64,000 nt of DNA. Origin: Gammaproteobacteria bacterium. Its GTDB lineage: Bacteria; Pseudomonadota; Gammaproteobacteria; Pseudomonadales; Azotimanducaceae. Position 1 is the stretch's first letter. Every line of letters starts with the position of its first letter. Below are positions 1 to 64,000 of the stretch, one piece after another. A program made the position numbers and the translations under genes. Location: positions 1-64,000 of the forward strand of contig JAPPAV010000148.1 in assembly GCA_026705345.1 (NCBI GenBank), read 5' to 3'. Below the pieces are notes generated by a model. That model saw only the letters and a program-made list of their open reading frames with translations. It had not been told where the DNA came from and ran no database searches.

Positions 1-24
1 GACCGTTTCCGACGACCCGGCCCC

Positions 25-257
25 GCGTTTCCCACCGCCTGCCCACCGCCGCTGTATTCATCTGGGGGATCGCGCCCGTGGACAGCCCGTGGAAAACGCT
101 CCCTGCCAAACCCGGCGCCGGGTCGCTCGTCCAGCCGCGAGCGCTCCGGTTCTGCTGCTTTCGACCCCTGCTCCAAGGCCGGCGCGTTTTCCTCGCTTCG
201 TCCACGGCGCCGGTCCCCGACAAACCGGAGGCGCGGTGGGCGAAGGGTGGGAAACGC
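25..257. repeat. Degenerate long inverted repeat in the gene-free start of the window
   Basis: Bases 1-362 hold no convincing gene. The stretch 25-49 is the inverse complement of 233-257 with 21 of 25 matches, four adjacent mismatches lying in the middle. A second, weaker inverted pair lies inside it: a GTGGAC...GGAAAACGC block near 78-105 against 181-210. The whole could be an old palindromic mobile element (MITE-like) or a strong RNA stem. No terminal duplication or transposase is visible. Confidence 0.4.
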
Positions 258-362
258 AACTCGGCCTCCAATTGAATGGGGCGATGTTCCCCAACTAGAC
301 GACCGGCGACCGACCAAGTGCACGGCGGACTGAAGATTGAGTTCCGGCCGATCTCCGTTTCG

Positions 363-791
363 CTATCTGCGCGAGGCCCGCGAGCCAGCCTCCACCATGA
401 AGCTCCCCGTCGCCTCGGCGACCACCTCGTCGTTGTCCGCGCGGAGCACACGTCCCTCCAAGACCACCAGACGCCCTTTGCGACGTATCTGCCGGCCTTC
501 CAGCCTGACGCGAGTCCCAACGGGCAGCGGCCCCCGGTAACGGACTTCCGCCTTGGCCGTGTAGCAGCGCTCGCCGCGCAGGAAGACGTAGTTCGCCATG
601 ACGTCGTCGAGCAGGCTGAACAGGATGCCGCCGTGGGTCACGCCGTCGTAGCCGACATGGGCTTCGCCGGGGGTGAACTCGGCCCGGCAGACGTCGCCGT
701 CGAGGCGGAAGCGGACGTTCAGGCCGATGGGGTTGCCGTTGCCGCAGACGAAGCAACGGTTAGCGGTGGAAGCAAGAGGATTCACGCGCAC
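363..791 (-). CDS. PaaI-type hotdog-fold thioesterase
   Basis: A 142-residue protein of the PaaI/acyl-CoA thioesterase hotdog family, expected to hydrolyse an acyl- or aryl-CoA thioester in the cytoplasm. The motif HVGYDGVTHGGILFSLLDD at about residues 45-64 matches the HGG...D active-site helix of the family. An N-terminal RCFVCG segment with a Cys-x-x-Cys pair is common in this subgroup. The start is uncertain: GTG at 791 gives the full frame, GTG at 785 is two codons later, and neither has a clear ribosome-binding site. It faces the Nudix gene divergently. The substrate cannot be told from sequence. Confidence 0.8.
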   Translation of the reverse strand: MRVNPLASTANRCFVCGNGNPIGLNVRFRLDGDVCRAEFTPGEAHVGYDGVTHGGILFSLLDDVMANYVFLRGERCYTAKAEVRYRGPLPVGTRVRLEGRQIRRKGRLVVLEGRVLRADNDEVVAEATGSFMVEAGSRASRR

Positions 792-922
792 ATAGCTGGC
801 CGAGAGAACCCCGCGACAGTAGCACAGCGAAGTCCGTTCGAAGGCCGCCGGCGTCCTTCACCCTCGCGGGCGCGGGTCGACGCGGCTTGACCAACTCGCC
901 GGGAACGTTCCAAATAGGCACG

Positions 923-1513
923 ATGCTCGACTTGGACCGCATCCGGTGCCGCCTCGCGACACCACAAACCGATCCCCCGATCCCCACCGACACCCGGCAA
1001 GCTGCCGTGGCGGTGATTCTGCGTGACCGACGGGGCGACACCGAAGTGTTGTTCATTCAACGCGCCGTCAAGGACGGTGATCCGTGGTCCGGGCACATGG
1101 CGTTTCCAGGTGGCCACAAGGATCCCGATGACATCGATCTCCTGGCCGCGGCGATCCGCGAAACCGACGAGGAGATCGGCCTCGACATCTCCGAGGCGGC
1201 GGTGATCGGTTCGCTGCCGCCGGCACGGCCCATGAGCGTTCGGCGAACGATGGTCGTCAAGCCGTTCGTGTTCGAGATCGACGGCAACCCGTCATTCGCT
1301 CCGAATCACGAGGTCGCCGACGTGGTCTGGACGCCGCTGGAACCCATGTACAGGGGCGAAAACCACGCGGTGGACAGCCCGGACGGGGGTGCCATGCAGT
1401 TCAATGGCTTCCGGCTCGGCGGCGGCCATTTCGTTTGGGGTATGACCTACCGAATGGTCCAGACCTTCTTCGAGACCATCGATCCGGGTTACGAGCGTCG
1501 GCCCGAGTGGTGA
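923..1513 (+). CDS. Nudix hydrolase, CoA pyrophosphatase (NudL) type
   Basis: A 196-residue Nudix hydrolase, probably splitting coenzyme A or a related nucleoside diphosphate to 3',5'-ADP and phosphopantetheine. The FPGGHKDPDD start of the Nudix box and the RETDEEIGL helix are plain, around residues 60-90. The upstream WSGHMAFPGG stretch resembles the UPF0035 signature of CoA-diphosphatases. The box has one extra residue before the RE pair and Asp for the first Glu, as is common in this subgroup. ATG at 923 is preferred over an upstream TTG at 887. It stands alone, ending near the REP element at 1561. Confidence 0.8.
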   Translation: MLDLDRIRCRLATPQTDPPIPTDTRQAAVAVILRDRRGDTEVLFIQRAVKDGDPWSGHMAFPGGHKDPDDIDLLAAAIRETDEEIGLDISEAAVIGSLPPARPMSVRRTMVVKPFVFEIDGNPSFAPNHEVADVVWTPLEPMYRGENHAVDSPDGGAMQFNGFRLGGGHFVWGMTYRMVQTFFETIDPGYERRPEW

Positions 1514-1560
1514 TGTTCGTCGCCTTCGTGCGGGAACAAGACCACGCAAGGCGAATGCTC

Positions 1561-1585
1561 GGGACGGGACAAGCCCGTCCCCTAC
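1561..1585 (-). repeat. REP element, class A
   Basis: Read on the minus strand it is GTAG, stem GGGACGGG, loop CTTGT, stem CCCGTCCC. The TAG of its head is the stop codon of the SnoaL-like gene at 1582-2037. Confidence 0.85.
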
Positions 1586-2037
1586 GAGATCGACTTCCTG
1601 AGTGCCGCCGCGCGGTTCTTGAGGTGATTCGCGATACGTTCCGGCGCAAAGTCGAGTTGGGCCATCGCCATGCCCGTATTGAACTGTTCCCGATAGCAGG
1701 CGATGAGATTGCCCTCGAAGGTGAATTGGCTGATCCCGTCGAACACCACCGATCGACCCTCGACACCCGGGAGCTTCGAGTCGTAGTTGAAGAGATACCG
1801 CGCATAGCCGACTCGGCCATCGCAAACCGGGTCGAACATCTGCCAGCGGAATCCCTCGGCATGGCCCCAGAATTGCTCTTCGAGCATTCGAGCGATGGCG
1901 TCCCGTCCGACGCTCTCGCCGTAGAAGCCGTCGTGATAGCTACCTTCCGGCGTGAACAACGCCGCGAGCGCGTTGCCGTTGCCGGCTTCGATAGCGGCGG
2001 TGAAGTCTCGGAGGACTCCTGCGAAATCCACGGTCAT
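1582..2037 (-). CDS. SnoaL/NTF2-like domain protein
   Basis: A 151-residue protein with the layout of the SnoaL-like branch of the NTF2 fold: an N-terminal helix pair (VLRDFTAAIEAG), an ALFTPEGSYHDGFYGE strand-turn near residue 25, then alternating strands. Members are small cone-shaped enzymes or binding proteins, often ketosteroid-isomerase-like or polyketide-related, and the sequence does not choose between these. ATG at 2037 begins the recognisable domain. The stop codon is supplied by a REP element. The neighbouring esterase is divergent. Confidence 0.7.
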   Translation of the reverse strand: MTVDFAGVLRDFTAAIEAGNGNALAALFTPEGSYHDGFYGESVGRDAIARMLEEQFWGHAEGFRWQMFDPVCDGRVGYARYLFNYDSKLPGVEGRSVVFDGISQFTFEGNLIACYREQFNTGMAMAQLDFAPERIANHLKNRAAALRKSIS

Positions 2038-2230
2038 TTGAATTGCTCCCAATTCGCTCGCGCCCGTTGCCCGGCCGCAGGTGCGGTGCCCGTTACGATA
2101 GCGTGGCGTGCAGGCCGACGCAGCCATCGGCACCCGTCGCACTGCCGGAGCCAGGCGATCGAGGTCGGCATTGTTCCGCCAGGGTCGGTGCCGCAGACTT
2201 ACGTCCCAAACACTTCGGGGAAGTGAATTC

Positions 2231-3841
2231 ATGGTCGGGATCACGTCGACTCGGGCGGCAACCCCCTCACGGAACCCGCGGCGGCTCAGTGTTGCTGCCG
2301 TGGTGTCATGGGCGGTCGTCGCGAACTGCCAGGCCGTCGAAGACTCACAAGGGGAGGCATCGATGCATGACGTTGACGACACGATAACCGTCGACACGCG
2401 GCTCGGCCAAATCCAGGGCCTTCGCCAAGACAACGTCCTGCACTTCCGCGGTATTCGGTACGCGCAGCCGCCGCGCCGCTTCTGGCCGTCGAGCGCTTCG
2501 ATGCCTTGGACCGGGTCGTACGATGCGACCGGGTTCCCGAACCGCTGTATGCAGCCGGATTCCAGCTTGCTGGGCGAGCCCGTGGGACCAACGAACGAGG
2601 ATTGCCTTTTTCTGAACATCGTAACGCCCGCCGTCGAAGACGCCCAACGCGCCGTGCTGTTCTGGATCCATGGTGGCAGCCTCGTAAACGGGTCGGCCAA
2701 CGAATACGACGGTTCGATGTTGGCGGCCGAAGGCGATGTCGTCGTGGTCACCGTCAACTACCGACTCGGCCTTTTCGGCTTCCTGGACTTGTCACCGCTC
2801 GGCGACAAATTCGCGGGGTCCGGATCGAACGGCTTCCGCGACCAGGTGCTGGCCCTCGAATGGGTGCGGGACAACATCGCCGACTATGGCGGCGATCCTG
2901 GCAACATCACGATATTCGGCGAGTCCGCCGGCGGTGTCTCCGTGCTCGCCCTGTTGGCCACGCCAGCGGCCGACGGGCTTTACCACAAGGCAATCGCGCA
3001 CAGCCCCGTAACGGTCGACCAACCGCCTCCGGACCTCGTGACGTCGTTGCTGACCCACGTCGGGGGTCAACCCGTGGATCTCTATGAGAAGCTCCGCGTC
3101 ATGTCAGGCGAAGAGCTGTTGGCCGTTCAGGGCGCGATACCCAACGTTAGCGGGGGAGTCGACGGGCACGTTGTTACACGCTCGACCAACGACGCGATCA
3201 CGGAGCGTGGTGCGCGAGGCGTACCGCTGATCGCAGGCTCGAATCGCGACGAGGGGACTTTCTTCTCCGCGCTAATCACCCTATTCGCTCCCGATTTCCA
3301 GCCGCCGAACCGCGAGTTCGCGGCGGCGGTCGTAGGCGATGCGGATTCGGCACCCTACCTCGAGGCCCTGAAGGCGCAGCATCCCGATGCGGACGCGATG
3401 GCGATCTACGAGCACATCTGGCGTGCCATGTTCCTCAGGTCGGCGATGGGCAGCACGGAGCGGGCCACGGCCGCCGGTCCGGGAGGCTGGCTGTACCGGT
3501 TCGACCTGCCGACGACCGTGGAACTGTTCGGCAAGGAAGTTGGTGCAACCCACGGTGCCGAGATTGCGTTCACCTTCAACCGCTTCAACAGCGACGACCC
3601 TGGCGGATTGCTCCTCTACGATCCCGAAGATCCGGTCGTGCGACGGCTGTCTCGGCGTTGGTCGGATACCGTGATCGCCTTTGCGAAGACCGGCGACCCC
3701 AACGGGGCGGGACTGCCCCGCTGGCCGCGCTACGACGCGCAGAGCAGACAGACCCTGATTCTCGACGCCAACTCGCGCGTCGAGGCAGATCCCGACCGGA
3801 TCGATCGCCAGCTTTGGGAGGGCGTTTTGGGAGACGGGTGA
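2231..3841 (+). CDS. Type-B carboxylesterase, probably exported
   Basis: A type-B carboxylesterase of the para-nitrobenzyl esterase/cholinesterase family. The serine nucleophile lies in FGESAGG, the acid is probably the Glu in GSNRDEGTFF, and the catalytic His is in THGAEIAFTF. The oxyanion segment WIHGGSLVNG is present. ATG at 2231, with GGGGAAG 7 bases upstream, adds an RNPRR-plus-hydrophobic N-terminus (SVAAVVSWAVVA) that looks like a signal peptide, giving 536 residues. An alternative start at ATG 2363 has an excellent GGGGAGG site but would give a cytoplasmic 492-residue enzyme. The ester substrate is unknown. Confidence 0.85.
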   Translation: MVGITSTRAATPSRNPRRLSVAAVVSWAVVANCQAVEDSQGEASMHDVDDTITVDTRLGQIQGLRQDNVLHFRGIRYAQPPRRFWPSSASMPWTGSYDATGFPNRCMQPDSSLLGEPVGPTNEDCLFLNIVTPAVEDAQRAVLFWIHGGSLVNGSANEYDGSMLAAEGDVVVVTVNYRLGLFGFLDLSPLGDKFAGSGSNGFRDQVLALEWVRDNIADYGGDPGNITIFGESAGGVSVLALLATPAADGLYHKAIAHSPVTVDQPPPDLVTSLLTHVGGQPVDLYEKLRVMSGEELLAVQGAIPNVSGGVDGHVVTRSTNDAITERGARGVPLIAGSNRDEGTFFSALITLFAPDFQPPNREFAAAVVGDADSAPYLEALKAQHPDADAMAIYEHIWRAMFLRSAMGSTERATAAGPGGWLYRFDLPTTVELFGKEVGATHGAEIAFTFNRFNSDDPGGLLLYDPEDPVVRRLSRRWSDTVIAFAKTGDPNGAGLPRWPRYDAQSRQTLILDANSRVEADPDRIDRQLWEGVLGDG

Positions 3842-3932
3842 GACGGCGCATTTCGCAGGCTAGCGTCACAGGAAAAACCGCCCCACCGCCCAGCCCGGCC
3901 TAGCGGCGATCGCCGAGAAGTCCGACGGGCTC

Positions 3933-5375
3933 CTAGGTCGGTCCCGCCGGCAGTTGATGGTAGTCCGCGATGGCGAGACCCGCCGCGACGCTGGTGAACG
4001 GATCGTGGTCCACCACCCTGCCCGGGAAAAAGCCGTCCAGTAGGCGTTGCACGGCAGGTATCAACGACGAGCCGCCGGTACGGAGCACGATGTCGATCGC
4101 AGACCGGGGAAGGGTCGCGCGCGCGAGAGTGGCCTCGATGCCCTGATCGATGCGCCCTAGCATGTCCGCGATCATTCCTTCGAAACGCTCGCGGGATAGT
4201 TGAACGTCGACGTCGATCTCCGGAATGTCCAAGACGGCCTCGTCCTCGTGGGACAGGCGTGCTTTGAATTCCTTGATGGCCTGGAAAACGACGTAGCCCA
4301 GGTTCTGGTCGATCAGCTCCCGGAGGCGGCGGAACTTCGTGCGCTCCGGGCCGCCATGATCGATGCAGTCCTTGACCGCCGTCGTGTAGCGATTCTGGTT
4401 GAGGAGATAGGTGACCGGCCAGTTCACCAGGAATTCCTCGTATTCGTCGAAGGGGAACTCGGTGTCGATGTCCCCGTATTCGCCGGGACGCCGCCACCGT
4501 TCGCCCTTGCCGAGCAGCGGGAACAGCAGTTCGCGGAACAGGCGCTGGTCGATGTGGTCACCGCCCAAGCCGATGCCGTGGGTGTTGACCACGCGGAAGC
4601 GGTTGTCAGGTGTCCGCTCGAGAATGCAGAAGTCCAGCGTGCCGCCGCCGAAATCGACGGTCAGGACGTGTTTGCCCACCGCGTCCGGGTTGGCGTGGAG
4701 GAAACTCACGGCCGCGGCAATCGGTTCTGGATAGAACCTCGGTTTCGCGATCCCAGCATAGCGATACGCCTCGCCGAGACGCGACAGCGCAAGCTGGTTG
4801 CGATGTTCGTCGCGGCCCTCGAAATTTACCGGATGACCTACGCAACCCTGGTCGAACGTACCGACCATTGCCGATAGCGCTTCGCGCATCCGGAGCAGGA
4901 TCGGCGTCACCAGCGCCACCAGTCGAAAAGGGTGGTCGAAGACCATGAGCCGGCGAACGTCGGCCTTGCCCAACAGGCGTTTGGTGCCGCGGAACAGGCG
5001 ACCCCGCATGCCGGTATCGGTCATGGCGTCCCCGTAGACATCGACGGTCATCGTCTCGCCGGGATTGCGCGAACCGGCATTCGCGTACCCCACTGCCAGC
5101 ATCGCCTTGCCGATCACCTCCGGGACCAGCTCGACCTTGCGGCCAGTGTTGTCGTCGATGTATCGGTCGATGGCGTCCTGCCCGGTCCGCGTCTGCAGGG
5201 CCCGGTCGATGTAGGTCGCCGAAGGCATGATTTCCGCTTCGTGTTCCGATGCGCCGGTCGAGGCCGTGCCGCGGTCCTCCAGCGTGACCAAGGTGACCTC
5301 GTCGCCATCGAAGACCGCGGCGACGGAGTTGCTGGTGCCGAAGTCGACACCGACGCCGACGCGCCGCGCGCTCAA
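3933..5375 (-). CDS. Hsp70-like ATPase of the YegD type
   Basis: A 480-residue actin/Hsp70-fold ATPase resembling E. coli YegD. The phosphate-1 loop is VGVDFGTSNS at the N-terminus, and the second glycine loop is LTVDFGGGTLDFCI near residue 240. The protein stops near the end of the nucleotide-binding domain, so it lacks the peptide-binding domain of DnaK, as YegD does. A late RTGGSSLIPAV segment is the adenosine motif. The start is a TTG at 5375 with GGGAG eight bases upstream. It probably acts as a stand-alone chaperone-like ATPase; no DnaJ or GrpE partner is nearby. Confidence 0.85.
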   Translation of the reverse strand: MSARRVGVGVDFGTSNSVAAVFDGDEVTLVTLEDRGTASTGASEHEAEIMPSATYIDRALQTRTGQDAIDRYIDDNTGRKVELVPEVIGKAMLAVGYANAGSRNPGETMTVDVYGDAMTDTGMRGRLFRGTKRLLGKADVRRLMVFDHPFRLVALVTPILLRMREALSAMVGTFDQGCVGHPVNFEGRDEHRNQLALSRLGEAYRYAGIAKPRFYPEPIAAAVSFLHANPDAVGKHVLTVDFGGGTLDFCILERTPDNRFRVVNTHGIGLGGDHIDQRLFRELLFPLLGKGERWRRPGEYGDIDTEFPFDEYEEFLVNWPVTYLLNQNRYTTAVKDCIDHGGPERTKFRRLRELIDQNLGYVVFQAIKEFKARLSHEDEAVLDIPEIDVDVQLSRERFEGMIADMLGRIDQGIEATLARATLPRSAIDIVLRTGGSSLIPAVQRLLDGFFPGRVVDHDPFTSVAAGLAIADYHQLPAGPT

Positions 5376-5520
5376 GCCGTGGGCTCCCGCCGACGTGCCG
5401 ATTTGGTGCTGGCGATCAACGGGCGGTGGGTCAACGTATGCCCCGGTCGGTGAAGGTCGGCCAGTCTATATCGCCGCCCGCCCAATTCAACTACTGATCG
5501 CTGGGACGCTGTTGTATGCT

Positions 5521-5630
5521 TGAAGTGTCGATCAAGAAGCAGTCCGCCGGCAGCTGCGGGATCGACAGAACTTTGGCTAGGAGTAATGGGACTGCGGGTG
5601 GACCCAACGGTTCACCCGCAGTTTGTTCTC
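5521..5630 (+). ncRNA. Candidate small structured RNA ending in a terminator
   Basis: In the 263-base gap between two minus-strand genes, the plus strand holds TGTCGATC (5526-5533) pairing perfectly with GATCGACA (5560-5567). Inside it is a small CCGC/GCGG stem (5544-5547 with 5556-5559). About 23 bases later comes a 10-bp terminator hairpin (5591-5622) followed by a T-rich run. A TATGCT at 5515-5520 could be a -10 box but has no good -35. No open frame fits. Expression is inferred only from structure. Confidence 0.4.
5591..5627 (+). terminator. Intrinsic terminator-like hairpin
   Basis: ACTGCGGGTG at 5591-5600 pairs perfectly with CACCCGCAGT at 5613-5622 around a 12-base loop, followed by TTGTTCT on the plus strand. 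On the minus strand, where it could end msrA transcription, no T run follows, so it fits a plus-strand transcript better. Confidence 0.55.
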
Positions 5631-5638
5631 CCCTTGCC

Positions 5639-6307
5639 CTACCGGCCCGCCGCGCCCCTGAACTCCACGAGGGGCTCGATACCGCACGTCACCCCCGTGC
5701 CGCCCAGTCCGCAATAGCCGTTCGGCACTTTGGCCAGATACTGCTGGTGGTAGTGCTCGGCGTAGTAGAAGGTGGGGGCGTCCTCTATCTCGGTGGTGAT
5801 CTCGCCGTAGCCGGCCGCCGACAGGGCGTGCTGATACTGTTTCCGGGAGGCCAAGGCAAGCTCGCGCTGCCCGTCGTCGTAGACGTAGATCGCCGAACGG
5901 TACTGCGTACCGACGTCATTGCCCTGGCGCATGCCCTGGGTGGGGTCGTGCGCTTCCCAGAACACCTTCAACAGATGCGCGTAGCTGACGATCGCGGGGT
6001 CGAAAACGGCCAGAACGACCTCGGTATGCCCGGTAAGCCCCGAGCAAACCTCCTCGTACGTCGGGTTCCTAGTGTGGCCGCCCGCGTAGCCGACAGCCGT
6101 CGTCCACACGCCCTCGGTCTGCCAGAATTTCCGTTCGGCGCCCCAGAAACAACCCATTCCGCCTAGCAAACTGGCGTGTCCTTCGGGAAAGGGACCTTCG
6201 AGCGGGTTGCCGTTGACGAAATGCGCCGGCGGCACGGGTATCGCCTGGTCGCGCCCGGGCAACGCCTCGTGCTCGCTCGGCAATCTCAACTTTCTGAACA
6301 AGGCCAT
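5639..6307 (-). CDS. msrA: Peptide methionine sulfoxide reductase MsrA
   Basis: A 222-residue MsrA, which reduces the S-epimer of methionine sulfoxide in proteins using thioredoxin. The catalytic GCFWGAE motif is at about residues 52-58. The downstream [19 protein letters not shown] and YRSAIYV stretches are the substrate-pocket signatures, and a resolving cysteine is available in the C-terminal [12 protein letters not shown]. The nucleophile is cysteine (TGC), not selenocysteine. ATG 6307 matches the usual MALFRK-type N-terminus, so an in-frame upstream start is less likely. No MsrB gene is adjacent. Confidence 0.93.
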
Positions 6308-6387
6308 GCAACGTTCCCGTTGGCACCAATGCCGCAAGCATACCCGAATCCCGGTTGGCCAAAGACGGATGCGCTACACTTCCCAAG

Positions 6388-8127
6388 GTGAGCCTCAATG
6401 TCGATACGGCTTGGAGAGATCAAGCGCTTGGCGCCTTGGTTCTCGTCGCCTGTCTTCTCTGCGCGGGATGCGCGACCGTTGCCGCCGACCTGCCGCCCAC
6501 CTACGATGAGCTGGCCACGCAGCTAGCCGACGAACAGGCCATCGACGCGGAGCAGGTCATACGGCTCAGGGAAGCATTCCTGGCCACACCCGACTTCGAC
6601 GAACGCATCCGGGCGGTCACGCTCCTGGAACAGGAAATCCTCGGTCTCCTGCAAGTGGAACAGCCCCTGCGCCTTGGCCCGATCGGTTCCGCGACTCTCG
6701 AGCACTACCGCGCCAGTATCACCGGTCACCAAGCGCTCGCCGAGTTCTACCACCATGTCGACATGCCGGAACAGGCCGCCGTTCACGAGGCGTGGACCCA
6801 CGTCATCGCGGGCGCGGTGGAGACGACCGGCGACGGCACCCTCGACGCCCCCTACCGGGCATTGTCGCCCAACGAAGCGAAGGGATACCTCGGCACGCGA
6901 GAGCTGACGGAGGTGGGGTCCACCTACCGCCAGTCAGATGAACGTCCGTTCATGCTGTGGATCAGCGCGGCCCGCGACAGCCAACCGCTCAAGAACGTGT
7001 TCTTCGACCTCGACGGTCTCTACTCCGGCCTCGCGGAATCCGTCCGTCGCAAACCGACCACCGTCTTTCCCATCGGCCCACCTCGGTCCTGCAGCGAGTT
7101 GCGGGTATGCGACGCGTTCAGCCCCGAATCGTTCATCCACATACTGGCCGCCGGCAACGACACGGCCGCCCTTACCTTCCTGGGCTGGAGGGGTCTCACC
7201 CGGTTCAATGACGCCGTCGATGCCCTGCGCCTCGCGGCATGGTCCGGGAATGCGATGGCGAACAGGATTCTCGCGGAGTTGTGGCTACGAGCCGCATTCA
7301 ACACAACGCAGGCGTCCAAGGACCGCGACGAGTACCTCGTCAGTGCTGAACGGAACTACCTGGTGGCAATCCGCGCCGGCTTCGAGGACGCCATGTTCGA
7401 ACTCGGCAGGCTCTACGTCATGGGTACCTACGGCAGCGACAAGACCGCCAACGGGTTGCCGTTGATCTCGCGCTCGGCCGAACTCGACAACCCACAAGCC
7501 CTTCTCTGGTTGGGTTGGCGCCATGTACTCGGCGATTCCGTGGACCGGGATCACGAGCGTGCCGAACATTACTTCCTGCGCGCTGCCGAGATAGACGAGT
7601 TAGGCAAGCTCGAGTACGCCCGGTTCCTGATGCATCGGGACGTCGACCGGGGTTTCAACGAGCGCGCATTCCGTTGGGTTCGACAGTTCGCCCGGAATGA
7701 CAACGCCCATGCCATGGTCCTGATCGGGGATCTCTATGCCCGGGGATTGCACGTCGGGAAGAGCTTCCGGCGCGCCGGTTCCTGGTTCAAGAACGCGGTC
7801 AAAGCGGCACCCGATGACCCCTACCTGGTGAACGAAGTCGCCTGGCGCTTTGCGGTCACCCATCTACCGAAACTCCGCGACGAACGCTATGCGCTCGAGA
7901 TCATGGAGCGGATCATGGACGCGAGCGATGAAGCAAGCCGCAACCCGGCCTATCTCGACACCTTGGCAGCCGCATATGCCGCCAACGGCAACTTCGAACG
8001 CGCGGTCGCCGTACAGGAACAAGCCGTGGAGGAGGCGCGTGCCTCAGCCGACAACGACCTGCCGATCCTGCTCGAGCATCTCGAAGCGTTTCGGGCCGGC
8101 GAAGAGATCAGCGAGCAGGTTCCCTAG
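6388..8127 (+). CDS. Sel1/TPR-repeat lipoprotein-like protein
   Basis: A 579-residue protein that begins with a hydrophobic segment ending in LLCAGC, a probable lipobox, then a mature region starting CATVAADLPP. Residues from about 290 on contain repeated short helical pairs with the AxxxLG and GxxYxxGxxxxxD patterns of Sel1-like repeats, for example MFELGRLYVMG, LLWLGWRHVLG and MVLIGDLYARG. A C-terminal TPR-like pair (AYAANGNFERAVAVQEQA) follows. Such proteins scaffold envelope complexes. The GTG at 6388 is the best start, though its ribosome-binding site is poor. It lies just upstream of mnmH in the same direction. Confidence 0.7.
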   Translation: MSLNVDTAWRDQALGALVLVACLLCAGCATVAADLPPTYDELATQLADEQAIDAEQVIRLREAFLATPDFDERIRAVTLLEQEILGLLQVEQPLRLGPIGSATLEHYRASITGHQALAEFYHHVDMPEQAAVHEAWTHVIAGAVETTGDGTLDAPYRALSPNEAKGYLGTRELTEVGSTYRQSDERPFMLWISAARDSQPLKNVFFDLDGLYSGLAESVRRKPTTVFPIGPPRSCSELRVCDAFSPESFIHILAAGNDTAALTFLGWRGLTRFNDAVDALRLAAWSGNAMANRILAELWLRAAFNTTQASKDRDEYLVSAERNYLVAIRAGFEDAMFELGRLYVMGTYGSDKTANGLPLISRSAELDNPQALLWLGWRHVLGDSVDRDHERAEHYFLRAAEIDELGKLEYARFLMHRDVDRGFNERAFRWVRQFARNDNAHAMVLIGDLYARGLHVGKSFRRAGSWFKNAVKAAPDDPYLVNEVAWRFAVTHLPKLRDERYALEIMERIMDASDEASRNPAYLDTLAAAYAANGNFERAVAVQEQAVEEARASADNDLPILLEHLEAFRAGEEISEQVP

Positions 8128-8161
8128 TTCTCTCGTCCGCCGGCACAAGGCCCCTCGAATC

Positions 8162-9247
8162 GTGTCCCCGTTTGCCGTCGACGACTACGCCAGCATCCTC
8201 CGCGACGCCCGAGGGTTGATCGATGTGCGCTCGCCGACCGAGTTCCGTCGCGGGGCCGTGCCCGGGGCTGTGAACCTTCCCCTGCTGACGGACGACGAAC
8301 GAGATGCCGTCGGCAAGACCTACAAGACCGGCGGGCGCGATGCCGCCGTCGCCCTGGGGCACAAACTGGTCGTCGACGACAACAAGGCATCGAGAGTCGC
8401 GGCCTGGCGGGATTTCGCCGTCAAGCACCCGAACGCCCTGATCACCTGTTGGCGGGGCGGCTTGCGATCGCGAATAGCCCAAGCCTGGCTCGCGGACGCA
8501 GGCATCGAGCTGCCACGCGTAGCGGGGGGGTTCAAGGCGCTGCGGCACTGCTGTCTCGATACGATCCAGACCGCTGGCGAAACGCGACGATTCGTCGTGG
8601 TCGGCGGACGTACCGGTTCCGGCAAGACCCGCCTCGTGCAGGCGGCGCGGTCCCACGTCGACCTCGAGGGCATTGCGAACCACCGCGGATCTGCCTTCGG
8701 AGGCTACCCGACCCCGCAACCGTCGCCGGTGACGTTCGAGAATGCGCTCGCGGTGGCTCTCCTCAGGCTGCCGCCGGACGAGCCCGTCGCGGTTGAAGAC
8801 GAGAGCCGCACCATCGGCCGGCTCGCCATACCGGTTGCGCTGTACAACGCCTTGCAGCAAGCGCCGATCGTGCTTTTGGAGGTGGACGACACGGATCGGG
8901 TCGACAGCATCTACCGGGAATACGTTGTCGAGGCAGACGACCCGGAGCCCCACCTGACCGCCTCGCTGTCGCGGATCGAACGGCGCCTCGGCGGGGTTCG
9001 ATACCGCGAACTCGCCGCCTTGATGGACGCTGCCTTCAGAGCCGACACGAGCAGCCGGCGCGACGCACACCATGAATGGATCCGGCGCTTGCTCGAGTAC
9101 TACTACGATCCCATGTACGACTATCAGCTTGCCGGCAAGCAGGATCGCGTCGTGATGAGGGGCGACCCGGTCGAGGTGGCAGACTACCTACGGGCTTTCG
9201 CAGGAGAGACGGCGCTGTCGGATCGCCCCCATGAGCGAGGGTCGTAG
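8162..9247 (+). CDS. mnmH: tRNA 2-selenouridine/geranyl-2-thiouridine synthase
   Basis: A 361-residue MnmH. It converts 2-thiouridine at the wobble position of Lys, Glu and Gln tRNAs to 2-selenouridine using selenophosphate, through a geranylated intermediate. The N-terminal rhodanese domain carries the catalytic Cys in ITCWRGGLRS near residue 97. The C-terminal half has a P-loop, VVGGRTGSGKTRL, near residue 150. The GTG at 8162 begins at the family's conserved start region. The stop TAG belongs to a REP head. With selW at 45620 it points to a selenium-using cell; selD and the Sec machinery are not in the window. Confidence 0.92.
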   Translation: MSPFAVDDYASILRDARGLIDVRSPTEFRRGAVPGAVNLPLLTDDERDAVGKTYKTGGRDAAVALGHKLVVDDNKASRVAAWRDFAVKHPNALITCWRGGLRSRIAQAWLADAGIELPRVAGGFKALRHCCLDTIQTAGETRRFVVVGGRTGSGKTRLVQAARSHVDLEGIANHRGSAFGGYPTPQPSPVTFENALAVALLRLPPDEPVAVEDESRTIGRLAIPVALYNALQQAPIVLLEVDDTDRVDSIYREYVVEADDPEPHLTASLSRIERRLGGVRYRELAALMDAAFRADTSSRRDAHHEWIRRLLEYYYDPMYDYQLAGKQDRVVMRGDPVEVADYLRAFAGETALSDRPHERGS

Positions 9248-9268
9248 GGGACGGGCCTGTCCCGTCCC
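9244..9268 (+). repeat. REP element, class A
   Basis: GTAG head, GGGACGGG stem, loop CCTGT and CCCGTCCC stem. The head supplies the mnmH stop codon. It is the first of three REP copies in 125 bases. Confidence 0.85.
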
Positions 9269-9293
9269 GGGAACCCGGTGGCGCATCCGGCGC

Positions 9294-9318
9294 GGGCGAC
9301 CACAAGGGTCGCCCCTAC
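9294..9318 (-). repeat. REP element, class B
   Basis: On the minus strand: GTAG, stem GGGCGACC, loop CTTGT, stem GGTCGCCC. Its stem differs from class A at paired positions while head and loop are unchanged. Confidence 0.85.
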
Positions 9319-9342
9319 GGCGCCACGGTCGCGGAACGAACC

Positions 9343-9367
9343 GCAGGGGACAGGCTTGTCCCGTCCC
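9343..9367 (+). repeat. REP element, class A, decayed head
   Basis: GCAG replaces the GTAG head and the left stem reads GGGACAGG, leaving one stem mismatch. The CTTGT loop is intact. Confidence 0.7.
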
Positions 9368-9430
9368 GTCGCCAAGAGAGACCGAGATTCGACACAGGCG
9401 ACCGCGCGCCCTGTGGGGTGTTAGGTCACC

Positions 9431-10099
9431 TTACGAAACGAAGGTCGCCAGTTCTTCCAGCGGGTATTTGCCGATGTCCGGAACTACCGCATCGGGGCTC
9501 GGATAGCCGGCGACAAGCAGCAGGAACGCCCGCTCGTGGGGCGGTCGGTCGAGCAAGTCATTGAGGAACCGCATTGGGCTCGGCGTGTGGGTGAGCGTTG
9601 CGACACCGGCGTTGTGCAGGGCAGTGATCAGCATCCCGGTGGCGATTCCCACGGACTCCGCAGTGTAGTAGTTCTTCAGCCGCCTGCCATCGGCGTCGAA
9701 GTTGAACCGGCGCAGGAAGATCGCGATCAATACCGGGGCGGTCGTCAGGAATGGCTTGTCGGCGTCCGTGCCGAGCGGTTCCAAGGCGTCCAGCCATTCC
9801 TTGGAGGCCCGTCGGGAGTAGAACGCGCGCTCCTCCTTCTCCGCCGCCTCGCGGATCGCCGCCTTCTTGGCCGGATCGCTGACCACGACGAAGTGCCACG
9901 GTTGTCGATTGGCACCACTCGGTGCGCTACCCGCAGTGATGAGCGCGTGTTCGATGATGTCGTCGGGAATCGGTCGCGCATCGAAGTGGCGAACGGTTCG
10001 GCGTCGGCGCATGAGTTCACTGAACAACGCCGCCCGCTCCCTCATCTCCGCCGCAGGCCGTTCCGCGAAGTCCAGCGGAAGGAAGCGAGGCGCCGTCAC
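9431..10099 (-). CDS. Nitroreductase-fold flavoprotein, iodotyrosine-deiodinase type
   Basis: A 222-residue FMN protein of the nitroreductase superfamily, closest in motif content to iodotyrosine deiodinase (IYD), which removes halogen from halotyrosines reductively. The FMN-binding RRRRTVRHF and [13 protein letters not shown] segments are at residues 31-39 and 58-70. Glu90, Tyr94 and Lys115 match the human IYD substrate triad Glu157/Tyr161/Lys182 with identical spacing, 4 then 21 residues. The [11 protein letters not shown] loop is typical. GTG 10099 has an AAGAGGA site at good distance. A general nitroreductase role is the alternative. Confidence 0.85.
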
Positions 10100-10191
10100 G
10101 ACTGATCCTCTTGAACGCGGCAAAAGGCTCTCACCCGAGTCAACATTCGATGCCGTATTATCGCCTTCACTCGTCGGGCTGCTTGCCGCCG

Positions 10192-11013
10192 CTAGCGATC
10201 CTTGTTCAGTCGGTAGTTCTCGAAGGCGCGCTCCACCATCGGCCGGCGGCGCCCCTCGGGAACCTTGAGCGCATAGCCGGGGTCTCGTTCGCCCTCCGCG
10301 GATGTCATGTGCATCAGGTGGGCCGCAGTAACGTGGGCCTGGAATCCCTGGGTGTCCTGCACCTGGTTCACGGCCATCTTGATCATGCGCAGCTGGAACG
10401 GGTCATTGCGCGCAATGCGTTCGGCGTAGGCGATCACCTCCTCATGGAGCCGTTCCGCCGCAAAGACCCGGTTGACGAGCCCTAACGCCATCGCCTCCTC
10501 CGCATCAATGAAGCGCGATTCGAAGAGCAGTTCCTTGGCGCGCCGTGGATGCATGTCCCAGGGCACCGAGAAGAACTGGAAGTTCGATCCAAGGAACATG
10601 GCGTTGTCGGCGGCATAGAGAATGTCCATCGCGCTGGCGACGATCCACCCACCGTAGATGCAGTAGCCCTGGATACCCGCAATGGTGGGTTTCGGCATGT
10701 TGCGCCACCGCATGGTCTTGTCCACGAACAGTTCCCTCGACCGCTCGAAACGCCCCCGCAGACCTTCTTCGATGGGGCGTTCCCGGCGATCGGCCATCTC
10801 GTCCGGCGTACCGAGATCGTGCCCCCCCGAGAAATGCTCGCCCGCGCCGAACAGCGCCACGACGTGAACGGTGCGGTCGGCGGCGGCATCGCGGAAGGCG
10901 TCATCGAGTTCCTCGAGCAGGCGGCGGCTCTGGGCGTTGCGGTACCGCGGCCGGTTGGTGGTGATGCGGGCAACGTGGTTGACGACTTCGTAGGTTATGT
11001 CGTGATACGTCAT
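10192..11013 (-). CDS. Crotonase-family protein without the usual glutamates
   Basis: A 273-residue enoyl-CoA hydratase/isomerase-fold protein. The oxyanion-hole segments are present: SGGHDLG near residue 62 and [11 protein letters not shown] near residue 113. The two catalytic glutamates of classical hydratases are absent: the GGGxE position reads GGWIV and the second, normally PEI, reads NFQFFS. It may therefore catalyse another crotonase reaction such as isomerisation, decarboxylation or thioester hydrolysis. It is followed downstream on the same strand by the IYD-like gene, after about 90 bases. Confidence 0.8.
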
Positions 11014-11052
11014 CTAACGATTGTGGCTCCCGTGTCCTCTCCCAGACTCAGG

Positions 11053-11925
11053 TCAAGACAGCGACGCCTTCAAGAAATCCTCGATCACCGAGGCGCATTG
11101 GTCCAACTGGTCGTGGTGCGTCCAGTGGCCGGCATCGTCGATCTCCCGCAAGGTCACGTTCTTGAAGTGGCGCAACGTGTTGTCGTGGCCGATTCGATGC
11201 GGGTAGCCCTGCCGGGAGTTGACGACTAACACGGGACAGTCGATTCGTTGCCAGAGCGTCACCAGATCCTCGTTGGGGATGTCGTAGGGACGCGGCGTGC
11301 GTGTGTAGTTGTCGAACTTCCACGTATAGGTGCCATCCTCGTTTAAGTTGCTGCCGTGGATCGTGAGGTGGCGAGCCTGGTCGGGCGACAAGTGCGGGTT
11401 TGTCTCCTGCATGCGGTGATAGGCATCTTCCAAGCTGGGATAGCGACGCGGCACCCGCGCCGCGAGGGAATAGTTGGCATCGATCCACTGTCGCAGGCGC
11501 ACGCCCGGGGCGGCGCTGTCCCCGGGATAGAGTCCCACGCCTTCGATGATCACCAAGCGGTCGACGGACTCCGTGAAGGTGCCCGCGTACATCGACGCGA
11601 TGGTGCCGCCCAGCGAATGCGACACGATGGTGACCGGGTCAAGACGCTGCTGTCGAACGAGCTGGGCGATGTCCTGAACGTACTCGAGATAGGAGTAGGG
11701 GCTGCCGCGCGTCCACTCGGAGTCGCCATGGCCTCGCAGGTCCGGCGCCACGACGTGGAATCGATCCCGCAAAGGCTGCGCCAGCCAGTCCCAAGAGTGG
11801 CAGTGGTCGTGGACGCCATGGACCAGGAGCATGTCGGGAGCGTCGTCGTTCCCCCAGTCCAGGTAGTGCAGCCGCAAGCGCTGGGAGAAATAGCTGTGGG
11901 AGGTCGGGTTCTCGCGGTCGGCCAT
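11053..11925 (-). CDS. Alpha/beta hydrolase
   Basis: A 290-residue alpha/beta-hydrolase. The nucleophile elbow is SHSLGG near residue 106, the oxyanion segment is LLVHGVHDHCHSWDW near residue 38, and the histidine is in DDAGHWTHHDQ near residue 265. The length and cap region suit an epoxide-hydrolase or meta-cleavage-product-hydrolase type enzyme, but the substrate is not evident. ATG 11925 begins the conserved domain; no strong ribosome-binding site is visible. It lies 39 bases upstream of the crotonase on the same strand, so the two may be co-transcribed. A palindromic operator lies about 150 bases upstream. Confidence 0.8.
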   Translation of the reverse strand: MADRENPTSHSYFSQRLRLHYLDWGNDDAPDMLLVHGVHDHCHSWDWLAQPLRDRFHVVAPDLRGHGDSEWTRGSPYSYLEYVQDIAQLVRQQRLDPVTIVSHSLGGTIASMYAGTFTESVDRLVIIEGVGLYPGDSAAPGVRLRQWIDANYSLAARVPRRYPSLEDAYHRMQETNPHLSPDQARHLTIHGSNLNEDGTYTWKFDNYTRTPRPYDIPNEDLVTLWQRIDCPVLVVNSRQGYPHRIGHDNTLRHFKNVTLREIDDAGHWTHHDQLDQCASVIEDFLKASLS

Positions 11926-12062
11926 GGCGAACGCTAAAGGCTCTTGAAGGTGTGCGGATGCGATTCTAGCCCGTTGGACCTGCGAACGCGTGAGGCTCGT
12001 TCGCGACAGAGTGTCCGAAAACGGTGCGCAATGCGCGCCCCAAAAAAATCGCGCGTTACCTA

Positions 12063-12090
12063 TTGACACGGGTGTTACCTGAGGTAACAT
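12063..12090 (+). promoter_or_regulatory. Promoter with an embedded 17-bp palindromic operator
   Basis: TTGACA at 12063-12068 and TAACAT at 12085-12090 are 16 bases apart on the plus strand. Between and over them lies a perfect palindrome, TGTTACC-TGA-GGTAACA (12073-12089), and another GTTACC half-site occurs at 12055-12060. A repressor bound here would block the promoter. No plus-strand protein gene follows for 1.6 kb. The site could also control the divergent hydrolase gene. The 398-base gap 11926-12323 holds only this site, the hairpin at 12156 and a REP copy. Confidence 0.55.
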
Positions 12091-12155
12091 ACGGGCCATT
12101 GAACTAGCCCCCACGTCGAAACCGTGCGGACTAGGCGCAAAGACCCCTCCCCCTA

Positions 12156-12199
12156 GTAGGCTGCGCCGAGGTCACATTCCCAAGACCTCGCCAGCCTAC
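12156..12199 (+). other. Two-part hairpin downstream of the 12063 promoter
   Basis: GTAGGCTG (12156-12163) pairs with CAGCCTAC (12192-12199), and inside it GAGGTC (12168-12173) pairs with GACCTC (12184-12189) around a 10-base loop. It begins with GTAG like the REP elements but has an unrelated stem. It could end a short plus-strand transcript, although no strong T run follows. Confidence 0.5.
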
Positions 12200-12304
12200 A
12201 CTTTGGTTCGATCCCTGATCCCCGAACGCCCACGCGAAGCGATTGTGGCGTCCCGGATGAACCGAAACGCTCGTCCCGCCAACGCGGGCGACCCGTCCCT
12301 CATC

Positions 12305-12327
12305 GGGCGCGTTGAGATCGCCCCTAC
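12305..12327 (-). repeat. Decayed REP element
   Basis: The GTAG head and GGGCG/CGCCC outer stem remain, but the inner stem and CTTGT loop are lost. Its TAG is the stop codon of the ferredoxin gene. Confidence 0.6.
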
Positions 12328-12611
12328 AGGTCCAACTCCAACTCTGGCGTCAACGACCCGGCACAGCAGATCATCACCGCTCCCTTGTCCCGTTCTTCGT
12401 CGCTCAAGACGAAGTCGCGGTGGTCCGGCTTGCCCGAGACGACCCGCTGCCAGCACGCCCCGCAGATGCCGACGCCGCAGGCATAGGGAACCTGCACGTC
12501 CTCTTCGAGAAGCTCGAAGAGAATTGACCCGCCTTTCGGGACGAACACCTGCTTTCCCGAACGCGCGAGCTTCACCGTAAAGCCGTCCGCAACGGCCGTT
12601 TCGTTGGGCAT
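12324..12611 (-). CDS. 2Fe-2S ferredoxin
   Basis: A 95-residue plant-type [2Fe-2S] ferredoxin. The cluster ligands are Cys45, Cys50 and Cys53 in YACGVGICGACWQRV plus a cysteine in the late MICCAGS. This resembles the C-terminal ferredoxin domain of phthalate-dioxygenase-type reductases, here as a separate small protein. It starts 4 bases after the stop of the upstream reductase-like gene on the same strand, so the two form an operon. It should carry electrons to or from a redox enzyme, whose identity is not shown here. The stop codon is in a REP head. Confidence 0.88.
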   Translation of the reverse strand: MPNETAVADGFTVKLARSGKQVFVPKGGSILFELLEEDVQVPYACGVGICGACWQRVVSGKPDHRDFVLSDEERDKGAVMICCAGSLTPELELDL

Positions 12612-12615
12612 TCGC

Positions 12616-13695
12616 CTACTTCAGCTTCGGCTCGACGATGCCGAGCTCGATCATGGTCTCGCCGGTGGTGCGCAAGGTGTCCTCGATGGCGTGGGTCTCA
12701 AGGCCCAGCTCTTCCCGTGCCTTGTCGCAGTGAGCACGAGGCGCGTTGTAGGGGGCACCGTACTTCTCGACCATGGCCTCGTATTCAGGCGTCACGCCGC
12801 CGACGTCAATGTGGGGAAAGAGCGCCTGCAGATGGTCGTGGAGCTGCATGGCGGTGATCTCGCCGGATTCGTCCGTGGCGCAGAGCATGTAGCGTGAGCC
12901 GTTCTCGCACACGTCGGACTCGATCATGAGCGCCTGCGACTCGCCGCAGTCGCGCACGTCGACGATGTTCCACAGCGCCTGCCAGCCGCGTTGGCACGGG
13001 TGCCCCGCAAGCATGCGGCCCAGGAAGAACTGCCAAGAACCCCGCAACTCGTGAACCGGGCTCAACAACGGGCCGAGAACGACGCACGGACACACCGAGA
13101 TGGCATCGAAGCGACCGTCGTCGGCAGCGAGGCGGTTTACGAGATGTTCGCATTCGACCTTGGCCATGGAATAGCCGACCTCGCCCTTCTGATGGAGGTT
13201 CTCGGTGTTCCAGTTCTTGTCGTTCTCGCGGTTGTCGGACGCCCAGTCGGCCTCGGTGTAACGATGACCAGCCGGAGACGGATGGCCGATGGCGGCGAAG
13301 GAACTGGTGTAGACCAGCCGCTTGACCGAACCGGAGTTCGTCACCGACGCAACAATGTTGCGGACGCCATTGATCGCGCCGTCGTAGACCTGTTGCGGGT
13401 TGTTGGCACCCCCATACCCCATCGGCGTGCCGACGTGCAGAACGGCGCTGCAGTCCTTGAACGGCGCGTCGTAGCTGCCTTCTTCGAGCAGATTCGCTTC
13501 GTGCAACGTCACGGAGCCGGGGTGCTCGTCGTTCATGGCGAGCAGGAACTCCGTCTTGTCGGGGTTGGATAGGTCCGTAACGCAGGCACGAACGTCGTAG
13601 CCCCGTTTCAGGAGCGCAATGACGGTGTGCGCGCCGATGTATCCGGAGGCGCCGGTGACCGCCACCGGGCCGTCAGTTGCTGTGACGGATGGCAT
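12616..13695 (-). CDS. Extended SDR, dihydroflavonol-reductase-like
   Basis: A 359-residue extended short-chain dehydrogenase/reductase. The NAD(P) fingerprint VTGASGYIGAHTV is at residues 13-25. The catalytic pair is in VGYSMAKVE (Tyr-x-x-x-Lys) with an upstream TSSF serine. It resembles dihydroflavonol 4-reductase/aldehyde reductase-like members that act on hydroxy-ketones. ATG 13695 has GGGGAGA at nine bases. It heads an operon with the ferredoxin and is divergent from the crotonase at 13772, with a shared promoter region containing a 13-bp palindrome. Confidence 0.85.
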   Translation of the reverse strand: MPSVTATDGPVAVTGASGYIGAHTVIALLKRGYDVRACVTDLSNPDKTEFLLAMNDEHPGSVTLHEANLLEEGSYDAPFKDCSAVLHVGTPMGYGGANNPQQVYDGAINGVRNIVASVTNSGSVKRLVYTSSFAAIGHPSPAGHRYTEADWASDNRENDKNWNTENLHQKGEVGYSMAKVECEHLVNRLAADDGRFDAISVCPCVVLGPLLSPVHELRGSWQFFLGRMLAGHPCQRGWQALWNIVDVRDCGESQALMIESDVCENGSRYMLCATDESGEITAMQLHDHLQALFPHIDVGGVTPEYEAMVEKYGAPYNAPRAHCDKAREELGLETHAIEDTLRTTGETMIELGIVEPKLK

Positions 13696-13731
13696 CTTTT
13701 TTGATCTCCCCTCGATTCGAACAAACGCGCA

Positions 13732-13744
13732 AGTGTGCCACACT
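13732..13744. promoter_or_regulatory. Palindromic operator candidate between divergent genes
   Basis: AGTGTG-C-CACACT is a perfect 13-base palindrome in the 76-base gap between the divergent SDR and crotonase genes, where a shared regulator could act on both. No regulator gene is adjacent. Confidence 0.35.
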
Positions 13745-13771
13745 GCGCCACGACCAAGCGCGGGAGATGCC

Positions 13772-14569
13772 GTGACCCCCGACATCCAATACGACAATCT
13801 CAAGGTCAAGAAGGACGGCCACGTCGCGGTGGTGACCTTCAATCGCCCCCGCAAGGCCAACGCTCTCGACCACGCCCACCTAGTCGACATCGAAGCCGCG
13901 GCTCTGTCGTTTCGCGACGATACCGATACCCGGGTGGTGATCTTCACGGGCGAGGGCAAGCACTTCTCGTCCGGCGCCGACCTCGACGGCGGCGGCCCGG
14001 CGGCTGCGAATCTCCTCGAACGCCGCCGCCTCGCCCGCATCGGCGAGCGGGCGACGCTAGCCGTCCACGACATGGACCAGATCACGATCGCCGCCTGGAA
14101 CGGCGCCGCCATGGGCGGAGGCGCGGTACTCGCCACTGCGATGGATGTACGCATCGGCTCGGACGACTGCTTCATGCAGTACCCGGAGATCGACATCGGC
14201 GTGAACCTGATGTGGAAGGGGCTGCCGCTAATCACGCACATCGCGGGGCCGTCCCGGGCCAAGCGCCTGGTCATCGGCGGCGAGCGCATCCACGCCCAAG
14301 AGCTACTGGATTGGGGTGTTCTCGATGCGCTAGTGGCCCGGGCGGACCTCATGGGAACCGCCCGGGAGTGGGCCGATCGCTACGTCGGGAAGTCGCTGAT
14401 AGCGGCCCAGATGATCAAACGCAGCGTCAACGCCCTGGTCTCCGCCCTCGACGTCGCCGTCATGCACATGGACGTGGACCAGAACCTGTTGTCGGCAATG
14501 ACCGAAGACCGTCGGGCCGCGATCGAGGCCTACCGGGGAGCGAAGGAACCGGTGTTCAAGGGCGACTAG
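13772..14569 (+). CDS. Enoyl-CoA hydratase/isomerase family protein
   Basis: A 265-residue crotonase-fold protein. The oxyanion motifs FSSGADLDGGG (about residue 66) and WNGAAMGGGAVLA (about residue 110) are intact. Of the two classical glutamates only the second remains, in YPEIDIG; the first position reads Val. One-glutamate members often act as isomerases or decarboxylases. GTG 13772 has GGGAG five bases upstream. It is divergent from the SDR gene and its end lies 6 bases from the convergent acyltransferase. Confidence 0.82.
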   Translation: MTPDIQYDNLKVKKDGHVAVVTFNRPRKANALDHAHLVDIEAAALSFRDDTDTRVVIFTGEGKHFSSGADLDGGGPAAANLLERRRLARIGERATLAVHDMDQITIAAWNGAAMGGGAVLATAMDVRIGSDDCFMQYPEIDIGVNLMWKGLPLITHIAGPSRAKRLVIGGERIHAQELLDWGVLDALVARADLMGTAREWADRYVGKSLIAAQMIKRSVNALVSALDVAVMHMDVDQNLLSAMTEDRRAAIEAYRGAKEPVFKGD

Positions 14570-14575
14570 CGCCGA

Positions 14576-15376
14576 TCACTCCCGCCATCGCTTGTGCGAC
14601 CAGAGCCAATCCGCCGGTGCCCGATTGACGTCCGCCTGGAGTTTGGCGACGTAGCGTTCGACGATCGAGCCTCGATCATGAGGCGGATCAGCGATCTTCT
14701 CGATCCGGCAGTGATAGCGACCGGGGCCCCGGCGCTGGCAGGACAGGTAGTACACGGGCCACTTGAGTGCTTTGGCCAAACGATCCGGGCCCGCGAAGAA
14801 GGCGGTCTGCCGACCGCAGAAGTCGACCGTTTGACGGTCGCGGCCACCGGGGCGCTGGTCCGCCACAAGCGTCCAAACGGGTCGTTCGTGGCGGCGTTTG
14901 AGGAACTCTCGACGCATGTCCTTGACCGGCACCAGCGTGACCCCGAACCGTTCGCCGACGGCCATGATGTGTTCGCGTACCGCCGGCGTATGCGGTGGCT
15001 TGTAGACGATGGCGACAGGTGCGTCGATTTCGCCGGCCAAGGCTGTGATGGCCCAGATGAGGTTGCCGTGATGGGCCATGAGCAAAAGCGCATTGCCTTC
15101 GTCGAGGGCTTGTGCCCCCTCGAACGTCACGCGCTCGCCGAGTTCCGCCACATCCATGCCGAGCGATCGAACGACCTCGACCCACCCTTGGCAGAACCCG
15201 CCGTAGAACTCCCGCACCAGCTTCGCCGTATCGTCGTCCGGGAACGCTTGGCGCAAGTTGTCTTCAACCACCTTGCGCCGGTAGGTTGCACGCATCAACG
15301 GTTCGACGAAGCGAACGACGCCGTGCAGGCGAGTTAGCGGCCAGCGACTAGTGGTCTTTAGGATCGAATCGAGCAT
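14576..15376 (-). CDS. LpxL/HtrB-type acyltransferase with altered active site
   Basis: A 266-residue member of the lipid A late acyltransferase family, which adds an acyl chain to Kdo2-lipid A or a related lipid at the inner membrane. The family's H-x4-E catalytic dyad should lie in LLLMAHHGNLIWA near residue 100, but neither histidine is followed by an acid at the right distance: Ile and Trp occupy it. Other conserved parts (VYKPPHTPAV, LVADQRPG, YYLSCQRRG) are normal. It may be inactive, use another acid, or have another role. ATG 15376 is the chosen start. Confidence 0.8.
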   Translation of the reverse strand: MLDSILKTTSRWPLTRLHGVVRFVEPLMRATYRRKVVEDNLRQAFPDDDTAKLVREFYGGFCQGWVEVVRSLGMDVAELGERVTFEGAQALDEGNALLLMAHHGNLIWAITALAGEIDAPVAIVYKPPHTPAVREHIMAVGERFGVTLVPVKDMRREFLKRRHERPVWTLVADQRPGGRDRQTVDFCGRQTAFFAGPDRLAKALKWPVYYLSCQRRGPGRYHCRIEKIADPPHDRGSIVERYVAKLQADVNRAPADWLWSHKRWRE

Positions 15377-15501
15377 CAACGTCCAATTCGGTACGATCCG
15401 CCGTCAAGGGCTACCATAGTCCGACACGCCAACGACGCAAGTACCCCGTGACCCCTTGACGCCTGGCCACGGTTGCTTGCAGCCGAAAATTGGAGAAGTG
15501 C

Positions 15502-16491
15502 ATGACTGAATTCCGTTTCGGAACGCTGGGGGCGGCGAACATCACGCCCCAGGCGCTCCTCGCCCCCGCGAGCCGCAATGACGACGTGTCCGTTGTGGCC
15601 ATCGCGGCGCGCGACCGTTCCCGCGCCGAGGTGATGGCGGAGCGAGGCTATATCGAGCATGTCGTCGACGACTACCAGGCCGTGATCGACCACCCGGACG
15701 TCAACGTGATCTACAACCCGCTGCCGATCAGCCATCACCGCGAATGGACGTTGAAGGCACTCGCCGCCGGCAAGCCCGTCCTGTGCGAGAAGTCGTTCTC
15801 GATGAACGAAGCGGAGGCGGTCGACATGGCCGAGGCCGCAGACCGGGCCGACCTGCTTCTGATCGAAGCATTCCACTACCGCTATCACCCCGTGTTCCTA
15901 CGCGCGTTGGAGATCTACCAATCCGGCGCCATCGGCGAGCTGGTCCGGGTTTCCGGCCTGTTCCACGTCGGCGGCGAACGCGGCGTCCCGGCGTCCAACA
16001 TACGCATGATCTACGAAACGGGCGGCGGCGCCACCATGGACATGGGCTGCTATCCCATGTCCTGGGTCCGTCACCTGACCGGCGAGGAACCCGAGGTCGT
16101 CTCCGCCGAGGCCGTGGAAGGGCCGCCCGACGTGGACCTGAGCCTGGTGACCGAGCTCAAGTTCCCAAGCGGAGCAACCGGTAGCACATCGGGCTCCATG
16201 AAGGGCGAGCCCTACCGGGCCGAGCTTCTCGTCGAGGGTACGAAGGGCACGCTCATGGTCGACAACCCGCTCGTGCCCCACATGGGACACGAAATCAGGC
16301 TGACGGTCGATGGCGAGACAACGACCGAGGCGCTCACCAAGCGCACCACCTACGACTACCAGCTCGACGCCTTCGTGCGCTCGCTCAGAACCGGCGAGCA
16401 GTTGCCAACCGACGCGCACGATGCCATCAAGCAGATGCACTTCATCGACAACGCCTATCGCGCGGCGGGGATGAAGGTCCGGGGCACCTGA
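15502..16491 (+). CDS. Gfo/Idh/MocA-family oxidoreductase
   Basis: A 329-residue NAD(P)-dependent oxidoreductase of the Gfo/Idh/MocA family, acting on a sugar, inositol or related polyol. The Rossmann start is FGTLGAANITPQAL, the EKP-like motif is CEKSFSMNEAEA near residue 95, and the C-terminal sheet domain carries GGGATMDMGCYPM, where the active-site Asp and His are expected. ATG 15502 has GGAGAAG a few bases upstream. It is followed by a REP copy and dapD in the same direction. The substrate is unknown. Confidence 0.87.
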   Translation: MTEFRFGTLGAANITPQALLAPASRNDDVSVVAIAARDRSRAEVMAERGYIEHVVDDYQAVIDHPDVNVIYNPLPISHHREWTLKALAAGKPVLCEKSFSMNEAEAVDMAEAADRADLLLIEAFHYRYHPVFLRALEIYQSGAIGELVRVSGLFHVGGERGVPASNIRMIYETGGGATMDMGCYPMSWVRHLTGEEPEVVSAEAVEGPPDVDLSLVTELKFPSGATGSTSGSMKGEPYRAELLVEGTKGTLMVDNPLVPHMGHEIRLTVDGETTTEALTKRTTYDYQLDAFVRSLRTGEQLPTDAHDAIKQMHFIDNAYRAAGMKVRGT

Positions 16492-16507
16492 GGCGCCGCG
16501 CCGCATC

Positions 16508-16532
16508 GTAGGGGACGGGCTTGTCCCGTCCC
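16508..16532 (+). repeat. REP element, class A
   Basis: Intact GTAG head, GGGACGGG/CCCGTCCC stem and CTTGT loop, between the oxidoreductase and dapD. Confidence 0.85.
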
Positions 16533-16560
16533 GCCGATCCACGCGACTACGGGAATGCAA

Positions 16561-17397
16561 ATGAGCGACATCGAGAACACCATCAACGCGGCCTGGGAGC
16601 GCCGCGAAGAAATCGGTTTCGACACCGAGGGGCCCATCCGTGACGCCGTCGTGGCAGCCCTAAATGCGCTCGACGCGGGTAGCGCCCGGGTCGCGAAGAA
16701 GATCGGGGACGAGTGGATCGTCAACCAGTGGCTGAAGAAGGCCGTGCTGCTCAGTTTCCTGTTGAACGACATGGAGCCCATCAGCTGCGGTCCCGGCGGC
16801 GCACCGTGGTGGGACAAAGTGCCCTCTAAGTTCGCGGGCTGGGACGAGGCACGTTTCCGGGCCGCCGGCTTCCGCGCCGTACCCTCCGCAATCGTCCGCC
16901 ACTCGGCCTACATCGCCCCGTCCGTGGTGCTGATGCCGAGCTTCGTCAACCTCGGTGCGTACGTCGACAGCGGGACCATGATCGACACCTGGGCCACCGT
17001 GGGCTCCTGCGCTCAGATCGGCAAGGATTGCCACATCTCGGGCGGTGCCGGCATCGGCGGCGTCCTGGAACCGTTGCAGGCGGAACCGGTGATCATCGAG
17101 GACAACTGCTTCGTGGGCGCCCGCTCGGAGGTCGTCGAGGGCGTCGTCGTCGAAGAGGGCGCGGTGCTCGGCATGGGCGTCTTCATCGGCGCCTCCACCA
17201 AGATCGTCGATCGCGATTCCGGCGAGATCACGACCGGTCGCGTCCCTGCCTATTCGGTGGTCGTGGCCGGATCGTTGCCCAGCCCCGCCTTCGAATCGGG
17301 ACGGCCGAGGCCGAACATCTACTGTGCCGTCATCATCAAGCGCGTGGACGAACGCACGCGGTCGAAGACCTCGATCAACGAACTGCTGCGGGACTAA
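16561..17397 (+). CDS. dapD: Tetrahydrodipicolinate N-succinyltransferase
   Basis: A 278-residue DapD, which transfers succinyl from succinyl-CoA to tetrahydrodipicolinate in the lysine and peptidoglycan diaminopimelate pathway. The left-handed beta-helix repeats are clear in residues 100-235: [19 protein letters not shown], the conserved [12 protein letters not shown] loop, and [13 protein letters not shown]. The length agrees with the family. ATG 16561 has ACGGGA six bases upstream; an ATG two codons earlier is possible. It is cytoplasmic and trimeric in the family. No other dap gene is adjacent. Confidence 0.95.
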
Positions 17398-17443
17398 CAG
17401 CTACGAAATCGTCAAACGCCGGTGTCGATTCCGCGAAAACCTG

Positions 17444-17471
17444 TTGACACCCGCCGGTTCGAATCTATAAT
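17444..17471 (+). promoter_or_regulatory. Consensus sigma-70 promoter
   Basis: TTGACA at 17444-17449 and TATAAT at 17466-17471 are both perfect consensus hexamers, 16 bases apart. Transcription would start near 17478 and run into the hairpin array. Confidence 0.8.
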
Positions 17472-17515
17472 CGCGCGCCCTTGACGTGTCACCGACCTTT
17501 TTGCAGGCGGAGTAC

Positions 17516-17644
17516 ATGACTTCCAGACACACACGACATCGCATAGAGCGCCTACCGGGCGCGGCGCAGCCACCGGCTGCGCAGGCGCAGTCTACGGACT
17601 GCGGCAACGGCCTCTTGGAAAAAGAGGGAGCGAACTTGCGCTGA
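17516..17644 (+). CDS. Possible 42-residue peptide inside the hairpin transcript
   Basis: ATG 17516 is preceded by GCGGAG at short distance and opens a frame of 42 codons, starting MTSRHTRHRIER and ending EKEGANLR. It is basic at the start, has no hydrophobic segment and resembles nothing I recognise. Its codons run through four of the hairpins, so the frame may be incidental to the RNA structure. Confidence 0.25.
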   Translation: MTSRHTRHRIERLPGAAQPPAAQAQSTDCGNGLLEKEGANLR

Positions 17645-17701
17645 CTTTCCCGGACACGTCCTGGAAGGCGGCTTGACTAGCCTTCCAGGGAAGCAACAAA
17701 G

Positions 17702-17733
17702 CCCTGGTCGGTTTACCGAACAGGGTTTTTTTT
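17702..17733 (+). terminator. Strong intrinsic terminator
   Basis: CCCTG plus TCGGT (17702-17712) pair with ACCGA plus CAGGG (17715-17725), with one G/A mismatch between the two parts, followed by eight T (17726-17733). Confidence 0.85.
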
Positions 17734-17757
17734 GCGGAGAGAATCTGAATCGAGCCG

Positions 17758-17850
17758 CGACGAGAATTCGTCGCAGCGGCGACGGGAAAAATCCCGTCCA
17801 ACCAGGGTTGGGCGGCGTGCGGCGTTCCATGGTTCGGGATCGAAGTCCCG
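17758..17850. other. Further run of small hairpins before the tRNA-like gene
   Basis: Downstream of the terminator come CGACGA/TCGTCG (17758-17773), GACGGGA/TCCCGTC with an AAAA loop (17781-17798), CCAAC/GTTGG (17798-17811) and CGGGA/TCCCG (17835-17850). No open frame or promoter is evident. They could be remnants of another structured RNA or part of the tRNA-like gene's precursor. Confidence 0.4.
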
Positions 17851-17914
17851 TCCGGCGCACTCACGCTACCCATCGCACGGTGTGTACCGAGCGTTTCGTG
17901 ACGCACCCAACCAC

Positions 17915-17987
17915 TTGGAATTAGCTCAGTTGGATAGAGCTCCGGTCCATAAACTGGTGGTCGCCGGTTCGACTCCGGCATTCCAAA
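17915..17987 (+). tRNA. tRNA-like gene, anticodon CAU, anticodon loop one base short
   Basis: The cloverleaf is clear: acceptor TTGGAAT/ATTCCAA, D arm GCTC/GAGC, T arm GCCGG/CCGGC with loop TTCGACT, 73 bases without encoded CCA. The anticodon stem CCGGT/ACTGG closes on a six-base loop, CCATAA, instead of seven. It looks like the CTCATAA loop of tRNA-Met with the universal U33 deleted. The acceptor begins U1-A72, unlike standard elongator tRNA-Met. It may be a pseudogene, a base-call error, or a tRNA-derived RNA. Confidence 0.6.
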
Positions 17988-18193
17988 AACGGCCTGAAAC
18001 GCCACACGGCTGCTAACCGTGATAAACGCTGGTGACGTGCGTTAATCGTCACAGGGCGCGTCCGTTCCCGGCGCCTTCGGCAAAAGCGTGAGCGAACGCT
18101 GAAAAGCGCAGCAACGACGTGGCCGGTCGACGGGTCGGCACCGAGTAAATCGGACCGACGCGCCGATCGATCCGGCGCATCGCCCGCTGGCAT

Positions 18194-18229
18194 CGCCGAA
18201 CGCCAATTCTTCGGAGTTGGCAATCGGCG
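18194..18229 (+). promoter_or_regulatory. Compound hairpin in the leader of the slipin gene
   Basis: CGCCGA (18194-18199) pairs with TCGGCG (18224-18229), then GCCAA (18202-18206) with TTGGC (18217-18221), with a symmetrical two-base internal loop and a 10-base apical loop. It lies about 100 bases before the slipin start. The rest of 17988-18332 holds no gene. Confidence 0.4.
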
Positions 18230-18332
18230 CGGCTCGTGCGCGGTGTGTTCGATCGGTCGGCACCGCCGATCCGCAACGACGTTGTGGGAACGGACGCATT
18301 AATCCACCAAAAAGGGAAAAGGAGAATGCGAA

Positions 18333-19508
18333 ATGTTGTTCTATCGAAAATTCATCGTGCGCAAGCACGAACGCGGACTCCTGTTCAAGGACGGGGACTT
18401 CGTCCGCTTCCTGGAACCGGGAATCTATCGCTTCCACGAGTGGCGCAAGAGCCACGAGGTGGAGTGCTTCGACCTGACCGAGCCGGCCTTTGCGCACCCG
18501 TTGGCGGACTACCTGGTTGACGCCGAACGAGAGGACGTGGAACGCCTGTTCACCGTCGTGGCTACCGGCGAGAGCGAAGTGGCCGTCGTCTACTGGAACG
18601 ACCGCGTCGCCGAGGTCGTCCGGCCGGCCGAGCGCAAGCTCTACTGGAAGGGCCCCGTGGAAGTCCGCGTGGACCGGTTCGACTTGGACGAAGGTCTTGC
18701 CATCGACGCCAAGCTCGCCAAGCGGCTCTTGGCCGAGCCAGGGCTTGCGATGGCTTCGGAGAATGTCGGTGCGCTGCGGCTGCCGGGCCGCAACGGCATC
18801 TACTCGCGGGAGATCGCCCACGGACACGTCGGCCTGCTCTACGTGGATGGCGAACTCGCCGTTTCGCTGGACCCGGGCTTGCACGCCTTCTGGACCTACG
18901 GGCCGAGCGTCAGCATCGAGGTCGTGGACCTGCGCGTGAAGACGCTTGAGGTCCAAGGCCAGGAGATCCTGACCCGTGACAAGGTGAGCCTGCGCGTCAA
19001 CCTGACGGCAACCTACCGGTTCGAGGATGCCGAGAAGGCCGTCGGCGCCACCAAGGATCCGCTGGACCACCTCTACAAGGAGATCCAGTTCGGTCTGCGC
19101 GCCGCCGTCGGCACCCGCACGCTGGATGCGTTGCTGGAGGACAAGTCCGCCATCGACCGCGCGGTCGCCGACCGTGTCGGTCCGAAGTTCGCCGAAATCG
19201 GCATCGTCGTGGAAAGCGTCGGTGTCAAGGACATCATCCTGCCGGGCGACATGAAGGAACTGCTCGGCCGTGTGGTGGAGGCCGAGAAGGCGGCCCAGGC
19301 CAACGTGATCCGCCGTCGCGAGGAAACCAACGCCACGCGTTCGCTCCTCAACACGGCCAAGGTCATGGAGAGCAACGCCGTCGCGCTGCGTCTCAAGGAG
19401 TTGGAGACGCTCGAGAAGGTAACCGAGAAGGTCGGCAACCTGTCGGTCTACGGCGGCCTCGACGGCGTCTTGAACGAGCTTCGGAGCCTGTCGGACTTGC
19501 AGCGCTAG
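18333..19508 (+). CDS. Slipin/SPFH-domain protein
   Basis: A 391-residue SPFH (stomatin/prohibitin/flotillin/HflK) family protein. Residues about 150-320 form the SPFH domain, with VVDLRVKTLEVQGQEILTRD, the NLTATYRFEDAEKAV strand and the ESVGVKDIILPGDMKELL end. A helical, Ala/Glu-rich stretch with VVEAEKAAQANVIRRREET follows. No clear N-terminal membrane helix is present, unlike typical stomatins, so attachment may be indirect. ATG 18333 has GGAGA seven bases upstream. It is the only gene in its unit and ends before a long palindrome shared with mazF. Confidence 0.87.
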   Translation: MLFYRKFIVRKHERGLLFKDGDFVRFLEPGIYRFHEWRKSHEVECFDLTEPAFAHPLADYLVDAEREDVERLFTVVATGESEVAVVYWNDRVAEVVRPAERKLYWKGPVEVRVDRFDLDEGLAIDAKLAKRLLAEPGLAMASENVGALRLPGRNGIYSREIAHGHVGLLYVDGELAVSLDPGLHAFWTYGPSVSIEVVDLRVKTLEVQGQEILTRDKVSLRVNLTATYRFEDAEKAVGATKDPLDHLYKEIQFGLRAAVGTRTLDALLEDKSAIDRAVADRVGPKFAEIGIVVESVGVKDIILPGDMKELLGRVVEAEKAAQANVIRRREETNATRSLLNTAKVMESNAVALRLKELETLEKVTEKVGNLSVYGGLDGVLNELRSLSDLQR

Positions 19509-19590
19509 CGGCTAGGTCCGACAGTGCTGAGCGCCGACCATAGGTCGGCGGGCTCTGCGGTGTGGTTCGGGAAGCAGTGAGTTCGTGCCA

Positions 19591-19632
19591 AAGCGTGGAC
19601 GGCGGATGGCTAGCCATCCGCCGTCCACGCTT
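19591..19632. terminator. Perfect 42-base palindrome between convergent genes
   Basis: Bases 19591-19611 are the exact inverse complement of 19612-19632, with CTAG at the centre. It lies between the convergent slipin and mazF genes and would fold as a very stable hairpin on either strand, so a bidirectional terminator is likely. A smaller hairpin, GCCGACC-ATA-GGTCGGC, is at 19533-19549. Confidence 0.75.
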
Positions 19633-19642
19633 CACATGCCAT

Positions 19643-20002
19643 CTATTCGTCGCCTCGCAGCGCGAGCAACATACCCACTTTGCGGAGCACTTCGTCAACG
19701 GTCTCGTTTGGCAATCGGGCGACAACGCTGGCGTTGCGACGCCGCCAATCGACGCTCTTCAACTGGTCCGAGAGGATCACGCCGCCAACGGGCAATCCTG
19801 CGGGAAGCGCAACTTCGAAGGGATAGCCTTTGATCTGGTTCGTGACCGGGCAAAGCACCGCCAGACCGACCTTTTCGTTATACGCTGCGGGCGACAGCAC
19901 AACGGCGGGGCGTCGGCCCGCCTGTTCGCGTCCCGCCTGCGGATTGAAGTCGACCCAAACGGCATCGCCCCGGGACGGGACAAGGTGTCCTTGTTTCACC
20001 AA
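19643..20002 (-). CDS. mazF: MazF-type mRNA interferase toxin
   Basis: A 119-residue PemK/MazF-family endoribonuclease toxin, expected to cut mRNA at a short sequence unless bound by its antitoxin. The N-terminal GDAVWVDFNPQAGREQAGRRPAVVLS contains the conserved GRRPAVV loop, and CPVTNQIKGYPFEV and VILSDQLKSVDW are the other family signatures, with active-site Arg and Thr in place. Its start overlaps the antitoxin gene by 7 bases, so the pair is translated together. Confidence 0.92.
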   Translation of the reverse strand: MVKQGHLVPSRGDAVWVDFNPQAGREQAGRRPAVVLSPAAYNEKVGLAVLCPVTNQIKGYPFEVALPAGLPVGGVILSDQLKSVDWRRRNASVVARLPNETVDEVLRKVGMLLALRGDE

Positions 20003-20238
20003 ACCTCGCCCCCCACCGGACGACCCGTGTCGACCTCACCATGTCGATTGTCGTCTGTAACGTCCGCGAGCAGGCGCTCCAACTCCGTGCGCGGTGGCTT
20101 TGCAAGCGAGACAACCAACTCGTGCTTCCGCAGCGACAATTCGACGGTAGCGTCGAACGACAATCCGGCTTTGTTTGCAACTGATCGCGGAATGCGCAGG
20201 GCAAGGCTATTGCCCCACTTGCCAATTCGAGCCTGCAT
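19996..20238 (-). CDS. mazE: MazE-type AbrB-fold antitoxin
   Basis: An 80-residue antitoxin. The N-terminal MQARIGKWGNSLALRIPRS is the MazE/AbrB swapped-hairpin DNA-binding motif, and the acidic C-terminus should wrap the toxin. It is the first gene of the mazEF unit and probably represses it. Upstream, 20250-20280 contains GTGTCTAC and GTATCTAC repeated in the same direction on the minus strand, a possible binding site. ATG 20238 has AGAGGG nine bases upstream. Confidence 0.9.
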   Translation of the reverse strand: MQARIGKWGNSLALRIPRSVANKAGLSFDATVELSLRKHELVVSLAKPPRTELERLLADVTDDNRHGEVDTGRPVGGEVW

Positions 20239-20402
20239 GGGCGTGCCCTCTCAATCGGTAGATACACAATGTAGACACTAGACCACACATGGAATCGGGT
20301 CAACGACACTGGTCGTTAGGTCGCGCTATGCTCTCTGACTGTGTTTCGACTGCGTCGAATGCACACATGTCCATCGCGATCAACGGATGCGGCCCGATAG
20401 AG

Positions 20403-21542
20403 ATGCAAATCGACAAGAGTTCCTCGACCTCCGGGCGACTGCCCACCGTCCCCGACCACGACGAAACCGTTGCACGGCTGCGTGAAGAGAACGCGCGCCT
20501 TCGGGCCGAGCTCGCCCAGATGCGCGCCGAGGCGAAGCCGGCCGGGGACACCACCTGGGAGACCGAGATGGCGCGGGGAATCGCCTATGCCGACGGCCGG
20601 TCGTCCAGCAGTTCACTGTCCGCGGGAAGGTTGCTCAAACAACTGGCCGGTCTTTCCAAGGAGCGCATGAAGGCCGGCCTCATCAGAAACAGCAGCGAGT
20701 TCGAATACCTCCCGAAACCCGGCACCGACGAGGCCCAACTCGAAGCGGACTTCGTTCGGTGGGGCTACTGCCTCGTAAAGGACGCCATGTCACCGGCGCA
20801 GGTACAGGCGCAATTGGACCGGCTGGTCGACCAGGCGGAAGCGGAGAAACGCATCAAGGTCGGGATGATGACCAGCCGTAACGACACGGCACAACTGGTC
20901 AACAACCTCGTGCTCAAAGGCGCCGTGTTCCGGGACGCCGTGGAGTTCAAGGAGTCTGCGGCACAAGGGGGTCCACTGGTGGACCGCCTGCTAAACAAGG
21001 TGATGGGCCAGGGTTTCGGCTTGGGCTGCGCCCACGGATCCATCGTCCACCAGGGCGGTGGCCTGCAGGAACTGCACATCGACCAGGGCGGCATGCCGAT
21101 GCCCTATCCACAGTTCCCGTTCGGTTCCCTGATCATCTGGTGCTACACGCAGTTCGACCTCGACAACGGGGCCACGTACTGCGTGCCGGGCTCCCACCGT
21201 AGCGCCACCGGCACGACCCGCTTCCGCGACGGCGCCGACCTGGTGCGGCTGGTCGAGGGCGAGCCCGGGCTCGTTGCGATCTGCGCGCCGCCCGGCACCT
21301 GCATCCTCACCGATACGCGGATCCTGCACTGCGGCGGTCGCCGGACGGCACCGGGCACGCGCTACGCGATGCGCTGCCACTACAACCGGTATTTCATGCG
21401 CGCATTGCACGAGCAATCGACGGCCAACGTGCACGTGCCGGACGAAGTCTACGAACTCCTGTCCCCGCGGCTGAAACAGATGATGGGCATCACCGTCAAC
21501 AATCACGAGCCAGTCGGAGAACTGCATCGGGACGGCGCCTGA
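20403..21542 (+). CDS. Phytanoyl-CoA dioxygenase (PhyH) family protein
   Basis: A 379-residue Fe(II)/2-oxoglutarate dioxygenase of the PhyH family, hydroxylating an unknown small molecule. The metal triad is His and Asp in LQELHIDQGG and the distal His in TRILHCGGRR; the following RTAPGTRYAMRCHYNR includes the expected 2-oxoglutarate-binding arginine. The N-terminus has a short coiled coil (TVARLREENARLRAELAQM). Starts at 20403, 20367 or 20289 are all in frame; none has a good ribosome-binding site, and 20403 is the conservative choice. It stands alone. Confidence 0.8.
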   Translation: MQIDKSSSTSGRLPTVPDHDETVARLREENARLRAELAQMRAEAKPAGDTTWETEMARGIAYADGRSSSSSLSAGRLLKQLAGLSKERMKAGLIRNSSEFEYLPKPGTDEAQLEADFVRWGYCLVKDAMSPAQVQAQLDRLVDQAEAEKRIKVGMMTSRNDTAQLVNNLVLKGAVFRDAVEFKESAAQGGPLVDRLLNKVMGQGFGLGCAHGSIVHQGGGLQELHIDQGGMPMPYPQFPFGSLIIWCYTQFDLDNGATYCVPGSHRSATGTTRFRDGADLVRLVEGEPGLVAICAPPGTCILTDTRILHCGGRRTAPGTRYAMRCHYNRYFMRALHEQSTANVHVPDEVYELLSPRLKQMMGITVNNHEPVGELHRDGA

Positions 21543-21570
21543 TTGCTAGCGCAAGCCGCGCCGTGCCGAC

Positions 21571-21595
21571 CTAGGGGACGGGCTTGTCCCGTCCC
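21571..21595 (+). repeat. REP element, class A, CTAG head
   Basis: The stem and CTTGT loop are intact; the head reads CTAG. It lies between convergent PhyH and ileS genes. Confidence 0.8.
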
Positions 21596-21625
21596 GTTCG
21601 TTCAGGAAAGCTGCAGATCCGGCAC

Positions 21626-21661
21626 GGGCGACCACAAGGGTCGCCCCAGGGTCGCCCCTAC
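21626..21661 (-). repeat. REP element, class B, with internal 11-base duplication
   Basis: A class B element whose right-hand stem (AGGGTCGCCCC as written on the plus strand) is duplicated. The GTAG head provides the ileS stop codon. Confidence 0.8.
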
Positions 21662-24600
21662 GAGGCGTCGGTCGACACCTCCATTGAGAACGCCAGCCGC
21701 TTGCCGTCGATCTCGGTCCGGGTCACCCTCTCGGCAACGACACCGGGTTCCAAGGAAAGAGCCAAGGTTTCACCCGCGATGTAGTCGGCGTGGGCGCCGA
21801 TCGCTTCGGCGATGTCCTCGTCGGCGTCGTACACCACCTGAATCCGATCACTCACCTCGAAACCGCTGTCCTTGCGGCCGCGCTGAATGCGGTTGACGAC
21901 CTCCCTTGCCACGCCCTCGCGCAGCAACTCGTCGTCGAGGCGGCAGTCGAGTTCGATGGAGACGAATCGATTCGAGACCGTCTCCGTGCCTTCCTTCGCC
22001 TCCCTGAACACGTGGATGTCGTCGTTGCCGAAGCGCTCGCCCTCGATGTCGATGACGCCGTTTTCCTGGAATGCCTCGATGGCATCCGCATCCAATGACG
22101 CGATCTTTCCTTGGAATTCCTTCATGCGCCGACCCAGTCGCTTGCCGAGCACGGGAAAGTTCGGCTTCGCGTAGAGCGCGATATAGCTCGCCTCGTTCTT
22201 CTCGTAGCGCACTTCCTTGACGTTCAGTTCGGACTTCACGTAGTTCTCGAGCGTCCTGATCTCGTCGAGCAGCGTCGCGTCGCGATGGATGATCGTGATC
22301 CGTCGCAAGGGCGTGCGCAGGTTGATCTTCACTTGTTCGCGCTTGGAACGGCCGAGTTCGATGACCTGCTGCATGCGCGACACCGCGTCCTCGAGAAGCG
22401 GCTGGCGAAGCGAGGGCTCGGCTTCCGGGTAGGTGCAAAGGTGTACGGAGAGCGGGGTCGGCTCCTCACCGGCGAGGCGCGCGAACGAAAGATAGATGTG
22501 TTCCGACAGGAACGGCGCGAACGGCGCCATGGCTACCGACAATTCATAGACCGCCATGTGCAGCGTGTTGTACGCAGCGATCTTGTCGGCGGTTACGCCC
22601 TCGCCCCAGAACCGCGTCCGGTTGAGCCGGATGTACCAATTGGTGAGGTCGGCGATGAACGAGAACAGTTTCGGGACCACGTTGTAGAGCCGGTAGCGCT
22701 TCATCTCCGCGCCGATATCCTCCTTGAGCGTCTGAAGTCGGGAGATGATCCAGGCGTCGAGAATGTTGTCGCCCCGATACGTGCCCTTGGCCGGCGTCCA
22801 GCCGTCGATCGCCGCGTAGGTTTCGAGAAACGACCAGGCGTTGTACCAGGGCAGGAGCGCACGGCGCACCATATCGCGCACACCGCGGTCGACAAACCGC
22901 TGCTCCTCGGCACGAACCAGTCCCGAGTTGATGAGATAAAGACGCAGCGCGTCGGCCCCGTAGGTCTCCATCAACTCGTCCCCGGGGGTGTAGTTGCGAA
23001 GGCTCTTCGACATCTTCTTGCCGTCGGCCGCCAGCACCATGCCGTTGACGATGACGTTGCGGAACGCCGGTTTCTTGAAGAGCGCACCGGCCAAGACCAT
23101 CAATGTGTAGAACCAGCCCCGGGTCTGGTCCAACCCTTCGGCGATGTACTCGGCCGGGAAACCCTGCTCGAAGGTCTGCCGGTTCTCGAACGGGTAGTGG
23201 AACTGCGCGTAGGGCATTGAGCCGGACTCGAACCAGCAGTCGAGAACTTCCTCCACGCGCCGGTACACGCCCTCTTCCCCGTCCACCTCGAAAGTAAGGT
23301 CGTCGACGTGCTCCCGATGCAGGTCTTCGACGTCGGTCCCCGTCAGCGCCTTGAGTTCCTCACGCGACCCGATGCAACAGGCGTTGCCCGTGGTGTCGTT
23401 GACCCAGATCGGCAGCGGCGTTCCCCAGACACGGTTCCTGGAGATCGCCCAATCGATAACGCCCTTCAGCCAGTTGCCGAACCGTCCGTGCTTGATGTGC
23501 TCCGGCACCCAAAGCACCTGCTCGTTCGCGGCGACGACGTCATCCACGAATTCGGTGACGCGTACGAACCACGACGGTACGGCTCGGTAGATCAGGGGCG
23601 TGTCGGTGCGGTAGCAGTGGGGATAGCTGTGCACGATGTCCTGGCGTTCGTAGAGCGTCCCGTTGTCGCGCAGGTGACGAATGATGTGGCGGTCGGCGTC
23701 CTTGACGAATTGGCCGGCGAAATCGCGGACTTCGTCGGCGAAGACGCCGGCCATGGTGACCGGGCAGCAGAACGCCTCGATGCCCGCCGCTTGCAGAATC
23801 CGGTAGTCGTCCTCGCCGAACGCCGGCGCCTGGTGGACAAGGCCCGTCCCTTCGTCGGTGGTCACGTAGTCGTCGGCGACCACGACGAACGCGCCGCGCT
23901 CCCGTTCCGGCTCGAAGTAGTCGAACAACGGCCGGTAGCTACGACCGACCAGGTCCGCGCCCTTCAGTCGGGCATCGACCGTCACCGAGGGATGCCGCGC
24001 CTGGTAATCCGGGAGCCGTGCCTCGGCAAGATAGAGGGTCTTGCCGATCTCCGCGTCGGTGACCCGGACATAGTCGATGTCCGCGCCGACGCACACGGCA
24101 AGGTTCGACGGCAGCGTCCACGGCGTCGTCGTCCAAGCCGACAAGTAGGCGTCCTCGTCTTCGAGTCTGAACAACACGGTGATCGCCGGATCCTGGACGT
24201 CGATGTAGTTCTGTCCGGCCTCGAAGTTGGCGAGCACGGTCTCGAGCGCCGTCGACACCGGCATCACCTTCATGCCTTGGTAGATGAGCCCCCTGTCCCA
24301 AAGCTGCTTGACCACCCACCAGACCGACTCCATGTACCAGACGTCCATGGTCTTGTAGTCGTCGTCGAAGTCGACCCAGCGACCCAGCCTCGTGATGGTC
24401 TTCTGCCACTCGGCGACATAGCGCTCGACGATCGCCCGGCACTCGGCGTTGTAGCCGGCGACGCCCATCTTCTGGACCGCCTCTTTGGCCGAGATTCCCA
24501 GCGACTTGTCGATCTCCTGCTCGATGGGCAGCCCGTGGCAGTCCCAGCCGAAACGGCGCAGCACATGGCGTCCCTTCATCGTCCAGTAGCGCGGCACGAT

Positions 24601-24804
24601 GTCCTTCAGGATCGAACCCAAGAGATGCCCGTGGTGAGGCAGACCGGTGGCAAAAGGCGGCCCGTCGTAGAAGATGTACGGCTTTTTGTTCTCCGTGCAC
24701 GCCAGGGACAGGCGGAACACGTCCTGTTCCTCCCAGTGGGAGAGGATGTCGTGCTCCATCGCGACAAACGAGAACGCGGTGGTTTCTTCCACCTGCTTGG
24801 TCAT
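21658..24804 (-). CDS. ileS: Isoleucyl-tRNA synthetase, type 2
   Basis: A 1048-residue class I synthetase charging tRNA-Ile. The HIGH signature is LPHHGHLLGS near residue 46 and the KMSKS loop is GKKMSKSLRNY. The surrounding GRHVLRRFGWDCHGLPIEQEIDK is the form seen in eukaryotic-like type-2 IleRS rather than the E. coli type, a class known for mupirocin tolerance. The C-terminus includes the AnticodonIA helices and a long type-2 extension, with no obvious zinc-finger cysteines. ATG 24804 gives the expected MTKQVEE N-terminus. The stop is in a REP head. lspA is not adjacent. Confidence 0.95.
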   Translation of the reverse strand: MTKQVEETTAFSFVAMEHDILSHWEEQDVFRLSLACTENKKPYIFYDGPPFATGLPHHGHLLGSILKDIVPRYWTMKGRHVLRRFGWDCHGLPIEQEIDKSLGISAKEAVQKMGVAGYNAECRAIVERYVAEWQKTITRLGRWVDFDDDYKTMDVWYMESVWWVVKQLWDRGLIYQGMKVMPVSTALETVLANFEAGQNYIDVQDPAITVLFRLEDEDAYLSAWTTTPWTLPSNLAVCVGADIDYVRVTDAEIGKTLYLAEARLPDYQARHPSVTVDARLKGADLVGRSYRPLFDYFEPERERGAFVVVADDYVTTDEGTGLVHQAPAFGEDDYRILQAAGIEAFCCPVTMAGVFADEVRDFAGQFVKDADRHIIRHLRDNGTLYERQDIVHSYPHCYRTDTPLIYRAVPSWFVRVTEFVDDVVAANEQVLWVPEHIKHGRFGNWLKGVIDWAISRNRVWGTPLPIWVNDTTGNACCIGSREELKALTGTDVEDLHREHVDDLTFEVDGEEGVYRRVEEVLDCWFESGSMPYAQFHYPFENRQTFEQGFPAEYIAEGLDQTRGWFYTLMVLAGALFKKPAFRNVIVNGMVLAADGKKMSKSLRNYTPGDELMETYGADALRLYLINSGLVRAEEQRFVDRGVRDMVRRALLPWYNAWSFLETYAAIDGWTPAKGTYRGDNILDAWIISRLQTLKEDIGAEMKRYRLYNVVPKLFSFIADLTNWYIRLNRTRFWGEGVTADKIAAYNTLHMAVYELSVAMAPFAPFLSEHIYLSFARLAGEEPTPLSVHLCTYPEAEPSLRQPLLEDAVSRMQQVIELGRSKREQVKINLRTPLRRITIIHRDATLLDEIRTLENYVKSELNVKEVRYEKNEASYIALYAKPNFPVLGKRLGRRMKEFQGKIASLDADAIEAFQENGVIDIEGERFGNDDIHVFREAKEGTETVSNRFVSIELDCRLDDELLREGVAREVVNRIQRGRKDSGFEVSDRIQVVYDADEDIAEAIGAHADYIAGETLALSLEPGVVAERVTRTEIDGKRLAFSMEVSTDAS

Positions 24805-24843
24805 GGGGCTGAATGACGCTTGGCCGCGCATTCTACTTCGCAA

Positions 24844-25944
24844 TCAGCCGTCGTTGGCGCCGACGCGTCCGATCAGATCGTCGCCCGAGGCGCTGTCGAT
24901 GATCGCGTCGCCGACTGCCGCGAAGCCATCGTTGTCCGCAATGTCGGCGAGGAGGGTCGCCAGCCGGTCCGCAACCGCAGATCCGAAACGTCGTTCAGCC
25001 ATACGTTGCAACAACGCCCGCTTCTCAACAATGAACTGCTCTCGCGCTCGCAACCTGCCCTGTTCAAGGCCGCGCGCCATGCCACGAGCCTCGCCACGGG
25101 CCTCGCCACGGGCCTCGCCACGAGCCTCGCCACGAGCCTCGCCAAGAGCCTCACCACGCTCGACGGCTTGACGTTCGAGGTCGTCGTAGTACTTTTGCAG
25201 CCTTTCGTTGACGCTCTCCAGCAGGGTCATCGGTTCCTCCATCAACATCGACGTGTAGCTTCGTCCCGGTTGTCGGGTCCGGCGCGGTTGCAGGTGTTCG
25301 ATCCAGTCCCGGAATGCACGCCGGACTTGTGCGTCGACGGGATCGTTCAGCAGCCCAGCGAGTTCGGCCACCGCAAGGTCCAGCGCCTTCCCCTGGCTAG
25401 TCTCCAGCGCCACCAGAGACGAGACCAGATTGTCTCTCGGTAGATCGTCCTTCGATCGCTGCCACTCGTCAAGCGCAAGGTAGGATTGGCGGGGTTGAAC
25501 CTCCGCCATAGCACCTCCCGACGGGGTCATTTCTGTAACCGATAGCGGTGCGTTCCACCGGCGGCGTCCGTTGTAGACGACCAGCGGTATGACGAGCGGG
25601 AGCATTCGCTCCTCCGAGAGTCCTTGGTGCTGTCGAAGGAGCTCCTGAAACAGGAGTCCGGTGTATACCTGTACGCGCACCGGCATGGTCGCGTCGACCT
25701 CCGACTGGAATTCGAGGAGCAACACGACATAGGCGTCGGGCGGTTTGTCGGCATCCTGTCTGTAGGGGATCTTCCAAGTCCTGTCCCCGTAGCGCGTTTG
25801 CCATCCGTCGCTGACGTACGCTGTAGGCAGCAACTCCAGCCCGTCGAGATCGAGATCGACAGTCCACCGTTCGGGCACGAAGCCTCGCACTAGATCGCGC
25901 ACCATGCGCGGGAACGCGAACACGATCTTGTAGAACTCATCCAT
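24844..25944 (-). CDS. Rpn-family recombination-promoting nuclease
   Basis: A 366-residue Rpn/YhgA-like protein of the PD-(D/E)XK nuclease superfamily, a group linked to RecA-independent recombination and to phage defence. The LLLEFQSEVD segment near residue 76 holds the Glu-x-Gln nuclease motif, followed by RVQVYTGLLFQELLR. Residues about 265-290 are tandem GEAR repeats encoded by a 12-base DNA repeat. The C-terminal RRFGSAVADRLATLLADI part is typical. It sits between ileS and a relic of the ileS 5' end. Confidence 0.82.
   Translation of the reverse strand: MDEFYKIVFAFPRMVRDLVRGFVPERWTVDLDLDGLELLPTAYVSDGWQTRYGDRTWKIPYRQDADKPPDAYVVLLLEFQSEVDATMPVRVQVYTGLLFQELLRQHQGLSEERMLPLVIPLVVYNGRRRWNAPLSVTEMTPSGGAMAEVQPRQSYLALDEWQRSKDDLPRDNLVSSLVALETSQGKALDLAVAELAGLLNDPVDAQVRRAFRDWIEHLQPRRTRQPGRSYTSMLMEEPMTLLESVNERLQKYYDDLERQAVERGEALGEARGEARGEARGEARGEARGMARGLEQGRLRAREQFIVEKRALLQRMAERRFGSAVADRLATLLADIADNDGFAAVGDAIIDSASGDDLIGRVGANDG
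25081..25152. repeat. Six 12-base tandem repeats inside the rpn gene
   Basis: The unit GCCACGAGCCTC is present six times in a row with single-base variants and encodes the Gly-Glu-Ala-Arg tetrapeptide on the minus strand. Being a multiple of three, the array can change length without shifting the frame. Confidence 0.9.
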
Positions 25945-26065
25945 CGAGCCGAGACTAGACCGGCAAACCGACTACGTATGCAGGACAACGCCGTCAGTAC
26001 GTGGCAGAGATGTCTCACGTCGAGGTGCTTCCCGTCCCCTAGCAAAGCTCCAGCGCATTACCGAC

Positions 26066-26139
26066 GGGGACACGTCGCGCTCCTCCCAGTGCGAGAGGGT
26101 GTGGTGCTCCATCGCCAAGAGGCACGCCGTGCTGTCCAC
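26066..26139 (-). pseudogene. Relic of the ileS 5' end
   Basis: On the minus strand this stretch translates as STACLLAMEHHTLSHWEERD, aligning with the N-terminus of the window's own IleRS (TTAFSFVAMEHDILSHWEEQD). At DNA level, CCTCCCAGTG, GAGAGG and GTGCTCCATCGC are shared. It ends abruptly on both sides and encodes nothing further. It lies beyond the rpn gene, so rpn appears to have entered, or been duplicated, next to a copied ileS start. The 223-base gap 25945-26167 holds otherwise only a terminator-like hairpin. Confidence 0.7.
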
Positions 26140-26144
26140 TAGTG

Positions 26145-26164
26145 CCACGGTCTGGAGACCGTGG
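26145..26164. terminator. Hairpin after the PIN toxin gene
   Basis: CCACGGTC pairs with GACCGTGG around TGGA, three bases beyond the vapC stop codon. No T run follows on the minus strand, so it may only stabilise the transcript end. Confidence 0.4.
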
Positions 26165-26167
26165 TCG

Positions 26168-26566
26168 TTAGCTCAACGTTGCAGCCAAATCGTAGTCCAC
26201 GATGCGCTGATCCTGTGTGACGAGAGTGGCACCCAGCACCCGGGCGGTTGCCACGAGGATTCGGTCAGCCGGATCCCGATGAAAGGACTCCGGCAGGGCG
26301 GCCAACTCCGCCGCTATCGCCGGTGAAATCCCCTGCCGGCGCACCAAGGGGGGAGCCACGGCCCTATCGAGCCACTCTCGCAGCGGCAGCGACAGTTGGA
26401 TACGCCCCAGGCCCCAAAGCGTCGCGACCTCCCATAGGGAGATGTCGGAAACCACCAGCGGGGACTCGGCGTCGGCTTTCGAGAGCACTTCGTGCTGCGC
26501 CGGTGACAGTCGGACGCCGTCGTTGAGCCACCAAATGAGAATGTGGGTGTCGAGCAAGCAAGTCAC
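26168..26566 (-). CDS. PIN-domain ribonuclease toxin (VapC-like)
   Basis: A 132-residue PIN-domain toxin. The metal-binding acids are Asp in LLDTHILIWWL, Glu in ISLWEVATL, the DPADR pair and Asp in VTQDQRI. The LDTHxLIWW start is the subgroup usually partnered with Phd/YefM-type antitoxins, as here. GTG 26566 overlaps the antitoxin stop as GTGA, implying coupled translation; an upstream ATG at 26584 would add six residues. It is expected to cleave tRNA or other RNA when free. Confidence 0.9.
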   Translation of the reverse strand: MTCLLDTHILIWWLNDGVRLSPAQHEVLSKADAESPLVVSDISLWEVATLWGLGRIQLSLPLREWLDRAVAPPLVRRQGISPAIAAELAALPESFHRDPADRILVATARVLGATLVTQDQRIVDYDLAATLS

Positions 26567-26802
26567 GTCGCGTTGCTTTCCCAATAGTCCTCTGGCAAAG
26601 CGGGTCCGACGATGTCGCCGACTACCGTCACCGTGCCCTGTAGCTCCATCTGCGGATACTCCGCCGCCGACGCATTTGTAGGCCCGACTTCCGCCACCGG
26701 CCGACCACGCTTCAAGATGACGATTCGTTCCCCCGTCGTTTGCACGCGATCAAGAATCGCCAAACACCGGGCCTTGAACTCGGACGCGTTGATCGTTTCC
26801 AC
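26563..26802 (-). CDS. Phd/YefM-family antitoxin
   Basis: A 79-residue antitoxin. METINASEFKARCLAILDRV and IVILKRGRPVAEV are the Phd/YefM DNA-binding fold signatures, and the rest should bind the toxin. It begins with GTG at 26802, directly below two copies of TGACCAGT (26807-26814 and 26820-26827) spaced 13 bases, a plausible autoregulatory operator. It precedes and overlaps the PIN toxin gene. Confidence 0.9.
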   Translation of the reverse strand: METINASEFKARCLAILDRVQTTGERIVILKRGRPVAEVGPTNASAAEYPQMELQGTVTVVGDIVGPALPEDYWESNAT

Positions 26803-26806
26803 AATG

Positions 26807-26827
26807 TGACCAGTATCAATGACCAGT
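26807..26827. promoter_or_regulatory. Direct-repeat operator candidate for the phd/PIN pair
   Basis: TGACCAGT occurs twice, 13 bases apart, immediately upstream of the antitoxin start. The gap 26828-27009 beyond it shows no gene. Confidence 0.4.
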
Positions 26828-27009
26828 CACTTTGGATCAAGTCTGTTCCGGATCTGGGTTCGAGAAGGAACATGCCCGCCACGGCTGGAACCTCACCACC
26901 CAGAGGAGGAACACGGCGTCGTCCGGTTTTTGCTCTCCACCACAGGCCTTCGACAGCCCGAAGCCCGGTGGCCGTTACCGCAAAGGTGCCATTTGCAATC
27001 CGGGTGGCG

Positions 27010-27999
27010 TCAGGCCGCAGCGGCATTCGCCTCGTAGAGATGACACGCCACCAGCCGATCCGGCTGCCCGACATCGGTCACCGGAATCAATTCCGGGGTC
27101 GTCTCGCGGCAAACGTCCATCACCTTGGGACAACGATTCGCGAATCGACAGCCCGGCGGGACGTTCACCGGCGACGGGATCTCGCCCTTGATCGCGGTGG
27201 ACTCGCGGGTTCGCTCACTGGCCGGGTCGGGCTCCGGGTTGGAGCCGATGAGCAGCTCGGTATACGGATGCTTGGGTGCGAAGAACACCCGGTTGGCCAG
27301 ACCGATCTCCACCAGCGAGCCGAGGTACATCACCGCCATGCGGTCGGAGACGTAGCGCACCATGGACAGGTCGTGGGCGATGAAGAGCAGCGTCAATCCC
27401 AACGAGTCCTTGAGTTCGTCCAGGAGGTTCACGACCTGGGCCTGAACGGAAACGTCCAGCGCCGAGATGGGCTCGTCGCACACCACGAACTCGGGTTCGA
27501 GTACCAGCGCCCGGGCGATGCCGATGCGCTGCCGCTGGCCGCCTGAGAACTCGTGCGGATAACGCGACATGTGATCCGGATTTAGCCCAACGCGCCTCAG
27601 CCACTCCCCCACGGTTTCCCGGGCCTCCAGCGAACCCAAGTCCGTGTGCAGCTTCAAGCCCTCGCCGACGATCTCGCCGACGGTCATGCGGGGGTTAAGC
27701 GACGAATAGGGATCCTGGAAGATCATCTGCATGCCCCGGGCGTAGCGCTGGAAGTCCCCCGGCCGGTAGCGGGCTGGCATCGACTCGCCCTTGTAGACGA
27801 CCTCGCCGCTGGTCTTGTCGTGCAGACCCAGCACGGTCTTGCCGAGCGTCGATTTGCCGGAGCCGCTTTCGCCCACCAAGCCGACGATCTCCTGGGGTGC
27901 GATGTCGAACGAGACGTCGTCCACGGCGTGCACCACCTGTCCCCGAGCAATGGGGAAATGCTTAGTCAGGTTGCGGATCTGAACGAGCGGTTCGGTCAT
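27010..27999 (-). CDS. oppF: Oligopeptide ABC transporter ATPase (OppF/DppF type)
   Basis: A 329-residue ATPase of the peptide/nickel ABC importer family. Walker A is GLVGESGSGKST near residue 40, the signature is EFSGGQRQRIGIARAL, and Walker B is EFVVCDEPISALDV. The C-terminal oligopeptide/dipeptide domain carries cysteines in PPGCRFANRCPKVMDVC. It lacks the usual neighbours: the rest of the opp system (36182-41258) lies 8 kb upstream in the same orientation, separated by a hydrolase, a Mo-hydroxylase, TA genes and an IS. I infer it is the second ATPase of that system. Confidence 0.9.
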   Translation of the reverse strand: MTEPLVQIRNLTKHFPIARGQVVHAVDDVSFDIAPQEIVGLVGESGSGKSTLGKTVLGLHDKTSGEVVYKGESMPARYRPGDFQRYARGMQMIFQDPYSSLNPRMTVGEIVGEGLKLHTDLGSLEARETVGEWLRRVGLNPDHMSRYPHEFSGGQRQRIGIARALVLEPEFVVCDEPISALDVSVQAQVVNLLDELKDSLGLTLLFIAHDLSMVRYVSDRMAVMYLGSLVEIGLANRVFFAPKHPYTELLIGSNPEPDPASERTRESTAIKGEIPSPVNVPPGCRFANRCPKVMDVCRETTPELIPVTDVGQPDRLVACHLYEANAAAA

Positions 28000-28149
28000 A
28001 GAAGCGCGCCAGTTGGGTGGCCCTAACCTAACACGCTATCGCGTGGCAAAGCGATGCGCCGAGTCGGGAAGCGACGGCCGTGCAGGTCACGGATGTGACA
28101 CTTATGATGCGAGGTTCGCACCGTCATTCCGCCGGGGATGGAGTCCGGG

Positions 28150-29526
28150 ATGCAACTCAAGAACACGGAACACCGCCAGGTCGGCCTCTGGCCGTCGCGC
28201 CTCGAACATGCCGATGGTCGAGCGCTCGACGCCGAGCGGGGCGTCCTCCTGGTGCCGTCGTCCAGACGCCACGACGAAAGCGCCGCCATCGCACTGCCGT
28301 TCATACGCGTCCCCGCCAGACGAAACAACGGACTGCCACCCCTCGTCGTGCTTTTCGGCGGGCCGGGTGTCGGGGCAATCGACTCGTTCCAAGGGTATTT
28401 CTTCGAGCACGTGGAACGCCTGTCAGCGGTCTGCGACGTGGTGACCTTCGACCAGCGAGGCTGCAACGCGGCACTACCCGACTTGGTCAACGTCTTCCCG
28501 CCGGACTACGATCTGCGCGAGCCGCTGACGCGCGAGCGCTTCTTGGCCGCGCAGCGCGACAGCGCAGCACGTCTCGGCGAGTACTGGCGTGAGCGAGGCG
28601 TGGATCCGAACGACTACAACACCGCCGAGAGCGCCCACGATGTCGACGACCTGCGCAAGGCATTCGGCGCGGAGCGGGTGAATCTCTACGGTGCCAGCTA
28701 CGGTTCCCACCTGGGTTTGATGGTGCTGAGGCTTCACGGCGAGCATGTCGACCGGGCGATCCTCTGCCTCGTCGAGGGGCCGGACGACACGCACAAGCTG
28801 CCGAGCAACGTGGATCGACACTTCCGGCATCTGGCCGACCTCGCACGCACCGACGCGAATCTCGACGGCGCGTGCAACGACCTCTTCGGCGAATTCGCGG
28901 AAGTGCTCGACACCCTCGAACGGACACCGGCCGACGCCGACTTGAATGCCGTCGACCACTCCGTGCCAATCGGCAAGTTCGGCCTTCAGTGCGTGCTTGG
29001 GAACGCCCTCGGCAGCACCCGAGCCATGCGAGGTCTGCCGGGATTCGTTCGCCAGCTTCAGCGTCGGGACTACGCGGCCCTGGTGCGCCGGTTCGACCGG
29101 TGGCGGGTCAATTCAACCGTCCACGGCATGATGCTGGCCATGGACCATGCCGCCGGCGCGAGCCCGGAACGGACTCGCCGGATCGAGGCGGAGCGCGCAG
29201 ATGCCTTGCTCGACGACAGCTTCAACCTGCCGTTCCCGTTCATCGGCGAAGCGCTGGGCGTCACCGAACTCAATGATGCGTTTCGCATTCCGGTGCAATC
29301 CAATACGCCCACGTTGTTTTGCGCGGGTACGCTGGACGGCCGCACGCCGGTGTCGAATGCGGAGGCTGCCTTGCGCGGGTTCCCGAACGGTCAACTGATC
29401 GTGGTCGAGGGAATGGGCCACGAGGAACCGACGCTATTGCTGCGCACCTTCGAGGCGTTCTTCAAGGACCGGGAAATCCGTGTCGAGCAACCGGTGCTTC
29501 CATTCACATTCGATTCCATCGAGTAG
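28150..29526 (+). CDS. Alpha/beta-hydrolase peptidase-like protein (S33 type)
   Basis: A 458-residue alpha/beta-hydrolase resembling proline iminopeptidase/tripeptidyl aminopeptidases of family S33. The oxyanion segment is VVLFGGPGVGAIDS, the DQRG motif is VTFDQRGCNAA, the nucleophile is in LYGASYGSHLG, the acid in AGTLDGRTPV and the histidine in VEGMGHEEP. The HGGPG-like FGGPG and DQRG motifs support a peptidase role, perhaps on imported peptides given the opp genes nearby. There is no signal peptide. ATG 28150 has GGAG six bases upstream. Confidence 0.8.
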   Translation: MQLKNTEHRQVGLWPSRLEHADGRALDAERGVLLVPSSRRHDESAAIALPFIRVPARRNNGLPPLVVLFGGPGVGAIDSFQGYFFEHVERLSAVCDVVTFDQRGCNAALPDLVNVFPPDYDLREPLTRERFLAAQRDSAARLGEYWRERGVDPNDYNTAESAHDVDDLRKAFGAERVNLYGASYGSHLGLMVLRLHGEHVDRAILCLVEGPDDTHKLPSNVDRHFRHLADLARTDANLDGACNDLFGEFAEVLDTLERTPADADLNAVDHSVPIGKFGLQCVLGNALGSTRAMRGLPGFVRQLQRRDYAALVRRFDRWRVNSTVHGMMLAMDHAAGASPERTRRIEAERADALLDDSFNLPFPFIGEALGVTELNDAFRIPVQSNTPTLFCAGTLDGRTPVSNAEAALRGFPNGQLIVVEGMGHEEPTLLLRTFEAFFKDREIRVEQPVLPFTFDSIE

Positions 29527-29568
29527 ACCGCTCGAAGCCGCACCACATTGGCCGGCGGCGGTAGGCGT

Positions 29569-29594
29569 GTAGGGGCGGAGCTTGTCCCCCGCCC
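29569..29594 (+). repeat. REP element, class C, slightly decayed
   Basis: GTAG head, GGGCGGAG left stem, CTTGT loop and a C-rich right stem with one extra base. It lies after the peptidase-like gene. Confidence 0.7.
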
Positions 29595-29623
29595 GGGTGG
29601 ACAGCGATTCCGTCGTTCGGCGC

Positions 29624-29648
29624 GGGACGGGACAAGCCCGTCCCCTAC
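29624..29648 (-). repeat. REP element, class A
   Basis: Intact class A element on the minus strand, whose GTAG head gives the stop codon of the molybdenum hydroxylase gene. Confidence 0.85.
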
Positions 29649-31918
29649 GGCGTTTCGTGGTCTCCCGCGGTGAGCGCCGCGAGCACTTTCGGCGGCGACA
29701 TCGGCAGTTCCCTCAGACGCAGCCCGACAGCGTCGTGGATGGCGTTGGCGACCGCCGCCATCGGCGGCGCGATCGGCACTTCGCCGACGCCGCGAACGCC
29801 GTGCGGGTGGGCGTCGTTCGGGACTTCGACGACCACGGTGTCGATCATCGGCAGGTCGGACGCGACCGGCATCCGATAGTCCAGGAAGCCGGCGTTGTCG
29901 AGGCGGCCCGAGGCATCGAAGATGTACTCCTCGTTGAGCGCCCAGCCGATGCCCTGGGCGACGCCGCCCTGCATCTGACCTTCGACGTAGCCCGGATGGA
30001 TGGCCCGGCCGGCGTCCTGAACCGCGGTGTAGCGGATCACGTCGACGCGGCCGGTCTCCTCGTCGACTTCCACGTCGCAGACATGCGTGGCAAATGCCGG
30101 CGCAGCACCCTGCGCGTTCACCGACACGTGCGCGGTGATCGGGCCACCGGTTTGCGACGCCTTGGCCGCGAGTTCCGCGAGGGAGAGGGGCTCGAAATCA
30201 CCGGCGTTGGCGCCTGCCGGACGGGCATGGCCGTTGTTCCAGTCGACGGCATCGGCGTCGATGTCCCAAAGTAGTGCCGCGCGTTCGCGCAACTGCTCGA
30301 CCACGCGCTCCGTGGCTTCGGAAACTGCAGTACCCGCGGAGAAGGTGACCCGGCTGCCGCCCGTCGTGGCGCTGTACCCAATGGTGTTGGTATCGCCGAC
30401 CTGCACGCTGACGTTTTGGTAGTGAATGCCGAGCGTCTCGGCGACGATGTTCACCATCGACGCGCGCGAGCCGCCGATGTCCGGGTGGCCGGTGGTGACG
30501 GCGACCGTGCCGTCCTCGTTGACGTTCACCTGCGCACTGGATTCGCCACCGACGTTGAACCAGAACCCACAGGCGACGCCGCGCCCCTGGCGGCCATTCT
30601 TCGGTGTGGCGTAGTGCGGGTGGTCCTGGGCGGCATGCAGGGTTTCCTCGAAACCGATTCGGCGGAACGTCGGTCCGTAGGCCGCGCGGGTGCCTTCCCT
30701 AGCGGCATTCTTGAGCCGGAACTCGATCGGATCGACACCGAGTTCTCCCGCGAGTTCGTCGATCACGGACTCCACGCCGAACGCGGCGATGGGGGAGCCG
30801 GGCGCGCGGTAGGCGTTGCACTTGGGCCGGTTCGCCACCACGTCGTAACCCACCACCTTGACGTTATCGATGGCGTACGGCGCGAAGGCACAGTTCGATG
30901 CCCCGCGCACCGGGGAGCCGGGGAACGCGCCGGCCTGGAATCGGAAGGTCGCCTCGGCGGCGACGATCCGACCGTCCCGCCGGGCACCGATCTTGATGGT
31001 GTTCGACGAGCCTGCGGTCGGCCCGGTGGCACGGAACACTTCCTCGCGGGTCATCACCATCTTCACCGGCGCACCGGCCTTCTTCGACAGCGTGTAGGCC
31101 AGCGGCTCGAGGTAGACGATGGTCTTGCCCCCGAACCCGCCGCCGATCTCCGCCGGAATCGCCCGGATCTCGGAGAGCTTGGCGCCCGTCATCTTGGCGG
31201 TCGCATTCCGGACCATGAACTGGCCCTGGCTCGAACTCCAAATGGTGGCCCGACCGTCTGCCGCTACGCTGACCAAGCAGGCGTGCGGTTCGATGTAGCC
31301 TTGGTGCACCGGCTGGGTCCTGAAGTCTCGTTCGATGACGACATCGGCTTCCGCGAACCCGTCGTCGATGTCTCCCAGCGTGAATTCCGCGCGGCTCGCC
31401 ACGTTGGTCGGCACATCCGCTGCCGAGGCGTCGCCCTGGGTGCGCATGAATTCGTGCAGCACCGGGGCGTCCGGCTGCATCGCGTCGTCGACGTCGATCA
31501 CCCAGGGCAGCGGTTCGTAGTCGACGTCGATCAACTGGAGGGCGGCTTCCGCGGCCTCCGCGGTGGTCGCGGCAACCGCCGCCACGGCATGCCCGGCATA
31601 GAGCGCGTTGTCGCGTGCCATGACGTTGCGGCTCACGAAGCGCATGTCCGCGGGACCGACCAGCACCGGCGTATCGAGGGGAAAGTCCACCAGGTCGGCA
31701 CCGGACATCACCGCCTTGACGCCGGGTGCCGCGGCGGCGCGTTCGAGGCCGATCGACTTGATCCGGGCGTGGGGATGCGGACTGCGCAACACCTTGCCCC
31801 ATAGCATCCCCGCTTGCGCGAAGTCGGCACCGAACGCGGCCCGGCCGGTGACCTTGTCCTCGCCGTCCGGGCGGATCGTGCGCTTGCCGATCCACTGGTT
31901 GTCGGACTCACTAGTCAC
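29645..31918 (-). CDS. Xanthine-dehydrogenase-family molybdenum hydroxylase, large subunit
   Basis: A 757-residue molybdopterin-binding subunit of the xanthine dehydrogenase/aldehyde oxidase family. The N-terminal KVTGRAAFGADFAQAGMLWGKVLRSPHPHARI is diagnostic, and FGGKTIVYLEPLA and YRAPGSPIAAFGVE contact the cofactor. The catalytic glutamate is in RGVGEVPIAPP near the C-terminus. GTG 31918 has GGAGG seven bases upstream. The FAD and 2Fe-2S partner subunits are not adjacent, so it is an orphan here, though CoxD/CoxE-like genes for such enzymes lie at 41331-43848. The substrate is unknown. Confidence 0.9.
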   Translation of the reverse strand: MTSESDNQWIGKRTIRPDGEDKVTGRAAFGADFAQAGMLWGKVLRSPHPHARIKSIGLERAAAAPGVKAVMSGADLVDFPLDTPVLVGPADMRFVSRNVMARDNALYAGHAVAAVAATTAEAAEAALQLIDVDYEPLPWVIDVDDAMQPDAPVLHEFMRTQGDASAADVPTNVASRAEFTLGDIDDGFAEADVVIERDFRTQPVHQGYIEPHACLVSVAADGRATIWSSSQGQFMVRNATAKMTGAKLSEIRAIPAEIGGGFGGKTIVYLEPLAYTLSKKAGAPVKMVMTREEVFRATGPTAGSSNTIKIGARRDGRIVAAEATFRFQAGAFPGSPVRGASNCAFAPYAIDNVKVVGYDVVANRPKCNAYRAPGSPIAAFGVESVIDELAGELGVDPIEFRLKNAAREGTRAAYGPTFRRIGFEETLHAAQDHPHYATPKNGRQGRGVACGFWFNVGGESSAQVNVNEDGTVAVTTGHPDIGGSRASMVNIVAETLGIHYQNVSVQVGDTNTIGYSATTGGSRVTFSAGTAVSEATERVVEQLRERAALLWDIDADAVDWNNGHARPAGANAGDFEPLSLAELAAKASQTGGPITAHVSVNAQGAAPAFATHVCDVEVDEETGRVDVIRYTAVQDAGRAIHPGYVEGQMQGGVAQGIGWALNEEYIFDASGRLDNAGFLDYRMPVASDLPMIDTVVVEVPNDAHPHGVRGVGEVPIAPPMAAVANAIHDAVGLRLRELPMSPPKVLAALTAGDHETP

Positions 31919-31968
31919 CCGGTTTCCTCCCTAATCCACGTTCAAGACCGCCGAAATTGCGGGCCAAC

Positions 31969-32361
31969 TCATCCACCGACCGGCCAGTGTTCCACCAGTA
32001 CTTCCCGCATCGGAAAGTCGGCGACGTTAGCCGTTGCAACCGTAGCGCCAATGCCTTCCGCTGCAGCCGCGATCAAGCAATCCGCTTGATGCAACGTCAC
32101 GCCGCCCTCGGCGAATTCCCGGCGCCAGGTACCCGCCTGGATGGCCTGCGCGACACCGAGAGGCGCCAAGCGCAACGCATTAAACAGACGCCGGGCAGCA
32201 GCTTCTTCGTCCTGCCGCAGACCTCGCCAAATCTCCTCGACCGATATTGCACAAACCCACGGGTCCACGCCGCGCCGACGCAACCCGGACACCCGCGATG
32301 CGGCCGGGCGACCCCGAAGCGCGTCGATCAATACAGTCGAGTCGAGCAACAGCCGCGCCAT
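31969..32361 (-). CDS. vapC: VapC toxin, PIN domain
   Basis: A 130-residue PIN-domain ribonuclease toxin. The acids lie in LLLDSTVLIDALRG, ISVEEIWRGL, TLHQADCLIAAAA and TANVADFP. It follows its antitoxin with a 3-base gap. This is a different lineage from the Phd-linked toxin at 26168. Free toxin would be expected to cleave tRNA. Confidence 0.9.
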   Translation of the reverse strand: MARLLLDSTVLIDALRGRPAASRVSGLRRRGVDPWVCAISVEEIWRGLRQDEEAAARRLFNALRLAPLGVAQAIQAGTWRREFAEGGVTLHQADCLIAAAAEGIGATVATANVADFPMREVLVEHWPVGG

Positions 32362-32364
32362 GCC

Positions 32365-32604
32365 TCAACCAGACCGGCGGTCGTCGCCGCGGCGCTGTCG
32401 CCGCACCCAATCCGCCGGGTCGTCGTCCCATTCATGACCGCCGTCATCGATTCCGCCCAGTGCCGCTTCGATGTCGTCCCAGCGCCGTTCATCGTCAAGG
32501 CCACGTCGAATGAGTTCGCAGATGAACGCGCTGCGTCGTCGGGCACCAGCGCGTTGATCGAGTTCGACGACGAGGTAATCGGGCACGGCTATGTGTAATC
32601 TCAT
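32365..32604 (-). CDS. vapB: VapB-type ribbon-helix-helix antitoxin
   Basis: A 79-residue antitoxin. The N-terminal RLHIAVPDYLVVELDQRAG followed by RRSAFICELIRRGL is the strand-helix-helix pattern of CopG/RHH DNA-binding proteins. The C-terminal half is strongly acidic and should neutralise the basic toxin. It begins at ATG 32604 and leads the vapBC pair. Confidence 0.8.
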   Translation of the reverse strand: MRLHIAVPDYLVVELDQRAGARRRSAFICELIRRGLDDERRWDDIEAALGGIDDGGHEWDDDPADWVRRQRRGDDRRSG

Positions 32605-32640
32605 GGGCCTACGTTAGCACACAACGCCCAAGCCGAGGCG

Positions 32641-32940
32641 TTGCGCTCGAAGTTCGTCGACGTGACTCAGTCTAGCAGCCTGTGGCAAAAGTCGATCGAG
32701 TCCATGTCGCCCGGTCAGCAGAAGAAGGTGGAGCTGGTCGGTTCGTTCGTGGCCTCCGCAGATCTGCTCCTTTGGGACGAGCCACTCAACTATCTCGATA
32801 TCGATGCGCGGGAAGCGATCGAGGACGTGGTGCTCCGCGATGCCTCCACCCTGGTTTTCGTGGAACACGACGCGGCATTCGTGGACCGCGTCGCTACGCA
32901 GGTCGTGGGACTGCGCCCGCGGTCCGTTGGTTTTCAGTAG
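32641..32940 (+). pseudogene. 3' fragment of an ABC-F ATPase gene
   Basis: About 80 codons encode only the end of an ABC-F (translation/antibiotic-protection) ATPase domain: signature SMSPGQQKKVELV, Walker B LLLWDEPLNYLDID and the H-loop in VFVEHDAAFVDRV. The Walker A, the linker and the whole first ATPase domain are missing. Its similarity begins at about 32700, exactly where a 30-base copy of an IS end (32671-32700) stops, so an IS-mediated deletion probably removed the rest. The gap 32605-33122 holds nothing else recognisable. Confidence 0.75.
32671..32700 (+). repeat. Solo copy of the IS1182-like left end
   Basis: 27 of 30 bases match the left end of the IS at 34261-34290, including CTAG, the terminal CAGCC and the TGGCAAAAGTC block. 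No transposase lies beside it. It abuts the ABC-F fragment. Confidence 0.8.
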
Positions 32941-33122
32941 CGACGGACAAGAGTCGAGTTCGCGTTCTTCGCCGATTCGGCCAAGTTGTGGTTGGATTGA
33001 CTGAAGGCGTGTGCCGTTCGACACCGTCAGCGCCAGGTACTCCAGGGAACGTGCACTTGTGGCATGACGCTTGCCTGTCCTGCCATTACCGACCCGGAAT
33101 CCGACTTGACGAGGTAGTTGTG

Positions 33123-34265
33123 ATGAGCCAGGAAACGCCGACACGCACAGCACACAGACGGGCGCGCGGCGCCCTGTGGGCATCAACGGGATTTTATGTC
33201 CTGATCGCCTTCGAGTTCTTTTACATGGCCTCCCCCTTCGCCGCATATCTCTATGCGGTCTACGGCCCGGGGCTCGACTGGCTGCAAGCCTCCTGGGCAA
33301 CCAGCTGGGCCATCCACTTCTTCCTGCCGCATATTGTTGCCGAGACGCGATCCGTGCTGGTCAACGCCCTGGAATCCGTCGGTTTCGCTCTCTTCGGGGC
33401 GGGTCTGGCCGGTTTCGCGGCCGGAGTGTTCCAGATCTACCGTGCCAAGCTGCGCCGCAGCGACGCCGTGATGGGCGGGCTGTACCGGCATATCCGACAC
33501 CCCCAGTACCTGGCCCTGATCGTCGCGAGCGTGGGCATGCTCCTGATCTGGCCGAGATACCTGGTGGTGATCGCGACCGTCACGGTCATCTTCGTCTACA
33601 TCGCGCTGGCCAAGGCGGAAGAACGCATCTGCCTGAGGCAGTTCACCGGCTACGCCGATTACATGCGGCGAACCGGAATGTTCCTTCCTGCATTCCTGAC
33701 ACCGGACTTCCCGCTGCCTGACGGAACCCGCATCGCTACGCGTGTTGCGGCATGGTCGTTCACGTACGCCGCTGTCCTTGCATCAGCCTTGCTCGCCGCA
33801 TCCATGTTGCGCACCTACGCCCTCGACTCGCTCTATCGCACCGAGGTCGAAGACAACGTCTACTTGTCTGTCGTCGAAATCAGTGACGGGGACCTGGAGG
33901 CCGTCGCAACGCTTGCAAGTTCCGCCGCCGGTGCCAAGCAATCACTGGCCGGCCGGCAACACCTGTTGAATTATGTCATCCCCGCCGAGATGTACATCTC
34001 AGAGATCCCCATGAACCTGCCACCGGGGGCGTCGTTCGGTCACGAGGTGCCCGAAAACCGAGATCCCGCGCTGTACAAAGTCGTCTTCACCGAACCGATC
34101 TTCGATGGAGACGGACTGCCGCCGGATGGGGATGTGCTGGCGCATGCCGTCAACAAGATGCCATTGGTCGAGGTGCATGTGGATCTGGCCGCAAACGAAG
34201 TCAGCGTGGTGATTCCGCCACCCGAAAAACCGTTCTACGGCAATCGGCAGGTGCCGGTGTTCTAG
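33123..34265 (+). CDS. Integral-membrane methyltransferase, isoprenylcysteine-O-methyltransferase-like
   Basis: A 380-residue membrane protein. Residues 1-200 have five or six hydrophobic helices and the ICMT/PEMT signature GLYRHIRHPQYLALI followed by AKAEERICLRQFTGYADYMRRTG, which binds S-adenosylmethionine. The C-terminal 150 residues form a soluble domain unlike ICMT, beginning after one more helix. ATG 33123 fits the first helix. Its stop codon TAG is part of the CTAG at the IS boundary, so the original 3' end may have been cut off by the insertion. The methyl acceptor is unknown. Confidence 0.75.
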   Translation: MSQETPTRTAHRRARGALWASTGFYVLIAFEFFYMASPFAAYLYAVYGPGLDWLQASWATSWAIHFFLPHIVAETRSVLVNALESVGFALFGAGLAGFAAGVFQIYRAKLRRSDAVMGGLYRHIRHPQYLALIVASVGMLLIWPRYLVVIATVTVIFVYIALAKAEERICLRQFTGYADYMRRTGMFLPAFLTPDFPLPDGTRIATRVAAWSFTYAAVLASALLAASMLRTYALDSLYRTEVEDNVYLSVVEISDGDLEAVATLASSAAGAKQSLAGRQHLLNYVIPAEMYISEIPMNLPPGASFGHEVPENRDPALYKVVFTEPIFDGDGLPPDGDVLAHAVNKMPLVEVHVDLAANEVSVVIPPPEKPFYGNRQVPVF

Positions 34266-35768
34266 CAGCCCCTGGCAAAAGTCCATCGAGCATCGGTCCG
34301 ATCAAAGGTAAAATTCGTTGGCAAGTAAACGGCTGGAAATCAGTATGGCAGTCGGTAAGCGATCGGCGGGACGGCAAGACGAGATGTTCGTTGCAACGAG
34401 TGAGATTCGCCGCCTGAGCCACCCGTTCTACCAAGCACTGGAGCGGATGCTGAAAAACGAGGGATTCGACGCCTTTGCCGAAGCAACGTGTCGCGAGTTC
34501 TATGCGGAGAAAAACGGTCGGCCGGGGATTCCGCCGGGCATGTATTCCGCATGCTGCTGATTGGCTACCTGGAAGGGATCGGTTCGGAACGCGGCATTGC
34601 GTGGCGGTGCGCGGACTCGATTTCGCTGCGCGACTTTCTCGGCTACGGGTTGTCGAAGAATCCGCCGGATCATTCGAGTGTATCGAGGACGCGCCGGCGG
34701 TTGAGCCTGGAGGCGCACGAGGCGGTGTTCGGCTGGGTGCTTGAGCGGCTGCACTCGTCGGGTCTATTGAGCGGCAAGACACTGGGCGTGGACGCGACGA
34801 CGCTGGAAGCCAACGCGGCGCTGCGTTCGATCGTGCGTCGGGACGACGGGACCGGCTACGAGGACTGGCTTGAGGAGTTGGCGCAGGCGTCGGGGATCGA
34901 CACGCCGACGCGCGCGGAGTTGGCAAAGCTGGACCGCAAGAGGCCGAAGAAGGGATCGAACGACGACTGGACGCACCCGGGAGACCCCGAGGCCCGGATC
35001 ACGAAGATGAAGGACGGCCGCACGCATCTGGCGCACAAGCTGGAGCAGGCGTCGGACATGGATTCCGGGGCGGTTGTGGCGGTGACGGTGCAGACCATGG
35101 ACGGGGGCGATTGCGCCTCGATGCCCGTGACGCTTGACGAGGCCGGGCGACAGTTGTCGGCCTTGGCAATCGAGCCGCGAGAGGCGGTGGCCGACAAGGG
35201 GTATCACAGCAACGCCACGATGAAACGACTCAAGGCGGGTGGCTTGCGCAGCTACGTCAGCGAACCCGACCGGGGCCGGCGCAGCTGGAAACGCGATCCG
35301 GACGCAAAGGACCCGACCTACGCGAATCGCCGCCGGGTCCGGGGCGCTCGGGGCAAACGGCTGTTGCGTCGGCGCGGCGAGATTCTTGAGCGGGCGTTTG
35401 CACATCTTCTGGAGACCGGCGGGCTGCGTCGCGTGCATCTCCGAGGGCAGGAGAACATCCGCAAACGCATGCTGGTTCATGCGGCGGCCTTCAATCTCGG
35501 GTTGCTGATGCGGAGCCGATTCGGATACGGGACCCCGCGAGCCATGCAGGGACACGCGATTGCGCAAGCCGAACTGGCGAAACGGGCGGCAAGGGCCGCA
35601 ATTCGGCCTGTCATTCGCTTGACAATCCGTTTTCTGAGCATTTTTCCGCCGAAAATGGGACGATCATCGAAGTTGAAGACTAACAAGTTTACGCACGTCC
35701 ACCTGAGGTCGCCGTTTCGTGGGTATGAGTCTCTTGCCTCAAAAGCAGGTTTTGCCACGGGCTGCTAG
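34262..35768 (+). mobile_element. IS1182-family insertion sequence, about 1.5 kb
   Basis: The ends are near-perfect inverted repeats: CAGCCC(C/G)TGGCAAAA at 34266-34280 and, inverted, at 35750-35764, one mismatch. Both are flanked by CTAG (34262-34265 and 35765-35768), which may be the 4-base target duplication. Inside is one transposase gene with a frameshift. The element separates the methyltransferase gene from a membrane-protein gene, and both those genes take their stop codons from it. Confidence 0.85.
34345..35768 (+). pseudogene. IS1182-type DDE transposase, frameshifted
   Basis: The reading begins at ATG 34345 (MAVGKRSAGRQ) and runs to PGIPPGMY, then continues in another frame as FRMLLIGYLEGIGSERGIAWR. 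One T seems missing from a run near 34545. The rest reaches 35768. The DDE residues appear to be Asp in LGVDATTLEAN, Asp in AVADKGYHS and Glu in RGQENIRKR. No slippery sequence is visible, so this is more likely an inactivating deletion or a base-call error than programmed frameshifting. Confidence 0.85.
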
Positions 35769-36170
35769 CCGGCCGCGAATCTGGATGCCTTCGGATGCCG
35801 GACTCTCGCCCGCCGTCTTTGCCGCCAACGTCATCGCCGCCAAGCGCTTGCCCAAAACGCGCCTTCGCTTCGATACGCGCATCTCATAGACGAAGTACGT
35901 CAACAGGGCACCGGCGATCACCACGTTTTTAGCGGCAAATGCGAAGCCCTGGTAGCTCCTGGCGATGCTCGCCTCTTCACTATCGACCGCCAGTCCAGCT
36001 ACGTATTGCAGGCATTCCGAATGTGCATAGACCGCAACAAGGATGGCTCCACCGCAGGGAGCCAGCCACCGCCAGCGGGAGCGCGCCCACAGCAACGGGT
36101 AGACTGCGACCGCCGCGACCAACAACAGCAACTTCGGAACGTTACCGGCGCCGCCAAGCTTGCGCGCCAT
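35739..36170 (-). CDS. Small membrane protein, 3' end rewritten by the IS
   Basis: A 143-residue frame with three hydrophobic segments (KLLLLVAAVAVYPLLWA; LAPCGGAILVAVYAHS; VVIAGALLTYFVYEM). I do not recognise the family. It begins at ATG 36170, 12 bases after the oppD stop, so it may be the last gene of the opp transcript. The final nine codons and the TGA lie inside the IS, so the native C-terminus is probably lost. Confidence 0.5.
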   Translation of the reverse strand: MARKLGGAGNVPKLLLLVAAVAVYPLLWARSRWRWLAPCGGAILVAVYAHSECLQYVAGLAVDSEEASIARSYQGFAFAAKNVVIAGALLTYFVYEMRVSKRRRVLGKRLAAMTLAAKTAGESPASEGIQIRGRLAARGKTCF

Positions 36171-36181
36171 GCGAAGAACCC

Positions 36182-37227
<1,046 letters not shown>

Positions 37228-37231
<4 letters not shown>

Positions 37232-38619
37232 TCCGTGGCCCGCATCCGCGCATCCAGCGCATCGCGCAGGCCATCGCCGAGCAGGTTGAAGGCAAGCACC
37301 GTGATGCTGATGAAGGCCGCCGGCGCGATCAGTTCATGGGGCGTCGTCAACATGGTCTTCAGGCCCTCGTTGCACATGCTGCCCCAGGACGGCGTCGGCG
37401 GTGCCACGCCCATGCCGATGAAGGACAGGAACGCCTCCGTGAAGATGGCGCTCGGCACCGCGAAGGTCAGCGTTACGAGGATCACGCCCATGGTGTTCGG
37501 GATCATGTGGCGCAGGATGAGGTAGTTGGTCTTCGCGCCCAGCAGCCGCGATGCGCCGATGTAGCCCTCCTCCCGGATCTGCAGGATCTGTCCGCGGACC
37601 AGGCGCGCGGCGGCGGGCCAGCTTAAGAGCACCATGGCCACCAGCATCGGGCCGATGCCGCTGTCTCCGGATTCCACGTTGAACAGGATGCGTAGGAGAA
37701 TCATGAACAAAAGGAACGGCAGCGCGACCACGAAATCGGCGAAGCGCATCAGCACCTGGTCCGCCCGACCGCCCATGAATCCCGCGGCACTGCCGTAGAG
37801 AATGCCGATGATCACGAAGAAGAAAGGCGCCACGATGCCGATGAAGAGGGAGACCCGGGCCCCGTGCATCAGCCGAGCGAGCATGTCCCGGCCGAGATAG
37901 TCCGTGCCCAGGGGGTGGAACGCCATCTCCACCGTATCGCCTAGCTGAACGTCCGATTCGTTGTCGATCAAACCCTTCTCGACGGCTTCGGCGGCGGTGA
38001 TGACACGGGTCACGCCTGCCGTCGCGGTGGTGTAGTTCGGCGATTCGCGACCGCGACCGTCCAATGCCACGACGGAGTAGAAATAGGTCTCGGCCTTGAG
38101 GTCGAGACGGTCCTCGAAGCTCACGTTGACCGGGTTCAGGATCTCCGCAATGGGCAGTCCCAACGCGCCATCCGGCTCCGGGTCGTACCGGTTGCGGTAC
38201 ACCCGGTAGCCGCCCGCCCCCGGGACCGGATCCCACCGCAGCCGAACCGAATTCGTCGTCGGCTGATCCACCACGCTGACCGACACCGGCGCAGCAAGTT
38301 CGCCACCGTCGTCCGCGGTCGCCGTCGCGGTCACGCCGCGCCAAGGCGAGTAGTCCCCAACCACCGTGGCGGTTCGGTCCGCGCCCGGCGGTACGCTGAT
38401 CTGGTCGAGATCCTGGGCGGCTGGATCCACCGTCCAGACAAAAGGCCCTAGCAGCGTGAAGGCCACGAGAGCGATGACGAGGTAGAGAGAGATCAGCGCC
38501 CGGCGATTGGCCTTCAGGCGAATCCAGGCATCCTGCCAGTACGACAGGGACGGCCTGGAGACCGTCTCGACCTCCCGTTCGACCTGGACCCGTTCCCAGG
38601 AGAGCGTTCCCTCCGCCAT
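37228..38619 (-). CDS. oppC: Oligopeptide ABC permease OppC with inserted FnIII domain
   Basis: A 463-residue permease, about 160 residues longer than usual. After the first membrane helix (residues 41-62) comes a soluble insert. Residues about 108-203 read as a fibronectin type III domain: VRLRWDPVPGAGGYRVYRN with its core Trp, and TYFYSVVALDGRGRES with the late Tyr. The normal permease core resumes at FHPLGTDYLGRDMLARL, with the EAA-loop EEGYIGASRLLGAKT. The insert should lie in the periplasm, where it could meet the substrate-binding protein or cell wall. It sits 3 bases after oppB. Confidence 0.9.
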
Positions 38620-38622
38620 CGC

Positions 38623-39555
38623 CTACTCCAACCGAACCCGGGGATCGACGAACCCGTAGATCACGTCCACGACAATCACCATGAACACGAGGAACGCGCC
38701 GTAGAAAACCGTCGTCCCCATGATGACGGTGTAGTCGGACTGCTGGACGGCCTGTACGAAGTAGCGTCCGAGACCCGGAATCGCGAATACCAGTTCGACC
38801 ACGAAGCCGCCGGTGGTAATCGCCGCGATGGACGGGCCGAGCACGGTGATGACCGGCAGAATGGCGTTGCGCAACTGGTGCTTGCGAAGGATGCGGGTCA
38901 CCGGCAGGCCCTTTGAACGGGCCGTGCGGATGAAGTCCGAATTGGCGATTTCCAGCATCGACGAACGCATGAGGCGTGTCAGAAACGCCATCGTCCCCAG
39001 GCCGAGCACCATCGACGGCACGATCATGTGCTGCACGGTACCCCAGCCCGCCACCGGGAACAGCGTGAAGCCGAGCCAGTCGTTGATCTCCACGACGCTC
39101 AACTGGCCGAGGGCGGCGAACACGAAGCCGGGCACGGAGATCCCGAGGATCACCAGGAACATGATCACGATGTCCGGCGCCCGGTTGCGGTAGAGCGCCG
39201 TCAGCGCACCCCAAAGGATGCCGCCGAGCGCCGCGAATACGATGGCAAGGATCCCGAGCGTGGCCGACACCTTGAAATGCTCGCGGATGATGTCGTTGAC
39301 CTCGCGGTTCTGCTGGGTGAACGAGATACCGAAGTCGCCGCTCGCCATGTTCTTGAGGTAGATCCAGTACTGCATATGGATGGGCTTGTCGAGACCGTAG
39401 CGAGCCTCGAGGTTGGCGCGGATCTCCGGCTTCACGGCCTTGTCGTTCATCAGCGGATCACCCGGGACGCCGTGCATGGCGAAGAACGTCGCGGTGGCGA
39501 TGAACCACACCGTGACGATGCCCTGGATCAGCCGCTTGACCGTGTAGAGCAGCAT
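38623..39555 (-). CDS. oppB: Oligopeptide ABC permease OppB
   Basis: A 310-residue inner-membrane permease subunit with six predicted helices, the N-terminal LLYTVKRLIQGIVTVWFIA and the EAA-loop NSDFIRTARSKGLPVTRIL that docks the ATPases. VPGDP and ARYGLDKPIHMQY are standard OppB/DppB features. ATG 39555 overlaps the oppA stop codon as TGATG, so translation is coupled. Length is normal, in contrast to OppC. Confidence 0.93.
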   Translation of the reverse strand: MLLYTVKRLIQGIVTVWFIATATFFAMHGVPGDPLMNDKAVKPEIRANLEARYGLDKPIHMQYWIYLKNMASGDFGISFTQQNREVNDIIREHFKVSATLGILAIVFAALGGILWGALTALYRNRAPDIVIMFLVILGISVPGFVFAALGQLSVVEINDWLGFTLFPVAGWGTVQHMIVPSMVLGLGTMAFLTRLMRSSMLEIANSDFIRTARSKGLPVTRILRKHQLRNAILPVITVLGPSIAAITTGGFVVELVFAIPGLGRYFVQAVQQSDYTVIMGTTVFYGAFLVFMVIVVDVIYGFVDPRVRLE

Positions 39556-41258
39556 CACTCGATCCAGGCACCGGTGTAGTCAGGGTCGGTACCCACGGCG
39601 CGGCGTACGATGCCCTTTAGCCGCGGGTGCGAGACGTAGACCGAACCGCGCTCGTAGCTGACCACGATCGCCGCCTCGTCGAAGAGGATCTGCTGTACCC
39701 GGGCCATGGCGTCCATGCGCGTCTTCGGATCGGACGAGGAACGCGCGACATCCACCGCGTCGTCCAGTTCGGGGTCGTCGAAGCGGCCGCGGTTGTTCTC
39801 GTTCCACGATGCGAAGAGATCGGCGAACGTCATCGGGTCGTCGTAGTCCGGCCCCCAGCCGGCCGCCACGATATCGAAGTCGCCAGCCGTCATCTTGGCG
39901 AGGCGCTGCTTGAAGATCTGGGCGTCGATCTTGATGTCGATGCCGAGTTTCTGCTTGTAGAGGTTCTGATAGTACTCGGCCTGCTTCTTGGCAGTCGGGC
40001 TGTCGCCGATCAGCATGACCAGTGTCGGCGGTTCGGACAGGCCCAGCTCCTCCATCGCCGTCGCCAGGTGGCGGCGGCCAAGTTCGTCGTCCGGCGCCGG
40101 ATCCGCAAGCGGATACTCCTGGCGAAAGTAGCCGTCGACGCCCTTCAGCCAGACCGGGAACAGGGAAGCCGCCGGCAGGTTCCCCGGCAGCTTGATGACC
40201 TTGTAGACGAGTTCCGGGGAGTCGTTGACGGCCTGGATCGCCTTGCGCAGATGGTAGTTCCGCGTCAGGCGCTCCGGTCGATGGTTGAATTCCATGAAGA
40301 ACACCGCGCCGTCGCTGAACCGTTTGATCTTCCAGCGGCGTTGCAGGGCGTCGTCGAGGTTCTCGGCGACGAGGCCCGCGAGGGCGGTCTTGCCGTCCTT
40401 GAACAGATTGATGATGGCGTTCGGGTCGGTCGTGAAATAGGCGTAGTCGATGGCGTTCAGGCGAATGCGGTCGGCGTCCCAGTAGAGCGGGTTCTTCTCC
40501 AAGCGGATGCTGGCACCGTGAACCCAACTCGCGATGGTGAACGGGCCGTTGTAGAGCAGATCCTCCGCGTCCGCCGCGTAGCGCCCCTGCCTGGACTCGT
40601 AGAACGCCTCGCTGATCGGGTTGTAGGTTGCGAACGCGACGAGCTTGTCGAAGTAGGGAACGGGCTGCTCGAGGTGAACTTGCAGCGTGCGGTCGTCCAC
40701 CGCGAACACCTCGAGCGACTCCACCGGCATTTCGCCGTTGTTGATCGCCTCCGCGTTCTTCAGAACGTAGAGGATGAAGGCGTACTCCGAGGCGTTGACC
40801 GGATCCAGGACCTTGCGCCAGCTGAACACGAAATCGTGGGCGGTAATCGGCTCGCCGTTGCTCCAGCGGGCTTCTCGCCGCAGGTGGAAGGTCGCCGTCG
40901 TGTCGCCGATCTCCCAACGCTCCGCGACGCCGCCCACCAGGCGGTTCTCGGCGTCGTAGCGCAGCAAGCCCTCCATGGTGTGGCCGAGAATGTTGAAACT
41001 CACCGCGTCCGTGCCGCGGGTCGAGTCGAGCTGCGGCGGCTCGCCGCCGAGGGAGAGCGTTATCGTTCCCGTCGCGGCGTCCACGGCTTCGCCGGCACCG
41101 CCCTCGTTCCACTGGGCCAAGAGCCAGAGCAATACGCCAAGGGCCACAACGCCGATACCGCCAAGATAGAGAATCTGACCGAGCGAGCGGACGTCGAGGC
41201 CCGTTCCCGCGGCACCATCGGGGACGTTCGGACTCGGTGCTTCGGCGATATCGCTCAC
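39555..41258 (-). CDS. oppA: Peptide ABC transporter substrate-binding protein
   Basis: A 567-residue SBP family 5 protein. Residues about 28-50 form a single membrane helix (ILYLGGIGVVALGVLLWLLA) after a cytoplasmic tail, so it looks membrane-anchored rather than released or lipidated. The family motifs TMEGLLRYDAENRLVGGVAERW and FVFSWRKVLDP, and a late AAGWGPDYDDPMTFADL, are clear. GTG 41258 has GGGGGGAA just upstream. It is the first gene of oppABCD. The exact ligand is not shown; oligopeptides are likely. Confidence 0.93.
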   Translation of the reverse strand: MSDIAEAPSPNVPDGAAGTGLDVRSLGQILYLGGIGVVALGVLLWLLAQWNEGGAGEAVDAATGTITLSLGGEPPQLDSTRGTDAVSFNILGHTMEGLLRYDAENRLVGGVAERWEIGDTTATFHLRREARWSNGEPITAHDFVFSWRKVLDPVNASEYAFILYVLKNAEAINNGEMPVESLEVFAVDDRTLQVHLEQPVPYFDKLVAFATYNPISEAFYESRQGRYAADAEDLLYNGPFTIASWVHGASIRLEKNPLYWDADRIRLNAIDYAYFTTDPNAIINLFKDGKTALAGLVAENLDDALQRRWKIKRFSDGAVFFMEFNHRPERLTRNYHLRKAIQAVNDSPELVYKVIKLPGNLPAASLFPVWLKGVDGYFRQEYPLADPAPDDELGRRHLATAMEELGLSEPPTLVMLIGDSPTAKKQAEYYQNLYKQKLGIDIKIDAQIFKQRLAKMTAGDFDIVAAGWGPDYDDPMTFADLFASWNENNRGRFDDPELDDAVDVARSSSDPKTRMDAMARVQQILFDEAAIVVSYERGSVYVSHPRLKGIVRRAVGTDPDYTGAWIE

Positions 41259-41309
41259 TCTTCCCCCCTAGGCGTATTCCCGTCGATCAGGTCGGCGGTG
41301 CGCCCACCC

Positions 41310-41334
41310 GGGACGGGACAAGCCCGTCCCCTAC
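41310..41334 (-). repeat. REP element, class A
   Basis: Intact class A element between oppA and the VWA gene. Its GTAG head is the VWA stop codon. Confidence 0.85.
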
Positions 41335-42800
41335 GCAACGGTACGCAACAGGTTACCCACGATTCGGTTCAGGTGCATGAGCGAATTGCACTCCTCCGCC
41401 TGGTGAACGTAGGCCGAGTATTTGCGCATCTCTGCATCGCCCACGTTCCAAGTGTTGCGCGATTCAGGATTAAGCCAGATCACCCGCTTCGACCGATCAT
41501 ACATCTCCTTCAGGATTTCCGTGCGCGGGTCGCCGTAGTTGTTGCGGGCATCGCCCAGAATGATGATCGTGGTCCGGTTGTCCACTTCGTCCAGGCACAG
41601 TTTCCTGAAATCCTGGAAAGCCTGGCCGTAGTCGGTCGAGCCACCCGAGTAGTCGCGCAGCGTCTTGGCGATGGCGTCCTCGATCCGGTTGCGCTCGAAG
41701 AGGTCGGTGACTTCGGCCAAGTCCGACGAGAACGCGAACGAGCGCACCTTGGGCATCACTTCGTCGAGGCTGTAAAGGAACATCAGCATGAACCGGGCGT
41801 AGGCCGCCACCGACCCGGAGACGTCGCAGATGGCGAAAACCTTGGGCCGGTCGACCTTCACCGACTTCCAGTGCAGATCGAAGATCGAGCCGTCGTAGCT
41901 CATGTTGTGGCGCAAGGTGCGCGAGACGTGCAGTTGGCCCCGCTTGAACACCTTGCGGCGCCGGGAGTGCAACGCCACGAGTTTCTTCGCCATTCGGAAC
42001 ACGATCTCCTGGATCAAGCGGAAGTTGCGGTGCTCGACGTTGGACAGCTTGACCTTCTGCAGAAGATCTTCGCGCAATCGACGGCCGGTGGCGTCGGCGT
42101 GGAGCAGGAACTGCCGCTCGACGTAGTCCCGCACCCGTTCCCGCAGCCAATCGCGGCGGCGCTTGAGTTCCTGGGCGAGGCGGCGCTCGGGGATGTGCGG
42201 ACTCGCGCGAAGCTCGCCAATCTCACGGACGAGATCCGCGAGCCCCATGGCGTCCATGATCTTGCGGGTGTAGAGGCCCTTCTGGGTGAACACCTGGATT
42301 TGGGTGAGATCGGCCTCTTCGGCTGCCTCCGCCATCCGCACCGTGAGTTCGGTGGTGCCCTCCTGCATGAGCAAACGAGCGAGTGCGGAACGCGGTTCGG
42401 CCATGGCACCGGGTCCAAGGTCTTCCTCCTCCTCTTCCTCCACCGCCCCGTACTTGCTCTTCTTGCCCTTGCCACCCGAGCCTTTGCCGCCCCCGAGACC
42501 CTCGCCCTGGCCTTGGCCCTCGCCGCCGCCCTCGCCGTCTTCGCCGTCACCGTCGCCGTCGACGGCAACGGTCTGCCCAGCCACCTCCTCGAACGAGAAG
42601 AACTGATCGAAGGTGGTATCGAAGGTCTCCTTCTCGTCCGCGGTCTTGGGCAGCACCAGCGCCAACGAGTCCTTCAGGAACGCCCGGTCACGGTAGCCGA
42701 CCAGTTCCACGGCGTTCATCGCGTCGAGGGTCTCCGCCGGGGAGATGCGCACCTCGGCGTTGCGCAGGGCGGCGATGAAGTGGGTCAGCGTGCGGTCCAT
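41331..42800 (-). CDS. VWA-domain protein, CoxE-like
   Basis: A 489-residue protein with a C-terminal von Willebrand factor A domain. The metal site is AICDVSGSVAAYARF (Asp-x-Ser-x-Ser), with Thr in GGSTDYGQAF and Asp in ILGDARNNYG. Residues about 75-125 are a low-complexity Gly/Glu/Asp linker (EGGGEGQGQGEG and EEEEEEDLGPG). It pairs with the upstream MoxR ATPase, as CoxE does with CoxD in maturation of the Mo-Cu site of CO dehydrogenase. A related chaperone role for the orphan Mo-hydroxylase here is an inference. Confidence 0.85.
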   Translation of the reverse strand: MDRTLTHFIAALRNAEVRISPAETLDAMNAVELVGYRDRAFLKDSLALVLPKTADEKETFDTTFDQFFSFEEVAGQTVAVDGDGDGEDGEGGGEGQGQGEGLGGGKGSGGKGKKSKYGAVEEEEEEDLGPGAMAEPRSALARLLMQEGTTELTVRMAEAAEEADLTQIQVFTQKGLYTRKIMDAMGLADLVREIGELRASPHIPERRLAQELKRRRDWLRERVRDYVERQFLLHADATGRRLREDLLQKVKLSNVEHRNFRLIQEIVFRMAKKLVALHSRRRKVFKRGQLHVSRTLRHNMSYDGSIFDLHWKSVKVDRPKVFAICDVSGSVAAYARFMLMFLYSLDEVMPKVRSFAFSSDLAEVTDLFERNRIEDAIAKTLRDYSGGSTDYGQAFQDFRKLCLDEVDNRTTIIILGDARNNYGDPRTEILKEMYDRSKRVIWLNPESRNTWNVGDAEMRKYSAYVHQAEECNSLMHLNRIVGNLLRTVA

Positions 42801-42849
42801 CGAGGACCACCTTAACGACTGTGCGCGGTGGTGGCGAGCCGCGATCGAC

Positions 42850-42895
42850 GGGCGACCACAAAGGTCGAGCGGGCGACCACAAGGGTCGCCCCTAC
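42850..42895 (-). repeat. REP pair, class B
   Basis: A complete class B element (42871-42895) preceded by a partial one (42850-42869). The same 46-base composite recurs at 56789-56834 with one difference. The head gives the MoxR-gene stop codon. It lies inside the MoxR-VWA operon. Confidence 0.85.
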
Positions 42896-43848
42896 GGCCC
42901 GACCCCGTCCGCCCGAACGGCCTTGTTCGTCAACGTGGCGATCTCGGCATCCACGTTCTCGATGTCTTCCTGGAACTTGAGGATCACGTTCAAGGTGTCG
43001 CGGACCAGTTCGGGATCGAGGCTCTCGGTGTGCAGCAGCAAAAGCGTGCGCGCCCAGTCGATGGTCTCCGAGATCGCGGGCACCTTCTTGAGGTCGAGAT
43101 CGCGAAGCTCCTGGATAAAGGTCACCAGTTGCCGACGGAGTTCCGGGGGAATGTCCGGGACCCTCGCGTGGATGATGCGCTGCTCGAGATCGGCGTCCGG
43201 GAAGGGGATGTAGAGGTGCAGGCAGCGGCGCTTCAGGGCGTCGGATATCTCCCGGGTATTGTTGCTGGTCAGGAACACGATGGGCGGCTCCCGATGCGCC
43301 TTGACCGTGCCGATCTCGGGAATCGACACCTGGAAGTCGGAGAGGATCTCGAGCAGCAGCGACTCGAACTCGTGGTCGGACTTGTCCACCTCGTCGAGCA
43401 GCAGAACGCAGCCGTCCTCCTCGCGCAGGGCCTTGAGCAGCGGCCGGGGTTCCAGGAACTCCTCCGAGAAGAAGATGTCGCCGAACTCGTGCAGCCGGGT
43501 CACCGACTCCGCGAACCCCTGGGCCCCTTGCAGCACTTCGTCGAGTGTTTCCTTCAGAACCTGGGTGTAGAGGAGCTGTTTGCCGTATTTCCACTCGTAG
43601 ATGGCCTTCGCCTCGTCGAGACCTTCGTAGCACTGCAGGCGGATGAGCGGCAGCGCGAACATCTCGGCGGTGGTCTTCGCGAGTTCGGTCTTGCCAACCC
43701 CGGGCGGCCCCTCGATGAGCACTGGCTTGCGAAGGTGGAACGCCAGGTAGACGGCGGTCGCGATCTGGTTGCTGCAGATATAGCGGTGCGCCTCGAAGCT
43801 CGCCTTCAAGGAATCCACCGACTCCGCCAACTGCTCGATGTCCGCCAC
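42892..43848 (-). CDS. MoxR-family AAA+ ATPase, CoxD-like
   Basis: A 318-residue AAA+ ATPase. Walker A is LIEGPPGVGKTELAKT near residue 44, Walker B is CVLLLDEVDKSD, and sensor 1 lies in IVFLTSNNTREIS. MoxR proteins remodel or load metal into partner enzymes together with a VWA protein, here the next gene. GTG 43848 has a perfect GGAGG five bases upstream. The two genes are separated by about 90 bases containing a REP pair. A divergent promoter is shared with the CaiB gene. Confidence 0.88.
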   Translation of the reverse strand: MADIEQLAESVDSLKASFEAHRYICSNQIATAVYLAFHLRKPVLIEGPPGVGKTELAKTTAEMFALPLIRLQCYEGLDEAKAIYEWKYGKQLLYTQVLKETLDEVLQGAQGFAESVTRLHEFGDIFFSEEFLEPRPLLKALREEDGCVLLLDEVDKSDHEFESLLLEILSDFQVSIPEIGTVKAHREPPIVFLTSNNTREISDALKRRCLHLYIPFPDADLEQRIIHARVPDIPPELRRQLVTFIQELRDLDLKKVPAISETIDWARTLLLLHTESLDPELVRDTLNVILKFQEDIENVDAEIATLTNKAVRADGVGP

Positions 43849-43980
43849 GAGTCCTCCGAACCGCCGCCCCGACTTCGAACGGCGCAAAAGCGAGCCATTA
43901 TAGCGTCCACTTCCCGGGCGACGTTGACGCGGAAAACCCGCGGTTTGCCGCGCCGGGCCGGTGCGGCGACAATGGTCCGG

Positions 43981-45114
43981 ATGAACTCATCGGAAGTAAG
44001 ACCCCTCGACGGCGTCCTGGTGGTCAGCCTCGAACAGGCTGTTGCCGCGCCCCTGGCAACCTGCCGTCTCGCCGACGCCGGTGCGCGGGTCATCAAGCTC
44101 GAACGCACCAACGGCGACTTCGCCCGGGCCTACGACACGGCCGCCAACGGCCAATCCGCCTACTTCGCCTGGCTGAACCGGGGCAAGGAGTCCCTCACCG
44201 TCGACATCAAGAACGACGACGACCGGGAGCTCGTTCTGCGCATCCTTGCCAAGGCCGACGTGTTCATCCAGAACCTGGCCGTCGGTGCGGCTGCCCGGTC
44301 CGGCCTGGGGTCGGACGACCTGCGCGAGCGATTCCCGCATCTCATCACCTGCGGCATCTCCGGCTACGGCGAGACCGGTCCCTACGCCGACATGAAGGCC
44401 TACGACCTGCTGGTGCAGGCCGAGTCGGGCCTCGTTTCGGTGAACGGTGCGCCGGGACCGTACGGCCGGGTCGGCATTTCGGTATGCGACACGTCCACGG
44501 GGCTCGCGGCGGCGCTCGCCATCAACGAAGCCCTGGTCAAACGCCAGCGAACCGGACTCGGTTCTGCGATCAAGATCTCGATGTTCGATGTGATGGCGGA
44601 CCTGATGGCCGTGCCGTTGCTGCACCACGACTACCTGGGCGCCGGGCCCGAGCGAATCGGGCTGGCGCATCCGTCCATCACGCCCTACGGCGGATTCGTC
44701 ACCGGCGACGGCGTGACGCTCGTGATCTCGGTTCAGAACGACCGCGAATGGAAGTCGTTCGCCACCAACGTCATGGCGCGTCCGGAACTCATCGACGATC
44801 CCCGCTACGCGACCAATCCCGCCCGCCTGGAACGACGCGAGGTCGTGGACGGGATGGTGCAGGAGTTCTTCGGCCAGCACACCCGCTCGGAGATGGAAGA
44901 CAAACTGCGTTCCGCGCGAATCGCCTACGGCGCGGTGAACGACGTGACCGGGTTGTCGACACATCCCCACCTGCGCCGGCTGACGGTCGACTCGGAGACC
45001 GGCGACGTGGAAGTTCCCGCCCATCCGAACGCCGCCGCCGCGTCGCCCCGCTCGCCGCGACTGCCACGCCTCGGCGAACACAACGAACGTATTCGACAGG
45101 AATTCGGCACCTAG
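43981..45114 (+). CDS. CaiB/BaiF family CoA-transferase
   Basis: A 377-residue class III CoA-transferase. The catalytic aspartate is in MKAYDLLVQAESGL, and the CoA-binding start LDGVLVVSLEQAVAAPLATCRLADAGARVIKLER is characteristic. It moves CoA between two carboxylic acids by a mixed anhydride mechanism; the acids are not known. ATG 43981 fits. It leads a plus-strand run with the flavin-binding protein (8 bases later) and the selenoprotein gene. Confidence 0.9.
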   Translation: MNSSEVRPLDGVLVVSLEQAVAAPLATCRLADAGARVIKLERTNGDFARAYDTAANGQSAYFAWLNRGKESLTVDIKNDDDRELVLRILAKADVFIQNLAVGAAARSGLGSDDLRERFPHLITCGISGYGETGPYADMKAYDLLVQAESGLVSVNGAPGPYGRVGISVCDTSTGLAAALAINEALVKRQRTGLGSAIKISMFDVMADLMAVPLLHHDYLGAGPERIGLAHPSITPYGGFVTGDGVTLVISVQNDREWKSFATNVMARPELIDDPRYATNPARLERREVVDGMVQEFFGQHTRSEMEDKLRSARIAYGAVNDVTGLSTHPHLRRLTVDSETGDVEVPAHPNAAAASPRSPRLPRLGEHNERIRQEFGT

Positions 45115-45122
45115 GAGTCGCC

Positions 45123-45596
45123 ATGCCATCACGCCGCAAGCTGATCGAACTCACTGCCGACGAGGTCCGCGACTACCTGGACGCGGAGAAGACGCTGATC
45201 ATCGTCGGCAACGGCCACAACGGCTATCCCCACCCCATGCCGATGTGGTTCGCACTCGACCCCGACGGAACGATCCGCTGCACGACCTTCTCCAAGAGCC
45301 AGAAGGTCCTCAACTGGCAACGCGACCCCAAGGCGACGCTGCTGGTGGAAAGCGGGATCGAGTACGCCGACTTGAAAGGCGTCGTGATCTATGCGACGTG
45401 CGAGATCGTCGACGATCCCGACGAGGTCAGGGACACCCTGGTGGCGATCAACTCCCGGGGCCGGGACCTCGACGCCGGCGCGAAGACCAAGCTGCGCGAG
45501 GCCGTTTCGGGCACGGCCGCCAAGCGTGTCGTGCTAAAGTTCAACCCGAAGCGCTATGTCACCTGGGATCACGCCAAGCTGGGTGGCCGGTACTGA
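45123..45596 (+). CDS. Pyridoxamine-5'-phosphate-oxidase-fold protein
   Basis: A 157-residue split-barrel flavin-binding protein. LIIVGNGHNGYPHPMPMWFALDPDGTI and FSKSQKVLNWQRDPKATLLVE follow the pattern of the F420/FMN-dependent PNPOx-like family rather than true PdxH. It may bind FMN, F420 or heme. AGGAG lies six bases before ATG 45123. It is 8 bases behind the CaiB gene and 23 before the selenoprotein gene, so the three are probably one transcript. Confidence 0.85.
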   Translation: MPSRRKLIELTADEVRDYLDAEKTLIIVGNGHNGYPHPMPMWFALDPDGTIRCTTFSKSQKVLNWQRDPKATLLVESGIEYADLKGVVIYATCEIVDDPDEVRDTLVAINSRGRDLDAGAKTKLREAVSGTAAKRVVLKFNPKRYVTWDHAKLGGRY

Positions 45597-45619
45597 CACA
45601 CATCCGGAGGAACCAACAA

Positions 45620-45841
45620 GTGGACATCTCCATCACCTACTGCACTTCCTGAGGCTACAAACCCAAAGCGGTCAGTTTGGCTGCAAAGATCAAGGACACG
45701 TTCGGCGAGGATCCGTTCATCATCGAAGGAGCGGGCGGCATCTTCGACGTCAACGTCGATGGCAAACTCGTCTATTCGAAGCACGAGACCGGGGAATTCC
45801 CCGACGAGGACGCCCTCGTTAAGGAAATGCAAGCGCTGTAG
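45620..45841 (+). CDS. SelW/Rdx-family selenoprotein with in-frame UGA
   Basis: A 73-residue protein if TGA at 45650-45652 is read as selenocysteine. It starts at GTG 45620 with GGAGG nine bases upstream and reads MDISITYCTS-U-GYKPKAVSLAAKI, giving Cys8-x-x-Sec11, the redox motif of SelW/SelT/SelH (Rdx) proteins followed by the family's GYKPKA. The remainder, with GGIFDVNVDGKLVYSKHETG and FPDEDALVKEM, also matches SelW. A SECIS-like hairpin with GGUC in its loop begins 10 bases after the UGA. It is likely a thiol or glutathione-linked redox protein. Ordinary gene calling would miss it. Confidence 0.9.
45663..45680 (+). promoter_or_regulatory. Bacterial SECIS-like hairpin
   Basis: CCAAA (45663-45667) pairs with TTTGG (45676-45680) around the loop GCGGTCAG. 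The loop's GG falls 17 bases after the UGA; in E. coli fdhF the loop GGUC falls 18 bases after. It should bind SelB to place selenocysteine. Confidence 0.75.
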
Positions 45842-45873
45842 GGCGCGCGCGACACGACCAGGGCGGGAACAAC

Positions 45874-45897
45874 GGGCCGCCCAAGGGCGGCCCATAC
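45874..45897 (-). repeat. REP element, class D, variant head
   Basis: On the minus strand: GTAT head, stem GGGCCGCC, loop CTTG, stem GGCGGCCC. It lies between the convergent selW and receptor genes and may also serve as a terminator hairpin. Confidence 0.6.
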
Positions 45898-45923
45898 GAG
45901 ATGCCTGCCGAGGCCGCGTCCCG

Positions 45924-48236
45924 CTAGAAGTTCGCGCGCACCTTCAAGCCGAAGGTCCTGGGCGGATTCGTCCACGTGTGCCAGCTTCCCGTCTGGAACA
46001 CCGAGTCGAACACCAGCGTGTTCATCCGCCGATCCGCGAGGTTGCGGCCCCATACGACGACCTCGTAGCGGTCGTCGAGACTCCGCACGCCGGCCTGGGC
46101 GTTGACGAGGCCGAATCCCTCCCGGAACTTCTCGGGGTCGAGGTCCGAGCCCGTGTTCACTTCGCCGATGTAGAACCAGTTCGCGTTGGCGAGGAAGCGC
46201 CAGCCGGTGCCCGGCAGGTCACGCTCGAAGAAGGCCGACAGGCTGCTCTGCCACAGCGGCGACTGGGTCAGGCGCTTGCCGGCTAGGTACGCGTTGGCGG
46301 CGGCGAGGTCGTCACCGTAGCGGGTGTCGGCGTAGGTGACGGCCGCCGTGAGATACAGATCGCCGCTCGGCGCAAAGCTCGACTCGATCTCGACGCCCCG
46401 CGCCACTGCGTCCTTGACGTTGCCGACGGTGAAGCCGAGTCCCGTGAAGGTGTTGAGCTGGAAATCCGTGAACGTCGTGTGGAACAACGCGCTATTGATC
46501 GTCAGCCGCCGCTCCAGGAACTGCCCCTTGAATCCGAACTCCAGCGAGTCGGAGGTCTCGGGGCCGAAGTGGCTCTGGTCGACCAGGTTGCCGTTCGCGT
46601 CGCGGTTGCCCACCGCCTCCTGGTCCAGGTTGAAGCCGCCTGCCTTGTAGCCGCGGGCGAAGCTTGCGTACAGGCGCATGTTGTCGTCGAGCGACCAAGC
46701 CGCCTTGAGCGTGCCGGTCAACTTGGACTCGTCCGCGACGTTGTTGTAGCTGGCGTTGTCGCAAAGCGAGGGGACAGGCACGAAGTTGCAGAACGGGTCG
46801 CTGATCGATTCGCCGAACGGCGCGCCGTTGATGATGGCGCCTGCGTCCTTCTCCTCGCTGGAATAGCGAAGCCCAAGCACGATCTCCATGGTGTCGCTGA
46901 CCTTCCAGGCCTCATGCGTAAACAACGACCAGCCTGCCGTGTCGGAGAAGTAGACCGCATCGTAGCCTTGGCCCGGTATGCCCCGGCCGGCGGGATCCCC
47001 GTCGAGGAGCGGCGCGACCTGGGGGGCGCCGATGATCGTCGCGAGGTAGGTGGCGCCGTTCGCCGCGAAGCCGATGATCTCGTCCGATTCCAGGTCCTCC
47101 GTGTAGAGGTAGGCGCCGACGAGCCACGCGAACCGGTCGTTCTCGCCGTAGAGCTGGAACTCCTGCGAGAGGTTCCGGAACGACTCGTCGGTGTCGGTGG
47201 GTGCCGCGATGTCGGCGTTGGTGAAGTCGATGTCCTGGTCCCGCGCCACCTCGAAGTTGCGCACTGCCGAGATCGACCTGAACGTCGCGCCCTGTGGCGT
47301 GCGCCAGGTGACGTCGACGGACTGGCCCGTGTCGTCGACTATCTCGAAGGGTTCGGAGTTGACCCCCACGTTCTGCGCGCCGTCGACTTCGAACGGCGTG
47401 ATGTCCCCGCCGAGAGCGGCAACGACGGGACTGGTGGGACCGGTGATCCAGAACGCCGCGGGGCAGCAGGTCTCGTCCTTGTCCGTGCCGTCCACGATGA
47501 CACGGACTTCCACGTCGGGATTCGGCGTCCAGAGAAGCTGGGCGCGGATCGAGCGGCGGTCGCGGTTGTCGTAGGCGTCGTCGGTGTCGATGTCCTCGTA
47601 GTAGCCGTCGCGCTGCCGGTACGCGACGCTCAACCGCCCGGCAAGGACGCCCGGCGAGAGCACGGCGTTCGCGGTCAAGCCGAGTTCCCTCGACTCGAGG
47701 TTGCCCACGCCGGCACTGATCGAGAAGGCGGTGTCGAACTCCGGCTTGCGGGTGATGATGTTGACCGCGCCCGCCACCGTGTTCTTGCCGAACAGCGTGC
47801 CCTGCGGGCCGCGCAGGATCTCGACCCGGTCGAGGTCCGTCAGGTCGTTGAAGGCGAGACCAGCACGCGACCGATAGATGCCGTCGATGAAGGTGCCGAC
47901 GGCGGCTTCGAGCCCCGGGTTGTTGCCCGTCGTGCCGACGCCGCGGATGCGCACCGTGCCGCCGTTGGTCGTGCTGTTCGAGTTGTAGACGACGATCGAC
48001 GGCGCGACCTCCATGAGTCCGTAGATGTCCTGGACGCCTCGCGCTGCCAAGTCTTCCCCGGTGATCGCCGAGACGGCGATGGGCACGTCCTGGATCGACT
48101 CCTCGCGCTTGGTGGCGGTCACGATGACCGTCTCGATGGTGTTGTCCGTCTCGGCCGTCTGAGCTGCGGACATCTTGGCAGGCAAGCCAACAAGCCCTAG
48201 TCCGACCGCGCCGACAAGGATGACTGGAAGTTTCAT
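45924..48236 (-). CDS. TonB-dependent outer-membrane receptor
   Basis: A 770-residue receptor. A signal peptide (MKLPVILVGAVGLGLVGLPAKMSAAQ) is followed by the TonB box ETVIVTATKREES, a plug domain with VEILRGPQGTLFGKNTVAGAVNI, and a 22-strand-type barrel ending in VRANF with the terminal Phe. The plug sequence is of the iron-complex/oligosaccharide receptor type common in Sphingomonas- and marine gammaproteobacteria-like genomes. The ligand is unknown. It runs opposite to selW and follows ahcY by 180 bases that contain no visible gene. Confidence 0.93.
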   Translation of the reverse strand: MKLPVILVGAVGLGLVGLPAKMSAAQTAETDNTIETVIVTATKREESIQDVPIAVSAITGEDLAARGVQDIYGLMEVAPSIVVYNSNSTTNGGTVRIRGVGTTGNNPGLEAAVGTFIDGIYRSRAGLAFNDLTDLDRVEILRGPQGTLFGKNTVAGAVNIITRKPEFDTAFSISAGVGNLESRELGLTANAVLSPGVLAGRLSVAYRQRDGYYEDIDTDDAYDNRDRRSIRAQLLWTPNPDVEVRVIVDGTDKDETCCPAAFWITGPTSPVVAALGGDITPFEVDGAQNVGVNSEPFEIVDDTGQSVDVTWRTPQGATFRSISAVRNFEVARDQDIDFTNADIAAPTDTDESFRNLSQEFQLYGENDRFAWLVGAYLYTEDLESDEIIGFAANGATYLATIIGAPQVAPLLDGDPAGRGIPGQGYDAVYFSDTAGWSLFTHEAWKVSDTMEIVLGLRYSSEEKDAGAIINGAPFGESISDPFCNFVPVPSLCDNASYNNVADESKLTGTLKAAWSLDDNMRLYASFARGYKAGGFNLDQEAVGNRDANGNLVDQSHFGPETSDSLEFGFKGQFLERRLTINSALFHTTFTDFQLNTFTGLGFTVGNVKDAVARGVEIESSFAPSGDLYLTAAVTYADTRYGDDLAAANAYLAGKRLTQSPLWQSSLSAFFERDLPGTGWRFLANANWFYIGEVNTGSDLDPEKFREGFGLVNAQAGVRSLDDRYEVVVWGRNLADRRMNTLVFDSVFQTGSWHTWTNPPRTFGLKVRANF

Positions 48237-48416
48237 GGTGCCCTCCGGACGCTGTACTGCATGGCGGTCGCGAGACTACCCATCAGACAGCCGCCGTCAA
48301 GACAATTCCGTGCATGGGAAACGGTGCTTCACACGCTGCCGAGTCGCACAGCAAGGAACGATGAACGCACACCGGCGGGGGTATCCGGAACCTACGCGCC
48401 GATGCCGGCGGTCACA

Positions 48417-49778
<1,362 letters not shown>

Positions 49779-49870
49779 GGAATAGCTTGTCGCGAAAGGG
49801 ACGCGCACCATACCAGCGGTGCCGCTGGGGGCCAATGGCAGCGCGTGGGACCCGCTGCCGCTCGCCCCGC

Positions 49871-50932
49871 CTAGTCCGCGATCTCGAACACAATTCTGTT
49901 TCTCACGCCGTCAACCGCCACAGGTTCGCCATCAACGAACCGGGGCGCGTACCGGAACCCCTTGGCTGCGACGACCGCCGCTGCCTCCAAGCTCCAACCG
50001 ATATCCCCTTTGGGCTTCGAGTCGATGACGATCGGCTCGCGCACGAAACCCATCTCGTCTACGCCGAATTCCACCAGCACCCAGCCCTCGGTGTTCCTGA
50101 CGAGAGCATTCCTTGGATAGGTCGGTGGACGCTTGAACAGCGGTTGGTAGTCGGCCGTCCCCGTCCAGGGGACCGTCTTCCCGATCGCCAGGCAATGTTC
50201 GGTCGCGCGATCGCTCTCGCCGAGTTTCTCGTAGGCCTCCACCAGGTTGGCACGCGCCATCAGGGCGATCCGGTCGTCCTCGGGCAACATCTCCACGACC
50301 GGCGTCATCGCCTCGACAACGTCCCGGTACCGGTCGTATCCGAGGTGGATCTTGCCGATCCAGAACTTCGCGCGCGCCTCGCGTTCGGTCTTGCCGAGCC
50401 GGGCAAAGGTCTCGGCGGCTTCGCCAAGCAAGCCTTCCGCTCGCCGGTGCCACCAGACCCGCATGCCGCCGTTGAGCTTGAGTTCGGCCATCGCCTCGCC
50501 GTCCTGGGCAAGATGCCGACGCGCCTGTTTCAGCACACGGGTCAGCTGCAATGCCGCGCTTTCGTCCGGCACGGTGTCTAGCAACGACATCTCGACCCGG
50601 AACACCTGCGCTGAGTCGGCGCCGTAGGCCCGGCGCATGAGCTTTCGGGTCTCCTTCAATACCTCGTAGGCCTGGCCGTCCGCCCCCAACATGGCGAGCG
50701 CGTGGCCGTGGTTGTAGGCCAGGGTCGCAATCACCTTGGGGTCGTCCGCGTAGATCTCCTCTCCCAGTTTGCGCGACTTCTCGGCGTGTGCCGCCGCCTC
50801 CCTGTAGCGCGATTCTTCCATGGCCTCCCGATAGGCCGTGAACGCCCCCGCGAACTCGGCGTTCGGATCGGCAACGCTGGGCATCGCGAACGCGAAGCCA
50901 ACGCAGAGAGCGAGTACGCGCAGGGTATGCAT
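49871..50932 (-). CDS. Periplasmic TPR protein with TonB C-terminal domain (copy 1)
   Basis: A 353-residue protein: signal peptide ending PSVA-D near residue 22, helical TPR-like repeats to about residue 260, then a TonB C-terminal domain with [26 protein letters not shown] and [17 protein letters not shown]. Classical TonB has an N-terminal membrane anchor and Pro-rich linker; this has neither, so it may only bind receptor TonB boxes or act with an unknown partner. Two paralogues follow on the same strand, all between two TonB-dependent receptor genes. Confidence 0.82.
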
Positions 50933-50957
50933 GGCGAAATGACTCCTACCTAGCCGC

Positions 50958-52010
50958 CTAATTGGCCGTCACGCGAATCTTGAAGACAATCCTGTTCCGC
51001 ACGTTGGGTACGGGCACGGCCTTGCCGTCGACGAACCTCGGTGCATACCGGAACCCCTTGGCCGCCTCGACGGCAGGTTCACGAAAGATCGCATTCCCCC
51101 CGGATTCGACGACCTCCGGATTCCGCACGAAACCCATCTCGTCCACGGTGAATTCCAGCAGCACGTACCCCTCGCGGTTGTTGTTCAGCGCTGTCTGGGG
51201 GTAGACCGGCCCACGTTTAAAAAGCGGTTGGTAGTCGTCGTTGCCAGTCCATGGTGTCGCGCGACCAATCGCCAGGCAGTGCTCCGTGGCCTCGTCGCTC
51301 TGCCCAAGTCGCTCGTAGACCTCCACGAGGTGTGCTCGCGCCATGAGTGCGAGGTGATGCCTTTCCGGCAGCGCATCGATAGCCGCCTCCAACGGCTTCG
51401 GCGCGCGACGGTGTCTCTTGTTCTGCATATGCCTCTTGCCGATCCAGAACTGCGCGAGCGCAAAGCCTTCCTCGCGGCCTGCGGCCTGGTATGACTCTGC
51501 CGCCTCCTCAAGTAGCGACATCGTGTCCTTGCCCCGAAGCCGCAGGCCTCCCTGGAGCTTGATACCGGCAATGAAGGCATCGTCGCCGGCACGGTGCACG
51601 TCGGCCAGCTTCAGTGCTTGCTGCATGTGGTAGCGAGCCCGGCTAAGGGGTGCGACGCCAAGCAGCGCCACTTCTACGTCCAGCATCTCCTCCGCTGCCT
51701 CTCCGAAGGCCTCGCGCGTCAACTTGCGGGCCTGTTGCAGGATCGGATACGCCTCGTCGCGCCGACTCAGCTTGCCGAGCACGAACCCCTCGTTGAACAC
51801 GAGTTTCGCGATGCTGCGAGGGTCTTCGGCGTAGAGCAACTCCCCGAGGCGCCGGGCCTCGCCCGCCGGTGCCACGGCCTGGTGGTACTGCTCGGCGGAA
51901 ACCGCATCCCGGTAGGCCTTGTAGGCGTCGTTGAACTCCCGCTGCATGTCCGCGGCAGCCGTCAAGCAAAGCACCGACGCGCAAATCGCCAAGACGGGTC
52001 GGATATTCAT
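50958..52010 (-). CDS. Periplasmic TPR protein with TonB C-terminal domain (copy 2)
   Basis: A 350-residue paralogue of its neighbours. The signal peptide is MNIRPVLAICASVLCLTAAA, then AYRDAV-type TPR helices and a shared [17 protein letters not shown] block before the TonB domain (YPQTALNNNREGYVLLEF and [15 protein letters not shown]). It is basic in the middle (RHMQNKRHRRAP). ATG 52010 has GGAGG five bases upstream. Spacing to copy 1 is 25 bases, to copy 3 about 54. Confidence 0.82.
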   Translation of the reverse strand: MNIRPVLAICASVLCLTAAADMQREFNDAYKAYRDAVSAEQYHQAVAPAGEARRLGELLYAEDPRSIAKLVFNEGFVLGKLSRRDEAYPILQQARKLTREAFGEAAEEMLDVEVALLGVAPLSRARYHMQQALKLADVHRAGDDAFIAGIKLQGGLRLRGKDTMSLLEEAAESYQAAGREEGFALAQFWIGKRHMQNKRHRRAPKPLEAAIDALPERHHLALMARAHLVEVYERLGQSDEATEHCLAIGRATPWTGNDDYQPLFKRGPVYPQTALNNNREGYVLLEFTVDEMGFVRNPEVVESGGNAIFREPAVEAAKGFRYAPRFVDGKAVPVPNVRNRIVFKIRVTAN

Positions 52011-52064
52011 CGCTACCTCCTACTGCCCAGGCCAGTCACCAGACCCCAGCAGTTCAACGCTCCA

Positions 52065-53105
52065 TCAATCGGGCGAGAAAACAATCGTGTGCCGCACACC
52101 GGGGACCGCCAGGGGTTGGTCGTCGACGAACTGCGGCGCGAAGCGAATACCCTCGGCCAAGGCCAGCGCCGCGGAAGAAAACGCCCCGCCTCCCCGGGAT
52201 CCGACCACGAGGGGGTGCCTGACGTAGCCCTCGGCATCCACGGTGAATTCCACCGTTACCGAACCGATGCCAGCATCCGGGCCAAGCTCCTCTGGATAGA
52301 CAGGATCGGGGACATAGAGCGGCTTGTAGCTCTCGTGCCGGGTAAACCCTCGCGCGGATCCGATGGCCAGACAGTGTTCGGTGGCTCGATCCCGCTCGCC
52401 GAGGCGTTCGAACACCTCGACCAGTTTCGTGCGCGCCATCAGCACGAGTTCCCGATCCCCGGGGTTTGCGGCAACGACGGCCGACATGGGCTCGATGGCT
52501 TCCCGGTAGCGATCGTCGTCGAGATGGCGTTGGCCCAGCCAGTACCGGGCCAGTGCGAGTTTGTCGGTCCGCGCGAGGCGGTCGTAGGTTCGGGCCGCCC
52601 CGGCAAGGAGTTCGGCGGTGCCATCCGTCAGTATCTGCGTGGCACCCTCAACCTTGAGGTCCGCGACGAATTCGCTCTCCTCGCCGTGGTGCAGGCTGGC
52701 CAGCGCCAAGGCGTTGTCGAAATGCCGCCGCGCCTCTCCGGGGGAACTGGTGTGCGCCAATTCCACCTCGACCTGGACGATCTCCACGGCATCCTGACCC
52801 AGCGCCTTCTCAACCAGGCCGCGCGCCTCGAGGAGCGCCCGATACGCCTCGGAAACCCGACCCGCCTTGGCAAGTGCGAAGCCGTGGTTGAACGCGAGTA
52901 TCGCGATTTCGGGGCTGTCGGGGGACAATACCTCGCGGCCCAATCGCAAGGCTTCCCCCGCGTGGGTCGCCGCTTCGCCAAAGTTGGACTCCGCGACCGC
53001 CTCGCCGTATGCCCGGTATGCCGCGTTGAACTCCTTGCGCGGATTCGCAACGACACAAAGCGCCAGTGCCACCGCAGTGGCGCCAAGTAGGATGCGATAG
53101 CTCAT
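52065..53105 (-). CDS. Periplasmic TPR protein with TonB C-terminal domain (copy 3)
   Basis: A 346-residue paralogue, the first in transcription order. The signal peptide is MSYRILLGATAVALALCVVA, followed by KEFNAAYRAYGEAVAES, TPR helices, [17 protein letters not shown] and a TonB domain with YPEELGPDAGIGSVTVEFTVDAEGYV. The three copies share domain order and several blocks but have clearly diverged, so the triplication is old. ATG 53105 fits the signal peptide. Confidence 0.82.
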   Translation of the reverse strand: MSYRILLGATAVALALCVVANPRKEFNAAYRAYGEAVAESNFGEAATHAGEALRLGREVLSPDSPEIAILAFNHGFALAKAGRVSEAYRALLEARGLVEKALGQDAVEIVQVEVELAHTSSPGEARRHFDNALALASLHHGEESEFVADLKVEGATQILTDGTAELLAGAARTYDRLARTDKLALARYWLGQRHLDDDRYREAIEPMSAVVAANPGDRELVLMARTKLVEVFERLGERDRATEHCLAIGSARGFTRHESYKPLYVPDPVYPEELGPDAGIGSVTVEFTVDAEGYVRHPLVVGSRGGGAFSSAALALAEGIRFAPQFVDDQPLAVPGVRHTIVFSPD

Positions 53106-53217
53106 AGCAGGGATCCCCAATGCCTGCGTGCCGCCATTTGATGCCGGGCACACACCGATGTCAACGCGGGGCGAAGCGCCGATCCACCGAAAACTCACAG
53201 CCGATGGCATGTGGCAA

Positions 53218-54057
53218 TCAAACAGATCCGGAGCCTAGGATTCGGCCAACGAGGGTTGCGACTCCGTTCTCCTCGTTGCTGCCCGTCGTCCAGTTCGCCG
53301 CCTGTTTGACCAATGGGTCGCCATTGCCCATGGCGACCCCGAACGCCGCGCCCCGGATCATGGGCAGGTCGTTGGCCGCGTCGCCCACGGCGCAGATCGC
53401 GTTGGTGTCGATCCCCGCCGAGGCCGCGAATCGTTGGATACCAAACCATTTGTCGACGTGGCCGAGAATCGTCTCGAGATACCAGCCGGGCGTTCGCTTG
53501 GACTCCACGAGAACGGTCGCGTAGTCGCCGGAATCGTTGATGTCGTCCTCCAATTCGCGAAGTTCGTCGCGATTGCCGAACGCACCCACCACGAGGATGT
53601 CGTCGTGGCCGGACCGCTCGGGCGTCGAGTCCGCCCGGCCGGAATCACCCCCGACATCGGCGTAGTAGCGGGTCGGCTCATTCCACTCGACGCCTGCATC
53701 CACCAGGAAATCCGGACCTCCGCGGCCATCCGCGTCACGTTGCAGAATGAGCGACTGCCCGCTGCGGCGGGCGAGTGCCAGGAGTTGCTCGACCTGTCCG
53801 ACACTGAACGGTTCGCTGTGAATCGTCTGGCCGGCCTTGGACTTGGTTAGCGCGCCTCCCAAGCACACCACGGGCAGGTTCAGCGACAGCTGATCCATAG
53901 CCTGCCGGGTCGTGCGGTAACGCCGACCGGTCGCCAGGAGGAGCGGCAACCCTTCGCGGTGGGCGCGACGCAGCGCGGCACGGGTTTCCGGCAACACTTG
54001 ATTGTCCTCGGTGACCAGCGTGCCATCGACGTCGATCGCGAGTAGAGATATGCGCAT
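53218..54057 (-). CDS. HAD-superfamily phosphatase, Cof type
   Basis: A 279-residue Cof-type (subfamily IIB) HAD hydrolase, probably a sugar-phosphate phosphatase. Motif I is LAIDVDGTLVTED at residues 6-18, motif II is LLLATGRRYRTT, and motif III is CAVGDAANDLPMI. A cap domain lies between. ATG 54057 begins the motif directly. It precedes the TPR-TonB genes on the same strand by about 110 bases and is divergent from the receptor gene at 54269. Confidence 0.9.
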   Translation of the reverse strand: MRISLLAIDVDGTLVTEDNQVLPETRAALRRAHREGLPLLLATGRRYRTTRQAMDQLSLNLPVVCLGGALTKSKAGQTIHSEPFSVGQVEQLLALARRSGQSLILQRDADGRGGPDFLVDAGVEWNEPTRYYADVGGDSGRADSTPERSGHDDILVVGAFGNRDELRELEDDINDSGDYATVLVESKRTPGWYLETILGHVDKWFGIQRFAASAGIDTNAICAVGDAANDLPMIRGAAFGVAMGNGDPLVKQAANWTTGSNEENGVATLVGRILGSGSV

Positions 54058-54268
54058 GGGCGTATGGCGCGGAACAACGATGACGGACACACCGTAGCAC
54101 GCTCGCCCCCGTCTCAGCCCAAGGGCACTTCGGGTTTTCAAAGTGAGACGTTTCAGTGCCGTGACACGTGGGGTGTGCTCGGCTATTTTTTCGCCGTTGG
54201 AGTGAGCATTGACCCAAACAGGGCTTTAGCGGTGGCTCGAGGTTCCGACCTTTTATCGGAGGCTCTAC

Positions 54269-56770
54269 ATGACCATCCTACGTCTCTCCGTTGTGCTAGC
54301 TGCGCTCGCAATCGCACCCGACGTCGCCGGGCAGTCACCAGCAACATCCGATGAAGCGACCATCGAAGAACTGGTCGTGGTCGGTACCCGGCGCACCGAG
54401 CACTCAACCGGCAGCCTGCCCGTCCCGGTGGACGTGGTCCCGGCCGAGGACCTCCAGACCTTCGGTTACGGCGATACGCTGGACGCTCTGACTTCGCTGA
54501 CGCCGTCCTTCAACGTCGGCCGGGAGCCCATCAGCGATGCCGCGACGCTGGTCAGGCCGGCGAACCTGCGTGGATTGCCCGCCGACAGTACCTTGGTACT
54601 CGTCAACGGCAAGCGTCGACACCGTGGCGGCGTGATCGGTGAATTCGTGGCAGGCATCAACAAGGGTGCCCAGGCGGTCGACATTGTTCCCCTAGCCGGC
54701 GTTGCACTGAAACGCGTGGAGGTGCTCCGGGATGGCGCATCCGCCCAGTATGGTTCCGACGCGATTGCGGGGGTGTTGAACTTCGTCCTCGAAGACGATC
54801 CCGCGGCCCGTCGGCTTCAGCTCGAGTACGGTTCCTCCTACACCGGCGACGGCGATCAGATCACGGTCTCGGGGGTCTACGGCGCAAACCTGGGCGGCAC
54901 CGGTTTCGGAACCATGAGCGTCGAACTCAAGGACAGTGCACCCACGAGCCGAGGCTCCCAGGATCCCCAGGCCACGCGGCTCGTCGCCAACGGCTACACC
55001 GACGTCGCCGATCCGGTCGTCGTCTGGGGCGCACCGGACGTCGAAGGGGACTTCAAGGTCATCGCCAACGCCGAAGTGGTCGCCGGAAGGGGCGAGCTGT
55101 ACGGGTTCGGCATCTGGTCCGGGCGGGAGGTCGACGGCAGCTTCTTCTATCGCAATCCGAACACCCGCAGCGGCGTGTTCGCCGGGGCCGATGGCAATCT
55201 TCTCGTGGCGGACCTGACCCCGGGCGAAACACCTTGCCGGCAAGTCGTCGTCACGGATGGGCTGGCCGATCCCGCCGCGCTGGATCAGGTCGTCGCCGAC
55301 CCCGAGTGCTTCGTCTACAACGAGTGGTTTCCCGGGGGCTTCACGCCGCGTTTCGGCGGCGATGTCGGGGACACGTCCATAACCGTCGGATGGCGCGGCC
55401 ACCGCGCGCGCGGGGTGCGCTACGACTTCAGCGTGTCCGCGGGACGCAACGAAGCGGTCTACCGGATCCGCAACACGGTCAACGCCTCCTACGGACCGAA
55501 CACGCCCACGGCATTCGACCTGGGCGCCCAGATTCAATTCGAACGGGTCGCCAACGCCGACTTCGTCTTGCCACTGGACATCGGCGCGGCCTCGGATCTG
55601 AACGTCGCCTTCGGCGTGCAGCACCACAAGGAGGTCTTCGAGATGGTGGCTGGGGACACCGAATCCTGGGCACCCGGCGGTTACGAAGACCAGGGCTTCT
55701 CGGTGGGTTCGAACGGCTTCCAGGGATTCAACGCCAGTGTCGCCGGGCGCTTCGACCGCGAGAGCCATTCCGCCTACGTTGACCTCGACGTGGATGCCAC
55801 GGACCGCTGGCTCGTATCGGGAGCGTTGCGATTCGAGCAGTTCAGCGACTTCGGTTCCACGACCAACACCAAGTTTGCGAGTCGGGCGCAAGTCAGCGAT
55901 GCCTTGGCGCTCCGGGGAGCGGTGAGCACCGGTTTCCGGGCACCGTCCATCGGACAGAGCAATCTGCGGCGCGCCGCCACGGTGTTCGTGGATGGCCAGT
56001 TGACGGAGTCCCTGACATTGCCGCCCACCAACCCGGTCGCCATGCTGAAGGGCGGTCGGCAGTTGCAGCCCGAGGAGTCGGTCAACCTGAGCATCGGCGC
56101 GGTATTCGCGCTCGGAGACATTCGCGTCACGCTGGATTGGTTCCGCATCGACGTGGACGGCCGCATCGCGCTTACCCAGCAGAACCTCGGTGCCCGGGAC
56201 CATGCCGATCTCCTGGCCGCCAACATCATCGGTGCCGAGACGGTCACCGCGGTCTCCTTTTTCGTCAACGACATCGATAGCGAGACCACGGGTCTCGATC
56301 TGGTCGCCGAGACCGACATTGAACTGGCCGGCGGAAGGGCGCGGATCATCTTTTCCTACAACTTGACGAATACCGAAATCACCGACGCCGGCGCGACGCT
56401 GTCTGCTGCCGGCGTCCGCGAACTCGAAGACGGCCTGCCTGACAGTCGCGCGAACATGACCATCGACTACGTCCGCGGAGCGTGGAACCTCCGGACGAGG
56501 TGGAGCTACTACGACAGCGTCTACGAGCACCTGTTCAACTGCGAGTCCTGCGCCATCTCCACGGACGCCATCTCGGTAGTCGACGCGGATTTGAGCCGAT
56601 CCTTAGGCAAGTACACCGTTTCCCTGGGCTTCAGGAACGCGTTCGACACCTATCCGGAGAAGCACGGATTCGCCGGCGTGGCGGGCTACTTAGGTGCCGA
56701 CTATGCACTGAACCATCCCGCCGGCTTCAACGGCGGCAGCTACTACCTGAGATTGCGCGCGGACTATTGA
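54269..56770 (+). CDS. TonB-dependent outer-membrane receptor
   Basis: An 833-residue receptor. Signal peptide MTILRLSVVLAALAIAPDVAG, TonB box EELVVVGTRRTEHS, plug with VEVLRDGASAQYGSDAIAGVLNF, and a barrel ending YYLRLRADY. The VLVNGKRRHRGG and DGASAQYGSDAIAGV forms mark the large subfamily with DGASAIYG-like plugs. CGGAGG lies six bases before ATG 54269. It differs from the receptor at 45924 in plug type, so the two take different ligands, still unknown. Neighbouring REP copies follow its stop. Confidence 0.93.
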   Translation: MTILRLSVVLAALAIAPDVAGQSPATSDEATIEELVVVGTRRTEHSTGSLPVPVDVVPAEDLQTFGYGDTLDALTSLTPSFNVGREPISDAATLVRPANLRGLPADSTLVLVNGKRRHRGGVIGEFVAGINKGAQAVDIVPLAGVALKRVEVLRDGASAQYGSDAIAGVLNFVLEDDPAARRLQLEYGSSYTGDGDQITVSGVYGANLGGTGFGTMSVELKDSAPTSRGSQDPQATRLVANGYTDVADPVVVWGAPDVEGDFKVIANAEVVAGRGELYGFGIWSGREVDGSFFYRNPNTRSGVFAGADGNLLVADLTPGETPCRQVVVTDGLADPAALDQVVADPECFVYNEWFPGGFTPRFGGDVGDTSITVGWRGHRARGVRYDFSVSAGRNEAVYRIRNTVNASYGPNTPTAFDLGAQIQFERVANADFVLPLDIGAASDLNVAFGVQHHKEVFEMVAGDTESWAPGGYEDQGFSVGSNGFQGFNASVAGRFDRESHSAYVDLDVDATDRWLVSGALRFEQFSDFGSTTNTKFASRAQVSDALALRGAVSTGFRAPSIGQSNLRRAATVFVDGQLTESLTLPPTNPVAMLKGGRQLQPEESVNLSIGAVFALGDIRVTLDWFRIDVDGRIALTQQNLGARDHADLLAANIIGAETVTAVSFFVNDIDSETTGLDLVAETDIELAGGRARIIFSYNLTNTEITDAGATLSAAGVRELEDGLPDSRANMTIDYVRGAWNLRTRWSYYDSVYEHLFNCESCAISTDAISVVDADLSRSLGKYTVSLGFRNAFDTYPEKHGFAGVAGYLGADYALNHPAGFNGGSYYLRLRADY

Positions 56771-56788
56771 CTCGGGCTCGTCCGTCGC

Positions 56789-56834
56789 GGGCGACCACAA
56801 GGGTCGAGCGGGCGACCACAAGGGTCGCCCCTAC
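56789..56834 (-). repeat. REP pair, class B
   Basis: The same partial-plus-complete composite as at 42850-42895, differing at one base in 46. Confidence 0.85.
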
Positions 56835-56862
56835 GCGACCGACGCCCACGTTCGAACGTAAC

Positions 56863-56887
56863 GTCGGGGGCGGGCTTGTCCTGTCCC
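56863..56887 (+). repeat. REP element, class A, decayed
   Basis: GTCG head, GGGGCGGG left stem, CTTGT loop and right stem CCTGTCCC, with stem mismatches. A CGCGCCC-TTC-GGGCGCG hairpin follows at once. Confidence 0.55.
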
Positions 56888-57058
56888 GGCGCGCCCTTCG
56901 GGCGCGTTTCGAGAATGCCCACGCACTCTCGTGGCAGTCAGTCGACCCCTGTGCCCGGCGTGCATGTCCCACGCAAACGCCCGAAACTCGCGGTAGCTTT
57001 TGCCGGGGCGAGTTGTCAGAATCGCCTCACAACAAGCCGCAAGGCGCGGAGGACGCGA

Positions 57059-58261
57059 GTGAACCTTCTTGACTGGTGGTACGGCCTTGTAGGCTTGTCT
57101 ATCCCTGCAATGGTGGTTTATACCCTCATTGCCACGCATCTCACGATCATGTCGGTCACCCTGTACCTGCACCGGCACTCCGCGCATCGCGCCTTGGACC
57201 TGCATCCCGCTCTCGCCTTCTTCTTCCGGGCTTGGCTCTGGCTCACCACGGGCATGAACACCAAGCAGTGGACCGCGATCCATCGCAAGCACCATGCGCT
57301 GGTGGAAACCAAGGACGATCCCCACAGTCCACAGGTCCACGGCTTGAAGGAAATATTCTGGAAGGGCACCGAGTACTACCGCGCCAGCGCAACCGAGGAG
57401 ACCCTCGAGAAGTACGGCAAGGGAACGCCCGACGACTGGTGGGAGCGTCACGTCTTCACGGCGCACTCCTTCTGGGGCATCGGCACCATGGCCGTCGTCG
57501 ACGTGGCGCTCTTCGGCAGCCTCGGCATCGTGATCTGGGCCGTGCAGATGCTGTGGATTCCGGTACTCGCGGCCGGCGTGATCAACGGCGTCGGCCACGC
57601 CGTCGGCTACCGCAACTTCGAAACTCCGGACGCGTCCACCAACATCGTGCCGTGGGGCATCCTCATCGGCGGCGAGGAGTTGCACAACAACCACCACACC
57701 TATCCGAACTCGGCGAAATTCTCCGTCAAGCCCTGGGAGTTCGACATGGGTTGGTTCTGGATCCGGTTGTTCTCCGTTTTCGGCTTGGCGAGACCACGCT
57801 CCACCGGTCCGATCGTCGCCCGCGCAAACGGCAAGATGCAGATCGACATGGACACGGTCTGGGGTGCATTGAACGACCGCTTCCGGGTCATGTCGCACTA
57901 CGCCGAGAGCGTTGTCGGCCCCTTGGCCAAGCTAGAGATCCGCCGCGCAGACGGTGCCACCCGCCGCCTCCTCCGGCGGGCCAAGAACGTCCTCTGCCGC
58001 GAGGAGATGCGCCTCGGCGAGCGGGACCGCCGGGACATCATGGCAATCCTGGAATCGAGCCCGATCCTCAAGACGATCTACGAGAAGCGTCTGGAATTGA
58101 ACGCCGTCTGGGCGAAACGCGGCGGCAACCGCGACGACCTGCTGAAAGCGTTCAAAGACTGGTGCGTCGAGGCGGAGAACACCGGCATCCAGGTCCTGCG
58201 CGATTTCGTCGCCGAGTTGAAGTCGTACTCGATGCCGCTGGGCCGCGCGGTCGCGCGCTAG
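57059..58261 (+). CDS. Membrane fatty acid desaturase
   Basis: A 400-residue desaturase of the acyl-CoA/acyl-lipid delta-9 type. The three histidine boxes are HRHSAH (about residue 36), HRKHH (about 77) and HNNHH (about 208), binding the di-iron centre. Four membrane helices fit between them. The last 130 residues are a charged helical extension (RRLLRRAKNVLCREEMR) beyond the desaturase core. GTG 57059 has GGAGG six bases upstream, so this start is well supported. It would introduce double bonds to adjust membrane fluidity. Confidence 0.88.
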   Translation: MNLLDWWYGLVGLSIPAMVVYTLIATHLTIMSVTLYLHRHSAHRALDLHPALAFFFRAWLWLTTGMNTKQWTAIHRKHHALVETKDDPHSPQVHGLKEIFWKGTEYYRASATEETLEKYGKGTPDDWWERHVFTAHSFWGIGTMAVVDVALFGSLGIVIWAVQMLWIPVLAAGVINGVGHAVGYRNFETPDASTNIVPWGILIGGEELHNNHHTYPNSAKFSVKPWEFDMGWFWIRLFSVFGLARPRSTGPIVARANGKMQIDMDTVWGALNDRFRVMSHYAESVVGPLAKLEIRRADGATRRLLRRAKNVLCREEMRLGERDRRDIMAILESSPILKTIYEKRLELNAVWAKRGGNRDDLLKAFKDWCVEAENTGIQVLRDFVAELKSYSMPLGRAVAR

Positions 58262-58288
58262 CGCCGAACAGGGCTTCCGCAAGGGCGC

Positions 58289-60703
58289 CTACCGCGCCGC
58301 GATCGGCACCGTGCCGACGACGTCGTCGATCACGAGTTCGGCGATGTCGTCGCCGGTGAGACCGGCGTATTCCTTGAGAATTTCGCTCGTATGCTCCCCG
58401 AGGAGCGGCGCGCGTTCGTTCGGCGGTGGTGCGGCGCGCCGGAAACGGTAGGGCTGTCCGGGGTAGTGCTTGGCGCCAAGGCCCGGCCGGTCCTGAAGCC
58501 GCAGGCCTTCGCGGGCCGCGATCTGGGGATCGGCAAGCAGGTCCGGTCCGTTCATGACGGCACCTGCGGGTATGCCGGCGGACTGCAGGTCGGCCATCAA
58601 CGCCAAGTGGTCCCGGGGCGCCGTCCACGCGGCGATGGCGTCGTGGCACCCCACACCCGCCTCGGCAATCGAGCGATCGCCCACGACCTCGGCGAGCGCA
58701 ACGCAGTGGGCCTCGGTCTTGCAGGTAATGGCGATCCACCGACCGTCCCGGCACGGATAGACGCCCTGCAACGGATAGTGGTGGTGACCGTTGCCGACCC
58801 GCCCGGGATCGACTCCGGCCAGCGACCAGGCGGTCATCGCGTCACCAACGTAGAGACTGCATGCCTCCACCTGGCCGAAGTCGATGTGCTGTCCTTCGCC
58901 GGTGCGTTCGCGGTGATTCAGCGCCGCGAACAACGCGTTGGCCCCCATGACCCCGGAAAAAAGGTCGCCTCCCGTGGTTCCTGTGAACAGCGGTTCGCCG
59001 CCTGGATAGCCGGTGAGGTGGGTGAACCCCCCCATCTGTTCCGTGGACATGCCGAACGCGACGTAGTCCCGCCAGGGGCTGTCGTCGCCGAAGCCGGACA
59101 ACGAGATCATGACGAGGCGCGGATTGATGTCGCGCAGCGTGTCGTAGGCGAGGCCGAAACTGGCCATGACACGGGGCGTGTAGTTCTCGATCAGGACGTC
59201 CGCGTCTTCCACCATCCTCTTGATGATCGACACGCCGCGCGGGTCCTTGAGGTTCAGCGTGATCCCCCGCTTGTTGCGGTTCACCCAGTTGAAGTACGGC
59301 GAGCTTTCCCAGCCCGGCAGTTCCGTGTTGGCGTTCGACGAGGCGCTGCCCCGCCAGCCGTCGATGCGCTGGATAGACTCGACCTTGATGACCTCCGCGC
59401 CCGCGTCCGCAGCGATCTGGGCGCACACCGGGCCGGCGAAGAACATGGACAGGTCGAGGACGCGCACGCCCACGAGGGGCAGCGGGTTGGCTCCGTCGGG
59501 GGCGTTGTCCGTTTCCGACGCGGACGCCTTCCCCAAGCCTGCCAACACCGCTTCGGTGTGTTCGCCAAGCAGCGGCGCCCGGTAGGGCCGCGGTTCGGTG
59601 CGGGTGGCCCGAAACGGGATGCCCGGCACCTCCACCGTCCCGGCCACCGGGTGTTCGAGGGGCACGATGAACCCGCGATGCCTGTGCGGCGGCAGATCGA
59701 ACATTCCCGCCATGTCCGGCACAAGGCCGAACGGCACGCGCCACGCCTGCGCCTCGTGAAATAGCGCCTCGGCGGTCCGATCCCCGAGCGCGTCCCGGAA
59801 TGCGGCGCGGATCTCGTCCACGCGTTCGTCCGCATTCACCCAGGAGACCGCCCGGTAGCGTCTTCCTTCGGCGATGTCCTTGCGTCCGAAGAACTCGCAC
59901 AGCATGCGCCATTGCGGACGCGTCAGGGCGTTGATGCCGATAATCCCGTCCGCAGTCGGCAGCATGCAGCATGCGCCGGCGCCCGCACCGACGCTGGAAT
60001 AGCGCTCCGGGGCGATGCCACGATACTCGTAGAGCATCGTCGGGATCTGCGCACCGGCAAGAACCGCCTGCTGCACGCTCACGTCGATGTGGTCGCCACG
60101 GCCGTGACCCATCCGGCCGAGCACGGCGAGTTGCGTTGCGGCGGCTGCATACGCGCCCGCCAGGGTCTCCGAGAGGGCACCGCCGACCTGCAGCGGCTCC
60201 CGGTCGGGCAAGCCGCACAGATGCGTCCAGCCGCCGACGGCGCAGGAGACCAGATGCGACGATTCGTAGGTCGAGTGCGGCCCGAAGGAACCGAATCCCG
60301 AGATCGTCGTGAGTACCATCCCCGGATTCCAGCGTTGGAGCGCGTCGTAGCCGATACCCCGGGCATCGAGCGACTCCGCCGTCTCCCCGGCCACCACCAC
60401 GTCGAACCGCCGCACCAGCGCCGCGAGCTGACCCTGGCCTTGCGCCGAATCGAGATCGAGAACCACGCTGCGCTTGCTGGTGTTGAGGTAGAAGAACGCG
60501 GCACTCGCCTCGAGCCGCGTCGGGGTGTCGTCCGCCCCGTCCGGGAAAGGACCGATAGTGCGCATCTCGTCACCCGTTCCGGGGCGTTCCACTTTCACGA
60601 CATCGGCACCGAGGTCACCTAGGAGCTTCGCACAGAACGGCGCGGCGATGCCCTCCGAGATGTCGAGCACGCGGACGCCGGCAAGTGGCGAGGGTCGGGT
60701 CAT
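58289..60703 (-). CDS. Two-domain CaiB/BaiF CoA-transferase
   Basis: An 804-residue protein made of two class III CoA-transferase domains in tandem. Domain 1 starts LAGVRVLDISEGIAAPFCAKLLGDLGADVVKVERPG. Domain 2, from about residue 395, starts LVGVRVLDLSMFFAGPVCAQIAADAGAEVIKVES. Both have the LLGEHTEAVL/LLGEHTSEIL end motif. An aspartate in the usual catalytic position is less clear in domain 1 (SSHLVSCAVGGW) than the family norm; domain 2 has VAFGMSTEQMGG there. Such fused proteins occur in carnitine-like or aromatic acid pathways. ATG 60703 is preferred to 60712. Confidence 0.85.
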   Translation of the reverse strand: MTRPSPLAGVRVLDISEGIAAPFCAKLLGDLGADVVKVERPGTGDEMRTIGPFPDGADDTPTRLEASAAFFYLNTSKRSVVLDLDSAQGQGQLAALVRRFDVVVAGETAESLDARGIGYDALQRWNPGMVLTTISGFGSFGPHSTYESSHLVSCAVGGWTHLCGLPDREPLQVGGALSETLAGAYAAAATQLAVLGRMGHGRGDHIDVSVQQAVLAGAQIPTMLYEYRGIAPERYSSVGAGAGACCMLPTADGIIGINALTRPQWRMLCEFFGRKDIAEGRRYRAVSWVNADERVDEIRAAFRDALGDRTAEALFHEAQAWRVPFGLVPDMAGMFDLPPHRHRGFIVPLEHPVAGTVEVPGIPFRATRTEPRPYRAPLLGEHTEAVLAGLGKASASETDNAPDGANPLPLVGVRVLDLSMFFAGPVCAQIAADAGAEVIKVESIQRIDGWRGSASSNANTELPGWESSPYFNWVNRNKRGITLNLKDPRGVSIIKRMVEDADVLIENYTPRVMASFGLAYDTLRDINPRLVMISLSGFGDDSPWRDYVAFGMSTEQMGGFTHLTGYPGGEPLFTGTTGGDLFSGVMGANALFAALNHRERTGEGQHIDFGQVEACSLYVGDAMTAWSLAGVDPGRVGNGHHHYPLQGVYPCRDGRWIAITCKTEAHCVALAEVVGDRSIAEAGVGCHDAIAAWTAPRDHLALMADLQSAGIPAGAVMNGPDLLADPQIAAREGLRLQDRPGLGAKHYPGQPYRFRRAAPPPNERAPLLGEHTSEILKEYAGLTGDDIAELVIDDVVGTVPIAAR

Positions 60704-60795
60704 TGGTCTCATCCTAGCAGCCCGCGCCGCAGTAGGCGCGCTGTCGCCCGAGTCGCTAGAACGGCGTCCCCCACGCGCCGGTGCGGCGCGGGCTC

Positions 60796-60832
60796 GTAGG
60801 GGCGGGGCTTGTCCCTGGGCTTGTCCCCGCCC
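60796..60832 (+). repeat. REP element, class C, with internal duplication
   Basis: GTAG head, GGGCGGGG stem, then the GGGCTTGTCCC part is duplicated before the CCCCGCCC stem. It lies in the 230-base gap before the transporter gene. Confidence 0.8.
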
Positions 60833-60933
60833 GCAGGTCCCGGACGCGGCCGACCCGGCTATGGGGCGCTACGGTGACGAGCCGGTGCCGTTGGGTATGC
60901 TTGGTGGCGTCGCCTCATCGAGAACTGCAGACC

Positions 60934-62328
60934 ATGGCGGACGCTCCGGGCGCGGCGTCGCCCGTGTACGGCGCAGACCGGCTGACCTGGTCGAGGGTCT
61001 TCGCCTACGGCGTGCCCACCGTCGGCGCCGGCTACATGTACTTGCTGATCGGCCTGTACGTGATGAAGTTCTCCACCGACGTGCTGCTGATCTCGCCGCT
61101 CGTCATGGGGCTCATCTTCAGCGCCTCGAGGGTATGGGACGCGGTGTCGGATCCGCTGGTCGGCTACCTCTCGGACCGCACGCGTTCGGTGTTCGGCCGG
61201 CGGCGCACCTGGATGGCGGCGAGCGTCGTGCCGATCTCCGCGACCTTCGTCATGATCTTCGCGCCGCCGACCGGCCTTTCGGCGACGGGCCTCGTGATCT
61301 GGATGGCGGTTGCCATCATCGGCTTCTACTCGGTGATGACCGCATTCTTCGTCCCCCACCTGTCCCTCGGCGCCGAACTGTCCACGAACTACCACGAGCG
61401 CAGCCGGCTGTTCGGCTTCCGACACGGCTTCTACACCGTCGGTTCGATCCTGTCCCTCCTCACCATGCAGATCCTGATCGGCGCCGAGGCGGAAGGTCCG
61501 GGGGCGGCGCGTCAACACGCCTTCGAGACGTCGCTCCCGGCGTGCCTGTTGATGGCGCTGATGATCGTGTTCGCCGTGGCGAAACTGCGCGAACGGCCCG
61601 AGTTCCAAGGGCGGGTCAACGCCAATCCGCTGCGCGCCTTCGCCGACGTCTGGCGCAACCATCACGCACGGTTGCTCATCATCGTGACGCTGATCGAGAA
61701 CATCGGCTCGGCCGCCATCGGCGTACTAACCCTGTACGTGGCGCAATACGTGATCGGCGCGCCGCACATGGCACCGCTCGTCATCCTGTTCTACATGATC
61801 CCGTCGGCCTTCTCCGTGCCGCTGTGGATCCCGCTGTCGCGTCGAGTCGGCAAGGTGCGGTTGTGGATGTATTCCATGCTCGGGACCGGCTTCTCGTTCG
61901 GCGCGATGTTCCTTTTGCCGTTCATGCCGATGGAGCTACGACTGCCGTGGATCTTTGTATTCGCGGTGTTCGCGGGCCTTGCCGCGGGTTGCGGCGGCAC
62001 CATCGGACCGTCGGTGCAGGGCGACGTCATCGACTACGACGAACTGCGCACCGGCGAGCGCAAGGAGGGTTCCTATTTCGCGGCGTGGAACTTCGTCTAC
62101 AAGTCCGCCATCGGCGTGATGTTGGCGTTGACGGGTTTCGTGCTCGAGCTGTCCGGATTCGTGCCGAACCAGCCGCAGACGATGACCACGCAACTCTGGA
62201 TGGTGGGCCTGTACGGAATCTTCCCGCTGGTTTGCTACACGATCGGCGCGATCCTGTTCTCGCGTTTCAGATTGGACGAAGCGGCATACCGAAAGATCCG
62301 CGCGGAGTTGGACGCACCAAAACCGTAG
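60934..62328 (+). CDS. MFS transporter, GPH (sugar:cation symporter) family
   Basis: A 464-residue, 12-helix transporter of the glycoside-pentoside-hexuronide:cation symporter family. VWDAVSDPLVGYLSDRTRSVFGRRRTWM is the conserved loop 2-3 motif, and VIDYDELRTGERKEGSYFAAWNF is the family's second signature. ATG 60934 begins a normal N-terminus. The stop TAG is a REP head. It would import a sugar or related solute with a cation; the substrate is unknown. It stands between a CoA-transferase and argS. Confidence 0.88.
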   Translation: MADAPGAASPVYGADRLTWSRVFAYGVPTVGAGYMYLLIGLYVMKFSTDVLLISPLVMGLIFSASRVWDAVSDPLVGYLSDRTRSVFGRRRTWMAASVVPISATFVMIFAPPTGLSATGLVIWMAVAIIGFYSVMTAFFVPHLSLGAELSTNYHERSRLFGFRHGFYTVGSILSLLTMQILIGAEAEGPGAARQHAFETSLPACLLMALMIVFAVAKLRERPEFQGRVNANPLRAFADVWRNHHARLLIIVTLIENIGSAAIGVLTLYVAQYVIGAPHMAPLVILFYMIPSAFSVPLWIPLSRRVGKVRLWMYSMLGTGFSFGAMFLLPFMPMELRLPWIFVFAVFAGLAAGCGGTIGPSVQGDVIDYDELRTGERKEGSYFAAWNFVYKSAIGVMLALTGFVLELSGFVPNQPQTMTTQLWMVGLYGIFPLVCYTIGAILFSRFRLDEAAYRKIRAELDAPKP

Positions 62329-62558
62329 GGGACGGGCCTCGTCCCGTCCGGTGCCCATGGCAGCGACAAGGTCAGCGCGGGCGGGGACAAGCCCCGCCCC
62401 TACGGAGTCTCCGCCGCATCCCGGGGCATTCGTAGGAGACGGGCTCGTCCCGTCCCGTGCCCATGTACAACGACAAGGTCCGGCGCGGGCGGGGACAAGC
62501 CCCGCCCCTACGGGGTCTCCGCCGCATCCCGGGGCATTGGACGGGCTTGTCCCGTCCC
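62325..62558 (+). repeat. Tandem array of a 107-base double-REP unit
   Basis: The unit is a class A element (plus), a 30-base spacer, a class C element (minus) and a 28-base spacer. It runs 62325-62431 and again 62432-62538, with a third class A stem at 62539-62558. The elements are A at 62325, C at 62379, A at 62432, C at 62487 and headless A at 62539. It fills the gap between convergent transporter and argS genes. Confidence 0.9.
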
Positions 62559-62560
62559 GT

Positions 62561-64000
62561 TTACATCCGGTCCACCGTCTCGATACCGAGCAGGTTGAGT
62601 CCCCGCGACAGCGTGGCGGCGGTATGGCGACACAGGAGGAGCCGGTCGTCTCGGAACTCGCTGTCAAGCACCGGGCAGCGCTCGTAGAAGCGCATGAAGG
62701 CCGCGGCAAGATCGTAGAGATAGGTGCACAGGTGGTGCGGCATGACCGTTGTCGCGACCTGTTCCAGGGTCTCCTGGAAGCGGGCGATCTGCAACGCCAG
62801 CGCATGCTCTTCGGCCGCGCGGATCGTCGGCTTGCCCGTCAACGCGGCGGCGTCGACCTGGCCGCGCTGGAAGAGGCTCTGGATGCGCGCATAGGCGTAT
62901 TGGAGATAGGGTGCCGTGTTGCCTTCGAACGACATCATGGCGTCCCAGTCGAAGACGTAGTCGCCGGTGCGGTTCTTCGAGAGATCCGCGTACTTGACGG
63001 CCCCGATGCCCACGGCGCGCGCGACCCGGTCCATCTCCTTGGCATCGAGTTCGGGGTTCTTGGCCTCGACCAGGCGTCGCGCCCTGACCGTCGCCTCGTC
63101 GAGAAAGTCGAGTAGCCGCGTTCCACTGCCTTCGCGGGTCTTGAACGGTCGACCGTCGTTGCCGAGCATCATGCCGAACGGGTGATGTTCCAGCGATGCG
63201 CCCGCGTCGTAGGCGGCACGCTTGGCGAGGGCGAACAACTGCTTGAAGTGCAGGCTTTGCCGGGCGTCGACGACGTAGAGTACGCGCTTGGCGCGGAGCG
63301 TCCCGGTTCGATAACGGACTGCGGCCAAATCGGTCGAGTGGTACAGGTAGCCGCCGTCGGACTTCCGGACGATGATGGGCACGATCTTGCCGTCCTTGCC
63401 CTTGAACTCGGGAAGGAACGCGCACAGGGCGCCGTCCGACTCGGAAAGCAGCCCCTTCGCTTGCAGATCTTCGACGATGCCGTCGAGATCGTCGTTGTAG
63501 GCGCTCTCGCCGCGTACGTGTTCGGGGTTGAGGCCGACGCCGAGACGATCGTAGACGGCTTGGCAATGGGACATCGAGATGTCGATGTAGCGCTGCCAAC
63601 GCTCAAGCGTCGCGGGGTCGCCGCCCTGCAGATCGACGACGACCTGCCGCGCCCGGTCGGCGAATGCCGCGTCGTTGGCAAAGCGTTCGCTTGCCTCGGT
63701 GTAGAACCGTTCGAGGTCGCCCAGCGCCTCGCTGTCCTCGCCGATGTCGTTGAGATGGGCAACCAGGCGACCGAACCCGGTTCCCCAATCTCCGACGTGG
63801 TTCTGCCGGAGGACGTCGTACCCCAGGGCGTCGAGCACCCGCGCCACGGCATCGCCGATGATAGTGCTGCGCAGGTGGTGGACCTGCATCTCCTTGGCGA
63901 GATTCGGGTGCGAATAGTCGACAACGACCCGCTCGCCATTGCCGGCAGGCTCTAGCCGACCATCCGCGAGCGCTTCGGACAGAAAGTCGTCGTCGATGGT
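62561..64000 (-). CDS. argS: Arginyl-tRNA synthetase, start beyond the window
   Basis: The last 479 codons of ArgRS, open to the window edge. It charges tRNA-Arg and in the family needs the tRNA for activation. The HIGH region reads YSHPNLAKEMQVHHLRSTIIGD, QVHH in place of HVGH, while NHVGDWGTGFG, the GMMLGNDGRPFKTREGSG region and KYADLSKNRTGDYVFDWD are standard. The C-terminal DALR anticodon-binding domain ends with LLGIETVDRM, as in E. coli. The 5' part, including the additional N-terminal domain, lies outside. Confidence 0.93.
   Translation of the reverse strand, partial: TIDDDFLSEALADGRLEPAGNGERVVVDYSHPNLAKEMQVHHLRSTIIGDAVARVLDALGYDVLRQNHVGDWGTGFGRLVAHLNDIGEDSEALGDLERFYTEASERFANDAAFADRARQVVVDLQGGDPATLERWQRYIDISMSHCQAVYDRLGVGLNPEHVRGESAYNDDLDGIVEDLQAKGLLSESDGALCAFLPEFKGKDGKIVPIIVRKSDGGYLYHSTDLAAVRYRTGTLRAKRVLYVVDARQSLHFKQLFALAKRAAYDAGASLEHHPFGMMLGNDGRPFKTREGSGTRLLDFLDEATVRARRLVEAKNPELDAKEMDRVARAVGIGAVKYADLSKNRTGDYVFDWDAMMSFEGNTAPYLQYAYARIQSLFQRGQVDAAALTGKPTIRAAEEHALALQIARFQETLEQVATTVMPHHLCTYLYDLAAAFMRFYERCPVLDSEFRDDRLLLCRHTAATLSRGLNLLGIETVDRM

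Follow-up and report, generated by a model that had tools for sequence, protein, structure and literature searches.

Comparative evidence for a SelW-like selenoprotein gene with an in-frame UGA codon and a conserved SECIS candidate in a gammaproteobacterial genome

The window, the whole stretch of 64,000 nucleotides analyzed here, harbors at positions 45620-45841 what is almost certainly a working SelW-like (Rdx-family) selenoprotein gene, in which the UGA at codon 11 would be decoded as selenocysteine (Sec). The frame contains a single TGA, at codon 11, and its translation with TGA read as U is VDISITYCTSUGYKPKAVSLAAKIKDTFGEDPFIIEGAGGIFDVNVDGKLVYSKHETGEFPDEDALVKEMQAL, followed by the stop. 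The segment YCTSUGYKPKA exhibits the Cys-x-x-Sec motif and the ensuing GYKPKA that the original prediction had pointed out in a TGA-interrupted frame, and the ribosome-binding site and operon-like position that it proposed are likewise present. Taken as a whole, this prediction stands as to the identity of the selenoprotein and falls as to the placement of its SECIS hairpin. The features of the locus are the following:

43993-45114, + strand: CoA-transferase-like protein, two genes upstream of selW (best NCBIfam matches below their cut-offs)
45123-45596, + strand: PNPOx_N (PPOX-type) protein (PNPOx_N 45 bits, cut-off 28.1), ending 23 bp before the selW start
45606-45610, + strand: Shine-Dalgarno-like GGAGG, 9 nt 5' of the GTG, as read from the sequence
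45620-45841, + strand: selW-like selenoprotein gene, GTG start, TGA (Sec) codon 11, TAG stop, 73 residues
45650-45652, + strand: in-frame TGA, predicted to be read as Sec, second redox residue of the CxxU motif
45668-45684, + strand: conserved bacterial SECIS candidate, 7-bp stem (45668-45674 with 45678-45684) and GUU loop (45675-45677), the loop lying 22 nt after the UGA

The assignment to the family is supported by profile searches. Submitted to the SelW/Rdx family search that had been proposed for it, the 73-residue product matches the Pfam family Rdx (PF10262; 68.4 bits, cut-off 22.6, E = 6.3e-19) over residues 3-70, hence on both sides of the TGA as predicted, and TIGR02174 CXXU_selWTH (59.8 bits, cut-off 34.2). 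It scores 77.9 bits with NF041051 SelTWH_Campy and does not reach the cut-off of 88; the protein is thus a relative of this equivalog that stands outside it. Both redox positions of the CxxU motif, YCTSU, are invariant in 28 aligned sequences, in which U is printed as C. The AlphaFold2 model, built from 28 sequences, has a mean pLDDT of 90.5 and a pTM of 0.74, and a strand (residues 3-8) precedes CxxU. The best Foldseek match is the SelW-related structure 2fa8 (E 3.5e-7, TM 0.91), and the top 21 rows are all bacterial SelW-type crystal chains (TM 0.83-0.92), followed by mouse SelW, MIEN1, and thioredoxins. The solved bacterial SelW-related proteins 2fa8, 3dex, 2oka, 2ojl, 2obk, and 2p0g resemble the predicted fold with TM 0.83-0.92 over the query and 23-36% identity; in 2oka, the sole solved structure whose active-site residue was compared, the alignment places a Cys at the Sec position. 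A sequence search of the PDB reports seven distinct sequences at E <= 1e-3, including selenoprotein W (2npb) from mouse, whose domain is homologous by sequence (E 8.9e-6) and by fold (TM 0.65).

The TGA is retained wherever close homologues have been found. A search of 97 genomes, the own genome and 96 relatives, returns 50 matches at E <= 0.001 in 48 genomes. Exactly one TGA lies inside 40 of them, one per genome (E 2.1e-44 to 1.1e-12), and the remaining 10 are weaker than 1e-10 and carry no TGA, nine being free of any stop and one having a TAG and a TAA. Of 274 genomes sampled from the class, six have a match (E <= 1e-9), namely the own genome with its TGA and five without stops that are 38-42% identical. 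Distant homologues without a stop therefore exist, nine in the first search and five in the class sample, a grouping defined only by the absence of a stop. A scan of named genomes, with six search patterns none of which spans the TGA codon, gave 55 loci, reduced to 54 by the exclusion of one locus (L102) before all counts, and TGA occupies the Sec position in all 54. According to their titles, 41 of these are Gammaproteobacteria and the others Planctomycetota, Nitrospirae, Deltaproteobacteria, Lentisphaerales, etc. Two of the TGA-containing copies (L081 and L082) lie ~5.5 kb apart on the same contig (OX638341.1) of one Pseudohongiella MAG. Together with the window and 12 loci from the search of relatives, the set amounts to 67 loci, or 66 distinct ones once identical sequences are merged, and the TGA is kept in 66/66, along with an invariant Cys at codon -3 and an invariant Tyr at codon +2. 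Homologues ending at the TGA had been named as evidence that would speak against a selenoprotein; the close ones read on past it. The start position of these 66 loci is ATG in 49, GTG in 10, TTG in six, and GTC in one. For the 105 pairs formed by 15 close sequences, dN/dS beyond the TGA, with the hairpin set aside, is 0.13, and codons 2-10 as well as those of the hairpin have a dN of 0; judged from these substitution patterns, purifying selection continues beyond the TGA.

The presence of the gene follows that of selA, detected (E <= 1e-30) in 61/97 genomes: 39 of the 40 genomes with a TGA-bearing SelW have it, as compared with 22 of the 57 others (Fisher p = 3.4e-10). The exception, G055, has a TGA-bearing SelW and no selA found at E <= 1e-30. 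Within the family alone the contrast is weak (39/40 vs 17/21, p = 0.04), and much of the selA association therefore reflects lineage.

The hairpin that follows the TGA was examined on the same set of loci, in which the 54 nt from the TGA onward align without gaps (66 loci; 61 distinct sequences after merging identical ones for the pairing tests). The stem of the 45668-45684 hairpin begins 15 nt after the UGA. Its positions are paired in 97.0% of cells, as compared with 88.7% in shuffled alignments, none of 500 shuffles being as high, a comparison to be read with the caveat that related sequences can beat shuffles without any structure. Slid to other registers, the hairpin pairs in at most 49.2% of cells. 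Double-sided changes number 29 cells, of which 26 fall at a single pair (G-U, C-G, U-A, G-C, or U-G, depending on the locus), two at another, and one at yet another. As many further pair types as the stem displays also arise in 16/500 shuffles, and kinship inflates such counts. The lowest pair is unpaired in 7/61 distinct sequences, and RNAalifold reports the same hairpin, one pair shorter. The loop reads GUU or GUC in most loci, and its GT is invariant (66/66). The codon bearing it is AGT wherever it encodes Ser (61/61 loci), GGT in three loci (Gly), and CGT in two (Arg), while AGT amounts to 3.1% of the 128 Ser codons of six window genes. Synonymous diversity in the hairpin drops to 0.035 for the Val codon and to 0.0 for the Ser codon, as compared with about 0.3-0.7 for most of the remaining codons between -9 and +39; apart from these two, it is low at the codon for Cys (0.06), at the one that follows the TGA (0.11), and at two codons for Phe (0.19 and 0.23). 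On this comparative evidence, the loop GT and the stem are under RNA-level constraint.

The bacterial SECIS model given in a 2026 review (PMC13188914) comprises a loop of 3-9 nt, an upper stem of 4-16 bp, a G in the first two loop positions, a distance of 16-37 nt from the UGA, and an MFE <= -7.5 kcal/mol. The 45668-45684 hairpin agrees with its rules for the loop (3, GUU), the stem (7), the G (first), and the spacing (22 nt). As for the MFE, the values are borderline: the bare 17-nt hairpin folds at -7.1 kcal/mol and a 48-nt segment at -8.9, and the bare hairpin reaches -7.5 kcal/mol in 30/66 loci. Folding of the single 48-nt sequence gives no signal (z-score -0.07). Moreover, among the 1342 TGA triplets of the window (both strands, all frames), a strict-type hairpin follows five, the selW TGA included, and a loose one follows 191. 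Owing to this z-score and to the similar hairpins behind other TGAs of the window, neither this hairpin nor the one first proposed is convincing without comparison. The latter, CCAAA/UUUGG with GGUC in its loop (45663-45667 with 45676-45680), can be drawn, but it pairs in 78.7% of cells as compared with 78.9% for shuffled columns (61 sequences) and displays no excess covariation; the comparison thus gives it no support as the SECIS, and the overlapping 45668-45684 hairpin is conserved instead. An Rfam search yields a single match at the selW locus, to an unrelated family (E = 10), and, over the window as a whole, a single tRNA.

The genome (5.07-Mb assembly, 151 contigs; completeness 100, contamination 2.24) possesses the machinery for Sec decoding, the total absence of which had been regarded as fatal to the selenoprotein reading: selA, selB, selC, and selD are all present. 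The genes selA (526.6 bits, cut-off 267.9) and selB (374.5 bits, cut-off 242.25) are adjacent on contig C68 and overlap by 4 bases, and SelB matches the models for its GTPase, SelB beta-barrel, and winged-helix domains. About 1 kb downstream of them, still on contig C68, lies the tRNA-Sec gene (selC; 70.5 bits, gathering 47; anticodon tca). Its end is separated by ~25 bp from that of a phage-type integrase gene (L113:6287-6376 and 6403-7641, G000:C68), which suggests an integrated element with selC as its site. SelD (257.2 bits, cut-off 125) is a 721-residue fusion (L018:1393-3558, - strand) with a pyridine nucleotide-disulphide oxidoreductase domain, having CGGC and no Sec codon; Ndh-SelD fusions bearing CxxC have been described (PMC2398784). 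The mnmH gene, rightly announced for the window, did not appear among the 20 window ORFs scanned and surfaced in the search of the genome:

8213-9151, + strand: mnmH, tRNA 2-selenouridine synthase (TIGR03167, 338.4 bits, cut-off 219.75)

This gene independently points to the use of selenium.

At first sight, a TGA inside the domain suggests an Rdx gene disabled by a nonsense mutation, or else an error of sequencing in a Cys codon, from which TGA differs by a single base. A lesion or an error would hardly recur at the same codon in 66/66 distinct loci, drawn from many assemblies with titles naming several phyla, and the selection acting after the TGA argues against a decayed gene, so that a pseudogene or an error is extremely improbable. 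With TGA taken as a stop, the ORF listing retains inside the selW frame just one 54-aa piece, from TTG 45677, as if a short peptide stopped at the UGA and a separate gene followed. The Rdx match covering both sides of the TGA and the invariant Cys and Tyr codons flanking it contradict such a division, as does the lack, by eye, of any Shine-Dalgarno-like motif before 45677, leaving two separate genes next to no likelihood.

The frame would be equally open if the UGA stood for a different amino acid, whether through read-through or because the codon is reassigned throughout the genome. However, the neighboring upstream gene uses TGA as its stop (45594-45596), selA, selB, tRNA-Sec, and selD are at hand, the residue occupies a redox position of the CxxC/U motif, and the loop GT and stem are constrained at the RNA level; insertion of an amino acid other than Sec is therefore very unlikely. 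For the reading as a Sec codon, the established bacterial biology of delivery by SelB and Sec-tRNA via a hairpin (PMC1794560, PMC13188914) provides the mechanism: SelB with Sec-tRNA(UCA) would bind the hairpin and deliver Sec at UGA codon 11. The product would be a thioredoxin-like oxidoreductase, 73 residues long, whose redox pair is Cys-x-x-Sec. In the model, CxxU sits between the first strand and the first helix of the thioredoxin-like fold, a position that points to thiol/selenol redox exchange, and the protein most likely reduces or exchanges disulfide, sulfenate, or peroxide-type substrates.

SelW is probably not alone, and the idea that it is the only selenoprotein of the genome is rejected. 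An AhpC-TSA search of the genome returns 26 matches, four of which carry one in-frame TGA, located at the active site:

L112, G000:C47:97804-98184: AhpC-TSA gene with TGA, TGGU (TxxU)
L109, C137:35152-35544: AhpC-TSA gene with TGA, WUPFC (UxxC)
L110, C7:22470-22850: AhpC-TSA gene with TGA, WUPFC (UxxC)
L111, C84:1847-2209: AhpC-TSA gene with TGA, WUPYC (UxxC)

These motifs match families listed among bacterial selenoproteins, Prx with TxxU and Prx-like with UxxC (PMC9312934). Behind the TGA of three of the four lies a 6-8 bp hairpin whose loop begins with GU or contains it; in the fourth, the contiguous-stem scan gave a weak hairpin (-4.3), and a 45-nt segment folds at -17.8. The four genes are likely to encode further selenoproteins. 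The formate dehydrogenase alpha subunit is a common bacterial selenoprotein; its one match in the genome (L104:628-3618) is a Cys form (DTCARVCHSPT), although the genome decodes Sec. No CMD/AhpD-type protein is matched in the genome at E <= 1e-5. Besides SelW, this view of the selenoproteome covers the AhpC-TSA, formate dehydrogenase alpha, and CMD/AhpD families.

Upstream of selW, the product of 45123-45596 has its best NCBIfam matches with the PPOX/F420 type, below their cut-offs, and we infer that selW shares a transcript with this gene. Among the 65 non-window loci, some of which have little upstream DNA, SelW is adjoined by a PPOX homologue in 13 and by a CoA-transferase in 16, all of them from the nearer relatives. 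Close relatives preserve the order CoA-transferase, PPOX, SelW, which does not appear further out; the neighborhood is therefore lineage-specific and constitutes weak evidence on function. That the neighboring PPOX-type enzyme (flavin or F420) has, in the host genus, the Sec-containing SelW as its redox partner is a speculative and rather unlikely proposal. If true, the order CoA-transferase, PPOX, SelW would be the signature of a small module dependent on selenium, and a bacterial SelW would gain a specific client.

Bacterial SelW-like selenoproteins already feature in surveys of 2005-2008 (PMC1088965, PMC1242214, PMC1794560, PMC2398784) and, at 11.3%, come first among the selenoproteins listed by a marine survey of 2021 (PMC9402790); the present gene therefore adds to a known family. 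It does not differ in kind from the bacterial members as these sources present them (PMC1794560, PMC2398784, PMC9312934, PMC13188914), sharing the Rdx domain, CxxU, the UGA with a hairpin directly downstream, and the Sec machinery. What sets it apart is the host group, gammaproteobacterial and known here mostly from metagenome assemblies, and a SECIS candidate with a 7-bp stem and a GUY triloop, which lies inside the coding region, in contrast to the eukaryotic SECIS (mouse SelW) in the 3' UTR (PMC1088965). A literature search on selenoproteins and selenocysteine in sponge-symbiont Gammaproteobacteria found no papers. Since the 2026 review ranks the SelW-like proteins of bacteria as 'predicted with high confidence' (PMC13188914), there would still be something to learn from testing the product. 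The SelW genes of Epsilonproteobacteria were reported in 2015 to have been entirely overlooked in annotation (PMC4607533), and the present locus offers a clean example of a gene lost or truncated by tools that take UGA solely as a stop, while contributing comparative support for a SECIS element within a group of Gammaproteobacteria.
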